Part shown: positions 1 to 64,000 of the stretch, piece after piece | Layout: the number at the start of each line of letters is the position of its first letter | How positions within the stretch are numbered: the stretch's first letter is position 1 | Assembly (NCBI RefSeq): GCF_001659685.2 | Contig: NZ_LXYE02000053.1 | Location: forward strand, 1 to 64,000 | Source of the DNA: Labilibacter marinus | Lineage (GTDB): Bacteria; Bacteroidota; Bacteroidia; Bacteroidales; Marinilabiliaceae | Length of the DNA: 64,000 bases | Direction of reading: 5' to 3' | The notes under the pieces: generated by a model | What the model saw: only the letters and a program-made list of their open reading frames with translations | The model's database searches: none | Told to the model about the DNA's origin: nothing | Program-made: the position numbers and the translations under genes

Positions 1-68
1 AAAATGTGTAAGAGGTAAATCTAGAAGGTAGGTTAGGCTAAGATTGTTTAGTTATAGGGCACTAGAGC

Positions 69-323
69 TTACTTCACCTTTTTTAAATCTTTAATATTGA
101 ATTCATATTCTTTCTCGAATTCTATTTTTAAAGAATCAAACTCCTCATCGAGTACAAATTTATAGCCAGCTATCGTATCGTTGGGGATGATTTTTTTGCC
201 TTTGTACTTTTTGAAAAATGCCTTTATCAATTTTGCGTTATCCGCATTGATAGCAACAAAGCATTCCAAAGCTGTATTTTCATACATGTTATAATCACTC
301 TTGATTGATCTAAGTATTCCCAT
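69..323 (-). CDS. Hypothetical protein, 84 aa
   Basis: I do not recognise this small protein. It is soluble, charged and Lys/Glu-rich, with no signal peptide or membrane segment. The C-terminal half alternates acidic and basic residues and ends in a basic tail (KDLKKVK). It lies 10 bases downstream of the 184-aa gene on the same strand, so the two are probably co-transcribed. Its reading frame is intact and starts with ATG. No function can be inferred beyond the pairing with its neighbour. Confidence 0.55.
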   Translation of the reverse strand: MGILRSIKSDYNMYENTALECFVAINADNAKLIKAFFKKYKGKKIIPNDTIAGYKFVLDEEFDSLKIEFEKEYEFNIKDLKKVK

Positions 324-333
324 TTTTAGTTCG

Positions 334-888
334 TTATTTAAGTCCCTCGTTTATGTTATCAATGTCATCTTCAAAATCTATACGAATATCTTCGTGAAGT
401 GTATTTAGCGCCTTATTTATATTTTTTACTTGTCGCTCGTATAAATTGACCATCACTTTACTTTCTTTAAAGGAAACACCGCAGTTTTGCATATTTAAGC
501 AAAAGCATATTAATAGTTCAATGGCAGTTTCTTTTTTGCCTGAGTGTTTAATGTGTTTAGTCACAACTCGAAGTATTCTGCGAATGTTTTTCTTTGTGTA
601 GTAAAAGGTGTTCTTGTCAATGCTCAGAAATTCAGTTTCTATTTCCTCCTTAATAGTATTGATGTAATCAAGTTCATTATCAGCTTCGAATAGCAGGTAA
701 TTAAGTAATTCTTTATTATCCTTTTTGTATTTAGCCATTCTCAAGCAGTGCTCAACAATGAGTTCCTTGGGCATCTGCTCCAGTTCTTTTTTTATCGTAT
801 GAACGGTGTTAATCTTTATTGGCATATACTGGTTTGTTATTCTTAGCAAACATACTAAAAGTTCAGGATAGGCTAAGTGATTTCTCAT
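334..888 (-). CDS. Hypothetical helical protein, 184 aa
   Basis: Unrecognised protein, predicted from composition to be almost entirely alpha-helical and cytoplasmic, with no signal peptide or membrane segment. The middle contains a run of basic residues (around residues 90-125, with KKNIRRILR) and the C-terminus is acidic. It is the first gene of a two-gene minus-strand unit with the 84-aa gene. It starts 69 bases from the divergent M50-like gene, so the short gap must hold both promoters. Function unknown. The divergent arrangement does not prove any link to the plus-strand cluster. Confidence 0.6.
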   Translation of the reverse strand: MRNHLAYPELLVCLLRITNQYMPIKINTVHTIKKELEQMPKELIVEHCLRMAKYKKDNKELLNYLLFEADNELDYINTIKEEIETEFLSIDKNTFYYTKKNIRRILRVVTKHIKHSGKKETAIELLICFCLNMQNCGVSFKESKVMVNLYERQVKNINKALNTLHEDIRIDFEDDIDNINEGLK

Positions 889-957
889 GATCGGTCACTT
901 CTTTTTCTACTCTTTTATACAGAATTGTTTTTTATATTGTGTTCAAAATATTTAACA

Positions 958-1605
958 ATGAAATCGAAGTTATTCTTAATTGTATTTAGTGCGATTATCT
1001 ATTGGGTTTTGGTTAATTATGTTCCGTTTGGGACGTATATTGTTTTACCCATTAATTTGTTTGTGACTTTTTTACATGAGTTAGGGCATGCAGTATTTGC
1101 ATTAATAACAGGAGGGAATGTTCATGAAGTCTTTATTCAGAGTAATGGAGCAGGGTATGCAGTTACTTCAGGTGGATTTGTGCCTCTCATTTTAATGGGA
1201 GGATATATTGGAAGTGCGTTATTTGGTAATTTATTATTATTCATAGGAATTTGTAAGCCTAAAACGAGCATGGTAGCATTATATGTTATTATTGCCATTT
1301 TAGTTTTTACAGCCATATGGTGGTATAGCTCAATATTTACTACGATTCTTTTATTGTTGTTTTCTGGCTTAGCATTTCTGCTGAGTAAAAAATCAAAAAA
1401 ATTAGTCGCAGATTTATTGGTGGTTATTGGAACGGTTAGCCTTCTTTATATTATCATGGATTATAATTCTGGTCCATCATCGGATTTAGCCAAGTTTACT
1501 GAGATAGTACCGATTCTACCTCAAGCAATATGGGCCATTGTATGGCTTATATTAGTCGTTTGGATGACTTATCTTACTTTGAAAAAAGCATTTAGGAAGT
1601 CATAA
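958..1605 (+). CDS. M50-family (M50B-like) intramembrane metalloprotease
   Basis: A 215-residue polytopic membrane protein with the zinc motif HELGH at residues 40-44 inside the second hydrophobic segment, followed by ALITGG, as in M50/M50B site-2-type proteases. About five to six membrane segments are visible. The reading frame is open upstream to 877, but that start would overlap the divergent gene and adds a hydrophobic, atypical leader. The ATG at 958 gives a normal N-terminus (MKSKLFL). The family cleaves or remodels proteins within membranes; the substrate is unknown. It is 113 bases upstream of the YqiJ/flotillin pair on the same strand, so membership of that cluster is plausible but not shown. 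Confidence 0.75.
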   Translation: MKSKLFLIVFSAIIYWVLVNYVPFGTYIVLPINLFVTFLHELGHAVFALITGGNVHEVFIQSNGAGYAVTSGGFVPLILMGGYIGSALFGNLLLFIGICKPKTSMVALYVIIAILVFTAIWWYSSIFTTILLLLFSGLAFLLSKKSKKLVADLLVVIGTVSLLYIIMDYNSGPSSDLAKFTEIVPILPQAIWAIVWLILVVWMTYLTLKKAFRKS

Positions 1606-1718
1606 TTAAGATACTTCCTCTGTAGGAAAATAACAATAAATTATTATATTCGTCCGTCTTGTTTTATTTAAAGGAATATTTCAAGATATCCTAGAACTAT
1701 TTATTAACTAAACCAACT

Positions 1719-2405
1719 ATGAAAGAAACATTAGACGCTGCGTTTTCTGCGATTAATATTATTCCTACCGTATTTCTTATTCTCATATTAATTTATTGGT
1801 TAACTGTAATTATTGGTGTTTTTAATATCGATAGTTTTGATATTGATGCGGATGCTGACCTTGATGTGGATGTGGACGTAGATGCCGATGTTGACCTGGA
1901 TGCTGATATAGATGCCGACGCTGACGTAAGTGCAGGTGATTCGTTACTTTGGTTAAACTCTGCTCTTTCCTTTTTTAATTTAGGAAAAGTACCTTTCATG
2001 TTGATTTTGAGTTTTTTTGTATTGTCGATGTGGGTTATTTCGCTACTGATGAATAATGCATTAAATAATGGTTCTGTTCTGTTATCGCTTGTTTATTTAA
2101 TCCCCAATATTTTGGTTAGTGCTTTTATCATGAAGTTTTTAACCAGTCCTTTTGTGAAGTTATTTGAGAAAGCAGAAAGTGATATTGATAGCAATGTTAG
2201 ACTAACGGGTAAAATGTGCAAGGTGACTTTAAATGCAACGCATCATAAAATGGGTCAAGCAGAGATTAAGATAGAGGGCTCATCATTTATTATTAATGTG
2301 AAGTCCACGGAGGAACAATATAATTTATATAAAGGAGACAGTTGTTTAGTGATAGACTATATACCGGAGAAAAAGATTTACTTAATTGAACCATATAAAA
2401 ACTAG
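1719..2405 (+). CDS. YqiJ-like membrane protein with C-terminal OB-fold and Asp-X acidic loop
   Basis: This 228-residue protein has a transmembrane helix at about 17-35, a strikingly regular acidic segment at 41-69 where every second residue is Asp (15 in a row, alternating with Ala, Val, Leu or Ile), two more helices at about 93-112 and 119-142, and a C-terminal beta-rich domain at about 160-228. That resembles the OB-fold of NfeD/YqiJ proteins. In many bacteria, as in E. coli yqiJ-yqiK, such proteins are encoded next to flotillins and are thought to work with them in membrane microdomains. Here only 5 bases separate it from the flotillin gene, so translation is probably coupled. The acidic loop may bind cations; that is inference. 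Confidence 0.75.
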   Translation: MKETLDAAFSAINIIPTVFLILILIYWLTVIIGVFNIDSFDIDADADLDVDVDVDADVDLDADIDADADVSAGDSLLWLNSALSFFNLGKVPFMLILSFFVLSMWVISLLMNNALNNGSVLLSLVYLIPNILVSAFIMKFLTSPFVKLFEKAESDIDSNVRLTGKMCKVTLNATHHKMGQAEIKIEGSSFIINVKSTEEQYNLYKGDSCLVIDYIPEKKIYLIEPYKN

Positions 2406-2410
2406 AAAAG

Positions 2411-4528
2411 ATGTTTGAAGGATTATCAGGATTACCAACAATAATTATTGTTGCTATTTGTGTAATATTATTTGGGTTTATCATATTAGTGATTAAAACC
2501 TATCGTAAGGCTACCCAGGGGCAGTCGCTTGTTCGTACTGGTCAGGGGGGTGTTAAAGTTTCATTTGGAGGAATGTTTGTTATCCCAGTTCTTCACCAAA
2601 TGGAGTTAATGGACATCACGCTTAAAACAGTAACCATTGCTCGTCAAGGTAAAGAAGGATTGATTTGTAAAGATAACTTGAGAGCCGATATTAAGGTTAA
2701 CTTCTTTGTTCGTGTAAATAAAACTTCAGAAGATGTAATTCAAGTTGCACAAGCCATTGGTTGCGATAGAGCATCTGATAAAGAATCATTGGTAGATTTA
2801 TTTGATGCTAAGTTTTCTGAAGCATTAAAGACGGTAGGTAAGCAATTTGATTTTGTTGAATTATATAACTCAAGGGAGCAATTTAAGTTAGAAATACTTA
2901 GGACAATTGGTACCGATTTGAATGGTTATGTACTGGATGATTGTGCCATTGATTATCTAGAGCAAACATCTATTGACGTACTATCTCCTGATAATATTTT
3001 AGATGTTGAGGGTATCAAGAAGATTACGAAGATTACTGCCGAACAACAAATATTATCTAATCAGATTAGAAGAGATAAAGAAAAAACTGTAACCAAGCAA
3101 GATGTTGAGGCCAAAGAAACTGTGCTACAATTAGAAAAACAGTTGGCAGAAACAGAAGAAAAACAAAAGAGAGAAATTGCTAATATTAAATCACGCGAGG
3201 AAGCCGAGATTTTTAAGGTAGAGCAAGAACAAAAGCTAATCAGTGAAAATGCTAGACTAGCAACAGAAGAAGAAGTTCAGGTAGCAGAAGAGAATAAAGA
3301 GCGACAAGTTATTGTAGCGCGTAAAAATAAAGAACGCACCGAGGCTATCGAAAATGAAGCTGTATTAAAAGACCAACAGATTGAAGAAAATGAGCGCGAA
3401 CGACTTGTAAGCATGGCTCGTTTAGATAAAGATAAAGCTCTAGAAGGTGAGCAAAAGAAAATGCAAGAAGTCATTCGTGAGCGAGTTGAAGTAGAGAAGT
3501 CGGTTGTTATTGAAGAGGAAAAAATAAAAGATACCAAAGCACATGCTGAGGCGGAAAGAAATAAGTTAGTGGCCATCAAGGATGCAGAGAAGGAAGCAGA
3601 AACGAATCTGGTGACTGAAATTAAAAGTGCTGAAGCGCATCGTAAAGCGGCTGAATTTCAAACTGAGCAACGTATCATGGAGGCTAAAGCTGCTGAAGAG
3701 GCTGCTGATAAAGAGGCTAATGCCACTAAAATATTAGCGGAGGCTAAAGCTGCTGAAGCTGCAGCATTAGGAATTTCTGAAGCGCAGGTGATTGAAGCTA
3801 AAGCGGAAGCCAAGGAGAAAGAAGGTATGGTTGATGCGAAACTTATTCTTGAAAAATCAAAAGCACAAGCTGAATCTATTAAAGAAACAGGTTTGGCTGA
3901 AGCTACTGTTGTAGAAGCTAAAGCGGATGCTGCCGAGAAAGAAGGTATGGCCGTTAACCGCGTAGACAGCGAGAAATACACTGTAGAAGCTAAAGGTATT
4001 GAAGAAAAAGCTGCTGCCATGAAGAAGTTAGATGGCGTAGGTAAAGAGCATGAAGAGTTCAAATTGAAATTAGATAAGGACAAAGAAATTCAGTTAGCTA
4101 AAATCAATATTCAAAAAGATATTGCAGAGTCGCAAGCTAAGGTGATTAGCGAAGCACTTAAAGCTGCTAATATTGATATTGTAGGAGGTGAAACGATGTT
4201 CTTTGAGCAAATTATGGGAGCTATCTCTAATGGTAAGAGTGTAGATAAAGTAGTTAATAATAGTGAGGTTTTAAAGCAAGTAAAAGATACTTTCTTCTCT
4301 ACTGAGGATGGGCAATCTTTTAAAGATAACATGTCTAGCTTTATTAATCAGTTTGGTGTTTCTTCCGATGATTTGAAAAACTTAACTATCTCAAATCTTT
4401 TATTTAAAATTGGCAATTTGGCCAATAATGAAAGTGATAAAAGCTCCATCTTTAATTTATTAGATATTGCAAAAAGTATGGGCTTATCTAATAAGTCTGC
4501 TTCTGATATAGGAATTGACCCATTTTAA
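2411..4528 (+). CDS. Flotillin family protein (YqiK-like, SPFH/band 7)
   Basis: The 705-residue product has one N-terminal membrane segment (about 9-29) and an SPFH/band-7 domain at about 35-220 containing the flotillin-like stretch SFGGMFVIPVLHQME. A long Ala/Glu/Lys-rich heptad region of about 330 residues (roughly 220-560) has repeated EAKAEA/EAKADA units and should form coiled coil. A C-terminal domain with GISEAQ-like and ISEALKAANIDIVGGE segments is typical of flotillins. Flotillins oligomerise into membrane scaffolds. The partner genes are the YqiJ-like protein upstream and, 457 bases downstream, a giant AAA+ ATPase. High Ala/Glu repetition produces long mirror reading frames on the other strand; these are not genes. 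Confidence 0.9.
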   Translation: MFEGLSGLPTIIIVAICVILFGFIILVIKTYRKATQGQSLVRTGQGGVKVSFGGMFVIPVLHQMELMDITLKTVTIARQGKEGLICKDNLRADIKVNFFVRVNKTSEDVIQVAQAIGCDRASDKESLVDLFDAKFSEALKTVGKQFDFVELYNSREQFKLEILRTIGTDLNGYVLDDCAIDYLEQTSIDVLSPDNILDVEGIKKITKITAEQQILSNQIRRDKEKTVTKQDVEAKETVLQLEKQLAETEEKQKREIANIKSREEAEIFKVEQEQKLISENARLATEEEVQVAEENKERQVIVARKNKERTEAIENEAVLKDQQIEENERERLVSMARLDKDKALEGEQKKMQEVIRERVEVEKSVVIEEEKIKDTKAHAEAERNKLVAIKDAEKEAETNLVTEIKSAEAHRKAAEFQTEQRIMEAKAAEEAADKEANATKILAEAKAAEAAALGISEAQVIEAKAEAKEKEGMVDAKLILEKSKAQAESIKETGLAEATVVEAKADAAEKEGMAVNRVDSEKYTVEAKGIEEKAAAMKKLDGVGKEHEEFKLKLDKDKEIQLAKINIQKDIAESQAKVISEALKAANIDIVGGETMFFEQIMGAISNGKSVDKVVNNSEVLKQVKDTFFSTEDGQSFKDNMSSFINQFGVSSDDLKNLTISNLLFKIGNLANNESDKSSIFNLLDIAKSMGLSNKSASDIGIDPF

Positions 4529-4606
4529 TTGTCAGACAAAATAAAATAAAGAACCCTCAGGACATGGTTCTTGTTAGTTCGAAAAGATAAAATTGTTAGA
4601 TATCAT

Positions 4607-4820
4607 GTAAATCGGCTCTCCTCCTTGCTAAGGAAACGTACGTCCACTTAGTGGAGGGGAGGTGGTTCTATGTGTATCTTAAAATTTCAGTTTTGTATGA
4701 GGTACAATTCAAATGTGTAGGGATAACTTTTAAAGGTTTGAGTGTTGTGTAGACAATTAAACCACCTCCCCTCGTACTTGATGATGTACTCCTCTATTTT
4801 AATGAGGAGTGCCGATTTAC
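4607..4820. repeat. Large imperfect inverted repeat (MITE-like intergenic element)
   Basis: The outer ends GTAAATCGGC (4607-4616) and GCCGATTTAC (4811-4820) are perfect inverted copies. Inner arms GAGGGGAGGTGGTT (4654-4667) and AACCACCTCCCCTC (4760-4773) are a perfect 14-base match. Nested CTCCTCC/GAGGAG segments also pair. About 90 bases of unpaired AT-rich DNA sit in the middle, and there is no credible coding frame. The CCTCC/GGAGG-rich arms resemble dispersed intergenic palindromes I remember from Bacteroidota genomes. It fills most of the gap between the flotillin and ATPase genes. Confidence 0.7.
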
Positions 4821-4839
4821 AGCTTAAATAATTTATTTT

Positions 4840-4972
4840 TTTGAAATATAAAGAACGATCCAAAGAGATTCCTAAATGGCTAACGAACAGTGTGACAATC
4901 TAAATGTCTCCAGTTTGTTAATCGATCAATAATTAAAGCTCATTTACCAGGCTTTCTTCTTTGAAATATAAA
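4840..4972. repeat. 13-base direct repeat upstream of the ATPase gene
   Basis: TTTGAAATATAAA occurs at 4840-4852 and again at 4960-4972, exactly 120 bases apart. The second copy lies 14 bases before the ATPase start codon. It could be two regulatory sites, a local duplication, or chance in AT-rich DNA. Confidence 0.4.
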
Positions 4973-4985
4973 CTCAAAGCAAATC

Positions 4986-7900
4986 ATGGCTACAACCACA
5001 CCGCAAGATACCAACGAAAATACAGCTGCCGAACCCCAGTTAGAACAAGGAACCTACGAAATTATTCGAAGTCGTTTAAACCAGCATGGTAAACAACTTC
5101 AGAGTAGATTAAATAACTTAAACGAGGAGCGTAAAGGTGTTTTTGGTTCCATAGAAACTACTTTAATTGGTAGCGAAAGAATTACAACGGCTAATAACTG
5201 TATCCCTGTGGATATGGTTACCATTGGTAATTCTTTTATTTTTGGTTACAACGTCATCATCGGACTGAAAAAGGAAGTGGATATTTCTGATGTTTTTAGC
5301 GTGTATGGCTATAACGCTGAAGAGCATAACTTTCATGAGGAATCCTTGGAGTTATTGATTTCTGATGAATTTGAGAAGGATTTTAAAAACTTATATAAGT
5401 ACTACAAAGAAACGCAGTTTATAAAGTTTGGTAAAATAGGGCCTTCGCTATTCTTGGTTTTTAAAACAGGAAAAGGAAAGTTTGATATCAAGACCTTTAA
5501 GTTTTTGATAAAAGGAAATACGATAGAGTACGTAGATAACAGAAGTGACCACGAATTCGTATTTCCGGATCAGCATGAGTTTAAATGGACCCGCACCACG
5601 CGTGATATGCATGTAAAAGGTCAGTTTCCACACATCTCTATTGAGGAGCAAATTTTTGTGGAAACAACTGAAGGTGATTTGACCATAAAGGTAGAGAATA
5701 ACACCGATTCTGGTTTGGGTATTTATGCCGAAGAGGTGGAGCATAAAACACAAACACTGGATGATGCAGAGTTTTATTATTCCATTATCGAAAACCTGAT
5801 TGTACTAAAAATAAAGCCTTACCAAGAAGAGCAATTTCGATATATCGTTTATAATAAAAAAATGCAGGAGGCTGTTCGAATAGATTCGCTGGAAGACTCA
5901 TGTGTTTTATTGCCCGATAGCCACGGTTTAATATTCGCCAATGGTTATTATTTGCAAACTGGGGAGATAAAGATTTTTGATAATGAACTGACGGAGATGA
6001 TTTTTCTACGTCGTATACCATCCCCAAATGGCGAGGATTATTTATATATATTCTATAATCAAACTCGTGGCGATTATGTGTTACTATCCTACAATTTAAT
6101 TGCTCAGCAGGTAGAAACACCAGTTATTTGTAATGGATATTCTTTGTTTGAGAATGGTGAAATCTGTTTTATGAAAACCGATGGTGCACCTAAAAAACAC
6201 CATGCCTTACAAATATGGAAAACGCCTTATCTGGATAGTAATTATCAGTTGGAAACAGAGTCAAACCAGACTTCGTTTTTATATAAAATTGGCAATAAGG
6301 ATATTGTTAGGGGAATGTCGGAATGTAATGAGGTACTTAAGCTCATTCAAAAAGAAGACAGTTATGCCAATCTGTATTTTGATATTCAAAAAACGGCCAA
6401 TGATATTTTAGATTCGTATTATTGGATAGGAAATGAGGAAGCAGCCAATCTTCAGGAGCCTCTTTTACAAATTAAAGAAACGGCAGGGAATGCCATAGAT
6501 GAATACGACAAGGTTGTTAGCATTAAAAAGAACTCGGCTGCAGAGGTGACCAGAGTGATGGAGCTAATTTCCAGTGTCACTAAAAAAATTAAAGACACCT
6601 CTTTTTCTGCTATCAATGAATATGTAGATGTGCTGGCAGAATTACGAACGCTGCGTGGCGAAACTATTTCGTTGAAAGAGTTGCGTTACGTAGATGTTGC
6701 TCATATCGAGAGTGAAGAGCTTAAATTGGAAGAATTCAATCAGGAGATTTCAAATAACTGTGTTCAGTTTCTGCTGAAACCTGAAGCCTTAGAACCATAC
6801 AGTAATAAAGTTGAAGAGCTGAAGGGTGATATTAAGGAAGTGAAAAAGGTGGTGAAAGCCAATGACATTGAAGAAGAGTTGAGCCAGACTTCCGGTGAGT
6901 TAGAGATGTTGATTGAAATTGTTAGTAATTTAAAAATTGATGATGCCACAGAAACCACGCGTATCATCGATAATATATCTACCATATACTCTAGTTTTAA
7001 CCAAGTAAATGCAGCTTTAAAACGTAAGCGTAAGGAGTTATTAAGCCTGGAGGGAACTGCAGAGTTTAATGCGCAAATTAAGCTGATTAGTCAAGGTTTA
7101 ACAAATTACTTAGAGCTATCGGATTCTCCTGAAAAGTGTATTGAATTTCAAACTAAACTGATGGTTCAGATTGAAGAGCTGGAAGGTAAGTTTTCGGAGT
7201 TTGATGAGTTTATCGATAAGATTTCTACCAAGCGAGATGAGATTTATAACTCCTTTGAATCGAAGAAAATTAGTTTGGTAGAGGCTCGAAACAAACGTGC
7301 TAATACATTATTCCAATCGTCTGAAAGAATACTAAAAGCCATTCAAAATAGGGTTTCTAAATTTGGAGATGTAAGTGAGATAAATGGTTATTACGCATCC
7401 GACTTAATGATTGAAAAGCTTCGAAACATTGTTTCTGAGCTAATAGAATTAGAAGATTCGGTGAAGGCCGACTCTATTCAAAGTCAATTAAAAACCGTCA
7501 AAGAGGAGGCCATCCGTCAGTTAAAAGATAAAACTGAATTATATGTAGATGGCGAAAATATCATCAAATTCGGGGAGCATAAATTCTCGGTAAATACCCA
7601 ACCATGTGAATTAACGATGGTTTACAAGGGTGAGGAGATGTTTTTCCACTTAACAGGAACTAACTTTTACGAGAATGTAAAAAATGAACAATTCTACGGA
7701 TTTAAAGACCTGTGGGACCAAAGCATTCCTTCGGAAAATACAAAAGTTTATCGCGCGGAATATTTGGCTTATAAAGTTTTTGTAAAATGTCAGCAGGAAT
7801 TCAATGGCCAATTAATTGCATTAAAAGATGACGATATCCTAAAGTACATTCGTGATTTTATGGCGCAACGCTATAACGAGGGTTATGTAAAAGGAGTGCA

Positions 7901-9905
7901 CGATATGGATGCCTTTATCGTGGTAAAGGAATTAATAGAATTATTAAAAACAGCAGGACTTCTAAAATATTCTACCCAAGCACGTGCATGTGCTGTTTTA
8001 TTTTGGAATAAATATGCCTCGGCAGAAGTTAAGGAATCGTACTATAAACAGTTAAAAGGTGTAGGTGCTTTATTAGAAATATTTCCAGATGCACAAGAGT
8101 TTCAATACATTGTTGATGGCTTAAAAGTGCAGATAGCAGAGTTTATTAACAAAACAGAATTGTTTAATCCTATTTTGGTAGACGAGGCAGCGGAGTACTT
8201 TTTTCATGAGGTGGTAAAAGATGAAAACTTTGTGATTGACAGCGAGGCTGCGGATTTATATAAATCGTTTATCGCTTATTTAAAGGATAAAAAGGCCAAC
8301 GATTTCTATCAGCAGTCTATTGAAGAATTAAATGCTGAACCTGTTGCGCAATATAAACTGATTAAAAAATGGCTGAGTGCTTTTATGAGTGCTTCTAGTC
8401 AGACCAATAAAACTCAGTATACTGATGAAGTGGCAGTGCTCTTGATGCTCAATTGTTTCAATAAGAAAAACATTGTTAAGGCATCTTTACGAAAGGAGCT
8501 GGAAGGGTTTCAAGGAACGCATAATGCTTTGGTTGATGGGAAATATTCTTTCGATTACAATCAGTTTATTCTTAAATTAAAAGCATACGAGAAGAACACA
8601 GCACTGCGTTTTGCCGATTTTACAGCGCTTAAAAAAGATTTGATTCAAGATTTCGAAGAGGAACTTCGTTTAGAGGAATTTAAACCGCGTGTGTTGTCGT
8701 CCTTCGTCAGAAATAAATTAATAGATAAAGTATACTTACCATTGGTGGGTGACAACTTAGCCAAACAGTTGGGTGCAGCTGGTGAGGGTAAGCGTACCGA
8801 CTTAATGGGAATGCTGTTATTGATATCGCCTCCAGGTTATGGTAAAACTACCCTGATGGAATATATTGCCAGTCGTTTGGGTATCATTTTTATGAAGATA
8901 AATGGTCCTGCTATTGGTCATGAGGTAACTTCCTTAGACCCTGCCGAAGCTGGTAATGCGAGTGCTCGTGAGGAGTTGAAAAAACTGAACTTGTCGTTTG
9001 AGATGGGTGATAATGTGATGATTTATCTCGACGATATTCAGCACTGTAATCCAGAGTTTTTACAGAAATTTATATCGCTTTGTGATGCCCAGCGTAAAAT
9101 CGAGGGTATTTATAAAGGACGCAGTAAGACCTATGATTTCCGTGGAAGAAAGGTTTGTGTAGTGATGGCGGGTAACCCATACACCGAGAGTGGTGATAAG
9201 TTTCAGATTCCAGATATGTTAGCCAACCGTGCCGATATATATAACCTGGGAGATATTTTAGGCGATACAGCCGATGTGTTTAATATGAGTTATATCGAAA
9301 ACTCGTTAACATCGAATAAAGTGTTAAACCAGTTGGCTGCCAAGAGTCATAATGATATTTACCCAATGCTTAAGTTGGCTGATTCAGGTAATAAAGAAGG
9401 ACTTGAATTTGAAGCCAGTCATACGCAAGGGCAGATTAATGATTATGTGAATATTCTGAAGAAATTAATGGTTATCCGTGATGTTATTTCTAAGGTGAAT
9501 CAACAATATATTGAGTCGGCTGCACAAGCGGAAGAATACCGAACTGAACCAGCTTTTAAGCTTCAAGGTTCGTATCGTAACATGAATAAGATAACCGAAA
9601 AGATTGTGACCATCATGAACGATGATGAGCTGGAGACTTTGATTCTTTCGCATTACGAAGGAGAGTCGCAAACACTGACTTCAGGAGCAGAGGCCAACAT
9701 GCTTAAATTTAAAGAGATTGTAGGCAAATTATCTGATGAAGAAGTACAACGTTGGGACGATATTAAAGCTACTTTTCAGAAAAATATGAAACTAAAAGCT
9801 GGAGGTAGCAGTCAGGCAGCGCAGGTACTGGAAGGTATGGTGAGTGTTACCGAAAGTATTAATAATGTTTCTGAGACGTTGAAAAAGTGTATATGGAATA
9901 GCTAA
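4986..9905 (+). CDS. Giant AAA+ ATPase (DUF3686-type, often labelled 'DNA repair ATPase')
   Basis: This 1639-residue cytoplasmic protein has no signal peptide. Residues about 30-440 are beta-rich with repeated short strand patterns. About 480-870 is helical and coiled-coil rich. Residues about 880-1230 form a mixed domain, and the C-terminal part (about 1240-1560) is an AAA+ module. That module has Walker A SPPGYGKT (1281-1288, Lys1287), Walker B MIYLDD (Asp1349-Asp1350), a sensor-1-like MAGNPY and an Arg-containing ANRADIYN. The architecture matches my memory of the DUF3686-AAA family annotated as DNA repair ATPase, for which I know no solid experimental basis. It is encoded between a flotillin and a TerB protein, pointing to a membrane-linked remodelling machine rather than repair. 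The substrate is unknown. Confidence 0.75.
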   Translation: MATTTPQDTNENTAAEPQLEQGTYEIIRSRLNQHGKQLQSRLNNLNEERKGVFGSIETTLIGSERITTANNCIPVDMVTIGNSFIFGYNVIIGLKKEVDISDVFSVYGYNAEEHNFHEESLELLISDEFEKDFKNLYKYYKETQFIKFGKIGPSLFLVFKTGKGKFDIKTFKFLIKGNTIEYVDNRSDHEFVFPDQHEFKWTRTTRDMHVKGQFPHISIEEQIFVETTEGDLTIKVENNTDSGLGIYAEEVEHKTQTLDDAEFYYSIIENLIVLKIKPYQEEQFRYIVYNKKMQEAVRIDSLEDSCVLLPDSHGLIFANGYYLQTGEIKIFDNELTEMIFLRRIPSPNGEDYLYIFYNQTRGDYVLLSYNLIAQQVETPVICNGYSLFENGEICFMKTDGAPKKHHALQIWKTPYLDSNYQLETESNQTSFLYKIGNKDIVRGMSECNEVLKLIQKEDSYANLYFDIQKTANDILDSYYWIGNEEAANLQEPLLQIKETAGNAIDEYDKVVSIKKNSAAEVTRVMELISSVTKKIKDTSFSAINEYVDVLAELRTLRGETISLKELRYVDVAHIESEELKLEEFNQEISNNCVQFLLKPEALEPYSNKVEELKGDIKEVKKVVKANDIEEELSQTSGELEMLIEIVSNLKIDDATETTRIIDNISTIYSSFNQVNAALKRKRKELLSLEGTAEFNAQIKLISQGLTNYLELSDSPEKCIEFQTKLMVQIEELEGKFSEFDEFIDKISTKRDEIYNSFESKKISLVEARNKRANTLFQSSERILKAIQNRVSKFGDVSEINGYYASDLMIEKLRNIVSELIELEDSVKADSIQSQLKTVKEEAIRQLKDKTELYVDGENIIKFGEHKFSVNTQPCELTMVYKGEEMFFHLTGTNFYENVKNEQFYGFKDLWDQSIPSENTKVYRAEYLAYKVFVKCQQEFNGQLIALKDDDILKYIRDFMAQRYNEGYVKGVHDMDAFIVVKELIELLKTAGLLKYSTQARACAVLFWNKYASAEVKESYYKQLKGVGALLEIFPDAQEFQYIVDGLKVQIAEFINKTELFNPILVDEAAEYFFHEVVKDENFVIDSEAADLYKSFIAYLKDKKANDFYQQSIEELNAEPVAQYKLIKKWLSAFMSASSQTNKTQYTDEVAVLLMLNCFNKKNIVKASLRKELEGFQGTHNALVDGKYSFDYNQFILKLKAYEKNTALRFADFTALKKDLIQDFEEELRLEEFKPRVLSSFVRNKLIDKVYLPLVGDNLAKQLGAAGEGKRTDLMGMLLLISPPGYGKTTLMEYIASRLGIIFMKINGPAIGHEVTSLDPAEAGNASAREELKKLNLSFEMGDNVMIYLDDIQHCNPEFLQKFISLCDAQRKIEGIYKGRSKTYDFRGRKVCVVMAGNPYTESGDKFQIPDMLANRADIYNLGDILGDTADVFNMSYIENSLTSNKVLNQLAAKSHNDIYPMLKLADSGNKEGLEFEASHTQGQINDYVNILKKLMVIRDVISKVNQQYIESAAQAEEYRTEPAFKLQGSYRNMNKITEKIVTIMNDDELETLILSHYEGESQTLTSGAEANMLKFKEIVGKLSDEEVQRWDDIKATFQKNMKLKAGGSSQAAQVLEGMVSVTESINNVSETLKKCIWNS

Positions 9906-9983
9906 AAAAGTGGGCAGTCTTCAGTAGGCAGTTAATAGTAATATTTCTATAATGACCGATAACGAATGTCGCTTCACGATATT

Positions 9984-10092
9984 GCTCCGACGGAGCCAAA
10001 GCAACAGCCCAGTGCATAGCGCTGGGTATACGTAATGTAAATCAACCGATGCATCACAAGGTCGTTTTTAATAAAAACAGAATTTGCATCGG
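9984..10092. repeat. Cluster of three hairpins between ATPase and terB-like gene
   Basis: Within the 250-base gap are three separate inverted repeats: GCTCC-GAC-GGAGC (9984-9996), CCCAGTGC...GCGCTGGG (10008-10026, one G-T pair) and CCGATGCA...TGCATCGG (10046-10053 with 10085-10092). The region is richer in GC than its surroundings and has no coding frame. It resembles a dispersed intergenic repeat or a structured RNA segment. No T-tract follows, so a simple terminator is unlikely. Confidence 0.5.
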
Positions 10093-10155
10093 AACTAGTT
10101 ATTAAAAACAACCATTGACTATTTACTAAAATATAATAAGCAATAAACTAATGTT

Positions 10156-10563
10156 ATGAATATAAGCGAATATCTTAATTCTGAAAAAGCCCAACTGGCC
10201 GTATTAACTAAAATGGCCAAAATTGACGGTCAGGTAACTGGTTCTGAAAAAATGTTTTTGAACCTAATGGCGCGTAAACTGGATATTTCAAATAACGATT
10301 TTGAGCATATTTACGAAAATACCGATAAATACGAATACGTACCACCCATTAATGAAGAAGATCGATTCATCATGTTTTATCGTGTTATTCAAATGATGAA
10401 AATGGACTTGTCGGTAGATGTTGAAGAGATAGATTTTTGTAAAGAACTAGGCCAAAAACTAAACATTAGTACCGATAAAATAGATGAGATCATTAAACTA
10501 TCCATCATGAAAAATAAAGAAGTGGTGGAGTATGATGATATTAGGAAGTTGTTGGTGGGGTAG
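10156..10563 (+). CDS. TerB-like (TerB/DjlA helical) protein
   Basis: A 135-residue soluble helical protein. The N-terminal half shows the TerB-type pattern: a helix with MAKIDGQVTGSEKMFLNLMARKL (acidic D-G then E), followed by a second helical repeat with MMKMDLSVDVEEIDFCKELGQKL. The paired 'M-x-D-G/L-x-V-x-x-E' turns are characteristic of TerB domains, which are linked to tellurite resistance clusters and membrane-associated stress or conflict systems and may bind metal. It follows the giant ATPase on the same strand after a 250-base gap containing hairpins, and precedes a small membrane protein by 20 bases. A role as a regulator or adaptor of the ATPase is inferred from context only. Confidence 0.75.
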   Translation: MNISEYLNSEKAQLAVLTKMAKIDGQVTGSEKMFLNLMARKLDISNNDFEHIYENTDKYEYVPPINEEDRFIMFYRVIQMMKMDLSVDVEEIDFCKELGQKLNISTDKIDEIIKLSIMKNKEVVEYDDIRKLLVG

Positions 10564-10583
10564 GTTAAATTGATGAAAACTAT

Positions 10584-11021
10584 ATGATAAAAGCTTATAG
10601 AGCATATACATATTTAGTTAATGTTATAGCATTAATATATATTGCAGCTGAAATTATTGATGGTTTTTCAACATTTTTAACTGAAGATTTCCTCATATTA
10701 GGTTTAATTGTCAGCGTATTATTTACCTCTTTCACTCTATGTAAAGCTAGTAGCCACTTTTCTGATGATAGAAAAGGAAAAGTGATTTCTTCAACAGAAA
10801 TAAAGTCTATGATGAAAGAGGGGAATGTTGATAAGGGAATAGTTTGGGCTAATTTTTCATTTGGTTTTTTAATAAGTCTTATGATGATTTTATATATTAT
10901 TGAAGAGTCAATTCGTAATTTAATCTCTGATGCGCCAAGACTAATCTCCATTCTAGTTATAGTTCTATATGGTATTGTTCAAATGCTGTTTGCTATATTG
11001 ATAAAAAAAAAGATTCATTAA
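10584..11021 (+). CDS. Small membrane protein, 145 aa, unknown function
   Basis: Not recognised. Four hydrophobic segments are visible: about 9-27, 33-52, 90-107 and 121-141. Between the second and third is a polar loop with KGKVISSTEIKSMMKEGN. There is no signal peptide cleavage site or catalytic motif. It starts 20 bases after the TerB-like gene on the same strand, which suggests co-transcription. In this position it may be a membrane partner of the flotillin/ATPase cluster, but there is no direct evidence for a function. Confidence 0.6.
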   Translation: MIKAYRAYTYLVNVIALIYIAAEIIDGFSTFLTEDFLILGLIVSVLFTSFTLCKASSHFSDDRKGKVISSTEIKSMMKEGNVDKGIVWANFSFGFLISLMMILYIIEESIRNLISDAPRLISILVIVLYGIVQMLFAILIKKKIH

Positions 11022-11133
11022 TTATTTGAAACCAGCATTATTAGATATTGTGTTGATATAGCAGAAATGGTAAGAGTCCAGATTAAAACAACATAGAGGG
11101 ACGCTTGGCTGATGATTAAATAAAGCTTTTAGA

Positions 11134-11508
11134 ATGATTACCGACAACATCATTATAGCTCAAATATTTAGTGCCTTATTATTGTGCGCTTTTATCGCCT
11201 TACATATATACTATGGTTATGTTTCTAGCCAGCAATTAACCGAGATGATCAAGTATTACTTTAAGCAAGGAGGTGTTGAAGTACTATCTGTTGATAAGCT
11301 CAGTTTTAACGACCAATTAAGAACTGGAGCTATCTTTACATACATAAGCAAGTACTTGGTGAGGTATACTTATAAACCTTTTACGTATGGGAGTAAGTAT
11401 TATAGAAGGGTTGAAATTATCAATGAATCGGGAGAAGAGGAGTTGGTTTATATAGCTGTTTTTGTAAAACAGAAAGCCATCGTATATTGCGATGAAGTTA
11501 AGTTTTAA
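11134..11508 (+). CDS. Single-pass membrane protein, 124 aa, unknown function
   Basis: Not recognised. The N-terminus has one hydrophobic segment (about 5-26). The rest is a soluble domain of about 95 residues rich in Tyr and aromatic residues, with predicted strands (YYRRVEIINESGEEELVYIAVF) and a C-terminal IVYCDEVKF. The layout suggests a membrane-anchored beta domain. It lies 112 bases after the 145-aa membrane protein and is the last plus-strand gene before the convergent ung. I include it in the cluster as a possible member only. Confidence 0.55.
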   Translation: MITDNIIIAQIFSALLLCAFIALHIYYGYVSSQQLTEMIKYYFKQGGVEVLSVDKLSFNDQLRTGAIFTYISKYLVRYTYKPFTYGSKYYRRVEIINESGEEELVYIAVFVKQKAIVYCDEVKF

Positions 11509-11569
11509 ATTCATTTTGCTCAAGCTTTCGTAGCTTTGCAATAAGCCGAAACCAATTGTTCCAGAATAT

Positions 11570-12232
11570 TTACCACTTAATTTCTTTTAAGCCTTTACTA
11601 CGTAAATATTCGTTGGTTTGGCTAAAATGTTTGTTGCCTAAAAAGCCTCGGTAAGCCGATAGAGGAGAGGGATGTGCTGATTTTAAGATGCAATGTTTGT
11701 TGGCATCAATATACATCGATTTTTTACCTGCATATGCACCCCAGAGTAAAAAAACAACATCCTGCTTTTGTTGAGCCAGATGTTTAATTAGACTATCCGT
11801 AAACTTTTCCCAGCCCTTTTTCTGATGCGATCCAGCCTGATGAGCTCTTACGGTTAAGGTAGCATTTAAGAGTAATACACCTTGCTTGGCCCATCTTTCT
11901 AAATTACCACTCTCGGGGCGAGGAATACCGCAGTCGCTTTCAATTTCCTTGTAGATATTAACCAATGAAGGAGGAACTTTTATTCCGTCGTTTACCGAAA
12001 AGCATAAGCCGTGTGCTTGGTTTATATCGTGGTAAGGGTCTTGCCCCAAAATAACCACTCGGGTTTCTTTTAATGGACATAGGTTAAAAGCATTAAAAAT
12101 GAGATTTGCCGGAGGGAATATGGTATGTTCATCATATTCATCTGCAACAAAATCACTTAACTCTTTAAAATAAGCTTTCGAAAGCTCTTCGTTTAAAAGC
12201 TGTTTCCAACCAGATTCCATTTTTACGTCCAT
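11570..12232 (-). CDS. ung: Uracil-DNA glycosylase (family 1)
   Basis: Removes uracil from DNA to start base-excision repair. The 220-residue length fits family 1. The water-activating loop GQDPYHD is present, with the following AHGLCFSV, and the C-terminal DNA-intercalation loop HPSPLSAYRGF. The Asn-containing LLLNATLTVR segment is also seen. The gene converges with the membrane protein at 11508 (61-base gap). An alternative start four codons in (MESGWKQ) is possible. Upstream it faces the TPR/HTH regulator across a 347-base divergent region that holds hairpins. Confidence 0.97.
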   Translation of the reverse strand: MDVKMESGWKQLLNEELSKAYFKELSDFVADEYDEHTIFPPANLIFNAFNLCPLKETRVVILGQDPYHDINQAHGLCFSVNDGIKVPPSLVNIYKEIESDCGIPRPESGNLERWAKQGVLLLNATLTVRAHQAGSHQKKGWEKFTDSLIKHLAQQKQDVVFLLWGAYAGKKSMYIDANKHCILKSAHPSPLSAYRGFLGNKHFSQTNEYLRSKGLKEIKW

Positions 12233-12301
12233 AGCCGTTATCTTTTATCAAGGTATAATATTACAATTTTTCGGCTTCCTTTTGTATTTAGCCAACGGGC
12301 T

Positions 12302-12424
12302 TTTACTTTTCACCTACAGCAGAAAAGTAAACAAAAGATGCCGCTGCTGCTGATAAAATTGCTAAAAACTTAAGCATATAACCAAAATCAAAGAACTCGT
12401 TGCACTGAAGTAACTTTGATTTTT
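12302..12424. repeat. Two perfect 10-base hairpins in a divergent intergenic region
   Basis: The 347-base gap between ung and the next gene has no coding frame. It holds TTTACTTTTC/GAAAAGTAAA (12302-12311 with 12322-12331) and AAAATCAAAG/CTTTGATTTT (12384-12393 with 12414-12423, followed by more T). Both neighbours are transcribed away from this region, so terminators are not expected. Similar 'ACTTTT..AAAAGTAA' plus 'GCTGCTGCTGATAAAATT' text is something I remember as dispersed intergenic repeats in Bacteroidota. Confidence 0.5.
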
Positions 12425-12579
12425 TCACCTTATAAACTTAAATTTTCTGACGCATTTTATTAGAGGCAGAAAGTCTTTCAGCAAAAAAAATAAAAATAGC
12501 CGAGAAAAACGATTTGCTTTTAATTACTTTACATATACAACTAATTATTGTGAGTTGAATTCATTGACCTTTTAAATAT

Positions 12580-14184
12580 ATGGCGAGAATATTTCTAGTA
12601 TTTGTTTTAGTTTTTTTTGCTTGCGAGAGTGCCTGCGCACAGGAAGCTGATTTGTTGAATCAGTTAGATGAAGAAATAAAGCGCGAATGGTTGTATAATC
12701 AGAACAAGGAAAATAGTTTGGATTCGCTAAAACATGAGGTGTTGTTAAATGCCACCAAAGGAAAGGAGTGGGAGCAATTTAGATTATATGAGCGTATAGC
12801 CAATGAATACTCCACTTATGTGTTTGATTCTGCAATGTTGTATTTTCGCAAAGCCTTAGATTTAGCTTACAAGCTTAATCATTCAAAAGCCATTGCTCAA
12901 TGTCAATCTGATTACGGGCATTTATTGGTTTCCGTTGGATATTACAAAGAGGCCATTGATACGCTCAATTTAGTTTCTATTCAACATTTATCTTCAGATA
13001 AAATGGCGCGCCATTATGGCTATTTAGTCCGCGCCTATTACGATTTGGCCGATTATATTAATGATGACTTTTATGCACCTGAGTATCGCAGCATCGCAAG
13101 CAATTATGTAGATTCGGTTTTACTATATGCCGAACCGAATACAATTCAGCCAGTAATTACAAAGGCCTTGCGTTTTTTGGTGCATTGGCAACCAGATTCG
13201 GCCATGTTGTATTATACTTCAGCTCTTACGGATATGAAACCCGATATACGCGAGCGGGCTGTTATTCATTCCTGCTTGGGTTTTATACAAATAGAGATGA
13301 ATAATACCAGCCAAGGCGAATCGCACCTAATTAATTCAGCTGTTGCCGATTTAAAAAGCTCTACCAAGGAGGCTTTGTCGTTGATGGTGTTGGCTAACTT
13401 TTTATATGAGCAAGGTGATGTTGAGCGGGCCTATAAGTATATTCTAAAGGCGAAAGATGATGCAGAGTTTTTCGGTTCGAAACAAAGGAAGCTTCAGGTC
13501 TCTGAGATATTTCCAGCCATTGAAGGTGCTAAACTGTTGTTAGAAGAACGCAAAAAAGAAAAAGCGATCAGAAGCACTTGGTTAATATCTGGCTTGACCT
13601 TAATTGTACTTGTTTTTTTATTAATTGTATATAAACAGCTCTTTAATCTTCGCAAGATTTGGCTGATGATAAAGCAAAACAACAAAGAGCTGGAGGCTTT
13701 AAATACCCAACTCAACGAAGCCAATAAGATAAAAGAAAAATATATTGGCCATTTTTTTAATACCGGTTCAATGTTCATTAATAAGATTGAGGATATCTCT
13801 AAATCGATGAATAAACTCCTGATTTCAAATAATCCTCAAAAGTTAAAGGCCGTATTAAAAAGTATCAACCCTAAAAAAGAACGAGAACAGCTTTTTCATA
13901 ACTTCGACGAAATCTTTCTGAAGATATTCCCCACTTTTATTGATAGCGTTGAGCAACTCATAAATTCAGAAGAGAAGTACGTTTTAAAACCAGGGCAATT
14001 ATTAAACACCGAGCTGCGTATATTAGCGCTAATAAGGTTAGGTGTTGATGATAACGAAACCATGGCGCAAGTACTAGGTGTTTCGATTAATACTATATAT
14101 ACCTACAAAACCAAGGCTAAAAATAAATCGCCCCTTCCTACAGAAGAATTTTTTAATAAGTTGGCCGATATTAAATCTGTGTAA
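12580..14184 (+). CDS. Membrane-spanning TPR/HTH regulator (DUF6377-like)
   Basis: The 534-residue protein begins with a signal peptide (to about residue 20, ending ACAQ). A periplasmic region of about 300 residues carries TPR-like helices (for example SAMLYFRKALDLAYKLNHSKA). One membrane helix lies at about 330-348 and a coiled coil at about 352-385. The cytoplasmic C-terminus has a LuxR-like helix-turn-helix (LGVDDNETMAQVLGVSINTI, about 488-507). This inside-out plan is typical of Bacteroidota one-component regulators annotated DUF6377. The likely role is sensing a periplasmic state and binding DNA from the membrane. Its target is unknown. It converges with cobU, only 6 bases apart. Confidence 0.75.
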   Translation: MARIFLVFVLVFFACESACAQEADLLNQLDEEIKREWLYNQNKENSLDSLKHEVLLNATKGKEWEQFRLYERIANEYSTYVFDSAMLYFRKALDLAYKLNHSKAIAQCQSDYGHLLVSVGYYKEAIDTLNLVSIQHLSSDKMARHYGYLVRAYYDLADYINDDFYAPEYRSIASNYVDSVLLYAEPNTIQPVITKALRFLVHWQPDSAMLYYTSALTDMKPDIRERAVIHSCLGFIQIEMNNTSQGESHLINSAVADLKSSTKEALSLMVLANFLYEQGDVERAYKYILKAKDDAEFFGSKQRKLQVSEIFPAIEGAKLLLEERKKEKAIRSTWLISGLTLIVLVFLLIVYKQLFNLRKIWLMIKQNNKELEALNTQLNEANKIKEKYIGHFFNTGSMFINKIEDISKSMNKLLISNNPQKLKAVLKSINPKKEREQLFHNFDEIFLKIFPTFIDSVEQLINSEEKYVLKPGQLLNTELRILALIRLGVDDNETMAQVLGVSINTIYTYKTKAKNKSPLPTEEFFNKLADIKSV

Positions 14185-14190
14185 ATAAAA

Positions 14191-14700
14191 CTATTTCACT
14201 TTAACGGGGATGCCGCTAACCATGAGAAATACCTGGTTGGCTTTACTGGCAATATATTGGTTCATCCAGCCTTGTAGGTCGGTAAATTTGCGCTGAACTT
14301 CATTTTCGGGCATCCCGCCTAGCCCAATCTCGTTGGTCACGAAAATAAACTCAGCATCTTGCTCTATCAGTTTATTAAATTCTGCCTTAGCCAGATCAAG
14401 AGAGGTGTCTATATCACTTTTGTTATCGAAAAAGAAGTTGGTTAACCAAAGGGTGATACAGTCCACTAGTACCACTTTACCAGAAAAGTTATGACTTGAA
14501 AGAAACTTCTCCTCTTCGATATTCTCCCAACGTTCATCCCTATCAGCTTTATGGCGCTCAATTCGCTTTTGATGCTCTGCATCCCAAATTCTGGAAGTAG
14601 CCAGATAAACGGGTTTGTCGCTTGCTGCTAATGCTAAGTCTTGCGCGTATGAGCTTTTCCCAGAACGCTGTCCGCCTGTTATTAAAGTTATTTTTTGCAT
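14191..14700 (-). CDS. cobU: Adenosylcobinamide kinase/adenosylcobinamide-phosphate guanylyltransferase
   Basis: Bifunctional enzyme that phosphorylates adenosylcobinamide and transfers GMP to form adenosylcobinamide-GDP, the penultimate step of cobalamin nucleotide-loop assembly. The 169-residue length matches CobU/CobP. The P-loop GGQRSGKSSYAQ lies near the N-terminus, followed by VYLATSRIWD, the catalytic RIERHKADR (guanylylated His) and the VLVDCITLWLTN strand. FVTNEIGLGG lies near the C-terminus. It is the last gene of a minus-strand cob group (T, S, C, U), separated by 70 bases from cobC. Confidence 0.95.
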   Translation of the reverse strand: MQKITLITGGQRSGKSSYAQDLALAASDKPVYLATSRIWDAEHQKRIERHKADRDERWENIEEEKFLSSHNFSGKVVLVDCITLWLTNFFFDNKSDIDTSLDLAKAEFNKLIEQDAEFIFVTNEIGLGGMPENEVQRKFTDLQGWMNQYIASKANQVFLMVSGIPVKVK

Positions 14701-14770
14701 ACCATATTAGTCATTAGATAATAGTCATCAGTAAATCCATCACGATTGACCAAAGACTATTTAGTATTTA

Positions 14771-15340
14771 TTATTTTATAAATTCTACTTCTTCAAAATT
14801 GGAGTGCAAGGTCAACTTAACTACTGCTCCATAGTTTAATTTTAGCTGAAATATTTTTAATAAAGGTATTTCTAAAAATCTCGATAATAAACATCGGATG
14901 ACTCCTGAATGTGTTACAATAGCTATTTTATCTGCATTGCTGTTTTTTACTCTATCGTTGATGAAACCATTAGACCTTTGAAAGAGTTGCTCAAAATTTT
15001 CACCATTTGGAGTAGGGCTGTTAACGAAATCAGCACTCCAACTCTTCATCACTTTCTCATCTATATCTGCCCATGGTTTTAATTCCCAATCTCCAAAATG
15101 CATTTCCTTTATCCTGTCATCATAAACGATTTTAGCAGTAGGGAATAAGTACGAACTCAATTTGTCACACCTCATTAACGGACTAGAATAAACTTGCTGT
15201 GGTTCAAATAGCTTTAGACTTTGTTGAATGCTTAAAGCTTCGTCTTCAAAGGTATTTATCACATCAATATCCGAACTTCCGTAACACAAGCCTGCTTTGA
15301 TGTCAGGTGTTGTGTGTCTGATTAAATAAACTTCCTTCAT
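14771..15340 (-). CDS. cobC: Alpha-ribazole phosphatase (histidine phosphatase superfamily)
   Basis: A 189-residue histidine phosphatase with the phosphohistidine motif LIRHTTPD at the N-terminus, the paired IVTHSGVIRCLLSR motif near the C-terminus and YSSPLMRCDKL. The family is broad, but CYGSSDIDV after RHT resembles the CobC signature (CYG..D). The position, 4 bases from cobS and between cobU and cobS, makes the alpha-ribazole-5'-phosphate phosphatase role very likely. It would remove the phosphate left by CobT/CobS chemistry. Confidence 0.9.
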   Translation of the reverse strand: MKEVYLIRHTTPDIKAGLCYGSSDIDVINTFEDEALSIQQSLKLFEPQQVYSSPLMRCDKLSSYLFPTAKIVYDDRIKEMHFGDWELKPWADIDEKVMKSWSADFVNSPTPNGENFEQLFQRSNGFINDRVKNSNADKIAIVTHSGVIRCLLSRFLEIPLLKIFQLKLNYGAVVKLTLHSNFEEVEFIK

Positions 15341-15344
15341 CGAA

Positions 15345-16112
15345 CTAAATCATCGTTAAAATAGCACTTAAGGCTATTATACTTAGGTAAAAAACTACTT
15401 CGGTAACTTGTTGCATGGTGCCGAGGCAATCGCCCACATAACCACCAATCCACTTTTTAAAATATTTCTCTAACCATATTTTTGTGATGATTAAAGGAAT
15501 TATAATAAAGAAGACTTGCCAATTCATAAAAAACAGAAAAGATGCAAGACCTATGATAATAGCGATCCAAAGATCTGTAATGTGCAGATTCTTGGTCACT
15601 GGTTTTACCTTACTCAATTCATCCTCTCGAACATAGGGTAGGTTGTACATGGTAGAAACTGCGAACGTTCGACTGATACTATGTCCAGCGATTAACGCAG
15701 GAATTACATAGGCTTGAGGCAAAGAACTAAGCGCAAGAAACTTTAACATTAAAAGTAATATCATACCTATCATGCCGTAAGCACCTACCCTTGAGTCTTT
15801 CATTATTTCAAGGATTTTTTCCGTAGTCCAGCCTCCTCCAAAGCCATCGCAAACATCGGCAAATCCATCTTCATGAAAAGCACCCGTTAATAAAACCGTA
15901 CTCACCATGGACAATAAAATGCTAATGCTATTGGGGAATAAAAAGCTGCTAGCCCAGTACACCAATGCTCCTCCTGCTCCAACAATTATCCCGACCAAGG
16001 GAAAGTACCGATTGCACTTATTAAGGTTTGCCTCTGAATATCCAACCCAACTAGGAACTGGTATACGGGTGATAAACATTAATGCTGTAAAAAATAATTT
16101 TATCTCTTTCAT
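15345..16112 (-). CDS. cobS: Adenosylcobinamide-GDP ribazoletransferase (cobalamin synthase)
   Basis: An integral membrane enzyme that joins adenosylcobinamide-GDP with alpha-ribazole (phosphate) to make adenosylcobalamin. The 255-residue product has about six hydrophobic segments, the early ITRIPVP motif and the metal-binding region FHEDGFADVCDGFGGGW followed by MKDSRVGAYG, all typical of CobS. It is 4 bases upstream of cobC, and 67 bases downstream of cobT. The start ATG at 16112 is supported by the normal N-terminus MKEIKLFFTALMFITRIPVP. Confidence 0.96.
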   Translation of the reverse strand: MKEIKLFFTALMFITRIPVPSWVGYSEANLNKCNRYFPLVGIIVGAGGALVYWASSFLFPNSISILLSMVSTVLLTGAFHEDGFADVCDGFGGGWTTEKILEIMKDSRVGAYGMIGMILLLMLKFLALSSLPQAYVIPALIAGHSISRTFAVSTMYNLPYVREDELSKVKPVTKNLHITDLWIAIIIGLASFLFFMNWQVFFIIIPLIITKIWLEKYFKKWIGGYVGDCLGTMQQVTEVVFYLSIIALSAILTMI

Positions 16113-16179
16113 GTTTTAAACTAGTATCAAGACCCAGGTATTTAAACCATTGACCAATGACTAATGACCATTGTACTAT

Positions 16180-17214
16180 TTAATCCTTATTAGAAACGCC
16201 AGCATCTTCGAAACTACTCATCTCGTTAAAAAAGTTAACTGCGCTTTGAATGATTGGATAAGCAATGGCACTTCCAGTACCTTCACCTAATCGCATGCTG
16301 ATATCTAAAACGGGTTCTGCTTTTAAATGTTCTAACATTAAAGCGTGACCTTTTTCGTGCGATTTATGAGAGAAAATACAATAATCTAACACTTTGTTAT
16401 TAATTTCAGAAGCAGCTAGTAAGGCCGATGTTACGATGAATCCATCAACTAATATGACCATTTTTAGCTCTGCAGCTTTAAGCATGGCTCCAGCGATAGT
16501 CGCTATTTCAAAACCACCCAATGCTGCTAAAATATCTGCTGGAGTATTTTTATCTTGATGCAAAACAACCGCTTTTTCAATGACAGCAGCTTTATGTGTT
16601 ATGCCCTTTTCATCCATTCCTGTTCCTGCTCCAGTGGCATCAATAGCGGCGCAATTTGTATAAGCAGTTAAAAGAGCTGCAGCAGCAGTAGTGTTACCAA
16701 TACCCATCTCTCCAAAACCTATAATATTGGTTCCTTCTTGATGTAACTCATCTACAATACTAGCACCATTTTTCATGGCCTGTTCACATTGCTCAGCACT
16801 CATGGCAACTTCTTTTGCAAAGTTTTTAGTCCCATGAGCTACTTTAGCATCAATCAGTTTATCGTTGCTTTTAAAGATGAAATTAACACCAGTATCAGCA
16901 ACTAATAGTTTTATATTATTCTGACGAGTAAACACGTTAATAGCAGCTCCTTCTCCTAAAAAGTTCATCACCATTTGAAAGGTTACCTCTTGTGGAAAAG
17001 GACTTACGCCTTCCTCAGTAACACCATGATCGCCCGCACATACAAGAATGGCTGGTTTTTTTAGTTCTGGAGTCAAGGTGTTTTGAATCTCGCATATCTT
17101 TTGTGCAATAGTTTCTAATTTACCTAATGAACCTAGGGGCTTGGTTTTGGTATTTATTTTATGTGTTATCTGTTCAGATAACTCTTTATTAATAGCTTGT
17201 ATATTAAAATGCAT
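16180..17214 (-). CDS. cobT: Nicotinate-nucleotide--dimethylbenzimidazole phosphoribosyltransferase
   Basis: Makes alpha-ribazole-5'-phosphate from a benzimidazole base and nicotinate mononucleotide. The 344-residue length fits. Visible motifs are TKPLGSLGKLE near the N-terminus, ILVCAGDHGVTEEGVSPFP, GEMGIGNTTAAAALL and, near the C-terminus, the catalytic-Glu region RLGEGTGSAIAYPI. It is the first cob gene. A rho-independent-like hairpin ends only 19 bases before its start codon, so it is either expressed by read-through from the upstream gene or from a promoter I could not identify. No cobalamin riboswitch is visible. Confidence 0.96.
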   Translation of the reverse strand: MHFNIQAINKELSEQITHKINTKTKPLGSLGKLETIAQKICEIQNTLTPELKKPAILVCAGDHGVTEEGVSPFPQEVTFQMVMNFLGEGAAINVFTRQNNIKLLVADTGVNFIFKSNDKLIDAKVAHGTKNFAKEVAMSAEQCEQAMKNGASIVDELHQEGTNIIGFGEMGIGNTTAAAALLTAYTNCAAIDATGAGTGMDEKGITHKAAVIEKAVVLHQDKNTPADILAALGGFEIATIAGAMLKAAELKMVILVDGFIVTSALLAASEINNKVLDYCIFSHKSHEKGHALMLEHLKAEPVLDISMRLGEGTGSAIAYPIIQSAVNFFNEMSSFEDAGVSNKD

Positions 17215-17233
17215 ATTTGAGTTTTTTAAGAAT

Positions 17234-17262
17234 AAAAAAAGCGCCTTGATATTTCAAAGCGC
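17234..17262 (-). terminator. Rho-independent terminator between outer-membrane gene and cobT
   Basis: On the minus strand, GCGCTTTGA pairs with TCAAGGCGC (one G-T pair) around a 4-base loop, followed by seven T. It ends the 269-aa gene's transcript. It lies 19 bases upstream of the cobT start codon. Confidence 0.85.
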
Positions 17263-17311
17263 CTGTAAAAATAAGTTATTTATTGGGCAAGCCATAAGGC
17301 TTATCCTATTT

Positions 17312-18121
17312 TTAAAAATTCCATCCTATTCTTAAGCCAGAAGTTATAGCCAAAGGAAAATCATCGATTCCGCCAATAAAAGCTTTGTGCAGACCAAAAT
17401 CATGATCATCTTTACCAAAGCCATATCCAACACCTACAAACCAATCTAATACAAAGCCTTGTTCAAACACCCATTGTTTACCAATGTTAAGCATCACCGC
17501 ACCTACTACATTTGTTTCTCGTTCCGGCTCGTCAATGCCGCCAAATAAACCATAAACAGGTTCGTAATCATAATTGTAGTAAGAAAAGATTAATTCGGGA
17601 CGAAAATAGGCTCCCTTAAGGATATGGGCAAAACGCTGACCTTTTATATAATAGTCGGGGCTTTTGATAAACTTATATCCTGCTTTTAAAAATACACCAG
17701 ATTCATTATAATCGCGAGTGTCCCAACCAGCACCTATAATTCCTAAGGTTGTTTCAAAGCTTCGCCCTGGACTAATACTTCTTTCGTATGTAATTTTGGT
17801 GCTATTAAATAAGGGAGAAAGGAAACCTACCTTAATGATATCCTTTTTATCCTTTACATAGTTTTCTGGGTCAAACATGGTATTGGTAAAGGTTAATTCT
17901 TTACCGTTAGCAAAAATAGCTTTGCTTACATTATTCTTGTTAATACCAAATACAACGGTCTCGCTAATTTCTGGGGTCAGATATTTTATTTCTTCATCGC
18001 CAATTTCTTTAATGGTACAATGGATGGTGTCGTTGTTGGTTTTAATTAAGCGATCCTGTGCTTTGATGTTACCTAATGCAGTAAAGGTTAGCATTAGAAC
18101 AATTAAACTTAGCTTGTTCAT
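17312..18121 (-). CDS. Predicted outer-membrane or secreted beta-rich protein, 269 aa
   Basis: No specific family is recognised. The N-terminal signal peptide ends at about residue 21 (ALGNIKA-Q). Residues 22-90 look like a small domain often found in Bacteroidota secreted proteins (DRLIKTNNDTIHCTIKEIGDEEIKYL). From about residue 95 to the end, alternating polar and hydrophobic strands finish with aromatic Phe (RIGWNF), as in outer-membrane beta-barrels. It is a single gene with its own -7 box upstream and terminator downstream. Function unknown. Confidence 0.65.
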   Translation of the reverse strand: MNKLSLIVLMLTFTALGNIKAQDRLIKTNNDTIHCTIKEIGDEEIKYLTPEISETVVFGINKNNVSKAIFANGKELTFTNTMFDPENYVKDKKDIIKVGFLSPLFNSTKITYERSISPGRSFETTLGIIGAGWDTRDYNESGVFLKAGYKFIKSPDYYIKGQRFAHILKGAYFRPELIFSYYNYDYEPVYGLFGGIDEPERETNVVGAVMLNIGKQWVFEQGFVLDWFVGVGYGFGKDDHDFGLHKAFIGGIDDFPLAITSGLRIGWNF

Positions 18122-18153
18122 TTTGTTAGGTTCTTTTAGTTATTAATTTGTTG

Positions 18154-18161
18154 CAAAGGTA
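18154..18161 (-). promoter_or_regulatory. Bacteroidota -7 box (TACCTTTG)
   Basis: On the minus strand TACCTTTG matches TAnnTTTG exactly, 33 bases before the start of the 269-aa gene. No clear -33 TTTG at the expected distance, so confidence is moderate. Confidence 0.45.
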
Positions 18162-18199
18162 TGATGCAATTTTGTATAAAGAGTTGCTTAAGCAAATTA

Positions 18200-19558
18200 T
18201 TATTTTAAAATGCCTTTAACATCGTAGCCTAATTCGTTTATAGCTTTCTCTACTTGACTTTCATCAATTTCTTTGCCAGTTATTTCTACTGTATTTATTG
18301 ATGGGCTTGCTATAACAATATTTATGCCATCTATCTTTTTAAGGTTTTTCTCAACGCTGGCTTTACAGTGACTGCAGGTCATTCCTTCAACTTGAAAGGT
18401 TTTAGTTGTTAGGTTGCCAGCAAATGAAAACTGAGACGCATTAAAGTTGGGTGCTACATTTATTGAAGAGCTTGGTGCTATAATGGAATCGTTATTTGTT
18501 TTAGTTTCTGGTTTAAGTTGAGTTTTTCTTATCTCTATATTTTTACTGAGGTATCCATAAATGATTAATCCAATTAATACTACCGTGCTGGCTATCTTCA
18601 TCCATGGAGGTAATAGTTCGTGTTGGTGATGAAGATGGGACGCATCCGTCATTTGAAACCACTCAGCAGGCAAAAAGTGGTTAATTAAAAATCCGAATAC
18701 TAAAGCTCCTCCAATAATAGATCCTAAATAGCTAAATAGAGTTTTGTTACCAAATACCTTTTTAATTATGGTGATGGTCGCTGCATTAGTAGCTGGGCCA
18801 GCCATTAGTAAAATTAATGCCGCACCAGGAGATAATCCCTTCATCATTAAAACGGCTGCTATTGGTACAGATGCTGTGGCACATAAATATAAAGGTACAG
18901 ATGCTATTAAAACCGTAAACATACTGAGTGCTTCGTTCTGAAGATATAAGGTGAAGAATTCATCGGGAATAATCGTTGATAGAACTGCAGCTATTAATAT
19001 ACCAATGATGAGCCACTTGGCTATATCCATTAAAAACTCGTTAAATCCATATTTCAAAACTCTTTGTAAGGAACGATCTTGGACGGTATTATCATTTGAA
19101 CAACATGAATCGGTGCAAGTTTCAATAGGTTCTTTTTTATCCTTAGCTAATATATTTGTGACTACGCCTCCTATCACTCCTGTAATTAAAGCGACCAATA
19201 CACGAATAATGGCAAAAGGCAAGCCTAGTAAAGAATAGGTTACTAAGATACTATCTACGCCAGTTTGGGGTGTGGAAATTAAAAATGATACGCTCGACCC
19301 TTTGGAAGCTCCATTTTTATAAAAGGATATACCAGTGGGTATTACTCCACAAGAACAGAGGGGTAGAGGTATGCCAATTAAAGCTGTATTTACTACAGAT
19401 TTAAAATTGCTCTTTCCCATATATCTGTCAATCCAATGCTGCGGAAACCAAACTTTGAGTACGCCTGCAAAAAAGAATCCCAATAATAAATATGGCGACA
19501 TAGCATTGAGTAGCTGAAATAGCTCTTGGGCAAACTCTTTAATAAAATCAAGTATCAT
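18200..19558 (-). CDS. SO_0444-type Cu/Zn efflux permease with fused HMA domain
   Basis: The 452-residue protein has an ArsP-like permease region (DUF318) with about eight to nine membrane helices. It includes GIPLPLCSCGVIPTG, with the paired Cys near the first conserved loop, and LLMAGPATNAATI. A cytoplasmic loop holds a Cys cluster (ETCTDSCCSND), a further loop is His-rich (HLHHQHE), and the C-terminus (about 385-452) is a heavy-metal-associated domain with GMTCSHCKASVEKN. This combination matches the SO_0444 family of Cu/Zn efflux transporters. The built-in HMA domain probably delivers or senses a soft metal. The exact metal cannot be read from sequence. It lies 78 bases upstream of the 269-aa gene. 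Confidence 0.85.
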   Translation of the reverse strand: MILDFIKEFAQELFQLLNAMSPYLLLGFFFAGVLKVWFPQHWIDRYMGKSNFKSVVNTALIGIPLPLCSCGVIPTGISFYKNGASKGSSVSFLISTPQTGVDSILVTYSLLGLPFAIIRVLVALITGVIGGVVTNILAKDKKEPIETCTDSCCSNDNTVQDRSLQRVLKYGFNEFLMDIAKWLIIGILIAAVLSTIIPDEFFTLYLQNEALSMFTVLIASVPLYLCATASVPIAAVLMMKGLSPGAALILLMAGPATNAATITIIKKVFGNKTLFSYLGSIIGGALVFGFLINHFLPAEWFQMTDASHLHHQHELLPPWMKIASTVVLIGLIIYGYLSKNIEIRKTQLKPETKTNNDSIIAPSSSINVAPNFNASQFSFAGNLTTKTFQVEGMTCSHCKASVEKNLKKIDGINIVIASPSINTVEITGKEIDESQVEKAINELGYDVKGILK

Positions 19559-19647
19559 AAGTACTGCTTGTAATTAGACTGTTTTGAAAATAAAACCAAT
19601 GACCAGTTTAATAAAGAAACATGGTAAATGTCATTTATGTTTTAAGC

Positions 19648-19675
19648 AAAAAAAATCCCCAAATAAGGGGATTTT
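19648..19675 (-). terminator. Terminator after lolA
   Basis: On the minus strand AAAATCCCC-TTATTT-GGGGATTTT is followed by a T run (8 T). It lies 22 bases after the lolA stop codon. Confidence 0.9.
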
Positions 19676-19696
19676 AAAATATCTTTAGAACAAGTA

Positions 19697-20338
19697 TTAT
19701 CTCATATCTATAATATCTACATCTGGGTTGGCTGCTTCATCAAACACAAACATATTATCTGCCATTGGCGTGTTTGTTTTCATATTTTTGATTAAAATGG
19801 TATAGTTGTTTCCATCTTTACCAATTTGTTTGATGCCATTCAGCTGCATATCGTTTTTCTTAATTTCAAGTTTAATTCTAGAGTATGGTTTGTCTCTATT
19901 GATAGGATAAAGGTCAATATGGTACATCACCACTCCATCCTTAGTTTTTTCACCAACAAAAGTGTACTTAAAACCTGTTTCATAAATAGTAAATATTTTT
20001 GCTGGGTTTAAAGTTTCTTCATCTTCAGGATCTGGTTCGTCCACATTTACTTCCTCGGCATCAATCATATGTGTCCACATTGTTTTTCCATCAAAGTAAG
20101 TGTCTACATCCATTAGGTTAACTTTGTATTTATCTCCTTTTATAGAGATGTCGCCATCGTATTGTTCCTGAATATCTTCTTGTTGATTTTCCATAGCAAA
20201 AGAGAAATCTGCCTCAATAGTGGTGTATGTTTTGGTTTTTGTAGATAACTGGTCTAATATTTCCTTTGCTTTTTCTGGATTCTGTCCGAATACAAATCCA
20301 GGTATAAATGCTATAAGTAAAAGTATTTTCTTCATCAT
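19697..20338 (-). CDS. lolA: LolA-like outer-membrane lipoprotein carrier
   Basis: Periplasmic chaperone that carries lipoproteins from the inner to the outer membrane. The 213-residue product has a signal peptide (MMKKILLLIAFIPGFVFG-Q), the early LDQLSTKTKTYTTIEADFSF pattern of LolA, and alternating strands through the rest, including DGKTMWTH. An acidic insert (DAEEVNVDEPDPEDEE) is a lineage-specific feature. It lies 140 bases downstream of ftsK on the same strand, an ftsK-lolA order common in Bacteroidota, and has a clear terminator. Confidence 0.85.
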   Translation of the reverse strand: MMKKILLLIAFIPGFVFGQNPEKAKEILDQLSTKTKTYTTIEADFSFAMENQQEDIQEQYDGDISIKGDKYKVNLMDVDTYFDGKTMWTHMIDAEEVNVDEPDPEDEETLNPAKIFTIYETGFKYTFVGEKTKDGVVMYHIDLYPINRDKPYSRIKLEIKKNDMQLNGIKQIGKDGNNYTILIKNMKTNTPMADNMFVFDEAANPDVDIIDMR

Positions 20339-20478
20339 ATTAAAATTAATAAAACCTTTTTGGCTGGGATGAAAAAGCAGATGTTACTTGCTACGCCATG
20401 TAGGTTGTGTTTTTATAAATTAGTTAAGCTTTATTTATTCTATAATACAGTTAGTGTTTTCAAAAACGATACCAAACT

Positions 20479-22959
20479 CTACAGGCCTTTTATTATGTGC
20501 TCTAACGAAGCTTCGTCTGGTACCAATACTTGTCGAGCTTTGCTACCTTCAAATGGTCCTACAATACCTGCAGCTTCCAGTTGATCGATAATTCTACCGG
20601 CTCTGTTGTAACCAATAGAGAACCTGCGCTGAATTAACGATGTAGAACCCGATTGGTTAGCTACCACCACACGTGCAGCTTCTTCAAAGTGAGCGTCTTT
20701 ATTACTCATATCCACTTCGCCCGCCTCGCTTGTTGAGGTGTCTCCAACGTATTCTGGTAATAACAAGGCGCTTGGATAACCTTTTTGTGAGCCGATAAAA
20801 TCATTTATTTTTTCAACTTCAGGTGTATCCACAAAGGCGCATTGAACGCGCACTAAGTCGCTTCCTTGCGAGATTAACATATCTCCACGGCCAATTAACT
20901 GGTTGGCTCCAGGTGAATCTAAAATTGTTCGGGAGTCAATCATCGAGGCTACTTTAAAGGCTACCCTAGTTGGGAAGTTGGCTTTAATAACACCTGTAAT
21001 AATATTGGTAGATGGTCGCTGTGTTGCTACAATCATATGAATACCTACGGCACGAGCCAACTGCGCAATACGTGCAATAGGCATTTCAACCTCTTTACCC
21101 GCCGTCATAATCAAATCAGCAAATTCATCAATAACCACCACAATGTATGGTAAAAAGCGATGCCCATTTTCAGGGTTAAGTGATCGTTTTACAAACTTAT
21201 GGTTGTATTCCTTAATGTTACGCGCATGGGCTTTTTTAAGTAAATCATACCTCGAATCCATTTCAATGGTTAACGAGTTTAAAGTATTCACTACTTTTTG
21301 CACATCTGTAATGATAGCTTCATCTTCATCATCTGGCAATTTAGCCAGGAAGTGGCGCTCTATTTTACTATAAATATTTAATTCAACCTTTTTAGGATCG
21401 ACTAAAACAAATTTTAATTGCGATGGATGCTTTTTGTATAACAGTGATGTGATAATAGCATTTAATCCAACCGATTTACCCTGACCTGTGGCACCCGCAA
21501 CTAACATGTGTGGCGCTTTAGCTAAATCAATCACAAAAGTTTCGTTTGAAATTGTTTTACCTAAAGCGATAGGTAATTCATATTTTGTAGTCTGAAACTT
21601 TTTAGCGCCAATAATAGATTTCATCGATACTACTTCTGGCTCACTGTTTGGTACTTCAATACCGATGGTTCCCCTGCCAGGAATAGGCGCAATAATACGA
21701 ATTCCTAAGGCTGCTAATGATAACGCAATATCATCTTCGAGGTTTTTAATTTTGGAGATTCTAACACCTGGTGCAGGAACAATTTCGTATAATGTAACAG
21801 TTGGTCCAACCGTAGCTTTAATACTTTTAATCTCAATTTTATAGTCGATGAGAGTATTTACAATCTTATCTTTATTGGAATTCAGCTCTTCATCAGTAAC
21901 AGGTTCATTACCCATATGATGATCTTCTAATAAATCAACAGGAGGTAGTTGGTACGAAGATAAATCAAGTGTTGGGTCGTAATCTCCTAAAGGCGTGTTA
22001 TCTTTTACCTCAAATACTTCATCTTCTTCCACTTTTTCAATCGTAAAGCTATCGTCTTCCGAATTCTCCGATCCTGCATTTTCAGAGATGTCTAATTCTA
22101 CCTCTGTTTTAGGTAATGTGGTTTCTGTTTCCTCGGTAGGTACTTCTTCCTCTGGAGTAATTTGTTTTACTACAAACTCTTCTTCAGGTGCTGTTTCTTC
22201 TGGAATCTCTTGTTTGTTTGCTATAACAACATCCTCAATAGCTTCTTCGTTTTGTAATAAGTCTATATCTTCTGTTTCGGGTTTAGCTTCTTCTGTAACT
22301 TTATCCGCGGGTTCTTTTGTGTCATCCGTAGCTTTAAAATAGTTTCTGATAAAAGGAGCAAAACTATCGAACGTAAATGTGACGTAAATGATAAGCGTAA
22401 AAAATAGGAATAGAATAATTCCAACATTGCCAATAGCAGCAATCAACCATTTACTCATAAAATATCCCATCTCACCACCTAGTAATATGTAGTGATTGTT
22501 AACGATATTCATAAATATATAACCCAATAAAATAGAAAGCCATGCTCCAACAAAGAAACAGTGTAAGATGGTTTTTTTTACTGAAGCCAGCTTAATATTG
22601 AAAAGCCTAAAAGCGATGACTACAAAAGCAACAATAATAGCCACAGCAGCAATACCTATACCTGAATTAATAAATAAATCGGCAAAGTATGCTCCTAGTT
22701 TACCTGTTCTGTTTTGAACTGTAATTTCGGAGTTACTGATGAATTCGAAAAAGTTAATGTTGAATTTACTACTGTCAGCGCCTCCTGTAAATATAAATGA
22801 TACGAAGGCAACCAATAGGAATATAGAATATGCTATTAGGAATAGACCAACAAAAAACCGTACTCTAAAATCACTAAGCTTCGATTTAAAGTCGGTTAAT
22901 AAATTCTGTTTGGATTTTGCCTTTGTTTTTGCTTTAGGACGTTTAGTTTTTACTCCCAT
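20479..22959 (-). CDS. ftsK: DNA translocase FtsK/SpoIIIE
   Basis: Pumps chromosomal DNA at the division septum. The 826-residue product has four N-terminal membrane helices (about 35-200) and an acidic linker of about 140 residues rich in Glu, Asp and Thr/Pro. The alpha/beta motor has Walker A AGATGQGKSVGLN, Walker B YIVVVIDEFADLI and the MIVATQRPS motif. A C-terminal gamma winged helix (FSIGYNRAGRIIDQLEAAGI) recognises orienting DNA sites. The linker is short and no insertion is seen. It is followed by lolA. Confidence 0.96.
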   Translation of the reverse strand: MGVKTKRPKAKTKAKSKQNLLTDFKSKLSDFRVRFFVGLFLIAYSIFLLVAFVSFIFTGGADSSKFNINFFEFISNSEITVQNRTGKLGAYFADLFINSGIGIAAVAIIVAFVVIAFRLFNIKLASVKKTILHCFFVGAWLSILLGYIFMNIVNNHYILLGGEMGYFMSKWLIAAIGNVGIILFLFFTLIIYVTFTFDSFAPFIRNYFKATDDTKEPADKVTEEAKPETEDIDLLQNEEAIEDVVIANKQEIPEETAPEEEFVVKQITPEEEVPTEETETTLPKTEVELDISENAGSENSEDDSFTIEKVEEDEVFEVKDNTPLGDYDPTLDLSSYQLPPVDLLEDHHMGNEPVTDEELNSNKDKIVNTLIDYKIEIKSIKATVGPTVTLYEIVPAPGVRISKIKNLEDDIALSLAALGIRIIAPIPGRGTIGIEVPNSEPEVVSMKSIIGAKKFQTTKYELPIALGKTISNETFVIDLAKAPHMLVAGATGQGKSVGLNAIITSLLYKKHPSQLKFVLVDPKKVELNIYSKIERHFLAKLPDDEDEAIITDVQKVVNTLNSLTIEMDSRYDLLKKAHARNIKEYNHKFVKRSLNPENGHRFLPYIVVVIDEFADLIMTAGKEVEMPIARIAQLARAVGIHMIVATQRPSTNIITGVIKANFPTRVAFKVASMIDSRTILDSPGANQLIGRGDMLISQGSDLVRVQCAFVDTPEVEKINDFIGSQKGYPSALLLPEYVGDTSTSEAGEVDMSNKDAHFEEAARVVVANQSGSTSLIQRRFSIGYNRAGRIIDQLEAAGIVGPFEGSKARQVLVPDEASLEHIIKGL

Positions 22960-22996
22960 TGTAATATTTAGTTTTTACCAGATGCTAGCTTGCCGA

Positions 22997-23004
22997 CAAA
23001 ATTA
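22997..23004 (-). promoter_or_regulatory. Candidate -7 box for ftsK (TAATTTTG)
   Basis: Minus-strand TAATTTTG fits TAnnTTTG, 38 bases upstream of the ftsK start codon. A matching -33 element was not found. Confidence 0.4.
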
Positions 23005-23145
23005 ATAAATGTAGTTTCTAAATAGTGATATATATCTAATTCTTTTTAAACGTAATTTCTCCTTTCTTATTATTAAGCTGAAATACAGAATTAGTAGACT
23101 AAGAAATATATCTAAGATGAATGATGTTATCGGAACTAAAAAGCC

Positions 23146-23835
23146 TTATTGGAAGTTGTGAATAAGTGTAATAATTAAATCTTCAATTTCAGATTCAGGT
23201 ACATTTTTTGATTTATTAGGGACTTTAAAAGTAGACTTTGAAGGAATATTGTAGTCAATATCTTTTGCAGTAAAATGAAAACGAACACCATTGTAGTCAA
23301 CAGAAAATTCTAGTAACAGGCCTGGAACTTCTGAAAAAGGCGTATGTCTATTGGGAATATCAATATTTATAGACTCAGCATAATAGATATCAAAGGTTGG
23401 TAAGCCTTTGAAGGTTACTTCTCCTTTTCGGCATGTTAAGCCAGCAATTTCTTTAGTCTCATCTTTAAAGTAGGTAATTTCAGGAGATACCTGATCGTTA
23501 AAAAAGAAAAAGTTTGACCTGCAAGCCCCCTTGTACATCAGTTTGTTATCCATAAAGCGAAAGATGGTTGCACAAGAATCATCGATGGCAGGAGAGAAAA
23601 AATCCAGAGCAAATACGTTAAAGCTCCCTTTGAGATTGTATCTGACTTTGTTGTCTCTAAAACTTAAAGTCATTTTGTCGGGCATCAAACTGCTTGAAGC
23701 AGACTTGCTAACTTCTTCGGGGTAATTAATGGAATATGTGACTACACCAGCACTAGGGAAATCAGACTGGTCTGCCTTAGTTTTACATCCCTGTATTATT
23801 ACAGAAAGCAGAGCTATATATATAATAAACTTCAT
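23146..23835 (-). CDS. Hypothetical lipoprotein, 229 aa
   Basis: The N-terminus has a lipobox-type signal (LLSVIIQGC, Cys at residue 17), so it is a predicted lipoprotein. The remainder is beta-rich, with a MPDKMTLSFRDNKVRYNLKG segment and ETKEIAGLTCRKGEVTF, resembling the DUF4412/GLPGLI-like secreted proteins of Bacteroidota, but I am not certain of the family. Cys residues at about 86, 99 and 132 could form disulfides. It has its own -7 box and lies between ftsK and ctlX. Function unknown. Confidence 0.65.
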   Translation of the reverse strand: MKFIIYIALLSVIIQGCKTKADQSDFPSAGVVTYSINYPEEVSKSASSSLMPDKMTLSFRDNKVRYNLKGSFNVFALDFFSPAIDDSCATIFRFMDNKLMYKGACRSNFFFFNDQVSPEITYFKDETKEIAGLTCRKGEVTFKGLPTFDIYYAESINIDIPNRHTPFSEVPGLLLEFSVDYNGVRFHFTAKDIDYNIPSKSTFKVPNKSKNVPESEIEDLIITLIHNFQ

Positions 23836-23886
23836 TCAGTTACCAGGAATGTAAAGTGTAAATTAATATTAGGTTGTCCTCTGGTT

Positions 23887-23894
23887 CAAAAGTA
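23887..23894 (-). promoter_or_regulatory. -7 box (TACTTTTG)
   Basis: Minus-strand TACTTTTG matches TAnnTTTG, 52 bases before the 229-aa lipoprotein gene. A TTG lies 16 bases further upstream, shorter than the usual spacing. Confidence 0.45.
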
Positions 23895-23989
23895 AGTATA
23901 ATAAATGAACCAATTCTTTATTTTAGTATGGAATAAAGAATTGTTTGTCAAAAATACGGCTCTATAACTTTATGTTTTTAACAAATAAC

Positions 23990-24019
23990 ATAAAAGCATC
24001 CTCATAGTTGACGATGCTT
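23990..24019 (-). terminator. Terminator after ctlX
   Basis: Minus-strand AAGCATC pairs with GATGCTT around a 12-base loop (23994-24019), followed by TTTTATG. It lies 30 bases past the ctlX stop codon. Confidence 0.7.
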
Positions 24020-24049
24020 GGTGAAGTGCTTGCTTGTGTAGTAAAACGT

Positions 24050-24970
24050 TTATTTTTGTGGTAAAAATATTTCTGAAATCATGCATCTGGCACTACCTCC
24101 GCCAATGGTTTCAATGGTATCAATAGGTATTGGACAAGGCTCGCAATAAGTATCTAAGGCTAGTTTCTGATAATCACTTAATATATTATAGGCGCTTTGC
24201 GACATAACCAATATTTCTTTTTGGTCTTTATTTTTTAAGGATAGCATATTGCCTGCAAAATGATTGACCTGATCTAATGAGATATCAATAATTTCATGGC
24301 CTGTAGATTCCAGCGAATTAATTACTAGTTTTTTTTCTTCTTCATCAATAATACTTTCTAAACAGATAACTGAGAATTTTTCGCTAACACACATCATTAC
24401 ATTGGTGTGATATATTTCTTGTCCGTTTTTATCAGTCGATGTAAAGGCAATTGGCTTATATCCGATTTTATTACAGAGTTCATTCAATACATCTTTATCT
24501 GTGCGAGGAGATATACATGCATAAGCGAGTTTGTTAATGTGATCGAAAATAATACTTCCCGTACCTTCTAAAAATTTGTGTTGTTTTTCATATTCTGATA
24601 GATCTATCAATTCTGAAATTTCAAATTGCTCTTTAATCTGATTTAAAATTTCGGGTCTTTTTTCGGCCTGGCGGTTGGGTGTGGCCATTGGGTATAAAAT
24701 GGCTTTCCCATTAGCATGGAAAGATCCCCAATTGTTTGGAAATATAGCATCAGGTTTCTTCGGTTCGTCCGTATCCTGAACTACCATAACATTTATGCCT
24801 TTTAACTTTAAATGCTCGGCAAAGGCGTCAAACTCTGCTATGACTCTTTGTTTTAAATCATCCTGAGATAATTCTGTTTTGTTTTGAAATGCATTAGAAA
24901 CAGCTGTTTCTGCATTGAAACCAAAATTTGCAGGTCGAACTAGGAATATGTTCGAGGTAGATTGTATCAT
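24050..24970 (-). CDS. ctlX: CtlX-type amidinohydrolase (citrulline utilization hydrolase / arginine deiminase-related)
   Basis: A 306-residue guanidino-group-modifying enzyme. Motifs seen are VRPANFGFN at the start, DAIFPNNWGS, FLEGTGSIIFDH, the catalytic-His region YHTNVMMCV and the C-terminal GGGSARCMISEIFLP with the nucleophilic Cys. These fit the CtlX/amidinotransferase-superfamily hydrolase group common in Bacteroidota and annotated for citrulline (or arginine) use. The precise substrate cannot be read from the sequence. It stands alone with its own terminator, with no ornithine carbamoyltransferase or arginase gene nearby. Confidence 0.88.
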   Translation of the reverse strand: MIQSTSNIFLVRPANFGFNAETAVSNAFQNKTELSQDDLKQRVIAEFDAFAEHLKLKGINVMVVQDTDEPKKPDAIFPNNWGSFHANGKAILYPMATPNRQAEKRPEILNQIKEQFEISELIDLSEYEKQHKFLEGTGSIIFDHINKLAYACISPRTDKDVLNELCNKIGYKPIAFTSTDKNGQEIYHTNVMMCVSEKFSVICLESIIDEEEKKLVINSLESTGHEIIDISLDQVNHFAGNMLSLKNKDQKEILVMSQSAYNILSDYQKLALDTYCEPCPIPIDTIETIGGGSARCMISEIFLPQK

Positions 24971-25041
24971 TATCGTAAATCAATTAATTATGAATGTAAA
25001 TTTAGAAACATACTACTTTGCGTAAAATGATAAAACTTAGC

Positions 25042-25074
25042 AAAAAAAAAGGCTGTTGAAAATTTTCAACAGCC
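25042..25074 (-). terminator. Terminator after the M3 peptidase gene
   Basis: Perfect minus-strand hairpin GGCTGTTGAAAATTTTCAACAGCC (24-base palindrome), followed by nine T, 25 bases after the stop codon. Confidence 0.95.
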
Positions 25075-25098
25075 TTGAACCTATAAAATGTATTATTT

Positions 25099-27204
25099 CT
25101 AAATCAAACCTCTATCGTTTAATAGAGCTTTTTCGTCTGGTTCCGCACCTCTAAACTTTTTGTACAGAATCATTGGGTCTTCAGTTCCACCTCTTTCTAG
25201 TATGTTTTCTCGGAATTTTTTAGCTGTCTCCTGATCGAAAATGCCATTCTCTCTAAATGCTTGGAAAGCATCAGAATCTAAAATAGCAGACCAGATATAA
25301 GCATAATAACCTGCTGAATAACCTCCAGAGAATACGTGGTTAAAATATGTACTTCTGTATCGGGTAACTATTTCTGGGATAAGTCCCATTTTGGCAACAG
25401 ATTCTTTTTCGAAATCATTAGGATTCATCGTTAGTGCTTCCGTTAAGGTATGGTAATCCATATCCATAATAGCTGCCGCTAGATATTCTGTAGTGATAAA
25501 ACCTTGGTTAAATTTAGAGCTCTTCTGAATTTTAGCAATTAACTCATCCGATATAACTTCGTCAGTTTTATAATGCTTGCCGTAAACTTTTAAAAGTTCA
25601 GGTTGTGCAGCCCAGTGCTCCATAATTTGCGAAGGAAGCTCCACGAAATCTCTTGGTACCGCAGTTCCAGATAATGAGTTGTACTCACATTTAGAAAGTA
25701 GTCCGTGTAAAGCGTGGCCAAACTCATGAAATAGAGTAGAAGTTTCGTCAAAGCTTAATAAAGCTGGAGTATCTTCTGTTGGGCTAGTAAAGTTACAAAC
25801 CATAGTAATGATAGGAGCAATGTGCTTACCATCTTTCACTTCTTGTTTGCGATATGAGCTCATCCAAGCACCACCTCTTTTGCTTTCTCTAGGATGAAAA
25901 TCCATAAACAGAATTCCTACATGAGTATCGTCTGCTTCTTTTACTTCAAAAGAAATTGCATCAGGATGAGGAGTAGGAAGGTCTGTTCTCTCTTCAAATT
26001 TTAATCCGTATAGGTTTGTTGCAGTATATAATATACCATCTACCACGTTGCTTAATTCAAAATATGGACGTATTTCGCTTTCGTCTAAATCATACTTTGC
26101 TTTCTTCACTTTTTCAGAATAGTACCACCAATCCCAAGGCTCAAGCGTAAAGTTTCCGCCTTCTGAATCAATTATATTTTGCATATCGGCCACTTCTTGC
26201 TTAGCAACTTTTAAAGACTTCTCCATGAGAAACGAAAGTTTGTCATTAACCGTTTCTGGAGTCTTAGCCATATTCTTTTCAAGAATAAAAGATGCATGGT
26301 TTTCGTAACCTAAAAGCTTAGCTCTTTGAACGCGCAAAGAGGCAATCTTTTTAATGTTCTCCTTATTGTCGTATTCGTTATTGTTGTCGCCTCTATTAAT
26401 GTATGCTTTAAATAATTTTTCTCTTAAAGCTCTATTGGTTGAGTATTGTAAAAATGGAGTAATGCTTGGGCGATGTGTAGTGAAAACCCATTTACCTTCT
26501 TGGTCATGATCTTTAGCTGCTTTCGCTGCTGCGTCAATTTGTCCTTTTGTTAAACCATCTAAATCTTCTTTTTTATCAACAACCATTATGTAGTCGTTGG
26601 TTTCGTTTAGTACATTATCGCCAAACTGAAGTGTTAACAAGGATAATTGCTCATTTATATTTCTGAATTCATCCTTTGACTCTGCAGGAAGATTAGCACC
26701 GCCTCTTGTAAAAGCTTGGTAAGTTTTTTCAAGTAACATGGCTTTTTCACCGGAAAGATTCAGTTCACCCTTTTGCTCGTATACCGATTTAATTTTAGCA
26801 AATAAAGCTTCATTTAAATATATATCATCACTAAGTTTAGATAACATTGGAGCTACTTCTTTAGCGATAGCTTTTAACGAATCGTTGGTGTTAGCGCCTG
26901 TGAGGTTATAAAAAACACTACTTACCTTGTCTAGTAACGGACCGCTATATTCGAGTGCTTCAATGGTGTTTTCAAAACTAGCAGCATCTTTGTTTGCTAC
27001 AATAACACTTATATTATTTTGCTGTTCTGCAATAGCTGCGTTAAAAGCCGGTAAAAAGTGCGAAGGTTTTATTTCGTTAAAAGGTGCAATTTGGAATGGT
27101 GTGGTATACTCATTCAGTAATGGGTTGTCATTCATTGCTTTTTCTGTTTTACATCCGATAATGAGAAGGCACATCATCGAAACCAAAATAGTGAGTTTTT
27201 GCAT
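25099..27204 (-). CDS. M3-family peptidase lipoprotein (peptidyl-dipeptidase Dcp / oligopeptidase-like)
   Basis: A secreted zinc peptidase that trims oligopeptides. The 701-residue product has a lipobox (MCLLIIGC, Cys at residue 18), so it should be anchored in the cell envelope. It has the M3 catalytic motif FHEFGHALHGLLS and the downstream conserved HVFSGGYSAGYYAYIWS and AGYYAY-type region. The length fits Dcp/thimet-type enzymes. It is expressed alone between a -7 box and a strong terminator. Together with TonB-linked uptake systems it could supply dipeptides. Confidence 0.92.
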   Translation of the reverse strand: MQKLTILVSMMCLLIIGCKTEKAMNDNPLLNEYTTPFQIAPFNEIKPSHFLPAFNAAIAEQQNNISVIVANKDAASFENTIEALEYSGPLLDKVSSVFYNLTGANTNDSLKAIAKEVAPMLSKLSDDIYLNEALFAKIKSVYEQKGELNLSGEKAMLLEKTYQAFTRGGANLPAESKDEFRNINEQLSLLTLQFGDNVLNETNDYIMVVDKKEDLDGLTKGQIDAAAKAAKDHDQEGKWVFTTHRPSITPFLQYSTNRALREKLFKAYINRGDNNNEYDNKENIKKIASLRVQRAKLLGYENHASFILEKNMAKTPETVNDKLSFLMEKSLKVAKQEVADMQNIIDSEGGNFTLEPWDWWYYSEKVKKAKYDLDESEIRPYFELSNVVDGILYTATNLYGLKFEERTDLPTPHPDAISFEVKEADDTHVGILFMDFHPRESKRGGAWMSSYRKQEVKDGKHIAPIITMVCNFTSPTEDTPALLSFDETSTLFHEFGHALHGLLSKCEYNSLSGTAVPRDFVELPSQIMEHWAAQPELLKVYGKHYKTDEVISDELIAKIQKSSKFNQGFITTEYLAAAIMDMDYHTLTEALTMNPNDFEKESVAKMGLIPEIVTRYRSTYFNHVFSGGYSAGYYAYIWSAILDSDAFQAFRENGIFDQETAKKFRENILERGGTEDPMILYKKFRGAEPDEKALLNDRGLI

Positions 27205-27232
27205 AATGGATAAATTATTAATTGGTTTGATG

Positions 27233-27240
27233 CAAAAATA
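27233..27240 (-). promoter_or_regulatory. -7 box for the M3 peptidase gene (TATTTTTG)
   Basis: Minus-strand TATTTTTG matches TAnnTTTG and lies 28 bases before the start codon. Confidence 0.5.
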
Positions 27241-27591
27241 CTTATTACACTACTAAATAATAATGACTAAATTCATGATTGATAATTTATCGCATTATGA
27301 TTGTTTCTGATGGAATTAAAATTGATGCATATAATTACGAATTGTTAGCGGTGTTGTGTCTGTGGTTATGATTTGGAAGTTATGGTGCTTTGGATCGAAA
27401 ACTTCTTTGTAAAATTCGAAATCTATTTCCTTAAATAAAGAAATAATTCTGTAATTGTTTATAGCACAATACTTTCTCTATTTATATGAAAACGTTAATT
27501 TATTGATTGCTAACCTGTCACACGTATATATTTATGTTGTAAAACAATCATCTTTTTTGCATTAAATGATGGTTGAGGTCATTTAAAGTCT

Positions 27592-27599
27592 TATTTTTG
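27592..27599 (+). promoter_or_regulatory. -7 box for the methylmalonyl-CoA operon (TATTTTTG)
   Basis: TATTTTTG matches TAnnTTTG, 42 bases before the mce start codon. A TTG at 27573-27575 is 16 bases upstream, shorter than the usual 19-21. Confidence 0.5.
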
Positions 27600-27641
27600 T
27601 GCTCGATTCTGAAATAAGTAATAATTCAAAAAAATAAGATA

Positions 27642-28058
27642 ATGAGTATGAAACCATCGCACATTGAGCACATTGGTATTGCAGTTAAAAGTTTAGATGA
27701 CGCTATTCCATTTTATGAAAAAGCTTTTGGATTAGAATGTTATGCTGTTGAAGAGGTTCAAGAGCAAAAGGTAAAAACAGCTTTTTTTAAGGTTGGACAA
27801 ACCAAAATTGAGTTGTTAGAGTCAACTGATCCTGAAGGTCCTGTTGGAAAATTTATTGAGAAAAAAGGAGAAGGCGTACATCACCTTGCTTTTGCTGTTG
27901 AGAATTTAGCAGAAAAATTAGTTTCTATTCAAGAAGCTGGTGTAAAAGTAATTGACAAAACTCCTCGTCAAGGTGCTGAAGGATTAAATATTGGTTTCTT
28001 ACATCCAAAATCAACTTTTGGTGTATTAACAGAGTTGTGCGAAGATCCTGCTAAGTAA
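27642..28058 (+). CDS. mce: Methylmalonyl-CoA epimerase
   Basis: Interconverts (R)- and (S)-methylmalonyl-CoA, linking the B12-dependent mutase to the decarboxylase. The 138-residue vicinal-oxygen-chelate protein has HIEHIGIAVKSLDDAIPFYE (metal His), KIELLESTDPEGP, GVHHLAFAVENL (metal His) and LHPKSTFGVLTEL (metal Glu), all typical of the family. It begins the operon and is 21 bases from mmdA. An alternative start at the second Met (MKPSHIEH) is possible. The mutase itself is not in this window. Confidence 0.96.
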   Translation: MSMKPSHIEHIGIAVKSLDDAIPFYEKAFGLECYAVEEVQEQKVKTAFFKVGQTKIELLESTDPEGPVGKFIEKKGEGVHHLAFAVENLAEKLVSIQEAGVKVIDKTPRQGAEGLNIGFLHPKSTFGVLTELCEDPAK

Positions 28059-28079
28059 AAATTTGAAATATATTATTAG

Positions 28080-29639
28080 ATGTCAAGTCAAGATAAAATT
28101 AAAAAGCTTATTGACCTTAGAAATGAGGCTAAGTTAGGTGGCGGTCAAAAAAGAATTGATGGTCAGCATGCAAAAGGAAAACTAACTGCTCGTGAGCGTA
28201 TTGAAGCGCTTTTAGATGAGGGTAGTTTTGAAGAGTTTGATATGTTTGTTACCCACCGTTGTGTAAACTTCGGAATGGAGAAGAAGAAATTCATGGGTGA
28301 CGGAGTAGTAACTGGTCACGGTACTATCGATGGCCGTGTTGTTTATATATTCTCAAAGGACTTTACGGTTTTAGGAGGTTCATTGTCAGAAACAATGGCT
28401 GGAAAAATTTGTAAAGTAATGGATATGGCAATGAAAGCTGGTGCTCCAATGATCGGAATTAACGATTCTGGTGGTGCTCGTATCCAAGAGGGGGTAACTG
28501 CTCTAGCGGGTTATGCTGAAATTTTCCAACGTAACATTGAGGCTTCAGGAGTAATTCCGCAAATTTCTGCGATTTTTGGTCCTTGTGCTGGTGGAGATGT
28601 ATATTCTCCTGCGCTTACTGACTTTATTATGATGACTGAGGAGAACTCTTATATGTTCGTAACTGGTCCTAAAGTTGTAAAAACGGTAACAGGTGAAGAT
28701 ATTTCTGTTGCAGATTTAGGTGGAGCTCACGTTCATGCATCTAAATCAGGTGTAGCACATTTCGAGTTGGAGAATGAACAGGAAGGGTTATTGTTGATCA
28801 GAAAACTTCTTTCTTATATGCCTCAAAATAATCTTGAGGAAGCTCCGATATTAGAAACTAGTGATCCTATTGATCGTTTAGACGACGTTTTAAATACAAT
28901 CATTCCAGATAACCCTAACATGCCATACGACATGAAAGAGGTTATTCATACGTTAGCGGATGATGCTGAGTTTTTAGAAGTACACAGAAATTATGCTAAA
29001 AATATTTTAGTAGGATTTTGTCGTATGGGCGGACAATCTGTAGGTGTTGTAGCTAACCAGCCAAGTTTCCTTGCGGGAGTTCTTGATTGTGATGCTTCGC
29101 GTAAAGCAGCTCGTTTTGTACGTTTTTGTGATGCCTTTAATATTCCAATCCTTACTTTAGTTGACGTTCCTGGTTTCTTACCTGGTAGTGGACAGGAGTA
29201 TGCTGGTATTATTACTCATGGTGCAAAATTAATGTTTGCGTATGGTGAAGCTACAGTTCCTAAAATTACGGTAACACTTCGTAAGTCATACGGTGGTGCG
29301 CATGATGTAATGAGCTGTAAGCAACTTAAAGGTGACCTTAACTATGCATGGCCTTCAGCTGAGATTGCTGTTATGGGTGCTAAAGGTGCTATTGAGGTTC
29401 TTGAAGGACGTGCTATGTCAGCAATCGAGGATCCAGAAGAGAAAAAGAAGTATGCAGCAGACAAAGAAGCTGAGTATACTGAGAAATTCTCTAATCCATA
29501 CAATGCAGCAGCGCATGGTTATATCGATGATGTAATTGAGCCACGAAATACTCGTTTCCGCGTAATTAGAGGATTACAGGTTCTTCAGACTAAAAAGGTG
29601 AGTATGCCTCCTAAGAAGCACGGAAATATTCCATTGTAA
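28080..29639 (+). CDS. mmdA: Methylmalonyl-CoA decarboxylase alpha subunit (acyl-CoA carboxylase carboxyltransferase)
   Basis: Transfers the carboxyl group from methylmalonyl-CoA to biotin, the first step of the sodium-pumping decarboxylase. The 519-residue protein shows the two crotonase-type halves of carboxyltransferases: [60 protein letters not shown], and in the second half [15 protein letters not shown] and [16 protein letters not shown]. The same fold serves propionyl-CoA carboxylase beta chains. The neighbours (OadG-like, biotin carrier, OadB-like) make the decarboxylase role the better call. Confidence 0.94.
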
Positions 29640-29655
29640 TAAATAACTAATAGAT

Positions 29656-30039
29656 ATGACTTTACTAAGTGTTGAATCAAGTACTTGGACCATAACTATT
29701 TTAGGTTGGGCAATTGTTTTTGTTGCCCTGCTTTTTTTAGTAGGTATATTTCTAACGATTCCAAAGATTATACGTTGGGCATCTAATAGAAAAGTAAGAG
29801 TCGTTGAAAACGGGCAAGAGGTTGTTAAGGATATTAATGACATTTCAGGAGAAACCAATGCGGTAATTGCTACCGCATTGCACCTGTTTTTAAACGAGAA
29901 TCACGATGACGAAAGTAATGTAATTACCATTAAACAGGTACAAAGACGTTACTCTCCCTGGAGTTCAAAATTATATGGAATGACTAATTATGGTTTTCCG
30001 CATAATGTTTCAAAACAAAACCGTTATAGCCGTAGATAA
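29656..30039 (+). CDS. OadG-family (delta/gamma) subunit of the Na+-pumping decarboxylase
   Basis: A 127-residue protein with one N-terminal membrane helix (about 14-37) and a polar C-terminal half ending in basic residues (SKQNRYSRR). It shows the arrangement typical of OadG/MmdD subunits, which stabilise the complex. It includes the segment ETNAVIATALHLFLNENHDDES, seen in many Bacteroidota OadG-like proteins. It is 16 bases after mmdA. A 181-base gap with an inverted repeat separates it from the biotin carrier. Confidence 0.85.
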   Translation: MTLLSVESSTWTITILGWAIVFVALLFLVGIFLTIPKIIRWASNRKVRVVENGQEVVKDINDISGETNAVIATALHLFLNENHDDESNVITIKQVQRRYSPWSSKLYGMTNYGFPHNVSKQNRYSRR

Positions 30040-30145
30040 TTCCCCTTTTCTACACACGACTATCTGTTTTTAGTTTTCATGTTTGTTAAGTATAACATAA
30101 CCATATTAACGTACATGATTTTAGTAACATCTGGTAAGGTTAATG

Positions 30146-30183
30146 TAACAAATAAGCTCAATTAAAAAGGTGTTTATTTGTTA
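30146..30183. promoter_or_regulatory. Perfect inverted repeat inside the decarboxylase operon
   Basis: TAACAAATAA (30146-30155) and TTATTTGTTA (30174-30183) are perfect 10-base inverted copies with an 18-base spacer, 38 bases before the biotin carrier start. It could be an operator, an mRNA hairpin that sets subunit ratios, or a processing site. No T-tract follows. Confidence 0.5.
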
Positions 30184-30220
30184 TATCAGCTACAGATGAA
30201 ATAAACATAAAATTAGACAA

Positions 30221-30646
30221 ATGAAAAAGTTTGATTTTTCCGTAGCAGGAAATAAATATAACGTTGAAGTTAAAGACTTCGAAGATTCGGTTGCGACTGT
30301 ATCGGTAAATGGTACTATCTACGAAGTAGAGGTGCATCAAGATAAAAAAGCGGTTTCTAAAACTCCAAAGTTGGTACGTAAAGCAGTTACGCCACAACCA
30401 GGAGAAGGAGCTGTGCCGCAAAAAGCAACAGGTGCTGGAGCTGTTAAAGCACCGCTTCCAGGTAATATCTTTAAAATTGAGGTAGCTGTTGGTGATACTG
30501 TTGTAAAAGGCGATGTTCTTCTTGTAATGGAGGCCATGAAAATGGAGAATAATGTATTAGCTGAAAAAGGTGGGGTAGTAAAATCAATTAAAGTTGGTTT
30601 GGGTGACGCAGTGCTTCAAAACGACATATTAATTGAATTTGAATAG
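30221..30646 (+). CDS. Biotin carboxyl carrier subunit (MmdC-like)
   Basis: A 141-residue carrier protein. A short N-terminal domain is followed by an Ala/Pro/Gly/Lys-rich linker (about 50-75, TPQPGEGAVPQKATGAGAVK) and a C-terminal biotinyl domain with the biotinylation motif EAMKMEN (Lys in A-M-K-M). It shuttles the carboxyl group between the transferase (MmdA) and the membrane decarboxylase. It is 2 bases before the OadB-like gene. Confidence 0.94.
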   Translation: MKKFDFSVAGNKYNVEVKDFEDSVATVSVNGTIYEVEVHQDKKAVSKTPKLVRKAVTPQPGEGAVPQKATGAGAVKAPLPGNIFKIEVAVGDTVVKGDVLLVMEAMKMENNVLAEKGGVVKSIKVGLGDAVLQNDILIEFE

Positions 30647-30648
30647 CC

Positions 30649-31929
30649 ATGAAAAAGCACATAACTACATTTATTACATTAACCTTTTTGCTTTGCTTAC
30701 AAGTTGTTTTTGGTACAGATATTATGGCTGCACCAGAAGCGGTTGGAGCAATGGATGGTTTAACTACTCTTTGGAACTTTACTGGCTTTGCTAATATCGA
30801 TTATTTTAATCTGATAATGATCTCGGTTGGTTTGTTCTTTATCTTCCTTGCGGTTAAATATGATTACGAACCTTTGTTATTAATACCTATAGGAACTGGT
30901 ATTATTTTAGGTAATATACCTGGAGCGGAAGCTTATGGTGTATATGCTAAGGATTATTTAACTTCATTAGTTGCTAGTGGGCAATTGGATGCTGGCCAAG
31001 CTACTCCTTCTGTCTTGGAATACCTATATTTCGGTGTACAGCAAGGTATTTACCCTCCTTTAATTTTCTTAGGTATTGGTGCGATGACTGATTTTTCTTC
31101 GCTGATATCTAATCCTAAATTAATGATTCTAGGAGCGGCTGCTCAAATTGGAATTTTCGCTACTTTTCTTGGTGCTTCGGCTTTAGGCTTTACGCCTCAG
31201 GAAGCAGGAGCAATTGGTATTATTGGTGGAGCTGATGGTCCTACGGCTATCTTCTTATCATCGAAGTTAGCGCCACACTTGATGGGAGCTATTGCAATTG
31301 CAGCTTATTCATATATGGCTTTGGTTCCAGTAATCCAGCCGCCTATTATGCGTTTGATTATTCCTAAAAAAGAGCGTGCTATCAAAATGAAACCACCAAG
31401 AGCGGTTTCGAAAACGGAGAAAATAATGTTTCCGTTGATAGCGTTGTTGCTAACTACGTTTATATCACCGTCAGCCTTACCTCTTTTGGGTATGTTGTTC
31501 TTTGGTAATTTATTAAAAGAATCGGGAGTAACAGAGCGTTTAGCTGATACTGCTAGGAATTCGTTAATTAATATTATAACTATTCTTTTAGGAATTACGG
31601 TTGGAGCTTCTACACAAGCTAGTGTATTTTTAACTACTGATTCGTTAAAAATATTCGGACTGGGAGCTTTATCATTTATTGTAGCAACTGCTGGAGGTTT
31701 GTTATTTGCTCGTTTCTTAAATGTATTCTTGCATAAGAATAATAAGATTAATCCTTTAATTGGTGCTGCTGGGGTGTCTGCGGTGCCAGATTCAGCTAGA
31801 GTTGTTCAGCAGGAAGGGTTAAAAACGGATCCGAATAATCACCTACTAATGCATGCTATGGCACCTAATGTTTCTGGTGTTATTGGGTCTGCGGTTGCGG
31901 CAGGTATTATGCTTAGCTTCTTATTGTAA
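30649..31929 (+). CDS. Sodium-translocating decarboxylase beta subunit (OadB/MmdB-like)
   Basis: An integral membrane protein of 426 residues that decarboxylates carboxybiotin and exports Na+. It has about ten hydrophobic segments and the OadB signatures GIGAMTDFSSLISNPK, GIIGGADGPTAIFLSSKLAPHL and GAAGVSAVPDSARVVQ, plus MHAMAPNVSGVIGSAVAAG. The N-terminus carries a signal-like segment (about 7-28) before the first conserved helix. It is the last gene, followed by a strong terminator. Confidence 0.95.
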   Translation: MKKHITTFITLTFLLCLQVVFGTDIMAAPEAVGAMDGLTTLWNFTGFANIDYFNLIMISVGLFFIFLAVKYDYEPLLLIPIGTGIILGNIPGAEAYGVYAKDYLTSLVASGQLDAGQATPSVLEYLYFGVQQGIYPPLIFLGIGAMTDFSSLISNPKLMILGAAAQIGIFATFLGASALGFTPQEAGAIGIIGGADGPTAIFLSSKLAPHLMGAIAIAAYSYMALVPVIQPPIMRLIIPKKERAIKMKPPRAVSKTEKIMFPLIALLLTTFISPSALPLLGMLFFGNLLKESGVTERLADTARNSLINIITILLGITVGASTQASVFLTTDSLKIFGLGALSFIVATAGGLLFARFLNVFLHKNNKINPLIGAAGVSAVPDSARVVQQEGLKTDPNNHLLMHAMAPNVSGVIGSAVAAGIMLSFLL

Positions 31930-31957
31930 TAAAATAAACATTAAAGATAATAATATA

Positions 31958-31988
31958 AAGGATCGTCATTTTGGCGATCCTTTTTTTT
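31958..31988 (+). terminator. Terminator of the methylmalonyl-CoA decarboxylase operon
   Basis: AAGGATCGTC pairs with GGCGATCCTT (one G-T pair) with a short loop, followed by a run of eight to ten T. It lies 28 bases after the last stop codon. Confidence 0.95.
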
Positions 31989-32377
31989 GCTAGAATCGCA
32001 TTTACATAAATTAACATTTAAAAATATATTTTTGCATATTGTAAATATATTTTTAAATTTGTTAGGGTTTAACTAAAAAGAAAAATGTAATAGAATAAAT
32101 AGGATATAGAATATATTGTGTTTGTTTTATGGTTAGCCCCCATTTTTCACCAAGCCATTCTCTTTTTTATGCGTTTTCGCAGGCTGCACTATGTGTTTGT
32201 TCAAGTCGTTTGGATAATATATGTTTTTTAATTACGTTTGCAGTGTTGATTTTTGAACAGATAGAACGAAAGTTTTATTACTTGAAAGATCATAAGTCTA
32301 ATAAGTATTTCTGTTAGCATCTATAATCTAACCATACATTAACTTTTAAACTGTAAGTAAAATATTAATTTTAATTT

Positions 32378-32385
32378 TATATTTG
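32378..32385 (+). promoter_or_regulatory. -7 box (TATATTTG) before the SusC gene
   Basis: TATATTTG matches TAnnTTTG, 279 bases before the susC start, without a -33 TTTG. That is consistent with an activator- or ECF-sigma-dependent glycan-locus promoter. Two 11-base direct repeats AAACTGTAAGT flank it (32348-32358 and 32398-32408) and may be regulator sites. Confidence 0.5.
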
Positions 32386-32664
32386 CAGTCTATTTACAAA
32401 CTGTAAGTGTTCCCCCACTTTTGTAGATAGATTAACTCACATAAATGAATTATACAATAACAAAAACCTTTAATCGTATGGAAGTCAAAAAAACAATCCA
32501 ACAAGTTTTATAGTTGAAGAAATTATTCTTCAGATTTTATTAGATGCCCAAAGTGCGTCTAATTATTGATTCGTTATGCACGATCGGTATTGATGTATCG
32601 TGACTCTCAGTATTGAATTATCTTTTTTTTAAATACACATTTATTAATTTAAACCTTTTGTTTT
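32386..32664 (+). promoter_or_regulatory. Long structured 5' leader of susC
   Basis: Non-coding except for an 11-codon open frame, ATG at 32478 to TAG at 32513 (MEVKKTIQQVL). It is followed by two hairpins: ATTAGATGC/GCGTCTAAT (32539-32547 with 32555-32563, one G-T pair) and CACGAT/ATCGTG (32579-32584 with 32597-32602). Leaders of this kind in Bacteroidota glycan loci are often sites of post-transcriptional control; its function here is inferred. The rest of the 735-base gap (31989-32377) shows nothing else I can support. Confidence 0.45.
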
Positions 32665-35600
32665 ATGCGGAAATTAGCATTATTTCTGTCATTAGTTCTA
32701 TGTATAGGACTACAGACTTTGAATGCCCAAACAAAGGCTATTTCAGGTAAAGTTGTCGACGATCTTGGCGAGGCAATCCCTGGAGTATCTATTGTTGTTA
32801 AGGGTACAACAACTGGGACTATTTCTCGTCCTGATGGTACTTATCAGCTTAATGTACCAGAAGATGCCACTGCTATTGTCTTTACGTTTGTAGGAATGCA
32901 AATGCAAGAAATAGCTTACACTGGTCAATCAACTATAAATGCAACAATGGTATCTGATACAGAAGATATTGATGAAGTTGTTGTAACAGCTATGGGTATT
33001 AAACGTTCTGAAAAATCTTTAGGTTATTCAGCTACGAAAGTGTCTAGCGATGAATTAATTAAGGCTAGGGAGACCAACGTGACTCGAGCATTAGCAGGAA
33101 AAGTTGCAGGAGTACAAGTTCAAACTACATCTTCTGATCCAGGTGCTGCTTCATCTGTAATTATTCGTGGTTTTGGTTCAATTAATGGAAGTAATCAGCC
33201 TTTATATGTAGTTGATGGTGTGCCTTTACAAAACAATACAATCGAAACATCTGGGCATGCTATTAGTGCAGGGGGTATTGGTAATATTGCTTCCAACGAT
33301 ATCGAATCTATGACGGTATTAAAAGGAGCAGCTGCAACTGCATTATATGGTAGTCGTGCCTCTAATGGTGTTATTGTTATTACTACAAAAAGTGGAACGA
33401 AGCAAGGTGATAAAAACTTCTCTATACAATATAATGGAGGTATGCAGTTTCGTCAGGTTTCTCTTTTTCCAGAATGGCAGAATGATTTTGGTCAAGGTTG
33501 GAATGGAAAACAAACGTACATAGAGAATGGTTCTTGGGGACCTAAATTAGATGGATCGACACAGGTTTATGGGCCACAATGGAACAAGCAGCAGTTGATT
33601 CATGAGTATGACGTTAAAGAAGACAACGTAAAAGAGTTTTTTGATATTGGTATATCATCAAATCATAACATCTCTATTAGTGGAGCATCTAAAGATGAAG
33701 ATATGACTTATTATTTGTCATTTTCAAACACAGATGATGATGGTATTATGCCATCAGATGCAGATTCATATAAAAGAAATACATTAGCATTTAGATCTAC
33801 TTTCGACGCTACGGACTGGTTTAAAATTTCATCTTCTGTGAATGTGGCAAATTCAGAAACAGATGTAGTAGGTTCTTTCCAGGGTACTTCGGTTGTAGAT
33901 GGATTATATGAAATGCCTCGTGATGTTTCAATTCTTGATATGAGAGATTTAAGTAGTGCTTTTAATACACCAGAAGCTTATTTTACTCCTTACGGTATTA
34001 CCAATCCTTATTGGTCTTTGGCTAATAATTATAATCATTTAGATTCGAAGCAGTTGTATGGTAAATTACAACTAGATATAAAGCCAATTAAAGAGTTAAC
34101 ATTGACATATCGATTTGGTTTTGATTATACAGACTATGATAGAAAAGTGGGTACGCCTAGAATTAATAATGATGATGCTTTAATTGATGAAGATTATGGT
34201 TATGGGCCAAAAAATATGAATCAAGATGGTTCAGTTTATGCTGCTTACAGACGTTCATATGAGTTGAATCATGACTTCTTAGCTAATTTTGATAAAAGGT
34301 TTAATGATATAACCTTTAGTGCTAATTTTGGAGTTAATGTAAATGAGAGAAGTGCTACATCGATGGCGGGACAGACTGATGTTTTAACATTTGAAACTGG
34401 CTTTTGGGATTTAAGTAATGGAGCTACTAGAAGTGTTTTGACAGAAAGTCAAGTTACTAGAAGGATGATTGGCGTTTTTGGTGATGCTACAGTGGGTTAT
34501 AAAGATATGTTATTCTTAAACGTAACAGCTCGTAATGATTATTCGTCAACGCTTCCAGCGGATAAAAATAGCTATTTCTACCCAGGTGCAACATTGAGTT
34601 GGTTGTTTAGCGAAATGATGCCAAGTAACAACATTCTTTCGTTTGGTAAACTTCGTTTAGCGTACGGTAGAACAGGTAATGATGCTACACCTTATTTAAC
34701 TACTACTAATTATGTACAAGGGTATGCAAATGGTTACTATGGAAGAGATATTGCACAGTTTCCAATGAATAGTGCAAATTCATTTATCTTAGGTGATACC
34801 GCAGGAAGTAATTCATTAAGACCAGAAATGACGTCAGAGGCTGAAGTTGGATTAAATTTACAATTTCTAAATAACCGTATTGGTATTGATATGGCTTATT
34901 ATGATAGAAAAACAGAGGATCAAATCTTTACTTTACCAGTTGACCCTTCTACAGGTTATAGCTTTATGGTTACAAACTTTGGAGAAGTTCAAAATCGTGG
35001 TATTGAGGTTCTGTTAAATACTACACCAATTAAAACAAATAACTTTCGATGGGATTTAGATTTTAACTTTGCAAAAAATAAAAACAAAGTTTTAACTATG
35101 CCTGAAAGCTTAGATGGAGGAAAAGTTACTATTTATAATTTTGCAGCTGGTAATGATGCAGTATATATGTATGCAGAAGAAGGTAAAGAAATGGGAACGT
35201 ATTATACTTATCTTCCTCAGTATGTTACAGATGAAAGTAGTGAGCATTACGGAAAAGCAATTGTAGACAGTAATGGACAACCTGTTCTAGGAGATGAGGT
35301 TGAAGATACTGGAAAAACAATGAATCATGATTGGAGTGGAGGTATTAATACAACTTTTTCTGCTTATGGTTTCTCATTAAGTGCGGCATTAGATATAAGA
35401 TATGGTGGTTATATGTTTTCGAGAACTAAAAACTTAATGCAATTTACTGGTAATGGAATTATTACTACATACAATGATAGAAAACCATTTGTAGTACCTA
35501 ACTCAGTACAAGCAACTACCGTTGGAGAAACTGTTACTTATAGTGAAAATTCTACTGCGCTTAGACAGACGGATGGAAGTATGCAAGATTATTATAATGA

Positions 35601-35892
35601 TTATGGATATGGAGATGGTGGTTTAGCTTATCTTAACGATAGAACATATGTTAAATTGCGTAATATTACTTTATCTTACTCCTTACCTCAGAAATGGGTA
35701 AAGGAAGCCTACCTAAGTAATGTATCTTTATCAGCTTTCGTGAATAATCCATTTGTTTGGACAGCATCAGATAACTATTATGTAGATCCAGAATCAAGTA
35801 CAACGGGTACTGACTTACAAGGTGCTTTTGGAGAATTATATTCTAATCCTTCAAGTCGAGTATATGGATTTAACCTAAGTATAACATATTAA
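32665..35892 (+). CDS. susC: SusC-like TonB-dependent outer-membrane transporter
   Basis: Imports oligosaccharides through the outer membrane with its SusD partner. The 1075-residue protein has a signal peptide (to about 21, TLNAQ), a carboxypeptidase-regulatory-like domain (about 24-105), and a TonB box/plug with DEVVVTAMGIKRSEK. It has the SusC/RagA signature SNDIESMTVLKGAAATALYGSRASNG (split here by reading: ATALYGSRASNG) and a C-terminal beta-barrel ending in FNLSITY. Substrate is predicted to be an alpha-glucan from the GH31 and GH13 genes downstream. It lies 4 bases before susD. Confidence 0.95.
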   Translation: MRKLALFLSLVLCIGLQTLNAQTKAISGKVVDDLGEAIPGVSIVVKGTTTGTISRPDGTYQLNVPEDATAIVFTFVGMQMQEIAYTGQSTINATMVSDTEDIDEVVVTAMGIKRSEKSLGYSATKVSSDELIKARETNVTRALAGKVAGVQVQTTSSDPGAASSVIIRGFGSINGSNQPLYVVDGVPLQNNTIETSGHAISAGGIGNIASNDIESMTVLKGAAATALYGSRASNGVIVITTKSGTKQGDKNFSIQYNGGMQFRQVSLFPEWQNDFGQGWNGKQTYIENGSWGPKLDGSTQVYGPQWNKQQLIHEYDVKEDNVKEFFDIGISSNHNISISGASKDEDMTYYLSFSNTDDDGIMPSDADSYKRNTLAFRSTFDATDWFKISSSVNVANSETDVVGSFQGTSVVDGLYEMPRDVSILDMRDLSSAFNTPEAYFTPYGITNPYWSLANNYNHLDSKQLYGKLQLDIKPIKELTLTYRFGFDYTDYDRKVGTPRINNDDALIDEDYGYGPKNMNQDGSVYAAYRRSYELNHDFLANFDKRFNDITFSANFGVNVNERSATSMAGQTDVLTFETGFWDLSNGATRSVLTESQVTRRMIGVFGDATVGYKDMLFLNVTARNDYSSTLPADKNSYFYPGATLSWLFSEMMPSNNILSFGKLRLAYGRTGNDATPYLTTTNYVQGYANGYYGRDIAQFPMNSANSFILGDTAGSNSLRPEMTSEAEVGLNLQFLNNRIGIDMAYYDRKTEDQIFTLPVDPSTGYSFMVTNFGEVQNRGIEVLLNTTPIKTNNFRWDLDFNFAKNKNKVLTMPESLDGGKVTIYNFAAGNDAVYMYAEEGKEMGTYYTYLPQYVTDESSEHYGKAIVDSNGQPVLGDEVEDTGKTMNHDWSGGINTTFSAYGFSLSAALDIRYGGYMFSRTKNLMQFTGNGIITTYNDRKPFVVPNSVQATTVGETVTYSENSTALRQTDGSMQDYYNDYGYGDGGLAYLNDRTYVKLRNITLSYSLPQKWVKEAYLSNVSLSAFVNNPFVWTASDNYYVDPESSTTGTDLQGAFGELYSNPSSRVYGFNLSITY

Positions 35893-35896
35893 AATA

Positions 35897-37387
35897 ATGA
35901 GATTTATGAAAAGAATATTATTCTTATTAGCAATTATACTAGGTATCACCTCATGTGACGATTACCTAGATATAAATACAGATCCTAATTCACCTTCAGG
36001 TGATGTTGTTTCTTCGGATATGATATTTCCTGGAGTAGAAATGAATTTAGCGAGTAGTTACGGTAACTTTTTGCGTATCGTTGGGGGGTATTATGGGCAA
36101 CATTACGCACATAACTTCGGAACTAGCAACTATATGGATTATTCGGAGTTTAAAATGTCTCCTACAAGATCTAGTGGTACATATACGCAACTTTATACGC
36201 GTGTTATAAATAACTTAAATACTATTATCAAGAACTCTGAAAGTAAAGAAGAGTGGGGCACATATTTAGCTGCTACTACTTTAAGAGTTTTTACATTTCA
36301 AACAATAGTTGATGCTTATGGAGAAGCACCTTTCAGTGAAAGCGGTAATCCAGATATAGTAAGCCCAAATTATGATGAAGGTTCAGCTATTTATGATGCT
36401 ATACTTGCAGAATTAAATGTTGCTTTAGCTAATGCAGCTACTACAGATGTTGTTTGTACTAACTTTCTATTTGGATCAACCTCGGCAGAGGAATGGATTT
36501 CTTTTGCGAATGCTTTAAAATTGAAATTACTAATGCGTGTTAGTAATGTAAGGAATGTACAGTCGGAACTTGCATCTTTAATTGCGGAAGGTAACTTTCC
36601 GACAGAAGATGTTACTTGGGACGATTGTTGGACGGATGAAACTGGAAAAGCAAGTCCATTTTATCAGGAAGAATATGCCAATTACTTTGGTTCTACGCAA
36701 ATTAATGTAGTAGCAAATATAGCTTATATGCAGACTCTTCTGGATAGTAATGATGGTCGTGTTTCAGAATTTTTTGAAACTAATGAGTCGGGGCAATATA
36801 AAGGTGGTGTTTCTGGTACAAACTTTAGTACATCCTCGCAGTATAAGTCTCCTTATTTCTGTCGTCCAGTATTTGCCTACGATATGCCAGTTGCGTTAAT
36901 ATCTGTATCGGAAACGGAATTTTTCTTAGCAGAATATCATGCTAGATATGGTACATCCGCTGATGCACAGATGCATTACGAAGAGGCTATTAAGGCATCT
37001 TTTATGTCTGTAGGAGCAACAGGTGCTGAAGATATTTATACAAATCAATATCCTTGGGATATCGCTAAGTATGAAGAGTTGATTGGTATTCAAAAATGGA
37101 TTGCGTTAGGCGGATCAAATAATTTCGAATCTTGGTGTGAAATGCGTCGCCTTGGGTATCCAATGTTTGGTTCAGTTAGTGGAGAAGATATTTACAATGT
37201 TGCAAACGATGATTATAAACCTGAACTTTATGTTTCTGGTACTTTATATTCGCCAATAAATGTAAATACCGACCTAGGTGCGAATAAAGTGTTGCAACGA
37301 CTTAAATATGCTGAGAGTTCGTCTAATAGAAATAGTAATGCTCCAGCAAACAAGAAAGATGATGTACCAGTGTTTTGGGCTGAATAA
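35897..37387 (+). CDS. susD: SusD-like (SusD/RagB, SusD-like_2) surface lipoprotein
   Basis: Surface glycan-binding lid of the SusC transporter. The 496-residue protein has a lipobox (GITSC, Cys at about 20) followed by DDYLDINTDPNSPS, a typical SusD start, and helical TPR-like segments such as YLAATTLRVFTFQTIVDAYGEAPFSES. This family variant (SusD-like_2) lacks detectable homology at the DNA level to classical starch SusD, so the sugar cannot be read from it. Start at the first or fourth codon (MRFMKRI) cannot be decided; both give the same signal peptide. Confidence 0.9.
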   Translation: MRFMKRILFLLAIILGITSCDDYLDINTDPNSPSGDVVSSDMIFPGVEMNLASSYGNFLRIVGGYYGQHYAHNFGTSNYMDYSEFKMSPTRSSGTYTQLYTRVINNLNTIIKNSESKEEWGTYLAATTLRVFTFQTIVDAYGEAPFSESGNPDIVSPNYDEGSAIYDAILAELNVALANAATTDVVCTNFLFGSTSAEEWISFANALKLKLLMRVSNVRNVQSELASLIAEGNFPTEDVTWDDCWTDETGKASPFYQEEYANYFGSTQINVVANIAYMQTLLDSNDGRVSEFFETNESGQYKGGVSGTNFSTSSQYKSPYFCRPVFAYDMPVALISVSETEFFLAEYHARYGTSADAQMHYEEAIKASFMSVGATGAEDIYTNQYPWDIAKYEELIGIQKWIALGGSNNFESWCEMRRLGYPMFGSVSGEDIYNVANDDYKPELYVSGTLYSPINVNTDLGANKVLQRLKYAESSSNRNSNAPANKKDDVPVFWAE

Positions 37388-37411
37388 TAGTAATCCTCTA
37401 AATTAGAAAAC

Positions 37412-38116
37412 ATGAAAAACAAAATATTATTATTTGCTTTAGTTGCTATCATCGTAGGGTTTACTTCTTGTGATGACGAAACTACGGCTAATATGACAAG
37501 AATCACCTATTATCCTACATTAGAGTTGGAAGGTGAAACATCAATGATTATTGACAAAGGTGAACCATATGAAGAACCTGGATATTCGTCATTTTTAAAT
37601 GGTGAAGATATAACTGATGAAGTAATTGTAACTTCTGACGTAAATACCGATGAGGCAGGGATTTATAGCGTTAAGTATGAAGTTGTAAATCCAGAAGGGT
37701 TTAAGGTAACAAAGACGAGAATTATTTACGTTGCTGACCCAACTCCATCGCCGATTGAAACTGGATTACACGATGTATTGGTTGGAACGCATAGGATTAA
37801 CCAAAATAGTGGTGCTAAAACTGATTATGATGGTTATCAAATATTATTCCTTCAAACAGAACCTGGAGTATATTATGTTTCTGACTTTTTAGGTGGATAT
37901 TATGACCAAAGGGCTGGTTATGGAGCTAATTATGCAATGACTGGATATTTTAGACTTGAAGCAGATAATACTTTAACTCTAATTAGTAGTTATCTTGAAG
38001 GTTGGGGTGATTCTTTAGATGGTATGAAAAATGCTTCTTTTAATCCTACGACTGGGCAAATTGTGTGGTCTGTTGACTATGCAGGATTCTTAGAGTTTAA
38101 TGTTATTTTAAATTAA
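37412..38116 (+). CDS. Lipoprotein with Ig-like (DUF5011) domain
   Basis: A 234-residue lipoprotein (GFTSC, Cys at about 20). Residues about 40-110 look like a bacterial Ig-like DUF5011 domain (DKGEPYEEPGYSS..., DEAGIYSVKYEVVNPEG), which is followed by a C-terminal domain rich in Tyr and Gly. Such proteins occupy the SusE/SusF position of glycan loci and probably bind glycan at the cell surface. It is 24 bases after susD and 10 before the next gene, so it is co-transcribed with them. Confidence 0.75.
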   Translation: MKNKILLFALVAIIVGFTSCDDETTANMTRITYYPTLELEGETSMIIDKGEPYEEPGYSSFLNGEDITDEVIVTSDVNTDEAGIYSVKYEVVNPEGFKVTKTRIIYVADPTPSPIETGLHDVLVGTHRINQNSGAKTDYDGYQILFLQTEPGVYYVSDFLGGYYDQRAGYGANYAMTGYFRLEADNTLTLISSYLEGWGDSLDGMKNASFNPTTGQIVWSVDYAGFLEFNVILN

Positions 38117-38126
38117 TAAAGCTGAT

Positions 38127-38660
38127 ATGAATATGAAAAATATTTCATTAAAGATATTAACGCTATTCTTCGGTTGTTTTTTATTTATTTCTTGTGAGAA
38201 AGATGAGATAGGAAATACTGCTACTGAAGCAATGGCAGGAGAATGGTATGTAAAAGTTGATGCTATTGATGCAGATGGTGGGGTTGTTTATGATGATCCG
38301 TTTGGCAATGGTCATTTTCACTTGGATATGTATAATACATCAAATAATGATGATAACCAAATGTGGATTGATGAGAATAAAAACTTTCAATTACATTTTA
38401 AATCAAAAATAAATGTTGATTTAAGTTCTATGACTTTTAGCGTTGATGCTGGAGCTAATGAATATGAAGATAACACGATTACTCTTACGGAAGGTAAACT
38501 TCTAAAAGGGGCTGCAACAACTCCAGGTGGAGCTGTTGCTGATAGTATTGTGTTTCTTATTTCAATTAGTGATGATACATTTCCTGCAGATTATGGATAT
38601 GATAAATATAGAATTGCAGGTTTTCGATATACTGGGTTAACCTCTGATGAGGATCATTAA
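38127..38660 (+). CDS. Small lipid-binding-type lipoprotein (PF12888-like)
   Basis: A 177-residue lipoprotein (FISCEKD, Cys at about 23) that resembles the 'lipid-binding putative hydrolase' family found in Bacteroidota glycan loci: AGEWYVKVDAIDADGGVVYDDP, MYNTSNNDDNQMWIDENKNF and YDKYRIAGFRYTG. No catalytic residues are obvious to me. It is the last gene before the terminator of the SusCD transcript. Role in the locus is unknown. Confidence 0.7.
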   Translation: MNMKNISLKILTLFFGCFLFISCEKDEIGNTATEAMAGEWYVKVDAIDADGGVVYDDPFGNGHFHLDMYNTSNNDDNQMWIDENKNFQLHFKSKINVDLSSMTFSVDAGANEYEDNTITLTEGKLLKGAATTPGGAVADSIVFLISISDDTFPADYGYDKYRIAGFRYTGLTSDEDH

Positions 38661-38734
38661 TAAGGTATATTAAACCCCATAACAACTAGGCTGTGGTGGG
38701 ACACATAGATTAAAGGTTTAGTTGTGTGAGTGGA

Positions 38735-38766
38735 GGGCAGATTCGTTAGAATCTGCCCTTTTTTCG
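38735..38766 (+). terminator. Terminator of the susCD operon
   Basis: GGGCAGATTC-GTTA-GAATCTGCCC is a perfect 10-base stem with a 4-base loop, followed by TTTTTT. It separates susCD from the GH31/GH13 unit, which must have its own promoter or depend on read-through. Confidence 0.95.
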
Positions 38767-38951
38767 TTTTAAATTTTATATTTAGATAGTATTAAAGTTA
38801 TTAATATGCATAAATATGCTCTATATTTTATGTTGTAGTATGTTTTGTAATTGCTTAAAAATGTGAGCTATGTAATATATATTGTTTATATATTTTGCAT
38901 TGTGTATTGATTTCATCGAACTTGCATGTAGTAATTGTAAAAATTAACTGT

Positions 38952-41336
38952 ATGCTACAAAGAATATTTATGGGAGGTGTTTTTATCTCCTTACTAATCC
39001 TAACCAGTTGTCAATGCAAAACCGAAGGTCGGTTTGTAAAAGACGCGGAACTAATTAATCAAGCACTTCATCTTACAACGAATGATGCAAAGGTTATCCT
39101 TACTCCAAAGAGTGATTATTCCATAGAAGTAGAATATCAATTACTAGGAATTACTAATCCAGATTCCTATGCCTTGTTACAACAGATCGACGTGGTACCT
39201 ACTGAGTTTGAAGAAAGCAAAAATGAAATTCTTTACTCAACAAAAGGACTTAGCGTAAAGATTCAAAAATGTCCATTAAAAATTAGTTATTACAAGCACA
39301 ATAAACTCTTATTCGAAGAAGAACAAGGGTTTGTATATAACGATTCTATTAAAGGTTTCAGAATGCAGCTTGATTCTACCGAATTACTTATGGGAGGAGG
39401 AGAACGTGTGTTAGGGATGAACCGTAGAGGACAAAAGCTTCGCTTGTACAATCAGGCAAGTTATGGTTATGGTACTAAGGCCGAGCTCATGTATTATTCA
39501 CTTCCAATAGTTATCTCATCTAATAAATATATGTTGTTATTTGACAATACGGCGGATGGATATTTAGATTTAGGTAAGACCGAAGAGGATATCTTACAAT
39601 TTGAAACCGTTGGAGGAAGGATGAGTTATGTGGTAACTGCTTCTGATAATTGGCAAGGGCTAACGGATAATTATACTGCTATTACTGGCTATCAGCCTAT
39701 GCCTCCTCGTTGGGCTCTTGGAAATATAAGTTCCCGGATGGGCTACCGTTCTCAAAAGCAAGTAGAAGATGTGGTTAGTTTATACCAGAAAGAAGATTTT
39801 CCTTTGGACGGTATGGTCTTGGATTTATATTGGTTTGGTCCCGATTTACAAGGTCATATGGGCAATTTAGAGTGGGATAAAAATGCTTTTCCTGAACCAG
39901 AAAAGATGATGGCCAATATAAAAGATAAAGGGGTTAAAACAGTTTTAATAACTGAGCCATTTATTCTAAAGAATAGTGGCAAGTATAAGGAATGTGCCAC
40001 GCAAAATCTACTTGGAACTGATTCTATTGGAAATCCTTATATCTATGATTTCTACTTTGGAACCACCGCTTTACTAGATATTTTTAAACCTGAAACCAAA
40101 AGTTGGTTTTGGGATGTTTATAAAAAGCATTCGTTAAGTGGTGTTGATGGATGGTGGGGTGATTTGGGAGAACCTGAGGTGCATCCAGATGAATTACAAC
40201 ATGTAAATGGAGCAGCCAATTTGGTACATAATGCATATGGTCATGAATGGGCTAGAACGGTATTTGAGGGATATGAGCAAGATTTTAATGATAAACGTCC
40301 TGTTATACTCATGCGTGCAGGTTATGCAGGATCACAACGTTATGGCCTAATTCCATGGTCGGGTGATGTAGCTCGTTCCTGGGAAGGACTGCAACCTCAA
40401 GTGGAGATTTCCTTACAGATGGGGATGCAAGGATTGGCTTATATGCATTCCGATTTAGGAGGTTTTGCTGGAGATTATAAGGATGCAGAGCTTTACACTC
40501 GTTGGTTGCAATATGGCGTTTTTCAACCTGTATACAGAACGCATGCTCAAGAGGATGTTCCTCCAGAGCCTATTTTTTGGGATAAACAGACCAAAGATAT
40601 TACGCGGAGATATATTAAATTGAGATATGCTTTAACGCCTTATTTATACACTTTAAGTTATTTTAATAGTACGCAAGGTACACCTTTAATGCGTCCTCTT
40701 TTTTATGTGGATGATAACCCTGAGTTATTAGAGGAAAGAAATTCATATCTATGGGGAGAAAACTTTTTGGTAGCTCCAGTAACTGAGAAAAGTGCTACAG
40801 AATGGTCGGTTAACTTTCCTGCGGGAAGTAATTGGTATAACTATTTTACAGGAGAGAAAATTTCTGGAGGACAAGTAAAAAGTGTTCCTGTTGATATATA
40901 TAATATTCCTGTATTTGTTAAAGGAGGCTCTTTTATTCCAATGGTTCCTGAGTTTAATAATATGGAGGAATATAATACTGAGGAGCTGTTTGTGCATTAT
41001 TACCACGATAAAACAGTCACTTCTTCGCAAAGTATGATGTACGAAGATGATGGTGAAACCAATAATTCATGGAAGAATAATCAATTTGAGAAACTTCACT
41101 TTTCTTCGCTTAATAGTAGTGATGCGTTAAGTATTATTATTAAAAGAGATGGATATGATTATTCAGGTAAGCCAGCATCAAGAGAAATTACTTTGGTAAT
41201 TCATCAGTTCGAAGATGAGCCAGAATTGGTATCTATCAATAATAAGGAAATCTCATTTAATTGGAATTCAGACAAACAAGAGTTAACAGCAACTTTCACT
41301 ATGAAAACTAATGCATTAAAAATTGACATTAAATAA
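38952..41336 (+). CDS. Glycoside hydrolase family 31 lipoprotein (alpha-glucosidase or 4-alpha-glucosyltransferase)
   Basis: The 794-residue lipoprotein starts at the second possible ATG (MLQRIFMGG), with lipobox LILTSC; an earlier in-frame ATG at 38895 would precede the signal. GH31 features are seen: GNISSRMGYRSQKQ, DGMVLDLYWFGPDLQGHMG, the nucleophile region GWWGDLGEPE (Asp404) and the acid/base region WSGDVARSWEG (Asp472). The DLGEPE motif, with Gly rather than Asn, and the 68-residue spacing match what I recall of the transglucosidase Agd31B type. It therefore may transfer glucose between alpha-1,4-glucans rather than simply hydrolyse. It starts after a terminator and overlaps nothing. 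Confidence 0.88.
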   Translation: MLQRIFMGGVFISLLILTSCQCKTEGRFVKDAELINQALHLTTNDAKVILTPKSDYSIEVEYQLLGITNPDSYALLQQIDVVPTEFEESKNEILYSTKGLSVKIQKCPLKISYYKHNKLLFEEEQGFVYNDSIKGFRMQLDSTELLMGGGERVLGMNRRGQKLRLYNQASYGYGTKAELMYYSLPIVISSNKYMLLFDNTADGYLDLGKTEEDILQFETVGGRMSYVVTASDNWQGLTDNYTAITGYQPMPPRWALGNISSRMGYRSQKQVEDVVSLYQKEDFPLDGMVLDLYWFGPDLQGHMGNLEWDKNAFPEPEKMMANIKDKGVKTVLITEPFILKNSGKYKECATQNLLGTDSIGNPYIYDFYFGTTALLDIFKPETKSWFWDVYKKHSLSGVDGWWGDLGEPEVHPDELQHVNGAANLVHNAYGHEWARTVFEGYEQDFNDKRPVILMRAGYAGSQRYGLIPWSGDVARSWEGLQPQVEISLQMGMQGLAYMHSDLGGFAGDYKDAELYTRWLQYGVFQPVYRTHAQEDVPPEPIFWDKQTKDITRRYIKLRYALTPYLYTLSYFNSTQGTPLMRPLFYVDDNPELLEERNSYLWGENFLVAPVTEKSATEWSVNFPAGSNWYNYFTGEKISGGQVKSVPVDIYNIPVFVKGGSFIPMVPEFNNMEEYNTEELFVHYYHDKTVTSSQSMMYEDDGETNNSWKNNQFEKLHFSSLNSSDALSIIIKRDGYDYSGKPASREITLVIHQFEDEPELVSINNKEISFNWNSDKQELTATFTMKTNALKIDIK

Positions 41337-41343
41337 TAGCGTT

Positions 41344-43191
41344 ATGAAGAAAATAATTTATCTCATTTTTATGCTTGCTGCACTTTTTTCATGCAAGCAA
41401 TCCGCGACTAAAAAGGAACAAACCGCCGAGAAAGAAGGTAAGGTTGTAGTTTATCAAGTTTTTACCCGACTATTTGGAAACACAAACACCAATAATAAAC
41501 CATGGGGAACTATTGAAGAAAATGGTGTTGGTAAATTCAACGACTTTACCGATAAAGCACTATCTGAGATAAAAGACCTTGGCGTAACGCATGTTTGGTA
41601 CACAGGAGTTCCTCATCATGCCACATGTACAGATTATACGGCGTTTGGAATAACTAACGATGATCCAGATGTGGTAAAGGGAAGAGCAGGTTCGCCGTAT
41701 GCGGTAAAAGATTATTATCAAGTTGATCCGGATATGGCTGTTGATCCGAACAAGAGAATGGAGGAATTTGAGGACTTAGTTGAGCGAACACATCAGCATA
41801 ATATGAAAGTGATCATAGATATCGTGCCGAATCATGTGGCCCGTTATTACAAGGGATTGAATAATCCTGAGGGAATTGTTGATTTTGGAGCGAATGATGA
41901 TACTACGCTTGAGTATGCTAAAAACAACAATTTTTATTATATCCAAGATGGCTCTTTTAAGGTGCCTGAACCATTGGATAACTATAAGCCTTTGGGTGGT
42001 GCAGACCATCCCCTTATTGATGGAGAATTCGAAGAAGTTCCTGCTAAATGGACAGGCAATGGTTCTCGTTTAGCGCAGCCCAGTCATTACGATTGGTACG
42101 AAACAGTAAAGGTGAATTATGGCGTTAAACCAGATGGAAGCTTCGATTTTGATATTTTACCTAGCAACTATGATATCAAAGATTATAAGGAGCATTTTGC
42201 TTTTTGGCAAGGAAAAAATATCCCAGATTCTTGGAATAAGTTCAGAGATATTGCCCTGTTCTGGTTAGATAAAGGAGTAGATGGTTTTAGATTTGACATG
42301 GCTGAAATGGTGCCCGTAGAATTTTGGAGTTATTTAAATTCATCTATCAAGATGAAAAATGCAGAAGCATTTCTTTTAGCCGAGGTATATCAGCCAGCGC
42401 TTTATAGAGATTATATTCATAAGGGTAAAATGGATTATTTATATGATAAAGTTGATTTGTATGATACCATCAAACATGTGATGCAAGGGCATGGTTCTAC
42501 CGATAATATTGCACCTATACAGCATAAATATGCCGATATTGAACATCATCTATTACACTTTCTAGAAAATCATGACGAGCAAAGAATTGCTTCGCCTGAG
42601 TTTGCAGGTGATGCAAAGAAAGGAATGCCAGCTATGGTGGTTTCGGCTACCTTAAGTACTTCTCCTACTATGATTTATTTTGGTCAGGAAGTAGGTGAGC
42701 CTGGAGCTGAAAAAGCTGGATTTGGAGCGCCAACGCGTACATCAATTTTCGATTATATAGGAGTGCCTCATCATCAGCGCTGGATGAATGACGGTAAGTT
42801 TGATGGCGGACAATCAACAGGAGATGAGAAGCAACTTCGAGCATATTATCGAACTTTATTGAATTTTACGATAAATAATGAAGCAATGCTTGGTGAATAT
42901 GCCGACATACATGCCTTCAATAGAGAAAATACACCAGGTTATACAAACAAAGTGTATTCGTTTGTACGATGGAGTGAAAATGAGAGAGTACTTGTTATTT
43001 CCAATTTTAGTGATGCCGAGAGTTATTCGTTTAATTTAAAAGTGCCAGCAGATATTGCAGGTAAAATGTTGTTAAGTGATAAAGAATATACAATGACGGA
43101 CGAATTTACCGGCGCTTCTCTAAAACTGAATGTTCATGATGGTGTAAATATTGATATTGCCCCACTACAATCGTATATATTATCTTTTTAA
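41344..43191 (+). CDS. GH13 alpha-amylase-type lipoprotein
   Basis: A 615-residue lipoprotein (AALFSC, Cys at about 17). A start at 41323 would overlap the GH31 stop, and 41344 gives the canonical signal. The GH13 regions are present: VIIDIVPNHVAR, GFRFDMAEM with the nucleophile Asp318, LLAEVYQ with the acid/base Glu347 and FLENHDEQR with Asp411. It should cleave alpha-glucan chains in the periplasm or at the surface, working with GH31 and SusCD. It is 7 bases after the GH31 gene. A maltogenic or neopullulanase-like specificity is possible. Confidence 0.93.
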   Translation: MKKIIYLIFMLAALFSCKQSATKKEQTAEKEGKVVVYQVFTRLFGNTNTNNKPWGTIEENGVGKFNDFTDKALSEIKDLGVTHVWYTGVPHHATCTDYTAFGITNDDPDVVKGRAGSPYAVKDYYQVDPDMAVDPNKRMEEFEDLVERTHQHNMKVIIDIVPNHVARYYKGLNNPEGIVDFGANDDTTLEYAKNNNFYYIQDGSFKVPEPLDNYKPLGGADHPLIDGEFEEVPAKWTGNGSRLAQPSHYDWYETVKVNYGVKPDGSFDFDILPSNYDIKDYKEHFAFWQGKNIPDSWNKFRDIALFWLDKGVDGFRFDMAEMVPVEFWSYLNSSIKMKNAEAFLLAEVYQPALYRDYIHKGKMDYLYDKVDLYDTIKHVMQGHGSTDNIAPIQHKYADIEHHLLHFLENHDEQRIASPEFAGDAKKGMPAMVVSATLSTSPTMIYFGQEVGEPGAEKAGFGAPTRTSIFDYIGVPHHQRWMNDGKFDGGQSTGDEKQLRAYYRTLLNFTINNEAMLGEYADIHAFNRENTPGYTNKVYSFVRWSENERVLVISNFSDAESYSFNLKVPADIAGKMLLSDKEYTMTDEFTGASLKLNVHDGVNIDIAPLQSYILSF

Positions 43192-43273
43192 AATATAAGA
43201 GCTTGGTTTTGAAGAGTGTTTTTCGAAAAGTCATTTCTTAATACAAGCTTTTTTGTCTATCAAAACAACTACC

Positions 43274-43308
43274 AAAAAAAATCCGTTACAGCTGTAGCGG
43301 ATTTTTTC
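43274..43308 (+). terminator. Terminator of the GH31-GH13 operon
   Basis: AAATCCGTTAC pairs with GTAGCGGATTT (one G-T pair) around AGCT and is followed by TTT. It lies 83 bases after the GH13 stop codon. The A/T runs on both sides could let it work in either direction. Confidence 0.85.
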
Positions 43309-43440
43309 GTGAATGCCTTGTTATTGTGCATGAGAATAATGCAGATATTTACACTCCTGATTAATCGATGTCTTTCCAAGCCTTGCATAAGAAAGGTTCG
43401 ATGCTTCAAAACTTAAACGTCGCAAATGCTTCATAGTTTA

Positions 43441-43524
43441 TTCGCAACTATAATGTGATAATTCTGCGAACCTTTTGCGAACAGCTTGCGAAGAAATGCG
43501 AAGCCGCCCCGAAGCTTTTGCGAA
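43441..43524. repeat. Phased TGCGAA hexamer array in a 640-base gene-free gap
   Basis: TGCGAA occurs at 43465, 43476, 43487, 43497 and 43519, with the inverted copy TTCGCA at 43441. The first four are spaced 11, 11 and 10 bases, one turn of the helix. The surrounding DNA is GC-richer than its neighbourhood. Farther along, two similar segments containing AATTGGAAT (about 43600 and 43632) repeat imperfectly. I see no gene in 43192-43834. Confidence 0.5.
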
Positions 43525-43723
43525 GCGGTCCTGAAGAAAGTAACCGAAAATGTGAAAAAACGGACATTGTCGGGATCATTTTTGCCTAAAACGAGGAAAA
43601 TTGGAATCATTTTTCGATTTAACTGCTCAAATTGGAATTATTAGCATATTTCATCCTAAAGCAAAGCAACATAAAGATTTCTGCAACTCCCTAATGGTCA
43701 GTATATCAATGTTATATCAAATT

Positions 43724-43784
43724 AGACAGGATTAGCATGATAAACCAGGATTTCTTTTTCCTGTAAATCATGTTAATCCTGTCT
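43724..43784. repeat. Dispersed-type palindromic repeat with terminator-like tail
   Basis: AGACAGGATTAGCATGAT (43724-43741) pairs with ATCATGTTAATCCTGTCT (43767-43784) with two mismatches or G-T pairs. Inside is a second stem CAGGA/TCCTG. Seven T follow on the plus strand. The ACAGGATTAACATGATTTACAGGAT words recall a widespread intergenic repeat I remember from many bacteria. It sits between the GH13 operon and a convergent gene and may also terminate transcription. Confidence 0.6.
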
Positions 43785-43834
43785 TTTTTTAAGCAATAAT
43801 CTTAAAAATATAACTTACAATAAGGAATTTAGCC

Positions 43835-45094
43835 TTAATTCTCTTCCCAGAATTCCTCTTCTTTTAGCTCTTCAATTCTGGATTTGCAAAACTTTTCGAT
43901 ATCAGATTTTTTTCTTTCTGCAATCGTGTCAGCCTCGTAGTAACTAAGTAGCTTTTCATATCTTCCTAAAGCTTCCTTCTTATCTTTTATTCCATAATCG
44001 TATAAAGTAGCCAGCTTGTAATCTACATATTTACTATCCGGAGCGTTTCCTTTCATTAATAAATATATCTCAAGCTCTTTATCATATTGCTGGGTACGTT
44101 GGTAATTTAAAGCTATTTCATTGTAAATTAAATTTAAGGTTCCTCCATCGGCTTGTATTAGATTAAGAGCTTTATTTAAATAATACAGACTTTCTTTGGG
44201 TTTAAAAAGGTAATTATCTTTAAGAAAGCAGCTGCCAAGCATATAATAAATCTGAAAATCAGTGGTGTCTTTAGTAATATATTGCTCAAGCGGTTTTATT
44301 GCCGTTCTGTAATTTTCAAGTTTCCAATTGCTCATACCTAGATACTTGTTTGTCATTAAAGAAGAATCTTCATTTTGATTTAACTGTGTAAATACTTGTA
44401 GTGAAGCATTAATGCTGTCTGTGTGATATAAAGTTTTTCCGTACAAACGTTGTAATAGTTGATTGTTGGCAAAGCTTTCTTTATAATAAATGTGATAAAA
44501 CTCTACGGCCTCTTCAATTAACCTTGATTTAATATAAAGGTCCATAGCTTTAATCATTACAGTGGGATTTGCTTTTATTTGGCAAGTTCTGTTGTAGTAA
44601 TATATGGCACTATCTTTTTTATGAACCGATTTATATAAATCTCCAATCTGATTGGAAAGAAATGAATTAGTAGTGTCCTTTAAATATGTGGGTATAAGAA
44701 TGTTTAAGGATTTTCTTCCTAGTCCCATCTTTTTTAAACTTAAGCCCTTTCTAATATTGTAATAATCAGGTTTGATATCTTCATTAATTAATTTATCCTG
44801 CAACGTTAGAGCAGATTGAAATTGACTTTGTTTAAAGTATAAATTCTCCAATGCCTGGCTTACTTGAATATTGCTTGAATCCTTAACGATAAGTTGTTCT
44901 AGTATGTCAATGGCTTTGTCGTACTGATAATGATGCATTAGAGAATCGGCATTGTGCATCAAAATAGAGTCGTTTAGCATAGGTTTTTCCGAGAGTTGAT
45001 AAACGGAATCTTGTTGTATACTGGCCAAAAGGCTAAAAGGTAATACAAGGAACGCAAAAATAATTAGAGTAGAATGTGATCTGGTAAGTTTCAT
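43835..45094 (-). CDS. Secreted TPR-repeat protein, 419 aa
   Basis: The product has a signal peptide (MKLTRSHSTLIIFAFLVLPF, to about 24), followed by tandem TPR-like helical repeats throughout (for example YQYDKAIDILEQLIVKDSSN; SALTLQDKLINEDIKPDYY; NYRTAIKPLEQYITKDTTDF). These are protein-binding scaffolds. It shares a 168-base divergent control region with the BlaI-type gene, and the first operator palindrome covers the -33 region of its own predicted promoter. It may therefore be under BlaI/M56 control. Function beyond that is unknown. Confidence 0.7.
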   Translation of the reverse strand: MKLTRSHSTLIIFAFLVLPFSLLASIQQDSVYQLSEKPMLNDSILMHNADSLMHHYQYDKAIDILEQLIVKDSSNIQVSQALENLYFKQSQFQSALTLQDKLINEDIKPDYYNIRKGLSLKKMGLGRKSLNILIPTYLKDTTNSFLSNQIGDLYKSVHKKDSAIYYYNRTCQIKANPTVMIKAMDLYIKSRLIEEAVEFYHIYYKESFANNQLLQRLYGKTLYHTDSINASLQVFTQLNQNEDSSLMTNKYLGMSNWKLENYRTAIKPLEQYITKDTTDFQIYYMLGSCFLKDNYLFKPKESLYYLNKALNLIQADGGTLNLIYNEIALNYQRTQQYDKELEIYLLMKGNAPDSKYVDYKLATLYDYGIKDKKEALGRYEKLLSYYEADTIAERKKSDIEKFCKSRIEELKEEEFWEEN

Positions 45095-45134
45095 GTTATC
45101 TGGGTTTTAATAAATAAAATAAATCTATCAACTA

Positions 45135-45142
45135 CAAACTTA
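45135..45142 (-). promoter_or_regulatory. -7 box for the TPR gene (TAAGTTTG)
   Basis: Minus-strand TAAGTTTG matches TAnnTTTG, 41 bases upstream of the start codon. Its -33 region falls within operator palindrome 1. Confidence 0.5.
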
Positions 45143-45151
45143 GTTAAAATA

Positions 45152-45199
45152 TTTGTTCAACTAAAATATTAGTTGTAGATTTGAACTAATAATTTAGTT
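45152..45199 (+). promoter_or_regulatory. blaI promoter with two operator palindromes
   Basis: TTTG (45152-45155), 20 bases, TAGATTTG (45176-45183) is a full Bacteroidota promoter. Palindrome CAACTAA-AATA-TTAGTTG (45158-45175) fills the spacer, and AACTAA-TAAT-TTAGTT (45184-45199) lies directly after the -7 box over the start site. The two AACTAA-N4-TTAGTT dyads are centred 25 bases apart. A partial third copy is at about 45136-45145. The layout strongly suggests auto-repression by the BlaI-type protein. Confidence 0.75.
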
Positions 45200-45262
45200 G
45201 AATCATTAAACATTGTTTTTAAGAACGGGCTATTTCTTAAAGATATCAACGAAAAGTTTATA

Positions 45263-45658
45263 ATGAAAGAGTTAACAAAAGCAGAAGAACAAGTAATGCA
45301 ACAACTTTGGGAATTAGGCGAAACCAACGTGAAAAGCATTATTGAAAAAATACCGGAACCCAAACCGGCATATAATACCATATCAACTATCGTAAGAATT
45401 CTTGAAACCAAAGGTTTTGTAGATCATAAAAAGGCGGGTAAAGGATATGTGTATTTCCCTATTGTATCGAAAGAAGTGTATAAAAAGAAGTTTATGAAAC
45501 GTGTTATGTCTCACTACTTTCAAGATTCGTTTAAAGAGCTGGTGTCCTTTTTTGCCAAAGAAGACAAAATGGATATTGCCGATTTAGAGGAGTTGATGAA
45601 TGATGTTAAGAATGAACTCACCAGTGCGACTGGAGTGAATAAGCAGAGTAATGAATAA
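45263..45658 (+). CDS. BlaI/MecI/CopY-family transcriptional repressor
   Basis: A 131-residue winged-helix repressor. The N-terminus LTKAEEQVMQQLWELGETNVKSI and the recognition region YNTISTIVRILETKGFVDHKK are characteristic of BlaI/MecI, followed by a helical dimerisation tail. It is inactivated by proteolysis when the partner M56 sensor is triggered. It is the first gene of a two-gene unit with the M56 protein (59-base gap). Two palindromes in the promoter are its probable operators. Confidence 0.94.
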   Translation: MKELTKAEEQVMQQLWELGETNVKSIIEKIPEPKPAYNTISTIVRILETKGFVDHKKAGKGYVYFPIVSKEVYKKKFMKRVMSHYFQDSFKELVSFFAKEDKMDIADLEELMNDVKNELTSATGVNKQSNE

Positions 45659-45717
45659 AAGCTTAATGAGTTTTTAATTTAGATTATAATATTGAGACTT
45701 TAGTTAAAATAGAACAC

Positions 45718-47040
45718 ATGGAATTTTTTATTAATTACCTATTGGAGTCGTCGATAATACTTGGAATATTAACCATATTTTATCGTTTCGTATTACATCA
45801 TGAACCACTTTTTAAGTTTAATCGGATTTATCTGTTGTTTTCGCTTTTGTTGGCAACAGTTGTTCCGCTTATTCATATTTCTATTTATAAAAACAACGCA
45901 GCAAACACCCAAGGTTTTGTTAATTTATTAGATACCGTTAACGTGTTTGCTGGCGATATGCGCCAAACTGTTGTTCCCGCTATAGCGGATAATCAATCGT
46001 TTAGTTGGATTTATATGCTAGGTGCTATAGGGTTGTTGCTCAGGTTGCTTATAGGGATTGTTCGATTGGGCGGACTTTCGAAAAAGGCAAACTGGCAAAA
46101 AATAAATGGCGTTAAAATAGCTGACTTGCCCGGTCGCTTTAACCCATTCTCGTTCTTTCATGTCATTTTTATCAACCGTTCATTGTATTCAGATAACGAT
46201 TTGGATAAAATTATGGTGCATGAAATGGCGCATGTTAAGCACAAACACTCAATCGATGTTTTGCTGTTCGAGAGTTTGTTAATTGTTCAATGGTTCAACC
46301 CTTTTGCATGGTTAATTAAATACCTGCTTAAGGAGCTGCACGAATTTCAGGCAGATCGTTCTGTTTTAAATAAAGGAACATCTGTTGGTTCGTACAAAAA
46401 CTTGTTATTGTATCAGGCTACAGGAGCCCGCTTGTTGCCCGTCAATAACTTTAATCAATCAATTACTAAAAAACGATTTAAGATGATGACTAATAAAACC
46501 ATAAAAAATAAGGCATTTATAAAAACACTAGTTGCTGTTGCAGTAATTTTTGGAATAGGATTATTTTTTGCTTGCGATAATGCCGTTGAAGAAGTTCAGG
46601 ATGGTAACTTAAAGAGTGCTGAAATAGAAAAAGTTTATGATGTAGTAGATGTTATGCCTGCATTTCCGAAAGGTGAACTTGCCCTTCGTAAATTCATTGC
46701 CATTAATGTAAAATACCCTAATGATGCTAAAGAGCAAGGAAAGGCAGGGAGAGTATATGTGCAATTTATCGTTTCTAAAACAGGTGAGGTTAAAGATGCA
46801 AAAATAGCCAGAAGCGCTGGTTTTGAATCATTAGATGCAGAAGCGATACGTGTTATTTCCTCGTTGCCTGACTGGGAACCAGGAATGAAAAATGGAGCAA
46901 AGGTAGATGTTAGTTTTACGATACCTATTAATTTTTCTTTACAGGATAAAGATGGAAGTACAGCTTCTAAGGAAAAAGAAGGTAATTCCTCAAAAGAGGA
47001 AAATGAAAATGGTGTTCATGTAGTTGGATACAGTAAATAA
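45718..47040 (+). CDS. BlaR1-like M56 sensor peptidase with C-terminal TonB domain
   Basis: A 440-residue membrane protein. Three to four helices surround the zinc motif HEMAH (His168-Glu169...His172), which is followed by SIDVLLFESLLIVQWFNPFAWL, typical of M56/BlaR1. A further membrane segment at about 274-292 is followed by a TonB C-terminal-like domain (about 315-415) with YPNDAKEQGKAGRVYVQFIV. It replaces the penicillin-binding sensor of classical BlaR1. Such M56-TonB fusions are common in Bacteroidota. It should cleave the BlaI partner after some envelope signal. No beta-lactamase is nearby. Confidence 0.88.
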   Translation: MEFFINYLLESSIILGILTIFYRFVLHHEPLFKFNRIYLLFSLLLATVVPLIHISIYKNNAANTQGFVNLLDTVNVFAGDMRQTVVPAIADNQSFSWIYMLGAIGLLLRLLIGIVRLGGLSKKANWQKINGVKIADLPGRFNPFSFFHVIFINRSLYSDNDLDKIMVHEMAHVKHKHSIDVLLFESLLIVQWFNPFAWLIKYLLKELHEFQADRSVLNKGTSVGSYKNLLLYQATGARLLPVNNFNQSITKKRFKMMTNKTIKNKAFIKTLVAVAVIFGIGLFFACDNAVEEVQDGNLKSAEIEKVYDVVDVMPAFPKGELALRKFIAINVKYPNDAKEQGKAGRVYVQFIVSKTGEVKDAKIARSAGFESLDAEAIRVISSLPDWEPGMKNGAKVDVSFTIPINFSLQDKDGSTASKEKEGNSSKEENENGVHVVGYSK

Positions 47041-47046
47041 AATAAT

Positions 47047-47083
47047 AATCTCACCAGGAAATATGTTTTTTTCTGGTGAGATT
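47047..47083 (+). terminator. Hairpin after the M56 gene
   Basis: AATCTCACCAG pairs perfectly with CTGGTGAGATT (11 bases) around a T-rich 15-base loop, 6 bases after the stop codon. The following tract (AATTCTC) is poor in T, so terminator function is likely but not certain. Confidence 0.6.
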
Positions 47084-47142
47084 AATTCTCTCCACGAACA
47101 AAATCATAAAAACCACCGAACAAATAATACTTGTCATAGCTT

Positions 47143-47178
47143 TTTATCGGTAAAAGCAGTTAATTTTGTACCGATAAA
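47143..47178 (+). promoter_or_regulatory. Inverted-repeat operator around the hydG -7 box
   Basis: TTTATCGGTA (47143-47152) and TACCGATAAA (47169-47178) are perfect 10-base inverted copies. Their 16-base spacer contains TAATTTTG (47161-47168), an exact TAnnTTTG -7 box, and hydG begins 16 bases after the second arm. No -33 box is seen at the usual distance, so the upstream arm may be an activator site or the pair a repressor site. Confidence 0.65.
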
Positions 47179-47193
47179 TAGGGAAAGCAAGAC

Positions 47194-48627
47194 ATGGCAA
47201 TAATATACCATCCACAGAAATATAAGTTAGAGGATAAATCCATGCAGAATTTCATCGATACAGATGAAATCAATGAGATTTTAGAGGGGGCGAAAGATCC
47301 GAGCAAAGAGCAAGTTAAAGCAGTGATAAAAAAAGCACTGGATAAAAACAGACTTTCACTTCAAGAAACCGCCATATTAATAAATGCTAACGATCCAGAA
47401 TTAGTAGCAGAGATTAAGCAAGCTGCAACTAAACTTAAACAACAAGTTTACGGCAAACGCATTGTTCTTTTTGCACCTTTATACATTGGTAATTTATGCA
47501 TTAACAACTGCACCTACTGTGGTTTTAAAGCAGATAACAAAGCGCAAAAAAGAACTACGCTAACCGCGGATGATTTAAAACAAGAAGTTAAAGCTTTAGA
47601 AGATGCGGGTCATAAACGTTTAATTTTAGTTTATGGTGAGCATCCTCGCTATAATGCCAAGTTTATTGCAGAATCCGTAAAAACGGTTTATTCCGTAAAG
47701 CATAAAAATGGAGAAATCCGCAGGGTTAATATCAATGCGGCTCCTTTAGATGTAGATGGGTTTAAAACGGTAAAGGAATCAGGCATTGGTACCTATCAAA
47801 TATTTCAAGAGACCTACCATAGAGAAACTTACCTAAAAGTTCATAAAAGTGGACTGAAAAGAGATTACGATTGGCGTATCACTGGTTTAGATAGAGCCAT
47901 GGAAGGCGGTATTGATGATTTAGGTATTGGAGCGTTATTAGGTTTATACGATTGGCGCTTCGAGGTGATGGGATTACTCCGTCATGTCAATCACTTTGAG
48001 TCCGTTTTTAATATCGGACCGCACACCATTTCTTTCCCTCGTATTCAAGCAGCATCAGGAATAGATGTAGATCCCAAGTGGGCTGTTTCCGATGAGGATT
48101 TTACTAAGTTAGTTGCTATTCTTCGTCTGGCCGTTCCATACACTGGGCTAATTTTAACCGCGCGCGAGCCTGCTGAAATTAGAGATGAAGTACTTCAATA
48201 TGGGGTTTCTCAAATTGATGGAGGTACTAATATAGAGATGAAAGGGTATTCTCAGGATGAGGATGAGCAGGATTTAGATCAGGAGCAATTCGAAATCAAA
48301 GATGATCGTTCATTGAATGAAGTGATGGAGGAGTTGGTAGAGAATGGATTTATTCCGTCTTTTTGTACATCCTGCTATCGTCGAAATAGAACAGGAGAGC
48401 ACTTTATGGAGTTTTCTGTACCTGGCTTTATTAAACGATTTTGTCAGCCCAATGCTTTATTAACTTTAGCAGAATACCTTGAAGATTATGCACCAGAAAA
48501 AACAAAGGTGAAGGGATATCAATTAATTGAAGAGGAGCTGAAAAACTACGATGATCCTCGCTTTAAAGAGAAGTTAGTTGAACGTTTAGAAGATATAAAA
48601 ACAGGTACAAGAGATTTATATTTCTAA
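47194..48627 (+). CDS. hydG: HydG, radical SAM maturase of [FeFe]-hydrogenase
   Basis: Cleaves tyrosine to make the CO and CN ligands of the H-cluster. The 477-residue protein shows the radical SAM cluster motif CINNCTYC (Cys102, 106, 109) and the HydG-specific C-terminal auxiliary cluster CX2CX22C (Cys391, 394, 417), which distinguishes HydG from ThiH. The start could also be Met17. No hydE, hydF or hydrogenase gene is in the window, so the partners must lie elsewhere. It is preceded by a striking inverted repeat around its promoter. Confidence 0.93.
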   Translation: MAIIYHPQKYKLEDKSMQNFIDTDEINEILEGAKDPSKEQVKAVIKKALDKNRLSLQETAILINANDPELVAEIKQAATKLKQQVYGKRIVLFAPLYIGNLCINNCTYCGFKADNKAQKRTTLTADDLKQEVKALEDAGHKRLILVYGEHPRYNAKFIAESVKTVYSVKHKNGEIRRVNINAAPLDVDGFKTVKESGIGTYQIFQETYHRETYLKVHKSGLKRDYDWRITGLDRAMEGGIDDLGIGALLGLYDWRFEVMGLLRHVNHFESVFNIGPHTISFPRIQAASGIDVDPKWAVSDEDFTKLVAILRLAVPYTGLILTAREPAEIRDEVLQYGVSQIDGGTNIEMKGYSQDEDEQDLDQEQFEIKDDRSLNEVMEELVENGFIPSFCTSCYRRNRTGEHFMEFSVPGFIKRFCQPNALLTLAEYLEDYAPEKTKVKGYQLIEEELKNYDDPRFKEKLVERLEDIKTGTRDLYF

Positions 48628-48683
48628 TTCTCATAAACTATTCAATTCTTTGTGCGTATATGCCATTTTAAAACTATTATTTT

Positions 48684-49520
48684 ATGAAGTTGAAGATATT
48701 ATTAGGGGTAGTTGCCGTAAGTGCAGCATTATTAAGTTGTGATATTGAACAGAAGATTAAAGAGCTTGAAAAATCTAGCGATGCTGTTGATGCAGTATGG
48801 GATTACAATGCTGCAGCGTCACATTTTCAAGCTGTATCAAAGGCAACTGATGATGTTGTAACAAGAAGTGAAGGAGGTTACGATATCCCTATTACTACCA
48901 TTACACCTGCTGATCTTACAACTTTTCCAAAAGATATTGTAGTTGATTTTGGTACAGTTGGCATGGAAGGTAACGACTACCGTATAAGAAAAGGTAAACT
49001 TTTAATAAAACTTGAAAATGGCTGGTATCGTGAGGAAGGATCAGTAATAACCACCACCTTTGAAGATTATTATCAGGATAACTTTAAAATTGAAGGTAAA
49101 CGCATAGCTACTAATAAGGGATTGAATCCTGAAGATCAAATATTTTTTGAAGTAGAAATTGAAGATGGTAAAATTACAGATCCGCAAGGGAAAATTGTTA
49201 CCTATGAGCAAAAGAACCTACGAACATGGATATCTGGTGAAGACACTCCTTTTGAATTGTGGGATGATGTGTACGAATTAGATGGAACTCAGAATGGTAA
49301 AAGCTCAAATGGGGTTGACTACAAAATATTTACCCGAGTGGGATATCCTTTGGTAATCGATTTAACTTGTCCTTTTGTAAAAGATGGTGTGCTTGATGTT
49401 GAAATATCTGGAGCTCCACAAATAAGTGTCAATTATTTCAAGGATGTGGACATGGATGAAGTACCTGATTGCTCACCTTCTGCAACCATAACTGTAAATA
49501 ATGTAGACTATCCATTATAA
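48684..49520 (+). CDS. Hypothetical lipoprotein, 278 aa
   Basis: Unrecognised lipoprotein: MKLKILLGVVAVSAALLSC (Cys19). The mature part is beta-rich with acidic and Gly turns (DVVTRSEGGYDIPITTITPADLTTFPKDIVVDFG; RKGKLLIKLENGWYREEGSVITTTFED) and several Cys near the C-terminus. It follows hydG by 56 bases but has its own terminator and looks unrelated in function. I found no motif that indicates an activity. Confidence 0.6.
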   Translation: MKLKILLGVVAVSAALLSCDIEQKIKELEKSSDAVDAVWDYNAAASHFQAVSKATDDVVTRSEGGYDIPITTITPADLTTFPKDIVVDFGTVGMEGNDYRIRKGKLLIKLENGWYREEGSVITTTFEDYYQDNFKIEGKRIATNKGLNPEDQIFFEVEIEDGKITDPQGKIVTYEQKNLRTWISGEDTPFELWDDVYELDGTQNGKSSNGVDYKIFTRVGYPLVIDLTCPFVKDGVLDVEISGAPQISVNYFKDVDMDEVPDCSPSATITVNNVDYPL

Positions 49521-49538
49521 AAGAATTACAATAAAATG

Positions 49539-49582
49539 AAACTCCCCTATAGGCACCATGCTTGTAGGGGAGTTTTGTTTTT
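49539..49582 (+). terminator. Terminator after the 278-aa lipoprotein gene
   Basis: AAACTCCCCTA pairs with TAGGGGAGTTT around a 15-base loop, followed by TGTTTTT. It lies 19 bases after the stop codon. Confidence 0.85.
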
Positions 49583-49758
49583 ATTGCTTTTTTCTTCTTA
49601 CATTAAAGGTCTTTTAGGCTGACCAAAATCATACGAACAATTGGCTAACAGGTTAAACTATTAGATACTTATATTGTTTTGCTTAGCAATAATCAGTGAG
49701 TTTTTTCTTAAATTACAATGAGGAATACTCTAACTATCTACTATCTAAAAAATCTACT

Positions 49759-52050
49759 ATGGCCAATTCAAAAATAAGAATACAAGATGCATTAGATTAT
49801 CACACCAAAGGAAGTCCTGGTAAAATAGAAGTTATCCCCACTAAAGCCACTAAAACTCAGCGCGATTTAGCATTGGCATATTCCCCTGGCGTGGCAGAAC
49901 CGTGTAGAAAAATTGCCGATAATGTGGAGGATGTATATAAATATACAGCTAAGGGTAATCTGGTAGCCGTAATCTCTAATGGTACAGCCGTTTTAGGTTT
50001 AGGCGATATTGGCCCCGAAGCTTCAAAGCCTGTGATGGAAGGGAAAGGCTTGCTTTTTAAAATTTTTGCAGGTATCGATGTTTTTGATTTAGAGCTGAAT
50101 TCTACCAATGTGGAAGAATTTATTACTGTAGTAAAAGCACTTGAACCTACTTTTGGAGGTATTAATCTGGAAGATATAAAAGCGCCAGATTGTTTTGAAA
50201 TTGAGCGAAGATTAAAAGAAGAGTTGAATATACCCATCATGCATGACGATCAGCATGGAACCGCTATTATCTCAGGCGCAGGTTTAATAAATGCGCTTAA
50301 GGTGGTGAATAAAAAAGGTGCGGATGTTAAAGTAGTGGTATCGGGTGCTGGAGCATCAGCTATCTCATGCATGAAGATTTTTCTGGAGTTAGGAATCAGT
50401 AGAAAAAACATTATAGTTTGCGATTCTAAAGGAGTTATTCGTAATGATCGTGAAAACTTGCCCCCAAGCAAAAAAGAATTTGCTACGGATTTAGATCATC
50501 ATAAATTAGAAGATGCCATTGTGGGTGCAGATGTATTTTTAGGTTTATCACAAGGTAATGTGATGACGGCAGAGATGCTTAAGAATATGGCTCCTAATCC
50601 CATTGTGTTTGCCTTGGCCAATCCTGATCCTGAAATTGGATATGAATTAGCCATGGCCACACGAGATGATGTGCTGATGGCCACAGGAAGATCTGATCAT
50701 CCCAATCAGGTGAATAATGTATTGGGTTTCCCATTTATTTTTAGAGGAGCTTTAGATGTGCGAGCTACTGAAATAAATGAGGCGATGAAGTTGGCTGCGG
50801 TAAAAGCGATTGCAGAATTAGCGCAGGAGCAAGTGCCAGAGGTGGTGATAAAAGCCTATAACAAAGACAATATTACTTTTGGTCGCGATTATATTATCCC
50901 TAAGCCACTCGATCCTCGATTGCTGACTCGGGTAGCGCCAGCGGTGGCAAAAGCCGCAATGGATAGTGGTGTAGCTAAAAATCCTATTTCCGATTGGGAT
51001 GCTTACAAAACCAGTTTGGTGAAACGTTTAGGTAATGATGACCAGATTATACGTCGATTGACTAATAAGGCCAAGCAACATCCAAAGCGTATTGTGTTTG
51101 CTGAAGCTGAAGATTATCGTGTTTTAAAAGCTGCCCAAATTGCCTTAGACGAGGGTATTGCTATTCCTATTTTATTGGGTGATGAGGAGAAGATAAAAGG
51201 TTTGATTGAAAAACATCAGCTGGATTTACATGATACTAAAATCATCAATCCGCAAGCTAAAACTTCGCAGGAAATGGTGAGTAGATATGCTCATCTATTT
51301 TTTGAGAAAAGGCAGCGTCGAGGATATAACCCGTACGAGGCGGAGAATGAAATGAAGAAGCGCAATTACTTTGGGTGTATGATGGTGGAAACAGGCGAAG
51401 CCGATGCTATTATTTCTGGAATTAGCCGAAAGTATACGCAAACCATAAAGCCTTCACTTGAAATTATTGGAACGGCTGGACCTGGTCAAAAAGTATCTAG
51501 TATGTATTTAATGTTGACCAAAAGGGGACCTCTATTTTTTACGGATACAACCATGATTCCGAACCCCACATCGGAAGAGTTGGTGCAAATAGCTTTTCAG
51601 GCTGCTAAGGCGGTTAAACAGATGATGAATATTGAGCCGAAAGTCGCCTTCTTAGCTTATTCTAATTTTGGCTCTTCAGATGATGCAGAACCTAAATTAG
51701 TGCGTAAGGCAGCTGCATTGATGAAGGAAAACTATCCTGAGATTATTTCGGATGGTGAGATACAAGCTAATTTTGCTTTTAATCAGGAGGAGCTGAAGGA
51801 GAATTATCCATTTTCCGATTTAGTTAATAACGAACCTAATGTGCTTGTGTTTCCCACGTTAACATCGGCTAATATTGCATATAAATTATTGCAGGTAATG
51901 AAAAGTGGAGAGGCTATTGGGCCTATTATACTTGGAATGAAACGCCCAGTGCATATTCTGCAGTTAGGGAGCTCGGTGAGAGAGGTGTTAAATATGATAA
52001 CGATTGCTACCGTTGATGCTCAGATAAAATCAACCATCGAGAGCTTATAA
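49759..52050 (+). CDS. maeB: NADP-dependent malic enzyme with C-terminal phosphotransacetylase-like domain
   Basis: Decarboxylates malate to pyruvate with NADP. The 763-residue protein has an N-terminal malic domain with [13 protein letters not shown] and [15 protein letters not shown], and the metal/Glu-Asp region [14 protein letters not shown]. An NAD(P)-binding region [14 protein letters not shown] follows, then a PTA domain (about 430-760), normally non-catalytic and regulatory in MaeB. Starting at 49696 would add 21 atypical residues, so 49759 is preferred. It lies after a terminator and converges with egtD/eanA. Confidence 0.95.
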
Positions 52051-52065
52051 AGCATAAATTACTAT

Positions 52066-52101
52066 ACTCTTCCCTTTGTCCATGCCGATAAAGGGAAGAG
52101 T
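52066..52101. terminator. Hairpin between convergent maeB and eanA
   Basis: ACTCTTCCCTTT pairs perfectly with AAAGGGAAGAGT (12 bases) in the 55-base convergent gap. Neither side has a good T-tract, so it may serve both genes as a weak bidirectional terminator. Confidence 0.6.
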
Positions 52102-52105
52102 CGTA

Positions 52106-53113
52106 TTAAAGTAAATTCTTGGTAAACAAGGATAAACTAAACCATTGTTTATTATCTGTAAAAATATTATCCAGCTTCAAATTACCCATATCACCAATTT
52201 GTTTAATCGAAGCAGGGTTAAACTTGTGCGAATTCTCCGTATGAATAGATTCTCCTTTCTTAAACACAATTTTATGGTTGATTAGAGGAAAGTCAATGGT
52301 CATAGTTCTATTGGCAATTAAATGCATTTCTATTCTATCATCAACATGGTTATAAAAAGCATGGTGTTTAAAATCATTTGTATTTAAATTACTTCCCATC
52401 ATATTATTCACAACACGAAGTATATTCTTGTTAAATTTATCAGTCACTTTTTTATCATCATTGTACGCTTTTTCCAAAATGCTAAAATCTTTTACCAAGT
52501 CCATGCCCAGTAATAATTTATCACCCGGTTTCATCACCTGAGATAACTGCTGCATAAAAGTTTGTCTCTCTGTTTTGGATAAGTTACCAATGGTGCTCCC
52601 TAAAAATAAAAACAAGTTTTTCCCTTTAAAAGATAGTTGCGATAGCTGTTGTATAAAATCAGCCACAACTCCTCTAATAAGTAGCTCTGGATAATGCATA
52701 CTTAAATGACTGGCCGCTCTTTTAATAGCCGATTTGCTTATGTCAACAGGGCAATAGGTAATTTTGGATAATTCGTGTTTGGGCACCTGATTCAAGAAGA
52801 GAGATATTTTGGTATGGTCTCCGCTACCTAATTCCACCACATTATATCCACTTAAACTCATTTTTAAATCGGCATATAAGTTAGATATAATTCGTTTTTC
52901 GGTATTGGTTGGATAATACTCCTGGAGTTGTGTAATTTCTTCAAACAATTTAGAGCCCACCTCGTCGTAAAAATACTTTGGTGAGATATATTTCTTTGAG
53001 GCTAGTAGTCCTGTTTTAATTTCTTCAATGCTACTTTGCTGATCGCTTTTTTGCAAAATATCCACTAGCTCAACTTGCTCTTTTACTTGAAGAACTTCTT
53101 CAGAATAATTCAT
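52106..53113 (-). CDS. eanA: Histidine N-alpha-trimethyltransferase (EgtD/EanA-type)
   Basis: Adds three methyl groups to histidine to give hercynine. The 335-residue protein has FYDEVGSKLFEEITQLQEYYPTNTE, characteristic of EgtD, and the SAM-binding NVVELGSGDHTKI, with later FLFLGSTIGN and LLGMDLVKD. The classical EgtB/EgtC partners are absent. The next gene upstream is a rhodanese-type sulfurtransferase, so it corresponds to the EanA role in the anaerobic two-step ergothioneine pathway. It is 24 bases from its partner. Confidence 0.92.
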   Translation of the reverse strand: MNYSEEVLQVKEQVELVDILQKSDQQSSIEEIKTGLLASKKYISPKYFYDEVGSKLFEEITQLQEYYPTNTEKRIISNLYADLKMSLSGYNVVELGSGDHTKISLFLNQVPKHELSKITYCPVDISKSAIKRAASHLSMHYPELLIRGVVADFIQQLSQLSFKGKNLFLFLGSTIGNLSKTERQTFMQQLSQVMKPGDKLLLGMDLVKDFSILEKAYNDDKKVTDKFNKNILRVVNNMMGSNLNTNDFKHHAFYNHVDDRIEMHLIANRTMTIDFPLINHKIVFKKGESIHTENSHKFNPASIKQIGDMGNLKLDNIFTDNKQWFSLSLFTKNLL

Positions 53114-53137
53114 ATAAAAAGTATTTGAATAATGGAT

Positions 53138-54439
53138 TTAGAAAGCATTAATAGCTTCGGGCACTCCGGTTTCGTATAGATTAGTTGGATCGTTGCTCCA
53201 CTCAAACCACCCTCCGTCAAACACCGAAACTTTAGGCCAGCCCATTAACCAAGCATTAAAAAAAGCTTCGCTGCCTCGCCATCCTGTTCCACAATAAAAA
53301 GCCAAATGTTTATCTGGCGTTACGCCAATTTTTTTCCATTTTTCTTCTACCTCATGAAACTCTCTTACGGTATGATCCACGTTCCTGTAGTTTTCCATAT
53401 GGTAAGCATCCGAACCACAATGCCCAAATATGGCTCCTGGTATGCGACCTTTTTTCTCAATATAATTGTAGCCACTAACTTCGCCAATGTATTCAGGGTA
53501 GCTGCGTACGCAAACAATATCTGCATCTGGGGCCTCTATCATTTGTTTAGCTTCGGGTACATCAACCGCTAATTGACTTTGCGCAGGTATTTGTGCGCCG
53601 AATTCAGAAACAGCTCGTTTAGGCACGTCTTCCGTACTTATTTCATAACCAGCATCCTTCCAACTCTGAAAACCACCGTTTAAAATACGAACATCTTTAA
53701 CTCCAGCGTATAGCATGATAAATGCATTACGAATGGCTCCAATATGTCCAGCAGCACTTCCGGGGAAGTCATCATCGTTATCTGGCCACATAAATTTTCC
53801 GTAAAGAATCACCGTAGTGTCTGCGCTTATTCCATGTTCTTCCAGCGCTTTTTTAATTTCTTCAGGCGATCTTCTATTCCACGTTTCGGGTGCTTCCAAA
53901 GCCAAGGTGTCCATATCAATAGCTCCTGGAATATGACCTGTTAAGTAGGCATCTCTATTTCTATAATGAGAATGAACGATCACTGTTTTACCACCTGGAT
54001 GTGATGTAGGTATTATCCCTTCAGTAATTTCTTTTACCCAGTTCGCTGAAACCAAATTTTTATATCTGGCAAGTTGCTCCATGGGTAACTCTAAATTAGG
54101 TATCCACTCCGTTACTAAATTAAAATAGATTGAAACGTTTGGATAGCCAGCCTTTGAAAAAAGGTGAGCAACTATTTCTGATTGGGAATGCTCGTATCCA
54201 TAAATAATGAGCTGATGCTGCGGTAGAATTTGTTTTGAACGTACTACTTCAATCCAGTCAATGTAGTTGGTCCATTTAAAAGGTAAGGTTTTAGCACCTG
54301 CTATGTGTCCTCCTCTTTTTTCGTTTTCCATTCGCCATCCGTTGTAGGCGTCTATGGGTCGTATATCAATGATTTTTATTTCGGGATTGTTTAAGTAAAG
54401 GGATAACTGTTTGGTGGAGATGGTTTTAATTGAATTCAT
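53138..54439 (-). CDS. eanB: EanB-like ergothioneine synthase (multi-rhodanese sulfurtransferase)
   Basis: Transfers sulfane sulfur onto the unactivated imidazole of hercynine. The 433-residue protein has three rhodanese-like modules (about 1-130, 130-275, 285-425). Only the last carries the catalytic loop YCGTGWRGS with Cys383, matching the CGTGWR-type persulfide loop of the Chlorobium EanB enzyme (Cys412). Earlier modules lack the Cys. Its operon partner, 24 bases downstream, is an EgtD-type methyltransferase, which makes this assignment much stronger than 'thiosulfate sulfurtransferase'. Confidence 0.85.
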   Translation of the reverse strand: MNSIKTISTKQLSLYLNNPEIKIIDIRPIDAYNGWRMENEKRGGHIAGAKTLPFKWTNYIDWIEVVRSKQILPQHQLIIYGYEHSQSEIVAHLFSKAGYPNVSIYFNLVTEWIPNLELPMEQLARYKNLVSANWVKEITEGIIPTSHPGGKTVIVHSHYRNRDAYLTGHIPGAIDMDTLALEAPETWNRRSPEEIKKALEEHGISADTTVILYGKFMWPDNDDDFPGSAAGHIGAIRNAFIMLYAGVKDVRILNGGFQSWKDAGYEISTEDVPKRAVSEFGAQIPAQSQLAVDVPEAKQMIEAPDADIVCVRSYPEYIGEVSGYNYIEKKGRIPGAIFGHCGSDAYHMENYRNVDHTVREFHEVEEKWKKIGVTPDKHLAFYCGTGWRGSEAFFNAWLMGWPKVSVFDGGWFEWSNDPTNLYETGVPEAINAF

Positions 54440-54607
54440 AAATAGTAGTTTTTATGTTCCTATTAAATGTACGGAAAAATCTAAATCAGAACCAAATAAA
54501 AAAATGAGTATTGTATATGCTTAATAAACAGTAGCCTATTTTCAAACTAAAGTTTCTTTCGCATAATCTAAAAAACTTATCTTAGAAGAAATTAAGCATT
54601 TGCACAC

Positions 54608-55513
54608 ATGAAGAGTAATCAATCAAAAGTTATTAAATCGATAGCAGCCATTGCTATTGCTATATTTCTGTTGATATCGTCATCTATAAAAATACCTGTT
54701 ATTGATGCACAAACTGATCATTATTTTAAATCGTCTATTTCGCAAGCGGGTATTGCTTATGCTACTTGCCGTTTAATTAATGCATCAGTTTCAGTAATTC
54801 AGCATTCAACTGTAGAGCTAGAACCTGCAGGGGTTGGTGTTTCTTTGGCTGTGGGGCAAGTTTTAGACCCAATTGATGATATGACCGAACGCTTATCTGA
54901 CGTACTGGTAACGGCCATAGTATCCTTAGGTGTGCAAAAGTTGGCTTACGAAATTGCAACTCTTTTTGCACCTACTTTAATAGCTATTTTGCTTATTGTT
55001 TCATCCGTTTTGTTGTGGATTAAAAACAGACGAGTGGCCATTGTGCAAAATGGAATAATTAAGATGGTGGTAATAATTACCGTGTTTAGATTATTCTTGC
55101 CATTATCTTCTATTACAAACGACTTAGTGAATAAGTATTTTTTTGAGGAACAGATAGAATTAGCAAATCATGAGTTATCATTAGGCTCGGGTGAGTTAGA
55201 TAAGTTGGGCGATTTTACCTTACCTAAGGTGGATGGCATTATGGGAACCATTGAAAATAGTGCAGTTTTCCTTTCTAAAAAGTCGAGAGAATTTAAGAAT
55301 GCGCTGACAAAAACGGTGGAAAATATGGGAAGCATGATTGAAAATTTACTCAATCTTACTTTTTTATATGTTGGATTATTTATCATTCAAGTTATCATTC
55401 TTCCTATTTTTTCGTTTTGGGCCATGGTAAAACTTAGTAATGCCCTTTTTAATACTAAAATTCCTTTGCTAATAAAGCATAGTGCCACTCAAGAACAAGA
55501 TGTAGAGAAATAA
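54608..55513 (+). CDS. Membrane protein, 301 aa, unknown function
   Basis: Not recognised. There is an N-terminal hydrophobic segment (about 10-30), a polar periplasmic part (about 30-100), then helices at about 105-137, 153-175 and 251-280. Between the last two is a charged amphipathic region (about 185-250) with possible coiled coil. The C-terminus is cytoplasmic and acidic. It stands alone, divergent from eanB, with no enzyme motif. The layout suggests a channel or anchor rather than an enzyme, without evidence for either. Confidence 0.6.
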   Translation: MKSNQSKVIKSIAAIAIAIFLLISSSIKIPVIDAQTDHYFKSSISQAGIAYATCRLINASVSVIQHSTVELEPAGVGVSLAVGQVLDPIDDMTERLSDVLVTAIVSLGVQKLAYEIATLFAPTLIAILLIVSSVLLWIKNRRVAIVQNGIIKMVVIITVFRLFLPLSSITNDLVNKYFFEEQIELANHELSLGSGELDKLGDFTLPKVDGIMGTIENSAVFLSKKSREFKNALTKTVENMGSMIENLLNLTFLYVGLFIIQVIILPIFSFWAMVKLSNALFNTKIPLLIKHSATQEQDVEK

Positions 55514-55585
55514 AAAACTGTTGCAACATCTTTCAGCATGGCAATAATTTGCTGCTCGTATATTTCGTTTTTATCGAATTGTAGA

Positions 55586-55593
55586 TAAATTTG
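55586..55593 (+). promoter_or_regulatory. -7 box (TAAATTTG) for the GNAT gene
   Basis: TAAATTTG matches TAnnTTTG, 28 bases before the start codon. A TTTC near 55563 could be a degenerate -33 box. Confidence 0.5.
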
Positions 55594-55621
55594 TTTGCAC
55601 TAATATTTAATACAACGGATA

Positions 55622-56107
55622 ATGATTAGAGATGCTGAAGTAGGTGATGGGGCTGCTATTGCCGAAATATATAACCATTACATACAAAATACCATAGTTA
55701 CCTTTGAAGAAGATTCTGTTGAAAAAGAGGAGATGCAAAAGCGCCTTATGTATGTGAGTAAAAAATTGCCATGGCTTGTATTTGAACAAGACAAACAAAT
55801 ACTGGGTTATGCTTATGCTAGCGAATGGAAATCGCGCTGTGCTTACAGGCATTCCTTAGAAACTACGGTTTATTTAAAGGATGGAATGAGTGGTAAAGGA
55901 ATAGGAAGTAAATTATATGCAGAACTCATTAGGCGTTTAAAACACAAGGATTATCACACTTTAATTGGTGGAATATCCTTACCTAATGAAGGAAGTGTAG
56001 CTTTGCACCAAAAGTTTGGTTTTGAGAAAATAGCGCAGTTCAAAGAAGTAGGCTTTAAGTTCGGGAAATGGATTGATGTGGGCTATTGGCAATTGATTCT
56101 GGAATAA
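55622..56107 (+). CDS. GNAT-family N-acetyltransferase (PAT/MnaT-like)
   Basis: A 161-residue acetyltransferase with the start MIRDAEVGDGAAIAEIYNHYI, typical of phosphinothricin/methionine-sulfoximine acetyltransferase relatives. It has YASEWKSRCAYRHSLETTVYL, the acetyl-CoA-binding loop GMSGKGIGSKLYAELI (Q/RxxGxG/A-like) and the late FEKIAQFKEVGFKFGKWIDV. It probably acetylates a small amine or amino acid. The substrate cannot be read from sequence. Own promoter box; not linked to a resistance gene. Confidence 0.9.
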   Translation: MIRDAEVGDGAAIAEIYNHYIQNTIVTFEEDSVEKEEMQKRLMYVSKKLPWLVFEQDKQILGYAYASEWKSRCAYRHSLETTVYLKDGMSGKGIGSKLYAELIRRLKHKDYHTLIGGISLPNEGSVALHQKFGFEKIAQFKEVGFKFGKWIDVGYWQLILE

Positions 56108-56241
56108 TCCAGGCAGAATTACAGCCGTGGAGATGTTAAAAATTAATAACTGCCTAAAAATAAACTCCAATTCATAAAACATTAAAAATCAAAGTACCGT
56201 TATTTGTCAAACCCTAATATGGATTTTCTAGAAAGAACATA

Positions 56242-57291
56242 ATGATGATGGACAGATTAAAAACAACCAACGCCTTATTATTAATAATAGCACTACCTAT
56301 CTTTTTTTACGTGCTAAAAATATTGTCGTTTATTTTTATCCCTTTACTTCTTTCTATGTTCATTGCGCTTTTGTTTTTGCCGTTAATGCGTTGGTTTCAG
56401 AATAAAAAATGGCCCAAAAGTTTAAGTATTCTATCTGTAATTTTACTCATTGTTGGAGGGATAAAGATTGGTGGTGAACTTATTAAGCTTTCTAGCAGGG
56501 AAATTCTATCTGCCGATGCCGACTTTTTAAGTAAGGCAACCAATAAATTGTTGGAGTTAATTTTAATGGCCGAAGGTTTTTTAGGAATAGAGCGAGTAGA
56601 AGGGAGCAATGTATGGCTTCATTATATTAACGACCTGCATTTACTGAACGATGTAGGTACCACATTTAACTTTATTAGCAATGCTTTATCAACCATGTTA
56701 ATGACCATCTTTTTTGTGGTGTTATTACTGGCTGAATCTATCAACTTTCAAAAGTTATTAAATACTACCATCATCAAGCATAACTATTCTTCCATTAAAA
56801 TATTTGCTAAAATAGAGAAGGACCTCATTAAATTTATTGTAGTAAAGTTATTAGTAAGTGCAGGAACGGGTATTGGTATAGGTTTAGCCTGTCATTTTTT
56901 TGGCGTTAGCTTTCCTATTTTTTGGGGATTATTTGCCTTTGTAATCAATTTTATTCAAATGATTGGTTCGTTTGTTTCGGTGATTACTACAAGTCTGTTT
57001 GCTTTAATTGAACACGATGCTACGGGAATGGTATTGTTTTTTGTTTTAACTATAACCGCTGTTCAGGTTTTGTTTGGCGGTATTTTAGAACCCATTTTTA
57101 TGGGAAAATCATTTTCAATTAATATCGTTACTATTCTTGTGATGTTAATGTTTTGGGGTTATATCTGGGGTATTCCAGGTATGATAATGTCTATACCTAT
57201 TACTGTTTTCTTGAAGATTATGTTTGAGCAATTTAAGTCCACACGAATGATTGCTACTCTTATGGATGGTAATACGGCTGGCAAGAGGTAG
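56242..57291 (+). CDS. AI-2E family transporter (YdiK/TqsA-like permease)
   Basis: A 349-residue polytopic protein of the AI-2E/PerM family. It has paired helices near the N-terminus (about 12-65), a central soluble region and a C-terminal helical bundle with FPIFWGLFAFVINFIQMIGSFVSVI and GGILEPIFMGKSFSINIVTIL, MFWGYIWGIPGMIMSIPITV, a family signature. The family exports small molecules or, in some members, ions. The name does not prove autoinducer transport. Start among the three leading Met codons cannot be decided. Confidence 0.9.
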   Translation: MMMDRLKTTNALLLIIALPIFFYVLKILSFIFIPLLLSMFIALLFLPLMRWFQNKKWPKSLSILSVILLIVGGIKIGGELIKLSSREILSADADFLSKATNKLLELILMAEGFLGIERVEGSNVWLHYINDLHLLNDVGTTFNFISNALSTMLMTIFFVVLLLAESINFQKLLNTTIIKHNYSSIKIFAKIEKDLIKFIVVKLLVSAGTGIGIGLACHFFGVSFPIFWGLFAFVINFIQMIGSFVSVITTSLFALIEHDATGMVLFFVLTITAVQVLFGGILEPIFMGKSFSINIVTILVMLMFWGYIWGIPGMIMSIPITVFLKIMFEQFKSTRMIATLMDGNTAGKR

Positions 57292-57340
57292 TGCTGGGGT
57301 AGAAAAGTAAAGAGGTATATGGGAAGTAACGGGTACGCTA

Positions 57341-57697
57341 TTATTTAATGAATGCAGCAATTAAGATTCCAAAATAGGTTAGAAAACTTATTGAGGCTAT
57401 GACTTTTGTTTTCATTTGTTCCGCGTAACTATACCATAATAAACAAGCACTTGTTAATGCACCTGCAATATAAAGTATTCCGATAGGAATCACTGCGAAT
57501 GCAACCGCAGGATTTGTGTTATCGTTAATCCCAAAGAGAAACCACCCACAGACTACTGAAATAATTAGTAGTAGAATAGATGCAATAGTTATTATAAATT
57601 CTGCTTTTGAGTAACTGTATTCATTAACAATGTCTTCTTCAGTAATTTGGATATCATTTTCTAATAAAGGGTGTTTATGTACTTTTTTTAATGTCAT
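57341..57697 (-). CDS. Small membrane protein, 118 aa
   Basis: Unrecognised. A polar N-terminus of about 30 residues (KKVHKHPLLENDIQITEED) is followed by three hydrophobic segments (about 33-53, 62-85 and 97-117), with conserved-looking WFLFGINDNTNPAVAFAVIPIG. It converges with the AI-2E gene at a 49-base gap. No function is evident. Confidence 0.6.
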   Translation of the reverse strand: MTLKKVHKHPLLENDIQITEEDIVNEYSYSKAEFIITIASILLLIISVVCGWFLFGINDNTNPAVAFAVIPIGILYIAGALTSACLLWYSYAEQMKTKVIASISFLTYFGILIAAFIK

Positions 57698-57813
57698 TGA
57701 AAGAATATTTACTCCAGTTTCCTTTTTTCTAACTGCAATTAGCTGTCAAGTACATCTATATTTAAAATAATTTGGGTGATTGAATCCTCCTTCAACTATA
57801 AACTATCAACTCA

Positions 57814-60483
57814 TTATTTTACTTGTTCTTTCAGTAGTTTGTAATCAACTTTACCTGTACCGAGCAGCGGAATATTTTCCATTAGTATTACATCATTTAT
57901 TTTAGCGAGAGGGGGCGCATTCTTTTCTTTTAAATAATCATTGGCCTCCTTTACGCTTATGGCTTTAGTAGAGAATAGAACAATTTTAGGAGGAGAACAT
58001 TTGTCGCTTCCTTCAATCGCCAATACTTTTTCATCTTCATCACCATATTTTTCTAGCAGTATGTTTTCTAAAAACGGAAGGCTAATCATTTCGCCACCAT
58101 TCTTAATAAAGCGTTTTAATCTACCCGTTAAAAATAAATAACCTTCATCATCCATGTAACCCAAGTCACCCGTTTTGTAGAACGGCTCACCATTAATTTC
58201 TATAAAAGGAGAATCTATGGCTGAGTTTAAGTATCCATTAAATATATTTTTACCTCTAAAGCAAATCATACCTTCTTTATTGGTGTTTAAAAGAGTTCCG
58301 TTTTCCAGGTCAATGATTTTGCATTCTACATCAGCAATTACTTTTCCTACGCTACCCTCTTTTTGTTTTTGTATAAGGTTTAAAGATAAAACGGGTGCGC
58401 ATTCTGTAATACCATATCCTTCCAAAAGAATACCATTGGGAATCATATCATCAAACTGTTTTTTCACATCTTTGCCTAGTGCTTCAGACCCAGACACAAC
58501 AAAATTGATGGATTGCAGGTCTTCCTTTTGAGCATGCGAAAGAATCATTTTTAGAAAGCTTGGTGCAGCTACTAATAAGGAGGCATCGGTATGCTGAATT
58601 GTTCTGACCACGCCTTTGGCATCCGTTGGGTCAGGGAAATAGGCAATTCGAATACCTGTAATGAGTGGTAATATGGATAAAACCGTAAAGCCAAAACTAT
58701 GAAATGGTGGGAGGATGCCCATGAATATTTCGTTTCTGGTAAAATCTACAGTGGATAAAGTACTTTTTAAATCGTTGACAATATTGCTATGCGTTAAAGG
58801 CACGGCTTTAGGTAAACTCTCACTACCCGAAGTAAAAAGTATAACAGCAATCTCATTAATGTTCTTTGTATTAATCAACAGTTTCGGGAAGCTGCTTTTT
58901 ACGGCTCCTTTGAGTTTAGTTCCTATACCAGCCTTGGCCACCTCTTTTTCCATCATCACCAATTTTCCGATAACTGAATCTGGTAATTTATCTTTGATGT
59001 TCTCGATGAAAGAGCTTGCGGAAAATATTTTAGCTACTCCCGCATCCTCAACACAATGTTCTAGTATTTTTTTACCAACCGTCCAGTTGAGCATAACGGG
59101 TACTTTGCCTGCTAAATAACATGATATGATTAACAAAGAAGTGCTTTGGAGTGCAGGCAGCATAATACCTATGCGTTCTTCTTTACATTGTTTTTTTATT
59201 ATTTCGGCCACAACACATGCTTTTAACAAAAAGCTTTTACGAGTGGTTTCGCCTAAAATAGCATCAAAGGCAAAAGGTAATTTTTTGTGTGATGTAAACC
59301 TGTCAATAAATTGAGTTGGAATGTTATTGAGGTTTTTAATTTTTACATAATCGCAAAAAGGGGTAGACTTGGAAAAAGAGCATGGAGGTAGTGATTTCTT
59401 CGTCTGTAATTCGGCATTTGCCAAATAATAGAAATCAATTACATGGTTAAATCCTGCTATGTCACTTACTCTATCAATCTTAAACTTTTTTTCAATCTCT
59501 GTAATAATCTCTACAATACTTAATGAGTCTGCTCCCAGGTCATTTATTAAATTAGCCTCAGTATGTACAGAATGAATATCAATATCTAGTTTTTGTGCGA
59601 TAATTTTATTCACGCCTTTTTCAATAGCAATAGGAAAATCTACTTTCTCAATGGTATTTTTCTTTAGCTCTAGATTGGTTTGTAAATGGCTTTCTTCAAT
59701 ACCTTTTTTCTTATTTTTTAAAAAGAAAAAATGTCTAACAGAAGATATTGCTTCTGTTCCGTTAATGTTGTAAAAATTTTCTAAGTAGGAGTTAAAACCT
59801 TTTCTATCTTGCTGCAGAGCTTGCTTCTTACATTCCTCTGTGATGTTTACAAATTCGACACTTACTTTGCGGCGAGGCATAAAAATTACCAAGTTGCTTA
59901 AGGTGTATAATAATCCTCGAAGAAGACTTTTTCCAAAGTTGGGAGACTTTCCTGTGGGTGCTTTAGACCACATGCTTCCCCATAAACCATTGATGCGAAC
60001 ACCTACTACATGAACATGGCTAGGCATGTTTTTAACAATTTCGTAAGCTGATTTTTTATTCAAGATACGCTCGTAACCTTGCCCTGTAATTTGCCCTGCA
60101 GGGTAAATTACAATGCTGCGTCTGTGGTTAAAGGCTACTTGGGTAGAGTCCACAATATCTTTTAATACATCCGTATTTCTACTTCCAGCTTGCAGGTCAC
60201 TTACTCTAACGGCGCCCCAGTTTTTAAAGAACTTATTTATGATGGGTAAGTCGTAATAACCAGATGTAATAACAGGTACAATGTTTTTAAACGAAGCCAC
60301 ATGACTAACTAATATCATGGGGTCTACCACTGCTTGATGATTAGGTAAAAACAGAACAGGTCTATTTTTATCAATAGCTTCGGTATTATTAAGCTTAACT
60401 TTATACCGGAGCGATAACACAACTCTTCCTAAAAAGAAAATAAGTTGTCCTATGGCTCTTACTATGGGATGTTTTTTTCTCAT
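57814..60483 (-). CDS. Acyltransferase-ACP-acyl-ligase fusion (Aas-like phospholipid remodelling enzyme)
   Basis: An 889-residue fusion. A PlsC-type acyltransferase domain (about 1-230) has NHQAVVD (His49 to Asp54) and YPAGQITGQG. An acyl-carrier domain (about 285-355) has DLGADSLS, with phosphopantetheine Ser320, and an AMP-forming acyl ligase (about 370-889) has ILFTSGSESLPKAVPLTH, LEGYGITECAP and YKTGDLGYMDDEGYLFLTGR. E. coli Aas lacks the carrier domain. An earlier ATG at 60519 overlaps a -7 box at 60517-60524, so the start at 60483, after AAAAGGA, is preferred. It neighbours an LplT-like transporter and probably re-acylates lysophospholipids. Confidence 0.88.
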   Translation of the reverse strand: MRKKHPIVRAIGQLIFFLGRVVLSLRYKVKLNNTEAIDKNRPVLFLPNHQAVVDPMILVSHVASFKNIVPVITSGYYDLPIINKFFKNWGAVRVSDLQAGSRNTDVLKDIVDSTQVAFNHRRSIVIYPAGQITGQGYERILNKKSAYEIVKNMPSHVHVVGVRINGLWGSMWSKAPTGKSPNFGKSLLRGLLYTLSNLVIFMPRRKVSVEFVNITEECKKQALQQDRKGFNSYLENFYNINGTEAISSVRHFFFLKNKKKGIEESHLQTNLELKKNTIEKVDFPIAIEKGVNKIIAQKLDIDIHSVHTEANLINDLGADSLSIVEIITEIEKKFKIDRVSDIAGFNHVIDFYYLANAELQTKKSLPPCSFSKSTPFCDYVKIKNLNNIPTQFIDRFTSHKKLPFAFDAILGETTRKSFLLKACVVAEIIKKQCKEERIGIMLPALQSTSLLIISCYLAGKVPVMLNWTVGKKILEHCVEDAGVAKIFSASSFIENIKDKLPDSVIGKLVMMEKEVAKAGIGTKLKGAVKSSFPKLLINTKNINEIAVILFTSGSESLPKAVPLTHSNIVNDLKSTLSTVDFTRNEIFMGILPPFHSFGFTVLSILPLITGIRIAYFPDPTDAKGVVRTIQHTDASLLVAAPSFLKMILSHAQKEDLQSINFVVSGSEALGKDVKKQFDDMIPNGILLEGYGITECAPVLSLNLIQKQKEGSVGKVIADVECKIIDLENGTLLNTNKEGMICFRGKNIFNGYLNSAIDSPFIEINGEPFYKTGDLGYMDDEGYLFLTGRLKRFIKNGGEMISLPFLENILLEKYGDEDEKVLAIEGSDKCSPPKIVLFSTKAISVKEANDYLKEKNAPPLAKINDVILMENIPLLGTGKVDYKLLKEQVK

Positions 60484-60516
60484 TCCTTTTGTTTTTTTTG
60501 AACAGCATCCATAAAG

Positions 60517-60524
60517 CAAAAATA
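60517..60524 (-). promoter_or_regulatory. -7 box for the acyltransferase-ACP-ligase gene (TATTTTTG)
   Basis: Minus-strand TATTTTTG matches TAnnTTTG. It overlaps the first possible ATG, which is the reason to favour the start at 60483. Confidence 0.5.
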
Positions 60525-60619
60525 CATTGAGCTGTAATTGCTTATGCTACAATATCTAAACTTCCGATAAATGAAATGTGCTTACAAATGGTATATTCAA
60601 TTTACAAAATAAATTAAAC

Positions 60620-61858
60620 TTACCTCTTTCCTGCTCCAGGAATACGAAAATATGCCATCAGAGTAATGGCTAAGGATAATATTAAGATGAATAAAAACAC
60701 CATTCTGGAATTAAAACTTCCTTCGATAATAGGAAATAATAGTGCCGAAATTAAGATGGCCACAAAAACCATTTGGTTGTTATAAGCAATAACAGGGCCT
60801 AGTTCGCGGCCTTTTACTTTATCTTGCATAAAGGCATTTAAGGGAATTTTAAAGAGCCCTGCAAAAAAGGCAAAAATGATAATGAGTATTGTAAATATGG
60901 TTACATCTGGTTTTATAAAGAAAATGGCTGCCATACTAATGGTCATTCCAACTCCTCCTATAGGAACCAGTTTGGTATTTACTTTATGGTTAGATAATAC
61001 ACCTGCAGCATAACAACCTGCTCCAATACCAATGGCCACTAATGCCATAATAGTTCCAGTGGCAGTGTTGGAAAGTTCTAGAAATTTTTCACAATAAATA
61101 TAAAGGTTCAGTTGTATCATGGAACCAATTAACCAAAACATAGACAATCCAAGTACGGTGTAATTTAATCCAGTAACTTGTTTACACCATTTAAACCACT
61201 TAACGGGAAATAAAAAGGGATTTAAGGTATCGTCAGAATCATCTTCGGGTTCCGTTTCAATGGCTTCAATCTTTATACTAAACAACCAACCTACAAATGC
61301 TAAAATCATTAAGGATGCTGTCAGTATAATGGTTTGATGACGCGGATTTTCAAAATGCTCATGTAAGTCAGATATCACTCCACCCAAAAAGGTGCCCAGT
61401 AAAACGGCCACAAAGGTAATCATCTCCATGGCACCTGTTCCAAACGAAATACCTTCTTTGCCACCAATGTCTCTAATTATTCCGTATTTACTTGGAGAAT
61501 AAATACAACTCTGAAGACCCATTAATAACATACTGAATAATACTACATACACGTTTTTAGTAAAAAAACCAGTTGAAGCAATAATCATAATAGGTATTTC
61601 AGCCATTTTTGCCCATTGAATGATTAGGGACTTAGGATTCTCTTTGGCTAGCTTACCAGCCCAGGGTGACAGAAATATATAGGGTAATACAAGTAATCCC
61701 GCTGCTGCAGAAACCAATTGAGCCTTGTGTTCTAGACCTATCCAGGTAATGCATACAAAACCAATTAAGGTTTTTAATAAATTATCATTTAATACGCCAG
61801 CAAAGTTTGTACTAAATAATGGAAACCATTTTGCACTTTTTTTATTCTCCATGTTCAA
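60620..61858 (-). CDS. LplT-like MFS transporter (lysophospholipid flippase)
   Basis: A 412-residue protein with about twelve membrane helices. FPLFSTNFAGVLNDNLLKTLI at the start and the loop SPSKYGIIRDIGGKEG recall LplT/Aas-type proteins, and a cytoplasmic acidic loop (ETEPEDDSDD) lies between the halves. In E. coli lplT flips lysophosphatidylethanolamine for Aas to re-acylate. Here the gene lies just upstream of the acyltransferase-ACP-ligase fusion on the same strand, with 136 bases between, which supports that role. A second start (M3) is possible. Confidence 0.85.
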   Translation of the reverse strand: MNMENKKSAKWFPLFSTNFAGVLNDNLLKTLIGFVCITWIGLEHKAQLVSAAAGLLVLPYIFLSPWAGKLAKENPKSLIIQWAKMAEIPIMIIASTGFFTKNVYVVLFSMLLMGLQSCIYSPSKYGIIRDIGGKEGISFGTGAMEMITFVAVLLGTFLGGVISDLHEHFENPRHQTIILTASLMILAFVGWLFSIKIEAIETEPEDDSDDTLNPFLFPVKWFKWCKQVTGLNYTVLGLSMFWLIGSMIQLNLYIYCEKFLELSNTATGTIMALVAIGIGAGCYAAGVLSNHKVNTKLVPIGGVGMTISMAAIFFIKPDVTIFTILIIIFAFFAGLFKIPLNAFMQDKVKGRELGPVIAYNNQMVFVAILISALLFPIIEGSFNSRMVFLFILILSLAITLMAYFRIPGAGKR

Positions 61859-62100
61859 GCCTTATTGGTGATATTTATTGTACTAACATACACTTATTTA
61901 TTAAGCTCCTCAAATTATAACGAGTTAAGTAAGATGGGTGCGGATTGTTATGTCCTGTTGTATAGGTAGGTGAGTCTGTTTTTAGGGTAATGTAAGTTAA
62001 TTCGAATTCTATCGTTGAAAATTTTTCTTCATGCTAAATGTAAGGAATGAATAAAAGTAGAGACTATATCCTCAAAATAAACACACCATAAAACAGAAAG

Positions 62101-62640
62101 ATGATGAAGAAGATATTTTTAATACTAGGCGTGATATTAAGTGTAACTGCCATTAATGCCCAAACAGAATTTCATAATTTTAAGATAACCGATATTGATG
62201 GAGAGGCCTTTGATTTTTCTCAATTAAAAGGAAAAAAAGTAATGATTGTAAATACTGCAAGTAAGTGCAGTTCTACTATACAGTACGAAATGCTTCAAGT
62301 ATTATATGAAAAGTATAGTGCGCAAAATTTTGTGGTAATTGGGTTTCCTGCAAATAATTTTCATGATACAGAGCCTGGAGATAATGCCGATATCAGAAAG
62401 TTCTGTACCTTGAACTATCATGTAAATTTTCCTTTAATGGGAAAATCATCTGTAAAAGGAGAGGATATGAGTGAAGTGTATCAATGGTTAACTTCAAAAG
62501 ATAAAAACGGAGTGATGGATAGCGAAGTAGAGTGGAACTTCCAGAAATATTTAATCAATGAAGAAGGGGTGCTCGAAAAGGTATTGGCTCCGGGAACAAA
62601 ACCATATGATAAGGAGATAATCAACTGGATTAAGGGTTAG
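62101..62640 (+). CDS. Secreted glutathione-peroxidase-like protein with altered tetrad
   Basis: A 179-residue peroxidase of the GPx family with a signal peptide (to about 20). The peroxidatic Cys56 lies in NTASKCSST and W145-N146 in EWNF is conserved. Where the usual motif is FPCNQF, this protein has FPANNF, so the catalytic Gln is replaced by Asn86 and the preceding Cys by Ala. A candidate resolving Cys102 (RKFC) is present, as in thioredoxin-dependent members. It may use thioredoxin rather than glutathione, or have weakened activity. Own terminator follows. Confidence 0.88.
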   Translation: MMKKIFLILGVILSVTAINAQTEFHNFKITDIDGEAFDFSQLKGKKVMIVNTASKCSSTIQYEMLQVLYEKYSAQNFVVIGFPANNFHDTEPGDNADIRKFCTLNYHVNFPLMGKSSVKGEDMSEVYQWLTSKDKNGVMDSEVEWNFQKYLINEEGVLEKVLAPGTKPYDKEIINWIKG

Positions 62641-62666
62641 TATTGAATAAATAAGGTAATTTGCTT

Positions 62667-62696
62667 AGCAGAAAGAAAACTCTTTCTGCTTTTTTT
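62667..62696 (+). terminator. Terminator after the GPx-like gene
   Basis: AGCAGAAAGA-AAAC-TCTTTCTGCT is a perfect 10-base stem with a 4-base loop, followed by TTTTTT. It starts 27 bases after the stop codon. Confidence 0.95.
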
Positions 62697-62725
62697 GATT
62701 TTATTGACTAGGAATTTTAGCTTTG
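62694..62725 (+). promoter_or_regulatory. yebC promoter overlapping the upstream terminator
   Basis: TTTG (62694-62697), 20 bases, TAGCTTTG (62718-62725) is a full match to the Bacteroidota promoter. The -33 TTTG uses the T-tract of the preceding terminator. It lies 127 bases before the yebC start codon, leaving a long leader with no visible structure. Confidence 0.7.
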
Positions 62726-62852
62726 TGAGTTCAATAACAGGAAGTAATTAAACGACTTGGCCAGAACAATAAAATATAAAAATCAAGCATAGAGATTTTA
62801 ATAATGCTTGAAAAGGTTTAGCTAGTTAATAAACAGAAGAAAAACATATATA

Positions 62853-63569
62853 ATGGGACGCGCATTTGAATATCGTAAAGCCACTAAAATGAAGAGGTGG
62901 GCTGGAATGGCAAAAACATTTACCAAATTAGGTCGACAAATAACCATGGCCGCCAAAGAGAGTGGTGCCGATCCAGAAACAAACCCACGATTGCGTATGT
63001 TAGTGCAGAATGCAAAAGCTGCAAACATGCCAAAGGATAATGTGGCACGAGCTATTAAAAAGGCAACTGAAAAAAATACCGAAGACTGGAAGGAAATTGT
63101 TTATGAAGGTTATGGACCTTTTGGAATTGCAGTTTTAGTGGAAACCACAACAAATAATAATTTACGTACAGTTGGAGCTGTTCGTAGTTATTTTAGTAAA
63201 GCAGGTGGTTCTTTAGGTACGACAGGTAGTGTGGAATACATGTTTGAGCATAAATGTCATTTTCAGGTTGAAGGAAAAGAAGGATTAGATATTGAGGAGT
63301 TAGAGCTTGAAATGATTGATGCTGGAGCCAACGAAATTTTTGAAGAAGAAGGCAAAATCATTATTTATGGAGAATTCGAAAGTTATGGTTCTATCCAAAG
63401 TTATTTAGAAGAAAATCAATTTGAAATTGTAAGTTCTGAATTTGAGAGACTACCTACCACAACTAAAGAGTTAAGTGCTGATGAAGTGGTTGTGTTTGAA
63501 AAAATGATGGGTAAGTTTGATGAGGATGAGGATGTGACCAATGTTTATCACACTGCTACAGGAATTTAA
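62853..63569 (+). CDS. yebC: YebC/PmpR (TACO1) family protein
   Basis: A 238-residue YebC-type protein: GRAFEYRKATKMKRWAGMAKTFTKLG at the start, NPRLRMLVQNAKAANMPKDNVARAIKKA, YEGYGPFGIAVLVETTTNNNLRTVG and GSLGTTGSVEYMF, all conserved. The family was long called a transcription factor but recent work points to aiding ribosomes on poly-proline stretches. The C-terminus carries an extra acidic tail (FDEDEDVTNVYHTATGI). Transcribed alone from its own promoter to a terminator. Confidence 0.96.
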   Translation: MGRAFEYRKATKMKRWAGMAKTFTKLGRQITMAAKESGADPETNPRLRMLVQNAKAANMPKDNVARAIKKATEKNTEDWKEIVYEGYGPFGIAVLVETTTNNNLRTVGAVRSYFSKAGGSLGTTGSVEYMFEHKCHFQVEGKEGLDIEELELEMIDAGANEIFEEEGKIIIYGEFESYGSIQSYLEENQFEIVSSEFERLPTTTKELSADEVVVFEKMMGKFDEDEDVTNVYHTATGI

Positions 63570-63591
63570 GATATAACTGAAAAAGAATACT

Positions 63592-63622
63592 AAAACCGCA
63601 ACTCAATTGAGTGCGGTTTTTT
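63592..63622 (+). terminator. Terminator after yebC
   Basis: AAACCGCA-(A)-CTCAATTGAG-TGCGGTTT with one bulged A, followed by a run of T. Confidence 0.9.
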
Positions 63623-63627
63623 TGTTG

Positions 63628-63843
63628 CTATACTTTGGTTACGCCAGCTATAATTTGTCCTGATGGCATCATATCGTCAGAAGGAGGTATTCCTTTATCT
63701 TTTTTATATTGAAGCCTTTTACAATCCTTCATTTTTTCTCCTCTACAATAGCTTGCAATAAAACCTCTGCAGGCTAAATCTTTGGTTTCTCCGTACTTTT
63801 TAAAAAAGCCGCAACCAGCTAAATTTACACACTCTTTATTCAT
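63628..63843 (-). CDS. Small Cys-rich protein, 71 aa
   Basis: A cytoplasmic protein with five Cys residues (5, 11, 25, 33, 41) in the pattern C-x5-C-GFFKKYGE, ACRGFIASYC and DCKRLQYKK, ending PPSDDMMPSGQI. I remember such 'CGFF...CKG..YC...DDMMP' proteins as widespread, unnamed bacterial proteins that look like metal or iron-sulfur binders. The function is unknown. It is transcribed minus strand, convergent with yebC. Confidence 0.7.
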   Translation of the reverse strand: MNKECVNLAGCGFFKKYGETKDLACRGFIASYCRGEKMKDCKRLQYKKDKGIPPSDDMMPSGQIIAGVTKV

Positions 63844-63885
63844 AACTGTAAGATTAAGATTTACTTAAAGATATGATTTTTGTAT

Positions 63886-64000
63886 TTAAACATGCTTATT
63901 TTTCTGTTTTTTCAGAAAGAACATCCATTTTAAAACAACCTGATCGAAGAAAAATACAAAGACAATAGCTAATACCCCTAAAACTGGAAGTACGTATTCT
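63886..64000 (-). CDS. C-terminal end of a membrane protein, cut by the window edge
   Basis: An open minus-strand frame runs in from the right edge and stops at 63886. The last 37 residues comprise one strongly hydrophobic segment (starting LPVLGVLAIVFVFFF) and a basic tail (KKQKNKHV), so it is the end of an integral membrane protein. The family cannot be identified from this fragment. Confidence 0.55.
   Translation of the reverse strand, partial: EYVLPVLGVLAIVFVFFFDQVVLKWMFFLKKQKNKHV

What the first reader, a model, noticed from the sequence alone, without database searches (positions are those of the whole stretch)
958..11508. Flotillin / OB-fold / giant AAA+ ATPase / TerB membrane cluster: possible undescribed system
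Seen: on one strand, an M50-like protease, a YqiJ-like membrane OB protein, a YqiK-like flotillin, a 1639-aa AAA+ ATPase, a TerB-like protein and two unknown small membrane proteins. Known: YqiJ and YqiK homologues pair in many bacteria, and TerB domains recur in membrane-linked stress and conflict systems. Inference: these genes may build one machine in which a flotillin scaffold localises a large ATPase, with TerB as sensor and M50 as a regulated protease. I know of no experimental function for the whole set.
Basis: partly seen in the sequence, partly recalled or inferred. Interest (0 to 1): 0.8.

Follow-up and report, generated by a model that had tools for sequence, protein, structure and literature searches.

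The report
Flotillin–AAA+ membrane-stress cluster with TerB
A bacterial gene cluster for a membrane-scaffold protein, its partner and a giant ATP-driven motor, probably part of a cell-envelope stress machine already predicted from other genomes, turns out to have a small extra partner (TerB) that comes and goes with the motor even when its gene sits elsewhere on the chromosome.

Summary
The genes are real. The core, an NfeD/YqiJ-like protein, a flotillin and a 1639-aa DUF3686 AAA+ ATPase, is one conserved unit: 77 of 83 ATPase loci with enough upstream sequence carry all three. It is not undescribed: PMC11237479 (2024) reported the trio, with or without CesT–PspA, as a PspA-linked envelope-stress operon; P. 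aeruginosa bacABCDEF looks like a studied relative. Here CesT–PspA lies in a separate operon. New: TerB is a real partner, at least in this lineage. It follows the ATPase in 7 of 96 loci, and over all 71 held genomes of the window's family it occurs in 13 of 14 ATPase genomes and 0 of 57 others, although not adjacent in 6 of the 13. M50 adjoins the ATPase only here; a deletion scar in a sister genome shows that this neighbourhood is older than the species, but its co-occurrence is borderline once genus is allowed for. P6 and P7 were found nowhere else. The ATPase has Walker-B 'DD', not 'DE', in 96 of 96 sequences. Best mechanism (inferred): a flotillin/NfeD platform holds a beta-propeller AAA+ that remodels envelope-stress assemblies, TerB being a soluble adaptor or sensor.

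The parts
1719..2405 (+). NfeD/YqiJ-like membrane protein, 228 aa: three TM-like stretches, an Asp-rich loop (residues 38-74) after the first; C-terminal OB-type domain inferred from YqiJ/YuaF, not shown. Core.
   Evidence: YqiJ_N in 11 of 25 family members; weak best PDB match YuaF 2k14, E 0.17; present in 77 of 83 loci, 76 of them upstream on the same strand; TM scan
2411..4528 (+). Flotillin/SPFH protein, 705 aa: N-terminal TM-like stretch (10-28), Band_7 domain, then a long Glu/Lys/Ala-rich, coiled-coil-like stretch. Core.
   Evidence: Band_7 47.4 bits on residues 1-230; six-frame match; present in 80 of 83 loci, 79 upstream on the same strand
4986..9905 (+). 1639-aa DUF3686 ATPase: N-terminal helix, predicted beta-propeller, long helices/DUF7902, helical region, C-terminal AAA+. 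Core.
5097..6422 (+). DUF3686 region (residues 38-479), mostly beta, predicted propeller
8829..8852 (+). Walker A, PPGYGKTT (residues 1282-1289)
   Evidence: 96 of 96 sequences
9018..9035 (+). Walker B, MIYLDD (residues 1345-1350); second acidic residue is Asp, not Glu
   Evidence: D1349 and D1350 in 96 of 96
9174..9230 (+). Sensor-1-like N1397 and candidate arginine finger R1415
   Evidence: both in 96 of 96; functional roles inferred from motif position
10156..10563 (+). TerB-family protein, 135 aa, no TM-like stretch. Recurrent partner.
   Evidence: Pfam TerB; +1 gene in 7 of 96 loci; 13 of 14 ATPase genomes of the family, 0 of 57 others
877..1605 (+). M50B-like intramembrane metalloprotease (ATG at 958 likely the start). 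Old neighbour, membership uncertain.
   Evidence: adjacency only in the window, scar in G526; co-occurrence
334..888 (-). 184-aa protein of unknown family, divergent from M50 in relatives: flanking block, not part of the system
   Evidence: upstream of M50 in 5 of 11 fetched M50 loci and upstream of NfeD in L189; no Pfam match
10584..11021 (+). P6, 145-aa membrane protein found only here; probably not part of the system
   Evidence: 1 of 60 family genomes, the window's own
11134..11508 (+). P7, 124-aa protein with one TM-like stretch, found only here; probably not part of the system
   Evidence: no homologue in the other 97 loci, in L189-L208 or in L276-L285; not searched genome-wide

Best explanation
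The cluster is a 'split' form of the PspA-linked flotillin/NfeD/AAA+ envelope-stress module. Shown: the NfeD, flotillin and ATPase genes stay together over several phyla and their trees agree; the PspA and CesT partners are encoded in a second operon of the same genome; TerB comes and goes with the ATPase in this family, adjacent or not. Inferred: the flotillin oligomerises on the inner membrane with the NfeD/YqiJ protein and makes a platform; the ATPase docks on it through its helices and beta-propeller, and its AAA+ ring pulls on or disassembles a client at the membrane, most plausibly PspA/ESCRT-III-like assemblies or damaged membrane complexes; TerB is a soluble adaptor or signal-sensing subunit of the ATPase that can act in trans. 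The M50 protease, P6 and P7 are not needed for this model.
For: Trio in 77 of 83 loci, 76 with both genes upstream on the same strand. ATPase-flotillin distance r=0.80 over 77 loci; 42 of 47 strong flotillin splits also strong in the ATPase tree. Full CesT-PspA-NfeD-flotillin-ATPase operons in relatives, with TerB added in L077, L197 and L282. Window genome has CesT-PspA on another contig with DUF4178, DUF350 and spermine synthase. TerB 13 of 14 against 0 of 57; 13 of 2,000,000 genus-stratified permutations as high. Models: mostly-beta, propeller-like N-part, AAA+. Literature: same operon predicted; P. aeruginosa bac operon co-transcribed and PspA-like; PA3728-PA3732 rise on phage infection.
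Against: I saw no experiment on any of these proteins in Bacteroidota. CesT-PspA is near the ATPase in only 35-36 of 83 loci. TerB is next to the ATPase in only 7 of 96 loci; in the order sample a looser TerB model matches 5 of 11 ATPase genomes and 27 of 187 others. Five of the 13 family TerBs were in the search model. Tree-based independent pairs are only 3 on starred branches and cannot reach significance. ATPase carriers are mostly large genomes. Agreeing trees also follow from shared vertical descent. SPFH proteins of P. aeruginosa, the bac flotillin among them, were reported largely dispensable in the laboratory (passages). No contact, client or ATPase activity is shown; the invariant Walker-B Asp could mean weak hydrolysis.
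Confidence: 0.55

Rival explanations
1. One reading: all seven genes make one machine, with M50 as regulated protease and the small membrane proteins as subunits.
For: On one strand in a row. M50 in 8 of 10 ATPase genomes and 4 of 50 others. Deletion scar in G526 puts M50 next to TerB in an ancestor.
Against: M50 is next to the ATPase in no other locus compared; genus-stratified co-occurrence as high in 50,986 of 1,000,000 draws; M50 is kept in G526, G536, G542 and G508 without the ATPase; P6 in 1 of 60 genomes.
Confidence: 0.1
2. The trio is a flotillin-based membrane-domain or protein-quality-control complex that has nothing to do with PspA.
For: CesT-PspA absent near the ATPase in 47-48 of 83 loci; other SPFH proteins interact with the FtsH protease (passages of PMC2636767).
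Against: When present, PspA and CesT lie upstream on the same strand in the same order; the window genome still encodes the pair elsewhere.
Confidence: 0.2
3. TerB's co-occurrence with the ATPase reflects relatedness or large genomes, not function.
For: Only a few independent pairs. ATPase genomes are mostly large: in genus g298 carriers have 5.4-7.4 Mb, non-carriers 4.2-5.8 Mb. TerB adjacency is rare outside the family, and co-occurrence over the order is weaker, 5 of 11 against 27 of 187.
Against: 13 of 14 against 0 of 57; permutation inside genera reaches this in 13 of 2,000,000 draws; in genus g298 the 8 ATPase genomes carry exactly one TerB each at E<=1e-12, 3 next to the ATPase and 5 elsewhere, and the 6 others none; TerB follows the ATPase in two Flavobacteriales MAGs too (L077, L110).
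Confidence: 0.15
4. An anti-phage or conflict system.
For: TerB domains recur in conflict systems (recalled); PA3728-PA3732, Pseudomonas genes of the related bac locus, rise in phage infection (passage).
Against: Seven proteins gave only weak partial PADLOC matches (best E 0.001); no match to the ATPase in 50,697 phage records; one weak PHROG match, to the P-loop region; the ATPase tree is largely vertical by phylum.
Confidence: 0.07
5. A DNA-repair ATPase, as the Pfam and RefSeq names say.
For: Annotation: 'ATPase involved in DNA repair', 'DNA repair ATPase'. A Shewanella COG2268 (YqiK-type) flotillin knock-out had more spontaneous mutation and peroxide sensitivity (title, passages), explained there through iron metabolism.
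Against: Neighbours are a membrane scaffold and its partner in 77 of 83 loci; matches of the C-terminal part to RuvB and CDC48 chains span only 33-67 residues round the Walker A.
Confidence: 0.04

Closest known systems
PspA-linked CesT/band-7/AAA+ operon and its 'abbreviated' form, PMC11237479, 2024 (section 19 read in full; other passages)
   Same: [quoted passage not shown] the paper suggests PspA may be encoded elsewhere, which is the case here.
   Different: CesT-PspA is in a separate operon; TerB follows the ATPase and tracks it over the family's genomes. The term TerB has no occurrence in that paper's main text; its supplements were not seen.
P. aeruginosa bacABCDEF, PMC10948618 (abstract, passages and first part of the Discussion) and PMC2587700 (passages)
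   Same: Co-transcribed CesT-fold BacA, PspA-like BacB, short NfeD BacC and flotillin BacD (NfeD and flotillin from passages of PMC13086221), then BacE and BacF; PA3728 is listed as 'ATPase' (passage of PMC8190622). That BacE is PA3728 is inferred from gene order.
   Different: Has CesT-PspA in the operon; no TerB in the passages seen. BacE's homology to this ATPase was not tested: its sequence was not at hand.
E. coli YqiJ-YqiK and B. subtilis YuaF-YuaG (SPFH2/NfeD2 operons, PMC2636767, passages)
   Same: NfeD-type plus flotillin pair.
   Different: No DUF3686 ATPase: 0 of 14 control genomes, E. coli and B. subtilis among the controls (named).
MoxR-type AAA+ (CbbQ, NorQ)
   Same: AAA+ fold; Foldseek TM-scores by target 0.50 (6l1q) and 0.58 (9qh6), the latter the highest among the 50 rows seen.
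   Different: Walker B DD instead of DE; MCM, spastin, RuvB and Lon have similar E-values, so the clade is unresolved.
Ter stress systems (TerB/C/D; recalled)
   Same: A TerB-family protein.
   Different: No TerC, TerD or vWA among the seven proteins scanned.

Membership tests
[quoted passage not shown]
   Band_7 47.4 bits, TM-like stretch 10-28, present in 80 of 83 loci; coiled coil and flotillin tail not computed
PspA-linked flotillin/YqiJ/AAA+ module, abbreviated form (PMC11237479) | 3TM YqiJ/YuaF-type protein | tested here: met
   three TM-like stretches; YqiJ_N in 11 of 25 members, window protein itself below cut-off; YuaF 2k14 match weak, E 0.17
[quoted passage not shown]
   N-part model mean pLDDT 87.9, helix then mostly beta, propeller proteins among the matches but TM-score by target at most 0.41 in the 50 rows seen; AAA+ part mean pLDDT 85.8
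PspA-linked flotillin/YqiJ/AAA+ module, full form (PMC11237479) | CesT/Tir-PspA dyad in the same operon | tested here: not met
   none in the window's cluster; dyad on contig C38 instead
P. aeruginosa Bac system | BacE is a DUF3686 ATPase | not testable with these tools
   no PA14/PAO1 sequence at hand; 'ATPase' for PA3728 in a table, and a 40%-identical homologue after an SPFH gene on the Pseudomonas plasmid pQBR103
Canonical AAA+ ATPase | Walker A | tested here: met
   PPGYGKTT in 96 of 96
Canonical AAA+ ATPase | Walker B ending in Asp-Glu | tested here: not met
   Asp-Asp in 96 of 96
MoxR/helix-2-insert clade | clade-specific insert and lid | tested here: inconclusive
   AAA_5 23.2 bits against 22; CbbQ/NorQ among mixed Foldseek matches
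Ter stress system | TerC/TerD/vWA neighbours | tested here: not met
   none among the seven cluster proteins
Known anti-phage defence system | match to a defence model | tested here: not met
   seven proteins, only weak partial matches in PADLOC

The most novel reading that the evidence does not exclude
The DUF3686 beta-propeller AAA+ is a bacterial counterpart of Vps4: anchored by a flotillin/NfeD ring, it disassembles ESCRT-III-like PspA polymers during membrane repair, as a slow Asp-Asp Walker-B motor, and TerB is its dedicated signal-sensing co-factor that acts in trans.
Probability: 0.2. Interest if true: 0.8.

Novelty: new variant of a known kind. Interest (0 to 1): 0.5.

Why it matters
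PspA belongs to the ESCRT-III superfamily (title cited in PMC10948618), and PMC11237479 says it is unknown how PspA homologues without an associated AAA ATPase regulate assembly (passage). This module offers a large, strictly conserved AAA+ candidate held together with a flotillin, and now a TerB whose presence follows the ATPase. It gives TerB, a domain whose biochemistry is little known (recalled), a concrete protein to test for binding, and suggests that lineages with split loci still run the same machine.

Tried and rejected
P6 and P7 as components: rejected, found only in the window (P7 not searched genome-wide). M50 as an obligatory component: not supported, see rivals; the scar in G526 shows only that the neighbourhood is old. 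A fixed +1 gene after the ATPase in all lineages: not found; of 30 +1 genes scanned together (of 42 same-strand +1 genes within 200 bp), 3 matched DUF3592 and 2 PspA, and each other family shown had one member (25 of 37 families shown). TerB with a constant partner elsewhere: 20 TerB loci of the order showed no shared neighbour by eye; Pfam was run on 10 neighbours from 8 of them. A recalled Bacteroidota -33/-7 promoter pattern: 6 in the window, 5.56 expected. Conserved spacer between flotillin and ATPase: none seen in the window and 4 relatives. Solved-structure relatives by sequence: for the C-part only short stretches round the Walker A (60 of 61 rows seen); for the N-part only a coiled-coil protein at E 0.002-0.04. 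Papers: DUF3686, 0; 'DNA repair ATPase' with flotillin, 0; TerB with flotillin as whole words, 0; 'TerB domain' with PspA, one paper on CARF and WYL domains, not opened. The library holds open-licence papers only.

Rows dropped: L043 (G384, DUF3686 match below cut-off) was read but left out of later counts. The window and L197 have under 6 kb upstream and are not among the 83. A weak broken M50 match (G494) is not counted. Eleven family genomes with only weak TerB matches (E 1.5e-8 to 1e-3, one of them the G526 remnant) were not counted as having TerB; the limit of 1e-12 was set.
Full report
WHAT IS THERE. The window is contig C49 of a 6.03-Mb genome in 81 contigs. Seven + strand ORFs at 877/958-11508 are confirmed, with Pfam assignments as listed in the observation check. 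They are not tightly packed: gaps of 113, 5, 457, 250, 20 and 112 bp.

THE CORE IS CONSERVED. DUF3686 is patchy: 8 of 296 genomes over the phylum, 12 of 198 in the order (11 over the cut-off), 14 of 71 held genomes of the family. I collected 107 ATPase loci: the window, 17 from the phylum and order samples, 80 named ones (the best 80 of 531 confirmed) and 9 from the family. With at least 6 kb upstream (83 loci), flotillin is present in 80, the NfeD-type gene in 77, all three in 77, PspA in 36, CesT in 35. Flotillin and NfeD are both upstream on the ATPase's strand in 76; in L081 they lie on the other strand. L035, L057 and L064 have no flotillin. The loci were chosen by the ATPase only, but the profiles were built from the same loci. 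In 77 loci with complete genes, ATPase and flotillin tree distances correlate at 0.80 (0 of 2000 permutations as high); 54 of 74 splits are shared, 42 of 47 strong flotillin splits are also strong in the ATPase tree, and 4 of 2679 strong split pairs conflict. Vertical descent alone would give agreement too; the ATPase tree largely follows phyla, 9 changes for 9 groups where 8 is the least, 23 of 84 rows having no group.

IT IS A KNOWN ASSOCIATION. [quoted passage not shown] My loci reproduce the full form: upstream CesT_Tir_1 and PspA_IM30 genes confirmed by Pfam in L027, L193 and L197. A further gene, an HTH protein in the two members scanned, mostly divergent, occurs in 36 of 83 loci. The window's genome fits the abbreviated form: its only PspA match is on contig C38, in the order CesT, PspA, DUF4178, unknown, DUF350, spermine synthase, much like the paper's second operon type.

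TERB. TerB is the next gene after the ATPase on the same strand in 7 of 96 loci with at least 800 bp downstream: window, L077, L110, L190, L191, L192, L197. L077 carries CesT-PspA-NfeD-flotillin-ATPase-TerB, TerB overlapping the ATPase's last base. Presence needs 4 changes on the ATPase tree of 84 loci, of which 6 have TerB (L110 is cut off and not in it). In the family, the first 60 genomes gave strong, full-length TerB (E<=1e-37) in 9 of 10 ATPase genomes and 0 of 50 others; 11 genomes had only weak matches (E 1.5e-8 or worse), among them G510 and the G526 remnant. The other 11 held genomes then gave 4 of 4 and 0 of 7: in all 13 of 14 against 0 of 57. Five of the 13 were in the search model, eight were not. 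TerB is adjacent in 7 (G000, G515, G524, G532, G539, G552, G553) and elsewhere in 6 (G497, G530, G538, G544, G548, G549). In the five of these in genus g298 it lies beside a gene of one family (one gene away in G530), identified as methionine sulfoxide reductase (SelR) in the 3 of 5 scanned. Only G510 has the ATPase without TerB. Permuting inside genera reaches 13 shared genomes in 13 of 2,000,000 draws. Limits: on an rpoB tree of 57 genomes (3 of the 60 had no rpoB match) only 3 independent pairs lie on starred branches, TerB never going the other way, so the sign test cannot be significant; carriers are mostly large genomes; in the order sample a looser TerB model matches 5 of 11 ATPase genomes and 27 of 187 others.

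M50, P6, P7. M50 homologues are in 12 of 60 family genomes at strong E-values, a thirteenth match (G494, E 6e-4) being broken and weak. They are next to the ATPase in no locus compared except the window; in G539 they are about 38 kb apart. Overlap with the ATPase is 8 of 10 against 4 of 50, but 50,986 of 1,000,000 genus-stratified draws are as high. In G526, which lacks the ATPase, the M50 stop codon is followed at once by the last 38 residues of TerB (68% identity, L200:6554-6667). I read this as a deletion that took out the trio and most of TerB, so that the M50-trio-TerB order is older than the window's species. In G510 homologues of the flanking 84- and 184-aa genes sit directly before NfeD, without M50 or TerB. 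P6 is in 1 of 60 family genomes; P7 is in none of the other loci compared.

THE ATPASE. Over 96 full-length sequences (44% identity to the window at the least), Walker A, N1397 and R1415 are invariant and Walker B is Asp-Asp in all. That D1350 stands where the catalytic Glu normally stands is read from the motif. Models: residues 1-700, mean pLDDT 87.9, a helix, then mostly beta, then long helices; propeller proteins (DCAF1, Vps18, clathrin, prolyl oligopeptidase, YncE) are among the 50 matches seen, but TM-scores by target reach only 0.41 and rmsd is about 14 A or more. The paper names a beta-propeller there independently. Residues 861-1639, mean pLDDT 85.8, helical region then AAA+; MCM, CbbQ, spastin, NorQ, RuvB and Lon match with similar E-values, CbbQ and NorQ with the highest TM-scores by target (0.44-0.58), again at high rmsd. 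Sequence profiles find no solved relative beyond short stretches. It has no TM-like stretch, so a place at the membrane would have to come from partners (inference).

EXPERIMENTAL RELATIVES. P. aeruginosa bacABCDEF is one operon by RT-PCR; the five partners accumulate 6.1- to 13.5-fold in the bacA mutant (passages). BacB is PspA-like and rises on osmotic shock; PA14_16180 (BacD) is the flotillin PaFlo3, in an operon with a short NfeD, PA14_16160 (passages of PMC13086221). [quoted passage not shown] PA3728 is listed as 'ATPase', and PA3728-PA3732 are among 17 genes raised in all phage-infected samples. A Shewanella YqiK-type flotillin knock-out altered iron metabolism, mutation rate and peroxide sensitivity (title, passages). 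I could not test whether BacE is a DUF3686 protein; the Pseudomonas plasmid pQBR103 carries YjfI, PspA, rhomboid, DUF2491, DUF350, DUF1190, glutathionylspermidine synthase, a hypothetical gene, SPFH and 'DNA repair ATPase' in a row, the last 40% identical to the window's over 100%.

MECHANISM. Best reading: a flotillin/NfeD platform recruits the propeller-AAA+ motor to remodel membrane-bound assemblies under envelope stress, PspA-type polymers being the most natural client; TerB is an adaptor or sensor of the ATPase. Shown: gene linkage, co-occurrence, domain anatomy by profile and model, split PspA locus. Inferred: contacts, client, energy use, TerB's role. Rivals are given with their tests.

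VERDICT. Real, mostly described already, with one new and testable element (TerB) and one curiosity (invariant Asp-Asp Walker B). New variant of a known kind; interest 0.5. That TerB's tie is new rests on the searches only.

Noticed in passing
L200:6554-6667 (G526): TerB C-terminal remnant (38 residues, 68% identity) directly after the M50 stop codon: probable scar of a deletion that removed NfeD, flotillin, ATPase and most of TerB.
   Followed up: yes
L214:7991-13203 (G000 contig C38): The window genome's only PspA match, in a separate operon CesT-PspA-DUF4178-unknown-DUF350-spermine synthase.
   Followed up: yes
window 4986-9905, residue 1350: Walker B Asp-Asp in 96 of 96 homologues from several phyla, in place of the usual Asp-Glu.
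   Followed up: partly
window 1719-2405, residues 38-74: Asp-rich repeat (DxDxD) between the first two TM-like stretches of the NfeD/YqiJ-like protein, variable in length in relatives; possible metal-binding loop (speculation).
   Followed up: no
L276, L277, L278, L280, L281: In five genomes of one genus the unlinked TerB lies beside (in L276 one gene away from) a gene of one family, identified as methionine sulfoxide reductase (SelR) in the three scanned.
   Followed up: partly
L026:11105-11539: A DUF559 gene between flotillin and ATPase in a genome whose ATPase groups with Hymenobacter; a homologous gene sits just before the ATPase in L045 and L051. DUF3592 genes follow the ATPase in three of 30 scanned loci.
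   Followed up: no
L215 (plasmid pQBR103): A Pseudomonas megaplasmid carries YjfI-PspA, polyamine-type Psp genes and the flotillin-ATPase pair in one row, joining operon types that PMC11237479 describes apart.
   Followed up: partly
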